Origin: a virus
DNA length: 24,714 nucleotides
IMG/VR virus record: IMGVR_UViG_3300001851_000085
Span: 1 to 24,714 of that record
Direction: 5' to 3' (one strand)
In this document: positions 1-24,714 of the stretch, one piece after another
How the letters are laid out: every line of letters starts with the position of its first letter
Numbering within the stretch: the stretch's first letter is position 1
Notes under the pieces: generated by a model
Told to the model about the DNA's origin: nothing
Databases searched by the model: none
The model's input: the letters and a program-made list of their open reading frames with translations, nothing else
Program-made: the position numbers and the translations under genes

Positions 1-171
1 GGATATTCGGATATTCGTAATAATTATTTTCCTAATGCAAAAACAGATTTTCCAAATGCAACTTATGCAACAACATCAACATTTTTTCATGGCACGAGTC
101 CAACTATAAGTGTAAAACAAATGATTTATATCAGAAAAATGGTTAAAAACTTTATGAGTAAGTTTCAATGA
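1..171 (+). CDS. C-terminal end of a probable PLP-dependent sugar aminotransferase/3-dehydrase (5' truncated)
   Basis: Frame 1 is open from the window edge to a TGA at 169-171, giving the last 56 residues of a protein. The tail has a pattern F-F-H-G-x-x-P-x-I followed by a helix (residues about 28-55) that resembles the end of DegT/DnrJ/EryC1-type PLP enzymes. It is closest in style to the RfbH/DdhC branch (CDP-4-keto-6-deoxyglucose 3-dehydrase), whose last segment reads F-x-G-x-x-P-G-hydrophobic and then a helix. The catalytic part lies outside the window, so this rests on a short match and on context: the next genes are a TPP enzyme and an epimerase, the known partners of DdhC in yersiniose synthesis. 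The stop overlaps the next start as ATGA, so the two are probably translationally coupled. A different sugar aminotransferase remains possible. Confidence 0.5.
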   Translation, partial: GYSDIRNNYFPNAKTDFPNATYATTSTFFHGTSPTISVKQMIYIRKMVKNFMSKFQ

Positions 172-1214
172 GAGTTTGTGATTATATTGCACAACAACTT
201 GTTAATCATGGAATAAAAAATGTTTACGGATTAATGGGTGGCGGTGCTTCTGGATTGAATGATGGATTTATTAAAAATCCTGACATCAATTATGTTTGTT
301 TTCATCATGAGCAAGCCGCCGGATATGCCGCCATTGGTGAAGCAAAATATACACGGAATTTTGCTGTTGTTAATCCAACTACTGGTTGTGGTGGAACCAA
401 TTGTATAACACCTTTGCTTGACGCATGGCAAGATGGCGTTCCTGTATTGTTTATTTCTGGAAATGTTAAATTATCACAAACCTCTAGATTTATTAATAAA
501 TTTAGTCGTGTTAGTATTCGTAAATATGGTATTCAAGAAAACGATATTATTAAATTAGTTGGTCCTCTAACTAAAGATTCTATTTTTATTGAAAATTATA
601 AAGACATTCCATATGTTCTAGATATCGCCTTCGATTTAATGACTACTGGCCGACCCGGCCCGGTGTGGATTGATATTCCATCTGATATACAGGTGGAAAA
701 AATGGATGAAGAAACTTTATCATATAAATTTAGGTTTAGGTCGATCGATGATTTATATTCTCATGAGTTTTCTGATAGAAAAATTATTGAGAATGTTGTA
801 TATCGTCTTATTAAACACGCAAAAAGACCTATTGTCTTGGCAGGAAATGGTATTGCACAAGCAAATGCCATTGATGAATTCATTACATTCATAAACAAAT
901 ATAAAATTCCATATGTGTCAACATATGGCGCAAGAGACTTTATTCCATATGACGATCCATACAATATTGGATGCATAGGTGTTAAAGGGTCTCGTGCTGG
1001 TAATATGGCTATGCAGCACGCCGATGTATTATTGATATTGGGGTGTTCTTTGAATTCTAGTCATATAGGTTATTCTAGTGAATTATTTTCACCAAATTCA
1101 TATAAAATAATGGTTGATATTCATCGTGCAGAATTAGATAAAGAAATAGTTTTCATTGACGAAAAATATAATATGCATTTATCTAAATTTTTTACAGTAG
1201 TTAATGGTGTTTGA
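168..1214 (+). CDS. TPP-dependent acetolactate-synthase-like enzyme, N-terminal part (YerE-like)
   Basis: The 348 residues hold the N-terminal thiamine-diphosphate (PYR) domain and the central domain of the acetolactate synthase/pyruvate decarboxylase superfamily. The motif HHEQAAGYAA at residues 46-55 carries the conserved cofactor-activating glutamate (E48). The stretch PTTGCGGTN near residue 70 and RPGPVWIDIPSD near residue 162 are family hallmarks. The C-terminal TPP (PP) domain with the GDG motif is missing here and is encoded in the next, +1-shifted frame. Together the two parts reach about 600 residues, the normal length of the family. In sugar clusters such enzymes (YerE) transfer a two-carbon unit from pyruvate onto a 4-keto sugar, and that role is inferred from context. 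The ATG overlaps the upstream stop and no strong ribosome binding site is seen. Confidence 0.85.
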   Translation: MRVCDYIAQQLVNHGIKNVYGLMGGGASGLNDGFIKNPDINYVCFHHEQAAGYAAIGEAKYTRNFAVVNPTTGCGGTNCITPLLDAWQDGVPVLFISGNVKLSQTSRFINKFSRVSIRKYGIQENDIIKLVGPLTKDSIFIENYKDIPYVLDIAFDLMTTGRPGPVWIDIPSDIQVEKMDEETLSYKFRFRSIDDLYSHEFSDRKIIENVVYRLIKHAKRPIVLAGNGIAQANAIDEFITFINKYKIPYVSTYGARDFIPYDDPYNIGCIGVKGSRAGNMAMQHADVLLILGCSLNSSHIGYSSELFSPNSYKIMVDIHRAELDKEIVFIDEKYNMHLSKFFTVVNGV

Positions 1215-1959
1215 AATGTTTAATGATTATGAAAAAAAAGCATGGTTTGATCAATGTAATAGATGGAAAAATAAATGGTCATATCAACTAAAGAAAATGG
1301 AAATTGATAAAAAGGATAATTCTCCATTCTCCATTTATGAAATAATGGAATTAGTAAGTAGATCATTGACAGAAGATATTGTAGTTGTAACTGATGCTGG
1401 TTCGCCATCCTACACATGTCCTGTTAATTTGAGAAATGTTCATAATGGAAGATTTATATTCAGTCAATCACAGGCAGATATGGGATTTTCAATTCCCGCC
1501 TCTGTTGGAGTTGCGTTATCTTCAAATAAAAATGTTTTGGTTATTGTTGGTGACGGTAGTTTTATGAGCAATGTTCAAGAGTTATCCACAATAAAATATT
1601 TTAATTTACCTATTAAAATTTTGGTATTGGATAATAGAGGATATATGTCCATTAAAAATACTCAAAAGAATTTTTTCAATAATAGAGTTTATGGAGTTGA
1701 TTCAACTTCCGGCGTTAATATTCCTCCAATCGAAAATATGGCCAATGCTTTTGATTTACAATTCTACAATCTACATTCCATATTAGATAATTTTGATGAT
1801 ATTATCAGGCTTTCTACTCCATGTGTAATGCAAGCCGTTTGTCATGAAGTAGAAGAAATAATTCCTATGCAATCATTTAAAGTTGTTGATGGTAAAACTA
1901 TTCAAGCTCCTTTGGATGACATGTACCCATTTTTAGATAATGGTAAGGAATCGTATTAA
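1204..1959 (+). CDS. TPP-dependent acetolactate-synthase-like enzyme, C-terminal part
   Basis: The 251 residues hold the C-terminal TPP-binding domain that the preceding ORF lacks. The metal/TPP motif GDGSF is at residues 116-120 and the closing Asn is N144 (VLDN), the usual spacing for this motif. The end of the protein contains DMYPFL, which I recall from TPP enzymes of surface-sugar clusters. The ORF overlaps its partner by 11 bases in the +1 frame. Starts could be ATG 1204 or ATG 1216, and neither has a clear Shine-Dalgarno sequence. The part may therefore be made by translational coupling after TGA 1212-1214, by a +1 frameshift there, or the split may be a mutation or assembly error. The TAA overlaps the next start as TAATG. 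An active enzyme would need both halves. Confidence 0.85.
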   Translation: MVFEMFNDYEKKAWFDQCNRWKNKWSYQLKKMEIDKKDNSPFSIYEIMELVSRSLTEDIVVVTDAGSPSYTCPVNLRNVHNGRFIFSQSQADMGFSIPASVGVALSSNKNVLVIVGDGSFMSNVQELSTIKYFNLPIKILVLDNRGYMSIKNTQKNFFNNRVYGVDSTSGVNIPPIENMANAFDLQFYNLHSILDNFDDIIRLSTPCVMQAVCHEVEEIIPMQSFKVVDGKTIQAPLDDMYPFLDNGKESY

Positions 1960-2807
1960 TGGTTAATGTTTTGGTATTGGGGTCTAAAGGTTTTTTAGGA
2001 TCGGTGTTGATTAGAGAGCTTCAAAAAAATTCAAATTATAATGTGCAAGGATTAAATAGAGATAATTATGATTTTACTCATTATCTTTCCACAAAATATT
2101 TTATTTCATCCATGGAACCAGATATTATAATTAATTGTGCAACACAGGGCGGTAAACAGAAATTAGGTGATTTTAATAAAGATGAACTTATCAATAACTT
2201 AAAAATTCACCGAAATCTTATGAATTGTAGGGATTATTACGGATTATTAATTAATATAGGTAGCGGTGCAGAATTTGATATTACCACAAATATTGAAAAT
2301 GTAAGAGAATGGGATTTTTGTGATATTGTTCCATCTGATAGTTACGGTCTATCAAAAAATATTATATCAAATGACACAAATTTTAAATGTTTAACTTTAC
2401 GTCTTTTTATGTGTTTTGATTATTCTGAACCTTCCTTTAGGTTACTTAAACGTTACTTAATGAATGAAAAAACCACTCTTACTAATCTCAAGAAGATTTC
2501 ATTTATTTCAGCAATAGATTTTTGTATTATTGTAAAACATTTCATTGATTTATATAATTGGAAACATATTTTGAGATTTAGTAATAATTATAATTTAATG
2601 ATGAATTGCGCATATCTAGAACAAATGTATGTGGATGAAATTTTGGATATTTTTTCAGACATACATAAAATTCCAAAAAAATATGAAATAGAAAGTTACT
2701 CAAATAATAGTTACACATGTAATACAGATTTATTGTATGGTCAATTTAATGAAGTGGTAAAAAAATTCGAGGGATTTGAGAGTGCCATGAGGAAATATTC
2801 TAATTAA
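1959..2807 (+). CDS. NAD(P)-dependent sugar epimerase/reductase of the extended SDR family
   Basis: The protein has 282 residues. The Rossmann dinucleotide-binding motif GSKGFLG is at residues 8-14, following a hydrophobic first strand. A YGLSK motif near residue 129 supplies the Tyr-x-x-x-Lys catalytic pair of short-chain dehydrogenases. NCATQGG near residue 60 matches the loop after the fourth strand. Such proteins epimerise, dehydrate or reduce nucleotide-linked sugars. Directly after a TPP enzyme, a YerF-like reduction of the newly added acetyl branch is an attractive guess, but the substrate cannot be read from the sequence. The ATG overlaps the upstream stop (TAATG), and AAGGAA lies about 10 bases before it, a good ribosome binding site. 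The 3' end overlaps the convergent gene by 8 bases. Confidence 0.8.
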   Translation: MVNVLVLGSKGFLGSVLIRELQKNSNYNVQGLNRDNYDFTHYLSTKYFISSMEPDIIINCATQGGKQKLGDFNKDELINNLKIHRNLMNCRDYYGLLINIGSGAEFDITTNIENVREWDFCDIVPSDSYGLSKNIISNDTNFKCLTLRLFMCFDYSEPSFRLLKRYLMNEKTTLTNLKKISFISAIDFCIIVKHFIDLYNWKHILRFSNNYNLMMNCAYLEQMYVDEILDIFSDIHKIPKKYEIESYSNNSYTCNTDLLYGQFNEVVKKFEGFESAMRKYSN

Positions 2808-4659
2808 TTTTTCCAATTGCCGGTGAAGGAGGAACATATCTAGGCTCTGGAATATTAAACACCATAGATTCATTCTGTGGTGTCATTTCCATTGAAAGAT
2901 TCGGTATTTCATTTATATTCACTGTTTTTTCTTCTATGGAGTTTAAATAATTTCTATTCATATTATTATTTTCAATTGCATTATTTTCCATGGAAAATGT
3001 ATTTTTTATAGAAATTGCTGGGGGTGGTTTACCATAATTTTTAATAACTGTAGTTGCCGGCATTTTTTCAATCGTATCGATTTTGTTATTTTTAGACATC
3101 GAGGCACTAATCTGTTGTTTATTTACATTTGATGTGCTTTGTCCATTAGTATGTGAATATGTTGCGGGTATCATAGTTGTTGATACAGAACTTATATTTG
3201 TGGAATGTTGTGTAACAGAAGGCGAATTTAAAGAATAATTAGAATTTTCTGAATTATTGGAATTTTTCAAATACAATTCATTTGTTTCAATATTTGGTAT
3301 ATTATTTATATTCAATTTGTCTGATGATACATTTTTATTATTTACAGCACTATTGACACTGTTATCAATTAATGAAGTTCCTTTTGATGATGTATTAAAT
3401 ATTCCTTCAATTGAATTGATATTTGAATTATTAAGTTTTATTCCGTCACTATCTATATTTTTATTTCTAGGTGTATTTGAAATATTATGATTTACATTAG
3501 TTTTGTTAGATGCTGGTAATATTACTGTTGATGAATTTTTTGTAATGCTTGTAGTGGACGGAAATTCATTAATATTATTTGATGTTGTGGTAGCAATGTT
3601 TCTATTTAAAATATTATCAGTTGATTTATTTTTTGTTGTGAAGTTGGAAACAGATACGTTTTCTGCCATACCAGATTTAATCGTAGATAATCCGTTTAAA
3701 TTTTCAACATTATTTTTTATTGATGATAATGTATTTGGTGTTGTTTCACTAATTTTGGATGGTGGCACAGACATACCAACATTTTCATTTTTTTCAAAGG
3801 TATTTCTTTTTAAATTCAGAAGATCATTTAATTCGTTATTAGTCTTGTCATTATTTGTTATTTGAACCGTATTTAATGTCGTGTTTTTATTTTTTTGTTG
3901 TGGAATTTTTTCCTCCACATTATTTCTAGATTTATTTTGCAATGATAGTATATTGTTTTCATTAGACGGAACAACTCTACTGGAATTAATATCGGTTTCA
4001 ATTTTAGATTGATATTCTGGGGAATTTGAAAATAAAGATAATAATTCGCCGCCGTCGTTATTTCTTGATGCCATCACAACATTTGAAATATTTGTTACTA
4101 TACTTTCCGGAATACCTATTTCTCTAATTGTTCCGTCTAATAATACTGAATTGTTTGCAAATTCGGGATCATTTTCTGGAAATGTATCAAATATATCTTT
4201 ATATACATTTCTTAAAATATTGGTTTCTTCTATTAATGTATTTTTACTGTTCAAACCAACGTTTTCTGAAATAGAATTCTGCTGATTATTTATGATCACA
4301 TTATTAATTTCTGGTATTTGGAATTTATTGATGTAATCGTCGCTTATAACATTTGATATAGAAGAAATTTTATTTAAATTTACACCATTCACATCTTTAA
4401 TTTTATTTAAATTGAAAATTTGTTTAATTTTCTGTCTTCGTATTTCCGGAACAACAACAGACATATTAACAGAAGGCTCTATCTCTGTTACCGGCTTTAA
4501 CGTATTTTTTAATGAATCAACAATCTGTTCCCCTGAATTAACAAATGAAAAATTTGTTAATTTTCTTACATTATTATTCAAATCTTCATTTAATAATAAA
4601 TTTACAGAAGGTATTCTTATATTTGGATTTAATTGTTGAATGTTATTTAAATTTGACAT
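2800..4659 (-). CDS. Asn/Ser/Thr-rich low-complexity protein in the tape-measure position
   Basis: The 619-residue protein is not recognised by family. Roughly one residue in five is Asn, with much Ser, Thr, Ile and Lys. Long low-complexity stretches fill about residues 220-540, and these are probably disordered. Better-ordered segments may lie at the N-terminus (residues 1-200) and at the end, which is rich in Pro. There is no signal peptide, no clear membrane segment and no enzymatic motif. The start overlaps the stop of the small upstream ORF (TAATG), so it belongs to the gp4/tube/gp26-like operon. A gene directly after a tail assembly chaperone pair is usually the tape measure, and T4 gp29 has a similar size (about 590 residues). 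The composition is atypical for a helical tape measure, so this role is only suggested by position. Confidence 0.6.
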   Translation of the reverse strand: MSNLNNIQQLNPNIRIPSVNLLLNEDLNNNVRKLTNFSFVNSGEQIVDSLKNTLKPVTEIEPSVNMSVVVPEIRRQKIKQIFNLNKIKDVNGVNLNKISSISNVISDDYINKFQIPEINNVIINNQQNSISENVGLNSKNTLIEETNILRNVYKDIFDTFPENDPEFANNSVLLDGTIREIGIPESIVTNISNVVMASRNNDGGELLSLFSNSPEYQSKIETDINSSRVVPSNENNILSLQNKSRNNVEEKIPQQKNKNTTLNTVQITNNDKTNNELNDLLNLKRNTFEKNENVGMSVPPSKISETTPNTLSSIKNNVENLNGLSTIKSGMAENVSVSNFTTKNKSTDNILNRNIATTTSNNINEFPSTTSITKNSSTVILPASNKTNVNHNISNTPRNKNIDSDGIKLNNSNINSIEGIFNTSSKGTSLIDNSVNSAVNNKNVSSDKLNINNIPNIETNELYLKNSNNSENSNYSLNSPSVTQHSTNISSVSTTMIPATYSHTNGQSTSNVNKQQISASMSKNNKIDTIEKMPATTVIKNYGKPPPAISIKNTFSMENNAIENNNMNRNYLNSIEEKTVNINEIPNLSMEMTPQNESMVFNIPEPRYVPPSPAIGKIN

Positions 4660-4832
4660 TAATTATTTTTTTCTAACAGTTCTTTATCTTTTATGTATTG
4701 AATTATCATTGCATTGAAAATTTCTAATTCATAGATTACCATATTTTCTACTTCCTGAATGCTGTATCCGTGATGTTGATGCATATTGAAAATATTTTGA
4801 TAAAAAGTTATCATATCATTATGCCCCAACAT
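4659..4832 (-). CDS. Small ORF behind the gp26-like gene, probable tail assembly chaperone extension
   Basis: The open frame gives 57 residues from ATG 4832 or 51 residues from ATG 4814. It contains HHGYSIQEVENM followed by an amphipathic helix with tyrosines and acidic residues. This resembles the short 'GYS-x-x-E-I-E-x-M' proteins that follow tail assembly chaperone genes in many long-tailed phages. That is recognition by style, not by a search. The frame stays open upstream of ATG 4832 to a TGA at 4850-4848. A ribosome slipping -1 at heptamer 4847-4841 on the gp26-like message would therefore read straight into it. The upstream gene ends at 4835 with TAGTGATG, so stop-restart is an alternative. 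The stop overlaps the next start as TAATG. Confidence 0.65.
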   Translation of the reverse strand: MLGHNDMITFYQNIFNMHQHHGYSIQEVENMVIYELEIFNAMIIQYIKDKELLEKNN

Positions 4833-4834
4833 CA

Positions 4835-5536
4835 CTAGATAAAATTTTCAAGATCATCTAATACGATTTTCCTGTATTCTCCCTTGGTGTTAGTGTATTC
4901 TATTTCATATGTAATTTTTGGCAAATTATCTATAAATTGTTTTAGATTTTCAAAATATGACGCAGGGAGAGATTCAATATAATTAGTCAATTCTTCTGTT
5001 GTCATTGTATTTGTGTTGTATACAGAATTTTCTGTGAAAATTTTTCGTATACAATGTTTCAAAAATTCAATGGTTTTTTCTATTGGATCGTCAAATAGCA
5101 GCATTTTTTTAACAGTGTCAAAGGTTGGATACATCATTTCCAATCCTTCATTGTGAGAAAACATTACCAACATTTCATTATTATTAGTAATGAAATTTAC
5201 ATTGGTTATGTCTATAGTTACTTCGTGTTTTTTAATTTTATTGTATTCGTCTTGTATAAGCAATTTTGTTATCTTGTTAACGGAGGCGGAACGAAGATGA
5301 AGAAAAATATATTGAAGTTCATAGAATGGTATTTTATACAAATCTACATTATTACTTTCCACCATACAATTATTGAGACAAACCATCATAGCATGTAATA
5401 ATTCCATTTGATTTTTACTTGATTGCGCGGTTAGTAATATTTTTTCTTCTTTAATAGTCATAACGCGCATAACTATTTCTTTTTTAGTTATTGGAAGATT
5501 TATTAATAAAATTGGGTGATTTACTTGAATATTCAT
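4835..5536 (-). CDS. T4 gp26-family baseplate hub assembly protein / tail assembly chaperone-like
   Basis: The protein has 233 residues; T4 gp26 has about 208. Its N-terminal half shows the pattern of the T4 base plate protein family: MRVMTIKEEKILL near residues 23-35, a CLNNC segment near residue 53, then FYELQYIFLHLRSASVNK at about 70-87, and alternating hydrophobic residues in EVTIDITNVNF near 104-114. In T4 this family helps assemble the central baseplate hub. The start overlaps the TAA of the tube-like gene upstream (TAATG), and a G-rich stretch before it may serve as a ribosome binding site. The last codons hold a possible -1 slippery site that would extend the product by about 60 residues. 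Confidence 0.7.
   Translation of the reverse strand: MNIQVNHPILLINLPITKKEIVMRVMTIKEEKILLTAQSSKNQMELLHAMMVCLNNCMVESNNVDLYKIPFYELQYIFLHLRSASVNKITKLLIQDEYNKIKKHEVTIDITNVNFITNNNEMLVMFSHNEGLEMMYPTFDTVKKMLLFDDPIEKTIEFLKHCIRKIFTENSVYNTNTMTTEELTNYIESLPASYFENLKQFIDNLPKITYEIEYTNTKGEYRKIVLDDLENFI
4841..4847 (-). other. Candidate -1 ribosomal slippery heptamer A_AAT_TTT
   Basis: In the gp26-like frame the last codons are GAA AAT TTT ATC TAG, so the heptamer A AAT TTT fits the X_XXY_YYZ rule exactly. A -1 slip reads AAA TTT TAT CTA GTG ATG and continues without a stop into the 57-codon ORF. The stop of the normal frame follows just one codon after the heptamer, which favours slippage. I see no strong downstream stem. 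A_AAT_TTT is not one of the most efficient bacterial slippery sequences, so function is inferred from frame geometry and from analogy with lambda G/GT and P2 E/E'. Confidence 0.45.
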
Positions 5537-6135
5537 TATGATGCCCCACCAGTGCTAGCGAAGCTTATTTTCATAGAACGAAAGCATAATTTAACTTCTC
5601 CTGTTGCATTTAAATCTATATTGTTCCAATCAAGTCCTATTCCAGTTAGTGAAAGAGGAAAGGCGTCCAATAATTGAACACTGAATAATTTGTTAGTGTT
5701 TCCGTAAACATCAATTACGACATCAGCATAGTAATCAGTTGCATAGAAAACTTCATCGTAATACGAATCTCGTGCACTATTTCTAAATTTGTAATTATTA
5801 CCGTCAAGGTTTATTACATTACTGATCCATGTATAAAATAATTCATATGCGGTATTTGATTCATCCATGTAAAATTCAATATCACATTCGGATATATTTG
5901 GTCTAACAGGAATTTCATTGACTCTACCATATCCATTTAGGAATATATTTTCTGTTGTTGAATTAATTCCTGGAATATCTGCCGAGAAAGCAAAAAACGA
6001 AATATAGTCTGTGTTAAGCAATCTATTCAGAACACTATTATTTCGTATGAAAATCCTAACTTCAAATTTAGAAGCAGGCATCATTCCTTTAACTACATCT
6101 ATTTGAGATATAAAAGCTTGTATATTAAATGGCAT
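5536..6135 (-). CDS. Tail-tube-fold protein, probably baseplate-tail tube initiator (gp54-like)
   Basis: The start is taken at ATG 6135, giving 199 residues that begin MPFNIQAFISQ. The frame is open further upstream, but that part overlaps gp4. ATG 6135 forms a TAATG overlap with the gp4 stop, as do the other junctions of this operon. The sequence follows the tube-protein pattern: a first helix, SKFEVRIFI, then ADIPG near residue 56, GYGRVNEIPVRP near 70-80, a central W in FYTWISNVINLDG, and AFPLSL followed by L-x-W near residues 165-175. This fold is shared by T4 gp19, gp48 and gp54. A gp54-like role is preferred because the gene lies next to gp26-like and gp48-like genes and not beside a tail sheath gene. 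A second gp19-type tube protein cannot be excluded. Confidence 0.65.
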   Translation of the reverse strand: MPFNIQAFISQIDVVKGMMPASKFEVRIFIRNNSVLNRLLNTDYISFFAFSADIPGINSTTENIFLNGYGRVNEIPVRPNISECDIEFYMDESNTAYELFYTWISNVINLDGNNYKFRNSARDSYYDEVFYATDYYADVVIDVYGNTNKLFSVQLLDAFPLSLTGIGLDWNNIDLNATGEVKLCFRSMKISFASTGGAS

Positions 6136-6560
6136 TAGAAATTTATATCCAGTTCTTTTTCTGTTAATATTATGAAATGCCAGCCGCTTCCTTTTTTTCC
6201 GCAATATTTCAACGCAGCATCCCATTTTTGTTTATTTATTATGAATGTTTGCATTTCTATTAAATATCTTTTATTCTGTTTTTTTGGTGGTATTGTTTGT
6301 TTATATGGTTTTATTTCCAATATTAAATTTCTTCCATCTATTGTTTTCATCCACATATCAGGAAAATAACGATGCCATTTATCATCTAATGGATTGTAAT
6401 ATGGAATAAAAAATTCTTCCGATGAATATTGAAGTATGTTTGGATCAATATCGGCTCGCATCAATAATTTTAATTCCCATCTACTTCTATAGATTATATT
6501 ATTTACATCGCCTCTATATTTTTCGGGATTTCGTGGTTTAAAAAAACCTTTATATGCCAT
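6135..6560 (-). CDS. gp4: Head completion protein gp4, nuclease fold
   Basis: The 141 residues match T4 gp4 almost block by block: YRGD at 15-18, IIYRSRWE at 22-29, the IPYY segment near 52, RYFPDMWMK at 64-72, LEIKPYKQTIPP at 81-92, a KW-x-AA segment near 112, and FIILTE near the end. Gp4 acts on DNA ends or on the portal vertex during head completion in T4. The acidic residues E29, D68 and the E82-x-K84 pair fit the TnsA/restriction-endonuclease-like active site proposed for the family. AGGAAG lies a few bases before the ATG. It is the first gene of the leftward operon and faces the gp48-like gene across a 51-base spacer. T4 also places gene 4 next to 53 and 5. Confidence 0.93.
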   Translation of the reverse strand: MAYKGFFKPRNPEKYRGDVNNIIYRSRWELKLLMRADIDPNILQYSSEEFFIPYYNPLDDKWHRYFPDMWMKTIDGRNLILEIKPYKQTIPPKKQNKRYLIEMQTFIINKQKWDAALKYCGKKGSGWHFIILTEKELDINF

Positions 6561-6569
6561 TGTTCTTCC

Positions 6570-6579
6570 TAAATAAATA
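6570..6579 (+). promoter_or_regulatory. Putative rightward late promoter (TAAATAAATA)
   Basis: TAAATAAATA resembles the T4-type late promoter core TATAAATA and lies 32 bases upstream of the gp48-like start. Transcription would begin near 6586, leaving a leader of about 25 bases that contains AAGG. It is one arm of a perfect 10-base inverted repeat with 6593-6602. The window is AT-rich, so chance matches are common. The position in the only spacer between the two divergent structural operons is the main support. Confidence 0.45.
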
Positions 6580-6592
6580 CATAATTATCCAT

Positions 6593-6602
6593 TATTTATT
6601 TA
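6593..6602 (-). promoter_or_regulatory. Putative leftward late promoter (TAAATAAATA on the minus strand)
   Basis: The minus strand reads TAAATAAATA here, 33 bases upstream of the gp4 start. Transcription would begin near 6587, with a leader of about 26 bases containing AGGAAG. It is the exact mirror of the rightward element across a 13-base spacer (6580-6592). The two promoters therefore point at each other, and their start points nearly coincide. Confidence 0.45.
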
Positions 6603-6611
6603 AGGTTCAGA

Positions 6612-7445
6612 ATGCCAACAGCACAAGAAGTATTAGAAAGAGCAAGAAATGCATTGACGCAGAGAAATTATAAATTTCCTGCTAGTAGAATTGACACATT
6701 TCCACATAAAACATTAATGGTTTTCTACAAATATTCTATTAGTGTTGATCCACAAACGTTAACTAGCACACGACCCGGTGCTAATATATTAGGATTGTCA
6801 AATCCTTCATCTATACCAAATGCCGGTGCCGGCACGCCAACTGCCGCTATAACATTACCAGTTCCAATTAGAATTCTTGAACCATACAGCGTTAAATACG
6901 ATACAGGTAATTTTGAAGCATTGAGAGATTTTATAAAATCATATATTTCTCGCAGAGGACAAATAAGCCGTTCTAACAGCGACTTATTAGATAGTATTGG
7001 CACATTTGCTGGTCCGTTATTAGGAATGGGATTGAACCCATACACAATAACAAGATTGAAAAACGTTGAATTGAGAAAATACCAGTTATTTTGGAAATTA
7101 CATCCAGAAAGTGAAGAAGAAACAAATACTGTTGAAAATATAATTCGAGAAATACGATTAAGAATGCATCCGGAACCAGATTTATTTGGACTTTTGTTGA
7201 AATATCCAGAATTAATAAATTTTAGAATATTGGGACCAAGAAATCCAGATCATGTATTTCCTGTTGCTCCGTGTGTAATTGAAAAATTTTTCGTTGATAG
7301 AACTGCTGCTGATTATCCTTCATTTTTTTCCGGAACAGGAACACCAACAGTTTATGGTCTATATTTAAATTTAGTTGAAATTAAACCATTATTAAGAAAT
7401 GGTAATGAACTGAATACTCTTAATTCTTCCATACTAGGGATATAA
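6612..7445 (+). CDS. gp48: Baseplate tail tube cap protein, gp48-like
   Basis: The 277 residues have the layout of T4-type gp48. A variable N-terminus is followed by AITLPVPIRI near residues 78-87 and a Gly-rich link. The C-terminal half carries KYQLFWKLHPES-x-EE-T near 155-168, a helix up to RLRMHPE, then an FRILGPRNP strand and an APCVIEKFFVD strand near 218-228, and ends in LNLVEIKPLLR. These are the tube-like features of gp48 and gp54, which join the baseplate hub to the first tube ring. Gp54 is the main alternative. The gene starts the rightward baseplate operon, with AAGG about 8 bases before the ATG, and is followed after 3 bases by gp53. Confidence 0.72.
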   Translation: MPTAQEVLERARNALTQRNYKFPASRIDTFPHKTLMVFYKYSISVDPQTLTSTRPGANILGLSNPSSIPNAGAGTPTAAITLPVPIRILEPYSVKYDTGNFEALRDFIKSYISRRGQISRSNSDLLDSIGTFAGPLLGMGLNPYTITRLKNVELRKYQLFWKLHPESEEETNTVENIIREIRLRMHPEPDLFGLLLKYPELINFRILGPRNPDHVFPVAPCVIEKFFVDRTAADYPSFFSGTGTPTVYGLYLNLVEIKPLLRNGNELNTLNSSILGI

Positions 7446-7448
7446 TAT

Positions 7449-8246
7449 ATGCCAGGATATTTTAAAAATTTTCCAACAATACATTATAAATCGGAAAATG
7501 TTGATACTGTTCTTTGTAATATTTTAGTTAAAGGAAATCTACGAGATATTTCAAAGAAGGCTATTCTTCAAACTTTGGCTATTCAGGAAGGAGACAGAGC
7601 CGATTACATTGCACATTTATTGTTCAATGATTCCTCTTATGATTATTTGTTTTACATTTTGAATGATATAATCGATCCGTATTATGAATGGTATTTAACA
7701 GCTAAACAATTGGATGAATATATTAAGGATAAATATGAATTTCCCGATGATGTAAAACATTACAAATTAGATATAGTGGAAAATTACGTCGAATCTATAG
7801 AAGTTACACAAGCCGGAAGCGGGTATTCAAACACAGATTATGTTATAATTAGTGGGGGAACTAAAGACGCACGAGGAAATATAACAACAAATGTTTCTGG
7901 TGGAATAACCAATATAAAAATGAAACGAAAAGGTGCTGATATTTCTGTTCCTGAAATTGTAATTTATAATAGCGGTGGAGATATTAGTAATGGAACCAAT
8001 TGTAGATTGATACCTGTTATAACAAATACTCGTTCTCCTAGTAATACTGTTTTAATAAACACAGACACATACGATCAATTATCGGAAGCACGTCAATTAT
8101 TATATATTCCCGTCACACATGCAGAATATGAATATGAAGAAAATGAAAAACGACGATTTTTGAATGCGGTTTTACCTAATGTCGGTTATCAAATAGATGG
8201 GGAAATAAAAAGTATGTTGCGTGGATTGGACGTGAATTTGAAATAA
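7449..8246 (+). CDS. gp53: Baseplate wedge protein gp53 with an inserted GSGY module
   Basis: Residues 1-110 match gp53: a short N-terminus, YKSENVDTVLCNIL, then EGDRADYIAHLLFNDSSYDYLFYILNDIIDPYYEW at about 47-81 and a helix ending YEFPDD. The C-terminal part (residues about 208-265, YIPVTHAEYEYEENEKRRFLNAVLP) is again gp53-like. Between them, at about residues 114-190, lies a beta-rich insert with EVTQAGSGYSNTDYVII and many Gly, Thr and Asn. This explains the length of 265 residues against about 196 in T4. Gp53 joins neighbouring baseplate wedges around the hub. AGGGA precedes the ATG. Confidence 0.9.
   Translation: MPGYFKNFPTIHYKSENVDTVLCNILVKGNLRDISKKAILQTLAIQEGDRADYIAHLLFNDSSYDYLFYILNDIIDPYYEWYLTAKQLDEYIKDKYEFPDDVKHYKLDIVENYVESIEVTQAGSGYSNTDYVIISGGTKDARGNITTNVSGGITNIKMKRKGADISVPEIVIYNSGGDISNGTNCRLIPVITNTRSPSNTVLINTDTYDQLSEARQLLYIPVTHAEYEYEENEKRRFLNAVLPNVGYQIDGEIKSMLRGLDVNLK
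7788..8020 (+). repeat. GSGY-type beta module inserted in gp53
   Basis: The encoded insert (gp53 residues about 114-190) carries VESIEVTQAGSGYSNTDYVI. The same V-x-x-I-x-V/I-x-x-x-G-S/T-G-Y pattern recurs in the gp7-position protein near residues 506 and 560 and in gp8 near residue 595 (IINPGTGYTQANVTV). T4 gp53 lacks it, so it is an added domain. Confidence 0.6.
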
Positions 8247-8247
8247 A

Positions 8248-9633
8248 ATGGTAGAAGTAACATCGCCCGGAAATTTAAATTTTACGAAAATTAATAAAGC
8301 TTTATTGACTCCAATTAATAAAGTTAACGACTCCGTGCAGGAACTAAGTTTAATTAAATATATTATTTCATTTGAATTTACAACACGAATGGACAATCAC
8401 ACTCTGTTCGGAACTTTAATATTGAATGATTATGATGGTATAATGAATAATGAAATGTTCACTATAACAGGTGAAGAATTTGTGATAATTGAAATGGAAA
8501 ATATAGAAGGAACTAAATTTTACTATAAATTTGTTGTTGGTGGAATAGATTTAGAAGTTAAAAATGAGAGTGGCGATAGTGCTTTATTAATTTTATCTTT
8601 GGTATCTGTTGATTTTTTCTCCAATTCATTTCTATTCAAATCTCGTGGGTATGTTAATTTAAATATAACTGATATTGTGAAAAAAATATTGGATGAGGAA
8701 TTGCGCAGTGAAATACCATTAGAGACGTTTGAAGATACTCTTTCAAGTAGAACATTTGCTTTCACCAAGATACGTCCATTTGAAAAAATAGAAATTCTTC
8801 AACAACAATCATACTCTAAAAATGATTATTTATTTTCAAAATTCTTTTTCTATGAAACAAAAACCGGGTACAATTTTAGATCATTTGAAGATATAATTAA
8901 AAAGAGTAATGCAAACACTACTCCATTGACGTATTATTATTCTGAATTATCTGCTAATTTGAAAATCGGTAATCCTTTCTTTAGAAATATAAAGAAATAT
9001 GAGGCGTTCACCAGAAGCAATAATTTTGAAAGAATAATCAATGGTTTCTATAGTGGCGAAGTTCAACGTTTCGACTTTAATACTAAAAGGGTGACAAAAG
9101 AATTGTTTAGTATGGCAGATGATATTAAGAAATTTGTTCATGTTGGAACCGATGATAAAACTTTAGAAAATTTATCATTGAATGTATCTGAAAATTTCTC
9201 TAAATCCATAGGGAAATCTAGCATGTACACTTATTTTCTTCCGTGGAATAGTGAAGATGAAATGAATGATCTGACTTATAAATACTACCAATACACAAAA
9301 CCATTCAATCATCTACTAAAAGAAAATACTTTGAATATAATTATAGATGGAACTTTTTTGATAGAGTTGGGCGATCCTTTAATTGTAGAAATAACTGACA
9401 ACAATCATCCGAATGATATGAATAAAAATATTGATATGAGATATTCTGGCCGTTACATTGTTCATGGAATTAATCATATAATTCAACAGAAAGATCAATT
9501 CGGAATGTTTTATCATGATATGTGTGTATCTCTTGTCAGAGATTTAATGCCAATTTCGCAAACGAAATTTAATGAAAAAACCTTCAATGGTTATGACATA
9601 AAAACATTACAAAATACAGATTATATCTCGTGA
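8248..9633 (+). CDS. gp27: Baseplate central hub protein, gp27-like
   Basis: The 461 residues are assigned by position and by the beta-rich pattern of the gp27/gpD hub fold. An N-terminal domain (residues 30-110) has paired strands such as YIISFEFTTRMDNHTLFGTLILNDYDG, and a middle domain has a helix ILDEELRSEIPLETFED. The C-terminal beta domain (residues 340-460) has FLIELGDPLIVEI and SGRYIVHGINHII, a pattern seen in hub proteins of contractile tails. T4 gp27 has 391 residues and forms the trimeric ring that holds gp5. The next gene is the gp5-like protein, which supports this. The start follows the gp53 stop after one base, with only a weak ribosome binding site. Confidence 0.75.
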   Translation: MVEVTSPGNLNFTKINKALLTPINKVNDSVQELSLIKYIISFEFTTRMDNHTLFGTLILNDYDGIMNNEMFTITGEEFVIIEMENIEGTKFYYKFVVGGIDLEVKNESGDSALLILSLVSVDFFSNSFLFKSRGYVNLNITDIVKKILDEELRSEIPLETFEDTLSSRTFAFTKIRPFEKIEILQQQSYSKNDYLFSKFFFYETKTGYNFRSFEDIIKKSNANTTPLTYYYSELSANLKIGNPFFRNIKKYEAFTRSNNFERIINGFYSGEVQRFDFNTKRVTKELFSMADDIKKFVHVGTDDKTLENLSLNVSENFSKSIGKSSMYTYFLPWNSEDEMNDLTYKYYQYTKPFNHLLKENTLNIIIDGTFLIELGDPLIVEITDNNHPNDMNKNIDMRYSGRYIVHGINHIIQQKDQFGMFYHDMCVSLVRDLMPISQTKFNEKTFNGYDIKTLQNTDYIS

Positions 9634-9645
9634 GGAATATAAAAA

Positions 9646-10566
9646 ATGGTTAATGTGCCTGAATTTATGGGAACAAATGGGTTTACATGGTTTATCGGTG
9701 TTGTGGAAGATATTGCCGATCCATTACAAAATGGTAGAGTTAGAGTGAGAATGTATGGTTATCATACTGACGATGTAAATGAATTACCAACTAATGCTTT
9801 GCCGTGGGCAATTCATTTAAAACCTACCACTGGTGGAACTTTCACTTCACCAAGCGGATTATTGGTTGGAACTACTGTTTTAGGATTTTTTGCAGATGGT
9901 CCCGTTGGTCAATATCCAATAATACTTGGTGTTATAAATGCCATTAATACAAGACCAGGAAGTATGAAGAATGCAACGGCAGAACAAGTATTATCTAATC
10001 AAGCCGGCGGAAATTCAATAATTCCGGGTGTTTCTCTTGAAGTAAATCAAAATGTAACGGGAACTTTAACTGTTCAATTTCTTGGAACATTGAACGAAAC
10101 ACAGTATGGGCAATTTAAGGCTGCTTTGGGAAGAAGAGAATCTAACAATAATTACAGTGCGGTTAATCAATTTGGATTTATTGGTAAATATCAGTTTGGA
10201 AATGCTGCTTTATATGATTTGGGATACACCGCAACCGCAACATCATCTAATTCTGTTCTTCGCAGTCCTAGTAATTGGAAAGGCAAAAATGGTGTTAGCA
10301 GTCTAGAAATATTTCTTCAAAATCAAGGAAATTGTCAAGAAATCGCAATGGATGAATTGTGTAGAATGAATTATAATAGAATGTTGCGGTCTGGAACTAT
10401 TACAAATGTAACCCCACCAAAACAATTAAGTGGTTATTTGTGTGTTGCTCATCTTTTAGGTGCAGGTGGCGCTAATAAATTTTCAAAAGGCCAAGATGGT
10501 AGAGATGGTAACGGAGTATCCGGCCGTGCATATTATAATCTTGGTTTCAATAGTGTAACAGAATAG
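9646..10566 (+). CDS. gp5: Gp5-like hub protein: OB-fold plus lysozyme-like (transglycosylase) domain, without needle
   Basis: The protein has 306 residues. Residues 12-105 match the gp5 N-terminal OB-fold: WFIGVVEDIADP, then GRVRVRMYGYHT at 30-41, LPWAIHLKP at 52-60, and VLGFFADG plus QYPIILG up to 95. Residues 145-300 form a lysozyme/soluble-lytic-transglycosylase-like domain with GRRESNNNYSAVNQFGFIGKYQFG; E165 is the likely acid catalyst and GFIGKYQFG the following conserved turn. GYLCVAHLLGAGGANKF near 263-279 is also typical of the domain. This enzyme would cut glycan strands during tail penetration. The T4 gp5 beta-helix is absent and is found in the next gene. GAGGA overlaps the upstream stop as the ribosome binding site. 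Confidence 0.9.
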   Translation: MVNVPEFMGTNGFTWFIGVVEDIADPLQNGRVRVRMYGYHTDDVNELPTNALPWAIHLKPTTGGTFTSPSGLLVGTTVLGFFADGPVGQYPIILGVINAINTRPGSMKNATAEQVLSNQAGGNSIIPGVSLEVNQNVTGTLTVQFLGTLNETQYGQFKAALGRRESNNNYSAVNQFGFIGKYQFGNAALYDLGYTATATSSNSVLRSPSNWKGKNGVSSLEIFLQNQGNCQEIAMDELCRMNYNRMLRSGTITNVTPPKQLSGYLCVAHLLGAGGANKFSKGQDGRDGNGVSGRAYYNLGFNSVTE

Positions 10567-10576
10567 GTATAATAAA

Positions 10577-12340
10577 ATGAGTTTATTGCAAAAAGAATTG
10601 GAATTATTTTCTGAACCAAATAATAACTATTTGGAAATGGCTTTACAAAATTTTCCACAAGCCAGAAATATTGAAACCATAAAGGTGAATGAACAAGATA
10701 CTCCTAGATTGGCTAGAGGTATTGCAGAAGGAACAGCGGTTGAAACGAGAGACAATAATAGAATTTATAATATTCCAACTGCACTGAGTCATAATACTTG
10801 GGATGAACCGCGCTCCGCTTTTAATGCATCATACCCATTCAATCAAGTATATGAAACTAAAAATGGTCATGTTCAAGAGTTTGATGATACTGTTGGAAAT
10901 GAAAGATATCATAGATTTCATCCATCAGGAACATTCGTAGAAATTGACAGTGAAGGAAATGAAGTAAGAAAAATTGTCGGTGAACATTTTTTAATTATTG
11001 AAAAACACGGTCACATTTATGTTAAAGGACGTGCTGATGTTACTATTGATGGATCATGTAATATACTAGTATTAAATAATTGTAATCTGGAAATAAATGG
11101 TTCCTTAAATGCTGTTGTCAAAAATGACATCAACATGATATCAAATGGATGTATGAATTTAAACGTTAAAGAAACATTAAAAATTCGTGCAGACAACATG
11201 GTGATGGAAACAAGTAAATTCAATCATAAAAATGTTGGTCTTTATAATTTATCGACCAACACATATGATAAAATTGTCACTGACACGTATGTGTTGAATG
11301 TTGGTAATTTTAGCCTGAAATCTGGCGATGAAATTGTTCTTCAAGGACAAGATAAACTTTCTGTGAAGACAGATATGCATCTTGAACAAAAATTATATGT
11401 TTCGGATGAAATTCATGTTCCTGTTGTGCGTGGAGCAGTGGAATATGCATATTACGCGAACGGTGCGAATAGAGCTTCCTCTGCGGTTGTGGCAGCATCA
11501 TTAAGTGGTGCGTCGTCACCAGACGTGGTTTCACCAACCAATCAGGCACCAACTCTCACTATCGCAACAGATGCCGCTCAGGCACTTTCCACGGGGCTTA
11601 TTGTTCCTAATGAAAGAGCTTCGGTCGCCGAACCTAAAATTGTCGAATCTTTACCAAATACACGATTGACACGAATTGCAATTGAAAATGATGGACTGGA
11701 TTCTCAATCTGATACTCCGTTATATCCTAATTACACAAGTGCCCCACCATATATTAATGCCAATGATCAGTCATATTCAGAAGATTTAGAAGCCGGTAGA
11801 GCTATTCCAAATCAGGAAGGGGCTATTTCACGACAGCCATTTGTAAATGTTTCATCCGAATTACTGGTGAATGAACCATCATATAATACATTAATTTCTA
11901 AATATTTCACTGCCGGCGATCTTTCAGTGAGAGCGGCATTTCCCCATGAAATTAAACCACAGGTAGGTTTAAGTGAATTAGATATTCACAGAAATTTACA
12001 GGAATTGGCAGTTAACATTCTGGATAAAATAGTCGATAATTTTGGAAGAAATTCATTTGTTATAACATCTGGTTTTAGACCACAAAGAGGATCAGGAAAA
12101 ATTTCTCAACATGAATTAGGTCAAGCCGTTGATATTCAATTTAAGATACCTTCTGATGAATACCCTAAAAGAGCTAATGAATTAATTAAAATACTTCCAT
12201 TTGATCAATTGCTACTTGAATATCAAACCGGTGGAACAGGAAAACCGTGGTTTCATATATCTTTCAATAAAAATAATTTGAAAAGAGAATATGCTACATT
12301 ATATAATCATAAACCTATAACTTCATTTACGAGGGTATAA
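10577..12340 (+). CDS. Cell-puncturing needle protein with C-terminal M15 peptidase domain
   Basis: The protein has 587 residues. Residues 85-150 (NGHVQEFDDT, then HPSGTFVEID and VGEHFLIIEKHGHIYVKG) match the segment that leads into the gp5 C-terminal beta-helix. Residues 150-290 contain short strands with Asn/Gly turns, as in triple-stranded needles. A linker of about 170 residues rich in Ser, Pro and Ala follows. Residues 455-580 form a zinc D-Ala-D-Ala carboxypeptidase/endopeptidase (M15) domain: TSGFRPQRG, SQHELGQAVDIQF with H512 and D519, and PWFHISF with H560 as the three zinc ligands. The pair of genes splits what is one protein (gp5) in T4 and adds a peptide-cutting enzyme. It follows the gp5-like gene after 10 bases. 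Confidence 0.9.
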   Translation: MSLLQKELELFSEPNNNYLEMALQNFPQARNIETIKVNEQDTPRLARGIAEGTAVETRDNNRIYNIPTALSHNTWDEPRSAFNASYPFNQVYETKNGHVQEFDDTVGNERYHRFHPSGTFVEIDSEGNEVRKIVGEHFLIIEKHGHIYVKGRADVTIDGSCNILVLNNCNLEINGSLNAVVKNDINMISNGCMNLNVKETLKIRADNMVMETSKFNHKNVGLYNLSTNTYDKIVTDTYVLNVGNFSLKSGDEIVLQGQDKLSVKTDMHLEQKLYVSDEIHVPVVRGAVEYAYYANGANRASSAVVAASLSGASSPDVVSPTNQAPTLTIATDAAQALSTGLIVPNERASVAEPKIVESLPNTRLTRIAIENDGLDSQSDTPLYPNYTSAPPYINANDQSYSEDLEAGRAIPNQEGAISRQPFVNVSSELLVNEPSYNTLISKYFTAGDLSVRAAFPHEIKPQVGLSELDIHRNLQELAVNILDKIVDNFGRNSFVITSGFRPQRGSGKISQHELGQAVDIQFKIPSDEYPKRANELIKILPFDQLLLEYQTGGTGKPWFHISFNKNNLKREYATLYNHKPITSFTRV

Positions 12341-12342
12341 AA

Positions 12343-13125
12343 ATGTTTGTTAATGTTTACAGAGCAGAACAAAAACAACGGCAGTTCAATGATCTTATAA
12401 GACGAATGGCCACTCTTCCTCAAACGAAATTATATGAGTTGGATTTGATGCTTAACGCAAAAAGAAGAGTTAATTCTTTGACTTCTTCTGGTAGTAGAAT
12501 TGGTGGTATTTTGAATAATTTAGGTCCAACTGGTTCAATATTGAATAGTAGGATAAATTCTTGTCTTTCGGCAATTGACAGAACAGTTGATAATAATATT
12601 TTAAGTCTTATGGGCGTATTTGCGGATGCAACCGGAATAACAATGCTTCTCATGGTTCAAGAACGATTGGGAAATAATTTCGTGCAGATTGCCAGAACTC
12701 TTGGAAATGTTCAAAATTTCGGCCCAAATGCGTTGAATCAATTACAGGCGGCAGTTTTTGAAGGAATACAAAATACAATATTTGATGTGGTTGCAGTGGG
12801 AACACAAGCAGCCAATGAAGTAATTAATGGTATAACGGATGCAGCTTTTTGTGCATTACTGCCAGGATTGCAACAATTACAAGGTAGTTTAGGAGATATT
12901 CTCGGTGGAATTGCTACATTAGAGGATGCTGTATCTTCTTTGACACAAAGTGTTACAACAGAGATAAATACAACGCTATTTGCTTTGCAAGGTGAAATAA
13001 ATCAATTATCTGATAGAATTGCAGGCGGGTTATTTGGTTATGCTTCAACACGAACTGCCACATGTGCATCTAGACCAGATTCTCAATTAGGTATTAGAGA
13101 AGCAATACGAACTTCACTTTGTTAG
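12343..13125 (+). CDS. Unrecognised 260-residue structural protein between the needle and gp25
   Basis: I do not recognise this protein. Residues 5-50 are charged and probably helical (YRAEQKQRQFNDLIRRM). Residues 85-245 are Ala/Gly/Leu-rich helical stretches with few charges, such as GVFADATGITMLLMVQERL and ALLPGLQQLQGSLGDILGGIATLEDAV. The pattern of small and large hydrophobics suggests coiled coils or packed helices more than true membrane segments. The last 30 residues hold two of the protein's four Cys and an Arg/Thr-rich tail. The gene lies between needle and wedge genes with a GAGGG ribosome binding site, so a virion hub or spike role is likely. A hub plug (compare T4 gp28), tip or membrane-interacting protein are possibilities that the sequence does not settle. 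Confidence 0.6.
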   Translation: MFVNVYRAEQKQRQFNDLIRRMATLPQTKLYELDLMLNAKRRVNSLTSSGSRIGGILNNLGPTGSILNSRINSCLSAIDRTVDNNILSLMGVFADATGITMLLMVQERLGNNFVQIARTLGNVQNFGPNALNQLQAAVFEGIQNTIFDVVAVGTQAANEVINGITDAAFCALLPGLQQLQGSLGDILGGIATLEDAVSSLTQSVTTEINTTLFALQGEINQLSDRIAGGLFGYASTRTATCASRPDSQLGIREAIRTSLC

Positions 13126-13134
13126 GAATTATAA

Positions 13135-13614
13135 ATGCCACGACCAATAGATTTTAGTTTAACACAGGTAATATTTTCAGATTTAACTAATAATTTGGGC
13201 ATGCACCCCGTGACTGGTAATATAACTCGTTTAATAAATCGTGATGCGGTAAAACAATCAGTTAGAAATATAGTTTTGACTAATAGAGGGGAAAGATTAT
13301 ACAAACCGAATTTAGGTGCAGATATTCGTAAATTATTATTTGAAAATATAGTGACAGACAGTGATATATTTCTAATTAAAGATAAGATAAAATCATCAAT
13401 AGAAACATATGAACCCCGCGTGGAAATTGTTTCTATTGAATTGTTAACAAGCGAAAATATATACACTGCGCAAAATACTCTTTCGGATTTGTATATTGAA
13501 CCTTCTTCATTGGGAAATGAAGCAGACAATAGTATTGCAATAAATATTGTTTTTAATATAATAAATACCGATGAACAAGCAGATGTAAATATTATAATAG
13601 AAAGAAACCGATAA
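13135..13614 (+). CDS. gp25: Baseplate wedge protein gp25
   Basis: The 159 residues match the gp25/GPW family: LTNRGERLYKPNLGADIRKLLFE at about residues 48-70 with the invariant RGER and LFE, and an EPR motif near residue 100 followed by alternating strand residues. In T4 (132 residues) and in related contractile systems gp25 starts polymerisation of the sheath and sits in the inner wedge. TTAGGAATTATAA precedes the ATG. The stop overlaps the start of gp6 (TAATG), in keeping with the close partnership of the two proteins. Confidence 0.95.
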   Translation: MPRPIDFSLTQVIFSDLTNNLGMHPVTGNITRLINRDAVKQSVRNIVLTNRGERLYKPNLGADIRKLLFENIVTDSDIFLIKDKIKSSIETYEPRVEIVSIELLTSENIYTAQNTLSDLYIEPSSLGNEADNSIAINIVFNIINTDEQADVNIIIERNR

Positions 13615-15425
13615 TGGCTGATTTTTTAAACGCAGCAAATTTAGATTTTTTACAATTAAAAGAATCATTTAAAAATTATCTGAAAAATCAAGATACTTTT
13701 AAAGATATTAATTATGAAGGATCAAATATTAACATTTTGCTAGATGTGCTGGCATACAATTCATATTTGAATGCTCTTTACTTGAATATGGTTGGAAGTG
13801 AAATGTTTTTAGATAGTGCTGTTGTTCGAGACACTATTATTTCTCATTCTAAAGAATTGAATTATTTACCAAGATCGCGTTCATCCTCCAAAGCTAGAAT
13901 AGAATTGACGGCTAGCGTTAACGATTCTTCCCTGGCTTCAAGATTAGGTCAAATAACTATACCTAAGAATACTCCATTCACTGCTGTAACATTTCAAGAT
14001 GACAATATTTACAAAAATCAATTTAGTTTTGTAAACAGAGATAATATAATATTGACACGTAAAACTGCATCTACTTTTAGTGCGGAAGCGGATATTTATG
14101 AAGGTGCCTTTATAACAGAATATTTTAATGTGACCGGTGATATGCAACAGAGATTTGTTCTGTCAAATAAAGATATTGACACAAATTCAATTGTTGTTAC
14201 TGTGCAAGCATCATCAGAAGATACCACAAACAGTGTGTATAACTACGCAACAACTCTATATAATTTAAATTCAAATTCAACAGTATACTTTGTTCAAGCA
14301 TATTTTGATGATCGTTATGAAATTGTATTTGGTGATAATGTTTTCGGAAAACACCCGATATACCCAAATATTGTAAAAGTTGATTATATGGTGACAAACG
14401 GTGAACCAGCTAATGGGTGTAAATCTTTTAAATTGAATGCGTATTCTGGTAGTGAGAGATATAGATTTAGCACGTCCACATTAACTGCTTCCAGAGATGG
14501 AAGTGAACGAGAAACCATATCATCTATTAAGTATCGCGCACCACGCCATTATCAAACACAATATAGAGCGGTCACTGCTGAAGATTATAAAACTTTAATT
14601 CAAGCAAATTTTAATGACATTCAGGCCGTAAATGTTTATGGTGGAGAAACATTAGATGAACCTCAATATGGAAGAGTGTATGTTTCTGCAAGTACCACAA
14701 CCGGGGGCATTTTAAGTGAATTCACTAAATCGGAAATTATTCAATATCTAAAAACCAGAACACCATTATCAATAGATGTTTTCTACATTGATCCAACATA
14801 TCTTTATTTGATTGTGGATTCTGCCGTTTCTTATAAATTGTCTCTGACAACCAAGTCTCCAAATGAAATTGAAACTGAGATTGTAAATGCCATCACAAAT
14901 TTCAACACAACTTACTTGAATGATTTTGATAAGGATTTTCATTACTCAAAATTCGTTGCTGCAATTGATAAGGCCAATCCAAGTATTTTAAGCAATCAGA
15001 CAAATGTTATTATGGCGAAAGATTATATTCCCTTAATAGGACAAAATTTAATCTTCTCAATAGACTTCAAAAATCCTTTTGCTAAAGATGATATATTATT
15101 GTCAAGACCATTGACAAATCAGTTTGTTGTTTATTCTTCCAATTTCAGTTATAATGGTGTGACTGCTGCGTTTGGTGAAGATGGTAATGGTAATATCTTC
15201 ATTTATGAATATACAAATTCTGGTAGAAAAATTCTAAAAGCTAATTGTGGAACTGTCAATTATGATATTGGAAAAATAAATATCAATTCGGTAATCATAG
15301 ACGGTTATGAAAATGATGCAATTAGATTTTATGCAATTCCCCGTAATAAAGATATATCTGTTAAACAGGACACAATCATTAATATTGATGCAACCTCATT
15401 AAGTATAGTGGTTACACCAGAATAA
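13614..15425 (+). CDS. gp6: Baseplate wedge protein gp6
   Basis: The 603 residues match T4 gp6 (660 residues). Residues 35-95 hold the conserved block YEGSNINILLDVLAYNSYLNALYLNMVGSE followed by LDSAV-x-R and ELNYLPRS. The middle part holds the baseplate J-like segment, KYRAPRHYQTQYRAVTAEDYKTL near residues 306-328, and GGETLDEPQYGRVYVS near 343-358. Gp6 forms the ring that holds the wedges together and that rearranges when the sheath contracts. The start overlaps gp25 (TAATG) and the next gene begins one base after the stop. Confidence 0.93.
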   Translation: MADFLNAANLDFLQLKESFKNYLKNQDTFKDINYEGSNINILLDVLAYNSYLNALYLNMVGSEMFLDSAVVRDTIISHSKELNYLPRSRSSSKARIELTASVNDSSLASRLGQITIPKNTPFTAVTFQDDNIYKNQFSFVNRDNIILTRKTASTFSAEADIYEGAFITEYFNVTGDMQQRFVLSNKDIDTNSIVVTVQASSEDTTNSVYNYATTLYNLNSNSTVYFVQAYFDDRYEIVFGDNVFGKHPIYPNIVKVDYMVTNGEPANGCKSFKLNAYSGSERYRFSTSTLTASRDGSERETISSIKYRAPRHYQTQYRAVTAEDYKTLIQANFNDIQAVNVYGGETLDEPQYGRVYVSASTTTGGILSEFTKSEIIQYLKTRTPLSIDVFYIDPTYLYLIVDSAVSYKLSLTTKSPNEIETEIVNAITNFNTTYLNDFDKDFHYSKFVAAIDKANPSILSNQTNVIMAKDYIPLIGQNLIFSIDFKNPFAKDDILLSRPLTNQFVVYSSNFSYNGVTAAFGEDGNGNIFIYEYTNSGRKILKANCGTVNYDIGKININSVIIDGYENDAIRFYAIPRNKDISVKQDTIINIDATSLSIVVTPE

Positions 15426-15426
15426 T

Positions 15427-17658
15427 ATGTTAACAAATCATCCAAATATTGAATTATTTATTGAAGAACAAATTCCATCTTTCTACAGAAATGAGGATTA
15501 TGGCGGCCCCCTTTTAATTCAATTTCTTAAAGAATATTATAAATGGCTTCATTCTACTGATAATATTGGTTACAAAACCAGACAATTATTGGAAAATGGT
15601 GACATTGACTTGACCACTACTGATCTTCTTGAAAGATTAAAAAATAAATATATTCAAGATATTCCTTTATCTAGTGATGTCAATGATTCTACTAGAAAAT
15701 TATTAATAAAGAATGCATTAGATTTTTATCGTAACAAAGGAAATGAAAGAAGTTATGATATTTTATTTCGTGCTTTATTTGATAAAGATGTCAACATTTA
15801 TTTACCGTCCAAAGATATTCTGAGACTGTCAGATGGTGAATGGTATGCACCGGAATATCTTGAAGTTTCTTTAGTTGATAATATTTACGATTATGTTGGT
15901 AAGAAGATTATAGGTATCGGTAGCAATGCCACAGCAATAATTGAAGATTATAATCAGGTATTAGTTAATAATAAAACTATTGAATTATTTACTCTATCAA
16001 ATGTTCGCGGCTTTTTTTCCTATGGTGAATACATTCGTATTTACGGTTCAAATACAATTTCAAATATTCCTAAAATTTTGGGTTCTTTAAATGCAGTTAA
16101 TGTTATAGATGGCGGCGCTAATTTTTCTGTTGGTGATATAGTCAATATTTCCGGTAAAGGAAAAAATGCTAAAGGACGTGTTGCACAAGTTCAATCATCG
16201 GACGGTAAATTAAATTTTAAATTAATGTTCGATGGAACGGGGTATTCCAGAGACACTATACCATTGATACAGCCTAGAATTATATTAACAGCAAGTAGTA
16301 GTAACGGTTATATTAGAAGCGGTCAATTCATTTATCAAAATGATAATATTGCTAATGGCGAAGTTTATTCAACGGGTGTTAATAGTATAACAATAAAGGA
16401 AATAACAAGCGGATTTAGAGCCGGCAACACTGTCAAAACTGCACTACAAATAACCACTACTAAATTATCAAATAATATTAATAATTTTTCTGTTGGTGAA
16501 ATTATTACACAATATTCAGGCGCTACACAGGTAGCTAATGGAATTATACGCTCATTTAAACATTCCACAGGAAATACTATTTTGTTTGTGACTGATGTAT
16601 TGGGACAATTTAATACATCATATTACACTGGTTCTACTCCAAATAATATAATAATTTCTTCCAATACAATTGTAAATGGATTTATTCATGCCATTTCTGG
16701 TGGTGTAAATACTGGTTCTGCTGTGATTAGTGATGTGGAAGGTGGCGGTCAAGATGCAACATTTAGAATAGGAGATATTTACGATACAGAATATATCTCT
16801 TTGAATACTAATTATCTGCGAGATATAGCTTCATATTCATTGACATCTTTTGATGGAGTTTCTAACACATATAACTCTGTATTAAATTCTATTCTTGATT
16901 ATGAAACAGTCGAAGTTGGTAGTATTCAATATCTTAAAGCAATAGTTCCGGGTTCTGGCTATAGTCTTGATCCATTTGTCACATTAAAATATTATCCAAT
17001 GGCTTCTTTGGATGTAATTGATGTTGGTGGTATAAAAGGAAATAATGCGGTTGTGACCGCAACTGCTGGTATAGCAAATGGAATTGCCACAACAGTTGAA
17101 GTGATTGATAGTGGATATGGGTATGAGAGAGGGGAATATTTAACATTACAAAAAGATGGTTCTAGTTTTAGTATTACTGGTAGAGCAATATTATTAAAAC
17201 AAGGAAAGAAAAGCGGCTATTGGAAATCAACCAGAAGTTTTCTTTCCTCCGATAAAAAATTGCAAGATAGTAGATATTATCAAGAATATTCATACGAAAT
17301 ACAAAGTGACATAAATTATGAGAGATATAATAATATTGTCAGACGATTGGTGCATCCTGTTGGAACAGAGATGTTTGGTAAATTTCTGCTTACATCAAAT
17401 AGATTAGATGATGATAGTAATTTAGTAAAATCTGAATTGCGCATACCCGGACAAGGAACAATCACTGTTAATACAACTTCAAGTAACGTAACCGGAACCA
17501 ATACAATTTTTTCAACATTTTTCTCCAATGGAGATATTTTGTTTATTAATGGTGATGAACGAACTGTAAATAGTATTTCCAATAACACATTATTAATTAT
17601 AGATTCTCCATTTGGAAATTCATATATTTCTAATACATACAGTAAAATCATAATTTAA
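15427..17658 (+). CDS. Large baseplate wedge protein in the gp7 position
   Basis: The protein has 743 residues. The N-terminus is well ordered: QIPSFYRNEDYGGPLLIQFLKEYYKWL (residues 14-40), a DIDLTTTDLLERLKNKYI segment, and LLIKNALDFYRNKGNERSYDILFRALF (residues 94-120). The last segment resembles the KG-x-x-R helix of phage tail protein I, the P2 partner of gpJ/gp6, so a gp7 role is inferred from gene order. From residue 180 on, the protein is a chain of small beta-rich modules: GGANFSVGD near 230, GTGYSRDT near 275, SAVISDVEG near 435, VPGSGYSLDP near 506, DSGYGYERGEYL near 560, and a final GTIT-type module at 677-743. The start shows no strong ribosome binding site and is probably coupled to gp6. 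Confidence 0.65.
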   Translation: MLTNHPNIELFIEEQIPSFYRNEDYGGPLLIQFLKEYYKWLHSTDNIGYKTRQLLENGDIDLTTTDLLERLKNKYIQDIPLSSDVNDSTRKLLIKNALDFYRNKGNERSYDILFRALFDKDVNIYLPSKDILRLSDGEWYAPEYLEVSLVDNIYDYVGKKIIGIGSNATAIIEDYNQVLVNNKTIELFTLSNVRGFFSYGEYIRIYGSNTISNIPKILGSLNAVNVIDGGANFSVGDIVNISGKGKNAKGRVAQVQSSDGKLNFKLMFDGTGYSRDTIPLIQPRIILTASSSNGYIRSGQFIYQNDNIANGEVYSTGVNSITIKEITSGFRAGNTVKTALQITTTKLSNNINNFSVGEIITQYSGATQVANGIIRSFKHSTGNTILFVTDVLGQFNTSYYTGSTPNNIIISSNTIVNGFIHAISGGVNTGSAVISDVEGGGQDATFRIGDIYDTEYISLNTNYLRDIASYSLTSFDGVSNTYNSVLNSILDYETVEVGSIQYLKAIVPGSGYSLDPFVTLKYYPMASLDVIDVGGIKGNNAVVTATAGIANGIATTVEVIDSGYGYERGEYLTLQKDGSSFSITGRAILLKQGKKSGYWKSTRSFLSSDKKLQDSRYYQEYSYEIQSDINYERYNNIVRRLVHPVGTEMFGKFLLTSNRLDDDSNLVKSELRIPGQGTITVNTTSSNVTGTNTIFSTFFSNGDILFINGDERTVNSISNNTLLIIDSPFGNSYISNTYSKIII
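17455..17655 (+). repeat. Shared GTxT beta module, copy 1 (C-terminus of the gp7-position protein)
   Basis: The encoded 67 residues begin GTITVNTTSSNVTGTNTIFS and continue through FFSNGDILFINGD and NNTLLIID. The same order (a GT-x-T start, a TGTNT-like turn, F-S/T-x-F, GD followed by hydrophobics, S-I-x-N, then L-x-ID) recurs in gp8 and the DUF4815 protein. The DNA has diverged, so this is a protein-level repeat seen by eye. Confidence 0.65.
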
Positions 17659-17671
17659 TTAGGAATTTTTA

Positions 17672-20600
17672 ATGGCGGGTAAATTAACAAAAAAACATTC
17701 TATTAATAATGCTAGAGAATTTGTGGATTCTGTCTTATCCACAAATACTAATTATTATATGTTTGCGTCGCATCATCAACCATGGTCCGATGAATCGTCC
17801 GCTCCTACAACTAATACCAGTATTGATTCAACGGAACATTCCATCTACAATCACATTTTGTTTGGAAAAAATGTCACAATAAATGATGTGAAATACATGG
17901 TTCCTCGATATAATTGGACATCCGGAACTGTTTACGCCACCTACGATAAAGATAATTCTAATTTATATAGTAACAATTTTTTTGTTGTCACGCCGGAACA
18001 ACATGTGTATAAAGTATTAAACAATAATAAAAATTCAACATCAACCATCAAACCATTGATAGTTAGTAATTCTATTTTCAGAACTAGTGATAATTATGTT
18101 TGGAAATACATGTACACTATTGATGACACCACAATGAGAAAATTCGCCACGCGAGAATATATTCCAATTGTTGCAAATACAACGGTTCAACAATCTGCCA
18201 ATCCTGGCGGTATTGATATAATTAAAATTGTATCCGGTGGTTCCTTGTGGTCCACTTATCAAACAGGGTTTATACAGTCTGTTACTTCTGCTAATGAACT
18301 TATTATAGATTCCGCTAATTCTTCTTCTAATTCTAATTATTACACAGGTTCTTCAATATATCTTAAAAGTGGTTTAGGTTCTGGTCAAATTTCAAAAATT
18401 ACTAGTTACAATGCCACAACAAAAGCAATTCAATTAGAAGATTCTTTAGATATTTCATTTAATTTAGAATTAAGCAATACAAGTGGAACATTCCTAGTTG
18501 GTGATATTGTAACAGAAGAAACTTATTTTTTGAATATCAGCTTCATAACAGGAACCTTTGATATTGGTGATACCATAACACAAAGTTCAACCGGTGCAAC
18601 TGGTGAAATTATACGAACAACTCTTGATAAAAATAATTTCACAGTAAAGAAAATTTCTGGAAATTTCACAGCGAATTATGCCATAACTTCCGGCGATTCT
18701 CCCGTTCTTGGAACTGGAACTGTGACAGCGAATACTTCATCTAATACTATAGTTGGAACCGGAACAAATTTTACCACATTTTTCCCCACTGCAACATTAC
18801 CTCATTACATTCAAATTGGTGATTATTTTAGGCGCGTCACATCAATAACAAATAGTACAAGTTTGACAATTGATGGTTCCGGTTTTAATGGAAATTACAC
18901 CGCTAATGTGTTTTATAAAGTTCCGTCTGCTGCGTATGTAACATACAGTTCAAATAATAATGCTAGTGGAACAATTCTGTTTTCTGATTTAAATAGTGTT
19001 AAATTAGATTTGGCTAATATAAATAGAAAATTTTTTATAGGTGAAGTTGTATCACAGCCTGGATCGTCTAGCAATGGTTCGGTTGTGTATGTTTCAAATA
19101 CATATGTTATAGTTTCTGATGTTCAAGGACCCGGATTTCAAGCTTCCAATTCCACAACCACATTTACTATTTCTGGTTATACATCAAATGCAACTGCAAA
19201 TGTTTCTGTTGTTGTATCGCGTCCATCCATTACTCTCAATGAAACTAGTGGAAGATTTGTGGTTGGTGATTACATAACCACTACAACAGGAAGCAGCGCC
19301 AAAATTAAATCAGTATCTTCTCTTCCTAATGATGATACAGAATATGTAATTGCTCCAACTATTACGATAACTGGCGACGGGTATAATGCAAAAGCATATC
19401 CTGTTATCAATACATCTAATTATAGTATTGAGACTGTTAATATAATAAATCCTGGCACTGGTTATACACAGGCGAACGTCACAGTAACAGCCAATTCGAC
19501 ATATGGTAATGGCGCCACACTGAGAGCGTCCATTGGACCCGTGAGAGGTCACGGGCATGATCCTGTTGATGAACTTGGTGGAAATTATGTTATGATTGTG
19601 TCTGATTTTGGAAAAGCATCAGATGAATCATATGATTTTCCATCATACGGAACATATAGAACAGTTGGATTAATACGCAATCCGTTATTTAATGACGTAA
19701 CTATAACAACACCGACCGCTAATGGTAATTTTAAAAGAGGATTGTTGACTGTAAATAATATATCGGGAAGTTTCACTAATGGAGAAATAGTATATCAGCA
19801 AAATACAAATTCAACTGCTGTAATTTTAGTGGTGACAACAAACGGTTCCAATGCTTCAATATATTTGGATGATATTAAGGGAAGTTTTATAGCGAACACT
19901 GCCAGTGACAATATTAAAGGATTGCAATCAACCGCAACAGCAAATGTAAGATTATCTAATACTTTTACATTTAGTAAAAATCCCGGAACACAAATAATTC
20001 AACAACAAAATACTGGTGCTAAGGGTATTCTAGTTGCAGTTAGTTCAAACGCTGTCAATATAACAAATGCATCGGGCACATTCGCTGTTGGACAAATTAT
20101 ATACGATTCCTCGACAAATACTTATTCAAACGCAGCATCCTTTAGTTTAGCATCTAACACAAAACCAACTACATTTTCGCGTTTCAATCAACTTGCCCGT
20201 GTTACTCTTTCATCAAATACAATATCGTTCACTAATAATGAGGTTGTTGAATTTAAGGCAAATATAACAAATACTAAATTAGGTGATGCGGTAATTTTTT
20301 CCACGACAGATGAAATTGATCTTCGTATAAGTGGCAACGCAATTCCATTTACGCAAAATGAAAAAATTACACAAACAACAAGTGGTGCAACCGGAATTAT
20401 GCGTTATTCAAATTCTGTTCACATGAAACTTACAAGTGTTGTTGGAACTTTTTCAAATCAAGCAGGTTATTCCATAACAGGTGAAAGTTCTAGTGCAAGT
20501 GCTAATGTTAATTTAGTTCTTCCTGTATTGATGCTTTCTGATTATGACGGAACATGGGCTGAAAGTAATACAAATTACATATACGGAATTAATTCTACTG

Positions 20601-20746
20601 CTAACGGTTATATTGCATACAGCAATACTATTATAAAACCAGAATTAGTTAGAGAAAGCGGGGATGTATTATATATAGAAAATAGAGAATATATTACACG
20701 ATCCGCGAATACAAGCGAAACAGTTAGATTACTAATTAAGTTTTAA
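17672..20746 (+). CDS. gp8: Baseplate wedge protein gp8, enlarged about threefold by module insertions
   Basis: The protein has 1024 residues; T4 gp8 has 334. Three blocks match gp8. Residues 1-185 carry FASHHQPWSDE near 31-41, MVPRYNW near 76, VWKYMYTIDD near 144 and REYIPIVA. Residues 622-675 carry GHDPVDELGGNYVMI and YGTYRTVGLIRNPLF. Residues 990-1024 carry SGDVLYIENREYITR and end in LLIKF, equivalent to the T4 end SGEMIYMENR to ILFTF. Between these blocks are two long insertions (about 190-620 and 680-985) of repeated beta-rich units such as GTFLVGDIVT, GTFDIGDTITQSSTGATGEI and GRFVVGDYITTTTGSSAKI. Gp8 connects wedge proteins at the baseplate periphery. AGGA precedes the start. Confidence 0.9.
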   Translation: MAGKLTKKHSINNAREFVDSVLSTNTNYYMFASHHQPWSDESSAPTTNTSIDSTEHSIYNHILFGKNVTINDVKYMVPRYNWTSGTVYATYDKDNSNLYSNNFFVVTPEQHVYKVLNNNKNSTSTIKPLIVSNSIFRTSDNYVWKYMYTIDDTTMRKFATREYIPIVANTTVQQSANPGGIDIIKIVSGGSLWSTYQTGFIQSVTSANELIIDSANSSSNSNYYTGSSIYLKSGLGSGQISKITSYNATTKAIQLEDSLDISFNLELSNTSGTFLVGDIVTEETYFLNISFITGTFDIGDTITQSSTGATGEIIRTTLDKNNFTVKKISGNFTANYAITSGDSPVLGTGTVTANTSSNTIVGTGTNFTTFFPTATLPHYIQIGDYFRRVTSITNSTSLTIDGSGFNGNYTANVFYKVPSAAYVTYSSNNNASGTILFSDLNSVKLDLANINRKFFIGEVVSQPGSSSNGSVVYVSNTYVIVSDVQGPGFQASNSTTTFTISGYTSNATANVSVVVSRPSITLNETSGRFVVGDYITTTTGSSAKIKSVSSLPNDDTEYVIAPTITITGDGYNAKAYPVINTSNYSIETVNIINPGTGYTQANVTVTANSTYGNGATLRASIGPVRGHGHDPVDELGGNYVMIVSDFGKASDESYDFPSYGTYRTVGLIRNPLFNDVTITTPTANGNFKRGLLTVNNISGSFTNGEIVYQQNTNSTAVILVVTTNGSNASIYLDDIKGSFIANTASDNIKGLQSTATANVRLSNTFTFSKNPGTQIIQQQNTGAKGILVAVSSNAVNITNASGTFAVGQIIYDSSTNTYSNAASFSLASNTKPTTFSRFNQLARVTLSSNTISFTNNEVVEFKANITNTKLGDAVIFSTTDEIDLRISGNAIPFTQNEKITQTTSGATGIMRYSNSVHMKLTSVVGTFSNQAGYSITGESSSASANVNLVLPVLMLSDYDGTWAESNTNYIYGINSTANGYIAYSNTIIKPELVRESGDVLYIENREYITRSANTSETVRLLIKF
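18710..18922 (+). repeat. Shared GTxT beta module, copy 2 (inside gp8)
   Basis: The 71 encoded residues (gp8 residues 347-417) start GTGTVTANTSSNTIVGTGTN and continue FTTFFPTATLPHYIQIGDYF, then SITNSTSLTIDG. The order matches the module at the end of the preceding protein and the one in the DUF4815 protein. Confidence 0.65.
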
Positions 20747-20755
20747 GGATTATAA

Positions 20756-23700
20756 ATGCCATTACAAACAGATTTAAATAGAGTTCCATATTATGATGAT
20801 TATGATCCAGATAAAAAATTCCACAGAATTTTATTTCGTCCGGGAACTGCTGTTCAGGCTAGAGAATTAACACAAGTTCAATCAATCTTTCAAAATCAAA
20901 TTGAAAGTTTTGGTAAGCACATATTTACCGATGGTAGTATTGTTGATGGATGTGATATTTCTTTTGACAGAAATATGAATTATGTTAAGGTAACTGACAA
21001 TTATACTAACGGATCGGCTATTTCTGTATCTGATTTGGAAGGTAAATTTTTAGTAGCAAATAGTACACTGAAAGCTTATGTTTTTTCTGTTACAGATGGT
21101 TCGGAGGGAACACCACCAGACTTAAAAACCGCATATATTAAATATATTAATAGTGGAATATATTCAAATGGCGCACAACAATCTGTATTTGACGCAGATG
21201 AAATTTTGAATGTTTACACCACTGCAAATGTAAATTTTGGTATTATAAATGTTGCAAACAGCACTTCTTCTGCAACCGGAAATAGTTTCTCTGCTTCTGT
21301 TACATCCGGCGTTGTTTTTCATCGTGGTGTTTTTATTGGAGTGGATTCACAAAAATTAATAGTTTCAAAATATAATAATTCACCACACAAAGTTACTGTT
21401 GGTTTCACCACAGTTGAAGAAATTATAACTCCGGAAATTGACACTTCCCTACTGGATAATTCCCAAGGGTCTTTTAACTACAACGCTCCTGGCGCACATA
21501 GATTAAAATTAACTCCCACGTTGGTTGTTAAAGAAACTTCAAATGTAGATTCAACAGATACTTCCGATTTCTTCTCCGTTGCAGATTTTCAATACGGTAA
21601 TGCAACCCGCACATACATCGATCCACAATATGCTTCTCTTGGTGTTGAAATGGCACGTAGAACATATGAAGAAAGCGGTAATTACGTTGTAAATCCATTT
21701 CCTGTAAGCACAGAGGTTATTTCCAGTAATACATCACACTTCAATACAATAGTTGACAAAGGTATTGGTTATGTGCATGGTTACAGAATTGAATACGAAG
21801 ATAAAGTATTCATTCCAACAAGGAAGGGTAATGATACTGAAATAGTTCAAGATGTTACCATAACTGGAAATTTCGGTAATTACGTATTTGTCAATGAATT
21901 GGCCGGGTCTTTTGATTTTAATAATTTAGGATCAGTTAGTTTACGTAATACTGTTGCAAATGCTGTATCAACAGGAACATTAACATCTGGTGCTGCACCG
22001 GGTTCTGAAATAGGCACTGCAAATATAAGAACTATTGTTTATTACAGTGGAACGCCTGGGTTGGGTAGTGCGCAGTATAAATTATACTTGTCAAATATTA
22101 AAATGAATAGTGGGCAAACATTTAAAAATGTTCGTTCTATCTATGGTATTTCTGGTGGTAATAAAGGGTTTGCTGATGTTGTTCTAACGAGCGGAAATGC
22201 CGTTTTACAAGAAACAAATCTTTCCAGCCTAGTTTTACCTTTAGGTAAAAACGCAATTAAAAATTTGAGAAACGGTGAATCTGCCCCTAATGATTACACA
22301 ACGTATTACACATTTAGAACAAGCAATACTGTCACATTCACAGCATCATTAGGTTCTGTTGCTACTTTAACTATTCCATCAAGCGGTGTGGGAACATCAG
22401 GTCAAGAATTACCATATGGCGGTGGAACACTATCAACGACAGCGGAAGCAGATTTCGTTATAATAGCAACCGGCTCTGCAAATACTGCAAATTTGACGGG
22501 AACAGTTTCAACCAGCGGAAATACGGTTACTGGCGTTGGAACAGATTTCAATAATTCTAGTTCTGGTTTGAATTATTTACAGAGCGGAGATTTTGTCTAC
22601 GTTGTAAATTCAACTGCATCAGAGCTTAGACAAGTATCTGTTGTGACGAATTCAACTGTTTTCACGGTTAATACAAATTTCGTTGGAACTTTCCCTGCTG
22701 GCGCAACAGTAAAGAGACATATACCATCTGGTAGTATTCTCAATATGGCAAAACCAACTGCCAATATTTCAGTATCTAATACAACGTCTGCCAACATCTA
22801 TCCGGGCACTGCGTTCAACGTTGATTTGAACACAATCGTGTATTATAATTTGAAACGTTCCACGGCGGTTGGTGCGTCAAAGGTGATTAATAAAGATAGA
22901 TATGTCAAAATTAGTTTGGCATCTAACACAACTGGACCATGGTGTTTAGGTATTCCTGATGTTCTACGAGTTGCCGGTGTTTATATTGGCAACTCTTCTT
23001 CTGTTCATGGAGAATACAGTACATCAAATAGAAACATTGTAAACCAATTTACTTTAGATGATGGTCAGAGAGATGATAGATATGATCTAGCATATCTTAA
23101 AAAATCCACCACACAAACATTTTCCACAACAGATAGACTACTAGTAAAATTACACCATTTTACTCATAATAAATCAAGTGGGGTTGGTTTCCTTTCAGTT
23201 GAATCTTATCCAATTGATGACGCTAACACATCAAATACGACTGCTATAACTACCATGGAAATTCCTAGATATATGACAACCGGTGGTAATTTACTAGATT
23301 TGAGAGATTGCATCGATTTTAGACCAATACTTGCAAATACCGCCAATAGTGCAACAACTGTAAACACTGCTACAATTAACCCATCAAATAGCTCTACATT
23401 TGATATTATTTCCGGTGGCGCATATTCATTTGTTCCTGATGAAGAATTTGTGACGGATTTTACTTTCTATAAAGGTAGAGTGGATAAAGTCTATATGGAA
23501 CCGACTGGAACTATTGGTATGGTTGAAGGTAAAGCTTCACTAACTCCAAAAACCCCAAATGATAAACCAAATACAATGACTTTGGGTATTTTGAAAATAC
23601 CTCCATACCCATCACTTCCATATAATTTTTCACTAAAATATCGTAGACCAGATTACGCAGTTCTGTTGACAGTTCAACAAATCAAAAGATTTACCATGAG

Positions 23701-24714
23701 AGATATTGGTGTTCTTGAAGATAGAATTAAAAGACTGGAATATTACACCACTCTTAATATGTTAGAATTGAACACTAAACAAATCTCTGTTCTTGACGCT
23801 AATGGTAATGATCGTTTCAAAAATGGCTTCCTTGCCGATCCATTTGATGATGCAAATATAGCTGACACTGATAATGTTGAATTTATAAATTATTCATGTG
23901 GGTTTGATTTAGTTAATAGTGAAATTGCGCCACGCCAAATAATAAATTATGTTCCGTTGGATGTATATTCAAAGAGCAATGTTGTTCAACTTGGTAGATA
24001 TACTCATAATAAAAATATGATACCAAATAGGGTGCTAACATTTGGTGGTTACGGTTCACCATTTTTAACACAGTTGGGTGCAAGCAAAAAAAGAAATGTG
24101 TCGGAAGGAAATATTTTCAGATTCAAAGGTACAGTTTCATTAAATCCTCCGGGGTCGCATAAAATAGATGTTACAACAAATCCTGCACTGACCGCACAAT
24201 TTGCAACATTAGGAAATGTCAAAGTTACAAATCAGGTTTTAATTGGTGCATCATATAGAATTACCGATACAGGAACGGAAATTCCTCTTTCTTCTAATTT
24301 GAGTGCCACAGTTAATCCTTCTCAATCAGCGGGAACAACATTTACATTTAACGATTTGATACAAGATATTTCAGTTCAACCATATCTTGATCCATTGTTA
24401 ATTAAATTTTCTGCTAATGGATTAAAACCAAACACGAATATGAATGCGTTTTTTGACAATATAGATATAAATTCATATTGCCAGGAAGCAAATTCTTCTT
24501 TTGCTGTCACTAAAACTTTGGGCGCGCAGTTGAAAACTGATAGCACTGGTAATTTGTATGGATTTTTCTTTATGCCTAAAGGTATCTTTAGAACAGGGGA
24601 AAGAATTTTCAAATTGTGCGATATAACAAATCCAATTACTTCCTCTGAGGTTATGACATCCGAGGCATCTACTATTTTCTATGGAAGTAATATTGATATT
24701 GCAAAATCTTCAAT
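20756..24714 (+). CDS. DUF4815-type tail/baseplate structural protein (3' truncated by the window)
   Basis: The frame is open from ATG 20756 to the window end, 1319 codons without a stop. The N-terminus has the DUF4815 signature: YYDDYDPDKKFHRILFRPG and TAVQARELTQVQSIF at about residues 12-45, then FGKHIFTDGSIVDG. A helix with RDIGVLEDRIKRLEYYTTLNMLEL near residues 981-1005 is the usual coiled-coil motif of the family. GLKPNTNMNAFFDN and INSYC near 1221-1241 is the conserved C-terminal part. A GTxT beta module interrupts at residues 582-655. Proteins of this kind lie after gp8 in marine T4-like phages and are thought to be peripheral baseplate or fibre-attachment proteins; the exact function is unknown. 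AAGGA is 5 bases before the ATG. Confidence 0.88.
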   Translation, partial: MPLQTDLNRVPYYDDYDPDKKFHRILFRPGTAVQARELTQVQSIFQNQIESFGKHIFTDGSIVDGCDISFDRNMNYVKVTDNYTNGSAISVSDLEGKFLVANSTLKAYVFSVTDGSEGTPPDLKTAYIKYINSGIYSNGAQQSVFDADEILNVYTTANVNFGIINVANSTSSATGNSFSASVTSGVVFHRGVFIGVDSQKLIVSKYNNSPHKVTVGFTTVEEIITPEIDTSLLDNSQGSFNYNAPGAHRLKLTPTLVVKETSNVDSTDTSDFFSVADFQYGNATRTYIDPQYASLGVEMARRTYEESGNYVVNPFPVSTEVISSNTSHFNTIVDKGIGYVHGYRIEYEDKVFIPTRKGNDTEIVQDVTITGNFGNYVFVNELAGSFDFNNLGSVSLRNTVANAVSTGTLTSGAAPGSEIGTANIRTIVYYSGTPGLGSAQYKLYLSNIKMNSGQTFKNVRSIYGISGGNKGFADVVLTSGNAVLQETNLSSLVLPLGKNAIKNLRNGESAPNDYTTYYTFRTSNTVTFTASLGSVATLTIPSSGVGTSGQELPYGGGTLSTTAEADFVIIATGSANTANLTGTVSTSGNTVTGVGTDFNNSSSGLNYLQSGDFVYVVNSTASELRQVSVVTNSTVFTVNTNFVGTFPAGATVKRHIPSGSILNMAKPTANISVSNTTSANIYPGTAFNVDLNTIVYYNLKRSTAVGASKVINKDRYVKISLASNTTGPWCLGIPDVLRVAGVYIGNSSSVHGEYSTSNRNIVNQFTLDDGQRDDRYDLAYLKKSTTQTFSTTDRLLVKLHHFTHNKSSGVGFLSVESYPIDDANTSNTTAITTMEIPRYMTTGGNLLDLRDCIDFRPILANTANSATTVNTATINPSNSSTFDIISGGAYSFVPDEEFVTDFTFYKGRVDKVYMEPTGTIGMVEGKASLTPKTPNDKPNTMTLGILKIPPYPSLPYNFSLKYRRPDYAVLLTVQQIKRFTMRDIGVLEDRIKRLEYYTTLNMLELNTKQISVLDANGNDRFKNGFLADPFDDANIADTDNVEFINYSCGFDLVNSEIAPRQIINYVPLDVYSKSNVVQLGRYTHNKNMIPNRVLTFGGYGSPFLTQLGASKKRNVSEGNIFRFKGTVSLNPPGSHKIDVTTNPALTAQFATLGNVKVTNQVLIGASYRITDTGTEIPLSSNLSATVNPSQSAGTTFTFNDLIQDISVQPYLDPLLIKFSANGLKPNTNMNAFFDNIDINSYCQEANSSFAVTKTLGAQLKTDSTGNLYGFFFMPKGIFRTGERIFKLCDITNPITSSEVMTSEASTIFYGSNIDIAKSS
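22499..22720 (+). repeat. Shared GTxT beta module, copy 3 (inside the DUF4815 protein)
   Basis: The 74 encoded residues start GTVSTSGNTVTGVGTDFNNS and continue LQSGDFVYVVN and TNSTVFTVNTNFVGTFPAG. Order and turn motifs match copies 1 and 2, with a slightly longer loop in the middle. Confidence 0.6.

Follow-up and report, generated by a model that had tools for sequence, protein, structure and literature searches.

The 24,714-nt stretch of viral DNA analysed here (IMG/VR record IMGVR_UViG_3300001851_000085; the window) carries on its minus strand a short gp26-like gene followed by a small ORF in the -1 frame and then by a long gene, and this layout, proposed in the initial annotation, was confirmed by sequence. 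The first gene (4835..5536, minus strand, 233 aa) matched PF12322 (E 5.6e-36) and phrog_150 (E 4.2e-31) in profile searches, which identify its product as a gp26 family member; together with a fold model, they point to the short form of a tail-assembly chaperone (TAC), TAC-N. Its coding sequence ends GAA AAT TTT ATC TAG. The slippery heptamer A_AAT_TTT occupies 4841..4847 (minus strand) in the gp26 phase, and the -1 frame is open from the heptamer across the gp26 stop to a TAA at 4661-4659. This frame opens exactly at the heptamer, the -1 codon just before it being TGA. Its translation, KFYLVMLGHNDMITFYQ...KDKELLEKNN, spans 4659..4847 (minus strand), and the small ORF of 57-58 codons within it matched phrog_634 (baseplate hub assembly catalyst, gp51 family; E 2.7e-15). 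By profile, the small ORF therefore carries the gp51 C-terminal (T) domain, the putative extension of a long chaperone, TAC-NC.

A -1 slip at the heptamer would yield a fused product of about 292 aa in which the join is spanned by ...DLENFYLVMLGH. When the predicted fusion was aligned with the family profiles, residues 5-278 matched positions 10-276 of phrog_150 and residues 188-290 matched positions 12-113 of phrog_634, both with the register unbroken. The join itself is colinear with that of phage S-RSM4 (...ENF-YLVMLGHNDM in the window, ...ANF-FRIALFHNTL in S-RSM4).

The long gene (2800..4659, minus strand) overlaps the end of the -1 ORF as TAATG and encodes a 619-aa protein rich in Asn and Ser. 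Searches of this protein against the Pfam-type PF and phrog profiles gave no family hit. It is homologous to a 455-aa protein of a relative, L016 (BLASTP 1e-20), and profile matches identify a tape measure downstream in both HTVC008M and Cr30, separated from the chaperone genes by one small gene. By its position and its homology to the L016 counterpart, the 619-aa protein is a candidate tape measure. It lacks a Gly-rich hydrophobic stretch that is present in the counterparts from L016 and from another relative, L150. Together with the lengths of 619 and 455 aa, this points to strong variation in both size and composition from one relative to another. Elsewhere in the window (168-1959, plus strand), the coding sequence of a thiamine-pyrophosphate enzyme is divided between two overlapping ORFs, one with the N-terminal and central domains (PF02776, PF00205) and the other with the C-terminal domain (PF02775), next to an epimerase-like gene (PF01370). 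The split looks stable, being present in both the window and L016 (7087-8690).

In T4, gp51 matched PF12322 over residues 1-201 (3.9e-52) and phrog_634 over residues 147-246 (1.2e-23). T4 gp51 is therefore a paralogue of gp26 to which the T domain has been joined in frame, the equivalent of a frameshift product hard-wired as one gene, whereas in the window the T domain would be reached through the -1 frame. T4 gp26 belongs to the TAC-N family, as does the gp26-like protein of the window, but T4 gp26 and gp51 are two divergently transcribed genes while their counterparts in the window are adjacent and joined in the -1 frame. Inspection of the 3' end of T4 gp26 (AAAGAGTTCTTTGAG) revealed no slippery site. 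Both T4 proteins are listed as hub assembly chaperones (PMC3004832). In L132, an IMG/VR genome of 167 kb, a T4-like gp51 gene (2001-2746) is broken by a change of frame near codon 120, perhaps through a sequencing error; we dropped it as a frameshift case because the break lies mid-gene and has nothing to do with the junction.

Conservation of the junction was examined in 18 T4-like lineages besides that of the window, in two additional outgroup contigs and in a set of 83 distinct junctions from IMG/VR. The isolates from which it was collected were S-RSM4, Mosig, DLP6, Cr30, P-SSM2, P-HM2, S-CAM8, S-RIM8, VH7D, HTVC008M, phiM12, RHph_I1_9, pf16, Melnitz-2, ACP17, DSL-LC02 and S-CREM2, in addition to uncultivated contigs. 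At 20/20 representative junctions the gp51 domain occupied the -1 frame with respect to gp26, and a canonical in-phase heptamer preceded the gp26 stop at all 20 of these and at 83/83 IMG/VR junctions. The -1 ORF ran for 40 codons or more at 81/83 IMG/VR junctions, the other two being cut by contig ends shortly past the stop. Among all relatives examined, the -1 frame was never interrupted by a stop, and no frame relation other than -1 was seen. Thus the junction, the phase and the open -1 frame, whose conservation the initial annotation had proposed to check, were kept throughout. The Vibrio phage VH7D (L022, 1138-2150; Straboviridae, Schizotequatrovirus) carries T_TTT_TTC, and its -1 frame encodes a gp51 domain missing from the annotation; the frameshift form therefore exists inside T4's own family too.

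The slippery sequence differs between the window's lineage and the rest of the family. The 18 other lineages carry T_TTT_TT(T/C/G), with between 0 and 8 codons separating the end of the site from the gp26 stop. The IMG/VR junctions carry T_TTT_TTC (79 of 83) or T_TTT_TTT (4), at position -10 from the stop in 78 and at -7 in 5, and T_TTT_TTT is also found in the more distant contigs L151 and L152. A_AAT_TTT is common to the window, L016, L148, L149 and L150. Since L148-L150 were first retrieved with a DNA pattern that itself contained A_AAT_TTT, only L016, which was retrieved by protein, confirms this heptamer without bias. A protein search from L148 returned no close relative with another slippery site, and a genome-contig scan for relatives of the window's lineage found none. 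The codons GAA AAT TTT are identical in the window and L016, whereas elsewhere about half of the identical residues differ in codon. The heptamer at 4847-4841, its phase for tandem -1 slippage and the open -1 frame were all as originally described, yet within its family A_AAT_TTT is the exception rather than the rule, the better-known T_TTT_TTY being the norm. A_AAU_UUU belongs to H_HH.U_UU.Y, one of the classes of motif at which -1 slippage is efficient in E. coli (PMC4066793). An overlapping double site, A_AAT_TTT_TTC, occurs in 7 of the 83 IMG/VR relatives and is a plausible intermediate between the two types.

Structures that stimulate slippage are common downstream of -1 frameshift sites, though not obligatory. 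In the window, a five-base spacer (4836..4840, minus strand) separates the heptamer from a predicted hairpin (4770..4835, minus strand) with its 5' arm at 4835-4822 and its 3' arm at 4783-4770. The 75 nt past the heptamer have a predicted folding energy of -24.7 kcal/mol; among 4928 segments of this length sampled from both strands of the contig, just 3 fold equally well or better. For a 91-nt stretch we obtained a z of -5.6, none of 200 dinucleotide shuffles being as stable. A 14-bp stem starting 5 nt after the heptamer is predicted in all five sequences of the lineage, with 12 of the 14 pairs common to all of them. One pair covaries, with G-C, C-G and U-A versions, and is broken in one sequence; a second fails to form in two sequences, and a third is A-U in some and G-U in others. 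This covariation is supportive rather than conclusive because coding constraint acts on the same positions. For 81 of the IMG/VR junctions we also folded the 45 nt on the downstream side, which were more structured, with a mean z of -2.3 versus -0.5 in control stretches of the same contigs (p 6e-18, a value that overstates the independent evidence because the junctions are kin to each other). Stimulators of -1 frameshifting generally begin 5-8 nt downstream (PMC4066793), the distance at which the predicted structure sits. The 5' arm of the hairpin also contains the candidate starts (GTG/ATG/TTG) of the small ORF. We lean neither for nor against the idea that this sublineage shifted its frameshift one codon upstream when an ancestral A_AAU_UUU_UUC lost the T_TTT_TTC half, the long hairpin both stimulating slippage and hiding the starts of the T domain.

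The small ORF might instead be a separate gene, expressed by termination-reinitiation at TAGTGATG with neither a frameshift nor a long form. This would fit the GTG (+2), ATG (+5) and TTG (+8) found right after the gp26 stop in the window's lineage (TAGTGATGTTG), and also the TGATG-type overlaps in Cr30, L006 and phiM12. However, at least nine representative lineages and 37 of the 83 IMG/VR contigs offer no usable start before the conserved domain: ATG and GTG are missing there in S-RSM4, Mosig, P-HM2, S-CAM8, S-RIM8, HTVC008M, pf16, Melnitz-2 and DSL-LC02, the 37 contigs have no ATG, GTG or TTG before +20, and several Kyanoviridae have no start codon ahead of the point where the conserved gp51 domain begins. 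Within the window, moreover, the start codons sit inside the hairpin stem, and the -1 codons between the heptamer and the ATG are colinear with those of relatives (NF-YLVMLGHN against NF-FRIALFHN). The unchanged GAA AAT TTT between the window and L016 and the existence of the fused form in T4 also speak against a separate gene. We therefore consider separate expression alone improbable. Since the start codons in TAGTGATGTTG are present, separate initiation may operate alongside frameshifting in the window's lineage. That the domain often has no start codon of its own would account for its treatment in GenBank, where gp51 begins at an internal Met in S-RSM4 (L011), P-HM2 (L019) and HTVC008M (L023) and is left out altogether for S-CAM8 (L020) and VH7D (L022); what these five phages actually make is probably the frameshift fusion.

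A change of frame by RNA polymerase rather than by the ribosome is very unlikely. Most relatives do have six or seven consecutive T, on which a polymerase could slip, but the run in the window's lineage is only AAAATTTT, too short for efficient slippage, and for the window we rejected transcriptional slippage on this ground. Nor would a polymerase mechanism need the heptamer phase to be conserved, and a structured element lies downstream of the site. It is just as hard to credit that the heptamer and the open -1 frame reflect a coincidence between adjacent unrelated genes. In-phase X_XXY_YYZ heptamers occupy 69 of 5740 codon positions (1.2%) in the window's genes, A_AAT_TTT itself 9 of 5740, and the 10-nt overlap between the two frames offers only two positions, so that the chance of an in-phase heptamer is about 2%. 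By itself this is modest evidence; the join, however, recurs in all the relatives examined, which span several host groups, and it is this recurrence, together with the strongly stable downstream hairpin, that makes the case against chance decisive.

To relate gp26 to known chaperones, we compared an AlphaFold2 model of the window protein (pLDDT 86) with solved structures. VIA-align matched it to Geobacillus RBSTP2171 (3FGX; Z 8.5, 87 residues, 4.0 A), which is a TAC (PMC9603447), and to HK97 gp13 (2OB9; Z 7.2, 83 residues, 3.8 A), the next match after these two TACs scoring only 2.6. The alignment is confined to the first 95 residues of gp26, at 8-10% sequence identity, and gp26 differs from both proteins in having about 135 further residues, which adopt a mixed alpha/beta fold in the model. 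In a Foldseek search of the PDB, 2OB9 ranked eighth with a probability of 0.28, so the two TACs were separated from other matches only by the second look with VIA-align. A gp26 profile search of the PDB sequences found no TAC, a T4-like gp51 model compared with the PDB gave no TAC match and no informative match, and the NCBIfam search gave no match. The modelled N-terminal domain of gp26 thus resembles the TAC fold, which supports the tie between gp26 and the tail-assembly chaperones that the initial annotation had suggested.

Taken together, the conserved join, the heptamer, the hairpin, the T4 gp51 fusion and the TAC fold match lead us to conclude that the locus very probably encodes the TAC-N/TAC-NC pair of a T4-like myophage, expressed through programmed -1 frameshifting. 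The frameshift reading first put forward is thereby upheld, by the conserved junction, its phase and open -1 frame and by the in-frame fusion of the same domain in T4. We infer from these features that slippage occurs in vivo, with some efficiency, and that the products act as chaperones. Most ribosomes would terminate gp26 at TAG to give the 233-aa TAC-N, while a minority would slip back one base on A_AAU_UUU as the downstream hairpin holds them. The latter would continue in the -1 frame and produce a TAC-NC of about 292 aa, consisting of gp26 and the helical gp51/T domain. On the lambda gpG/gpGT model, TAC-N may coat the tape measure and the T domain may recruit tail tube subunits, and both forms would leave before the virion is completed.

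Frameshift expression also bears on annotation, as many public records of cyanophages, Pelagibacter phages and Vibrio phages omit the long product, shorten the gp51 domain by starting it from a spurious internal codon, or call both proteins baseplate hub parts.

The locus shares with lambda gpG/gpGT and P2 E/E' a short protein, a probable -1 frameshift near its end and a C-terminal extension, with a tape measure downstream in relatives; the lambda likeness is drawn from layout, the next gene in the window being a candidate tape measure by its position. The lambda slippery site is G_GGA_AAG. A paper by Vladimirov, Gautam and Davidson (Virology 2022, 566:9-15; pmid 34826709) reportedly linked gp26/gp51 to the tail-assembly chaperones, and its abstract is said to describe frameshifting as conserved in several T4-like groups, with T4's own group using separate genes. 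Our results agree with this account, which reportedly concerns the same two protein families. The tie between gp26 and the chaperones suggested by the initial annotation is supported, but it is not new, having been published for T4-like phages in 2022. In the lambda system the short product is major and the long product minor, and a review describes the G-T frameshift as widely conserved in long-tailed phages with T4 as the exception (PMC5009743). The conserved gp26/gp51 frameshift of T4 relatives and the T4 gp51 fusion support the 2022 proposal that T4 is no exception, one frameshifted gene having been replaced by two. The citing passage of one paper states that some T4-like phages have a short gene and a separate long fusion gene (PMC10885494), and that of another notes polyT -1 sites in TAC-N genes of T4-like phages (PMC12846349). 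Set against the polyT sites of the 2022 study, as its title and the papers citing it convey them, what is new here is the A_AAU_UUU variant of the window's lineage (A_AAT_TTT in the DNA) and its unusually long hairpin, which overlaps the possible starts of the T domain.
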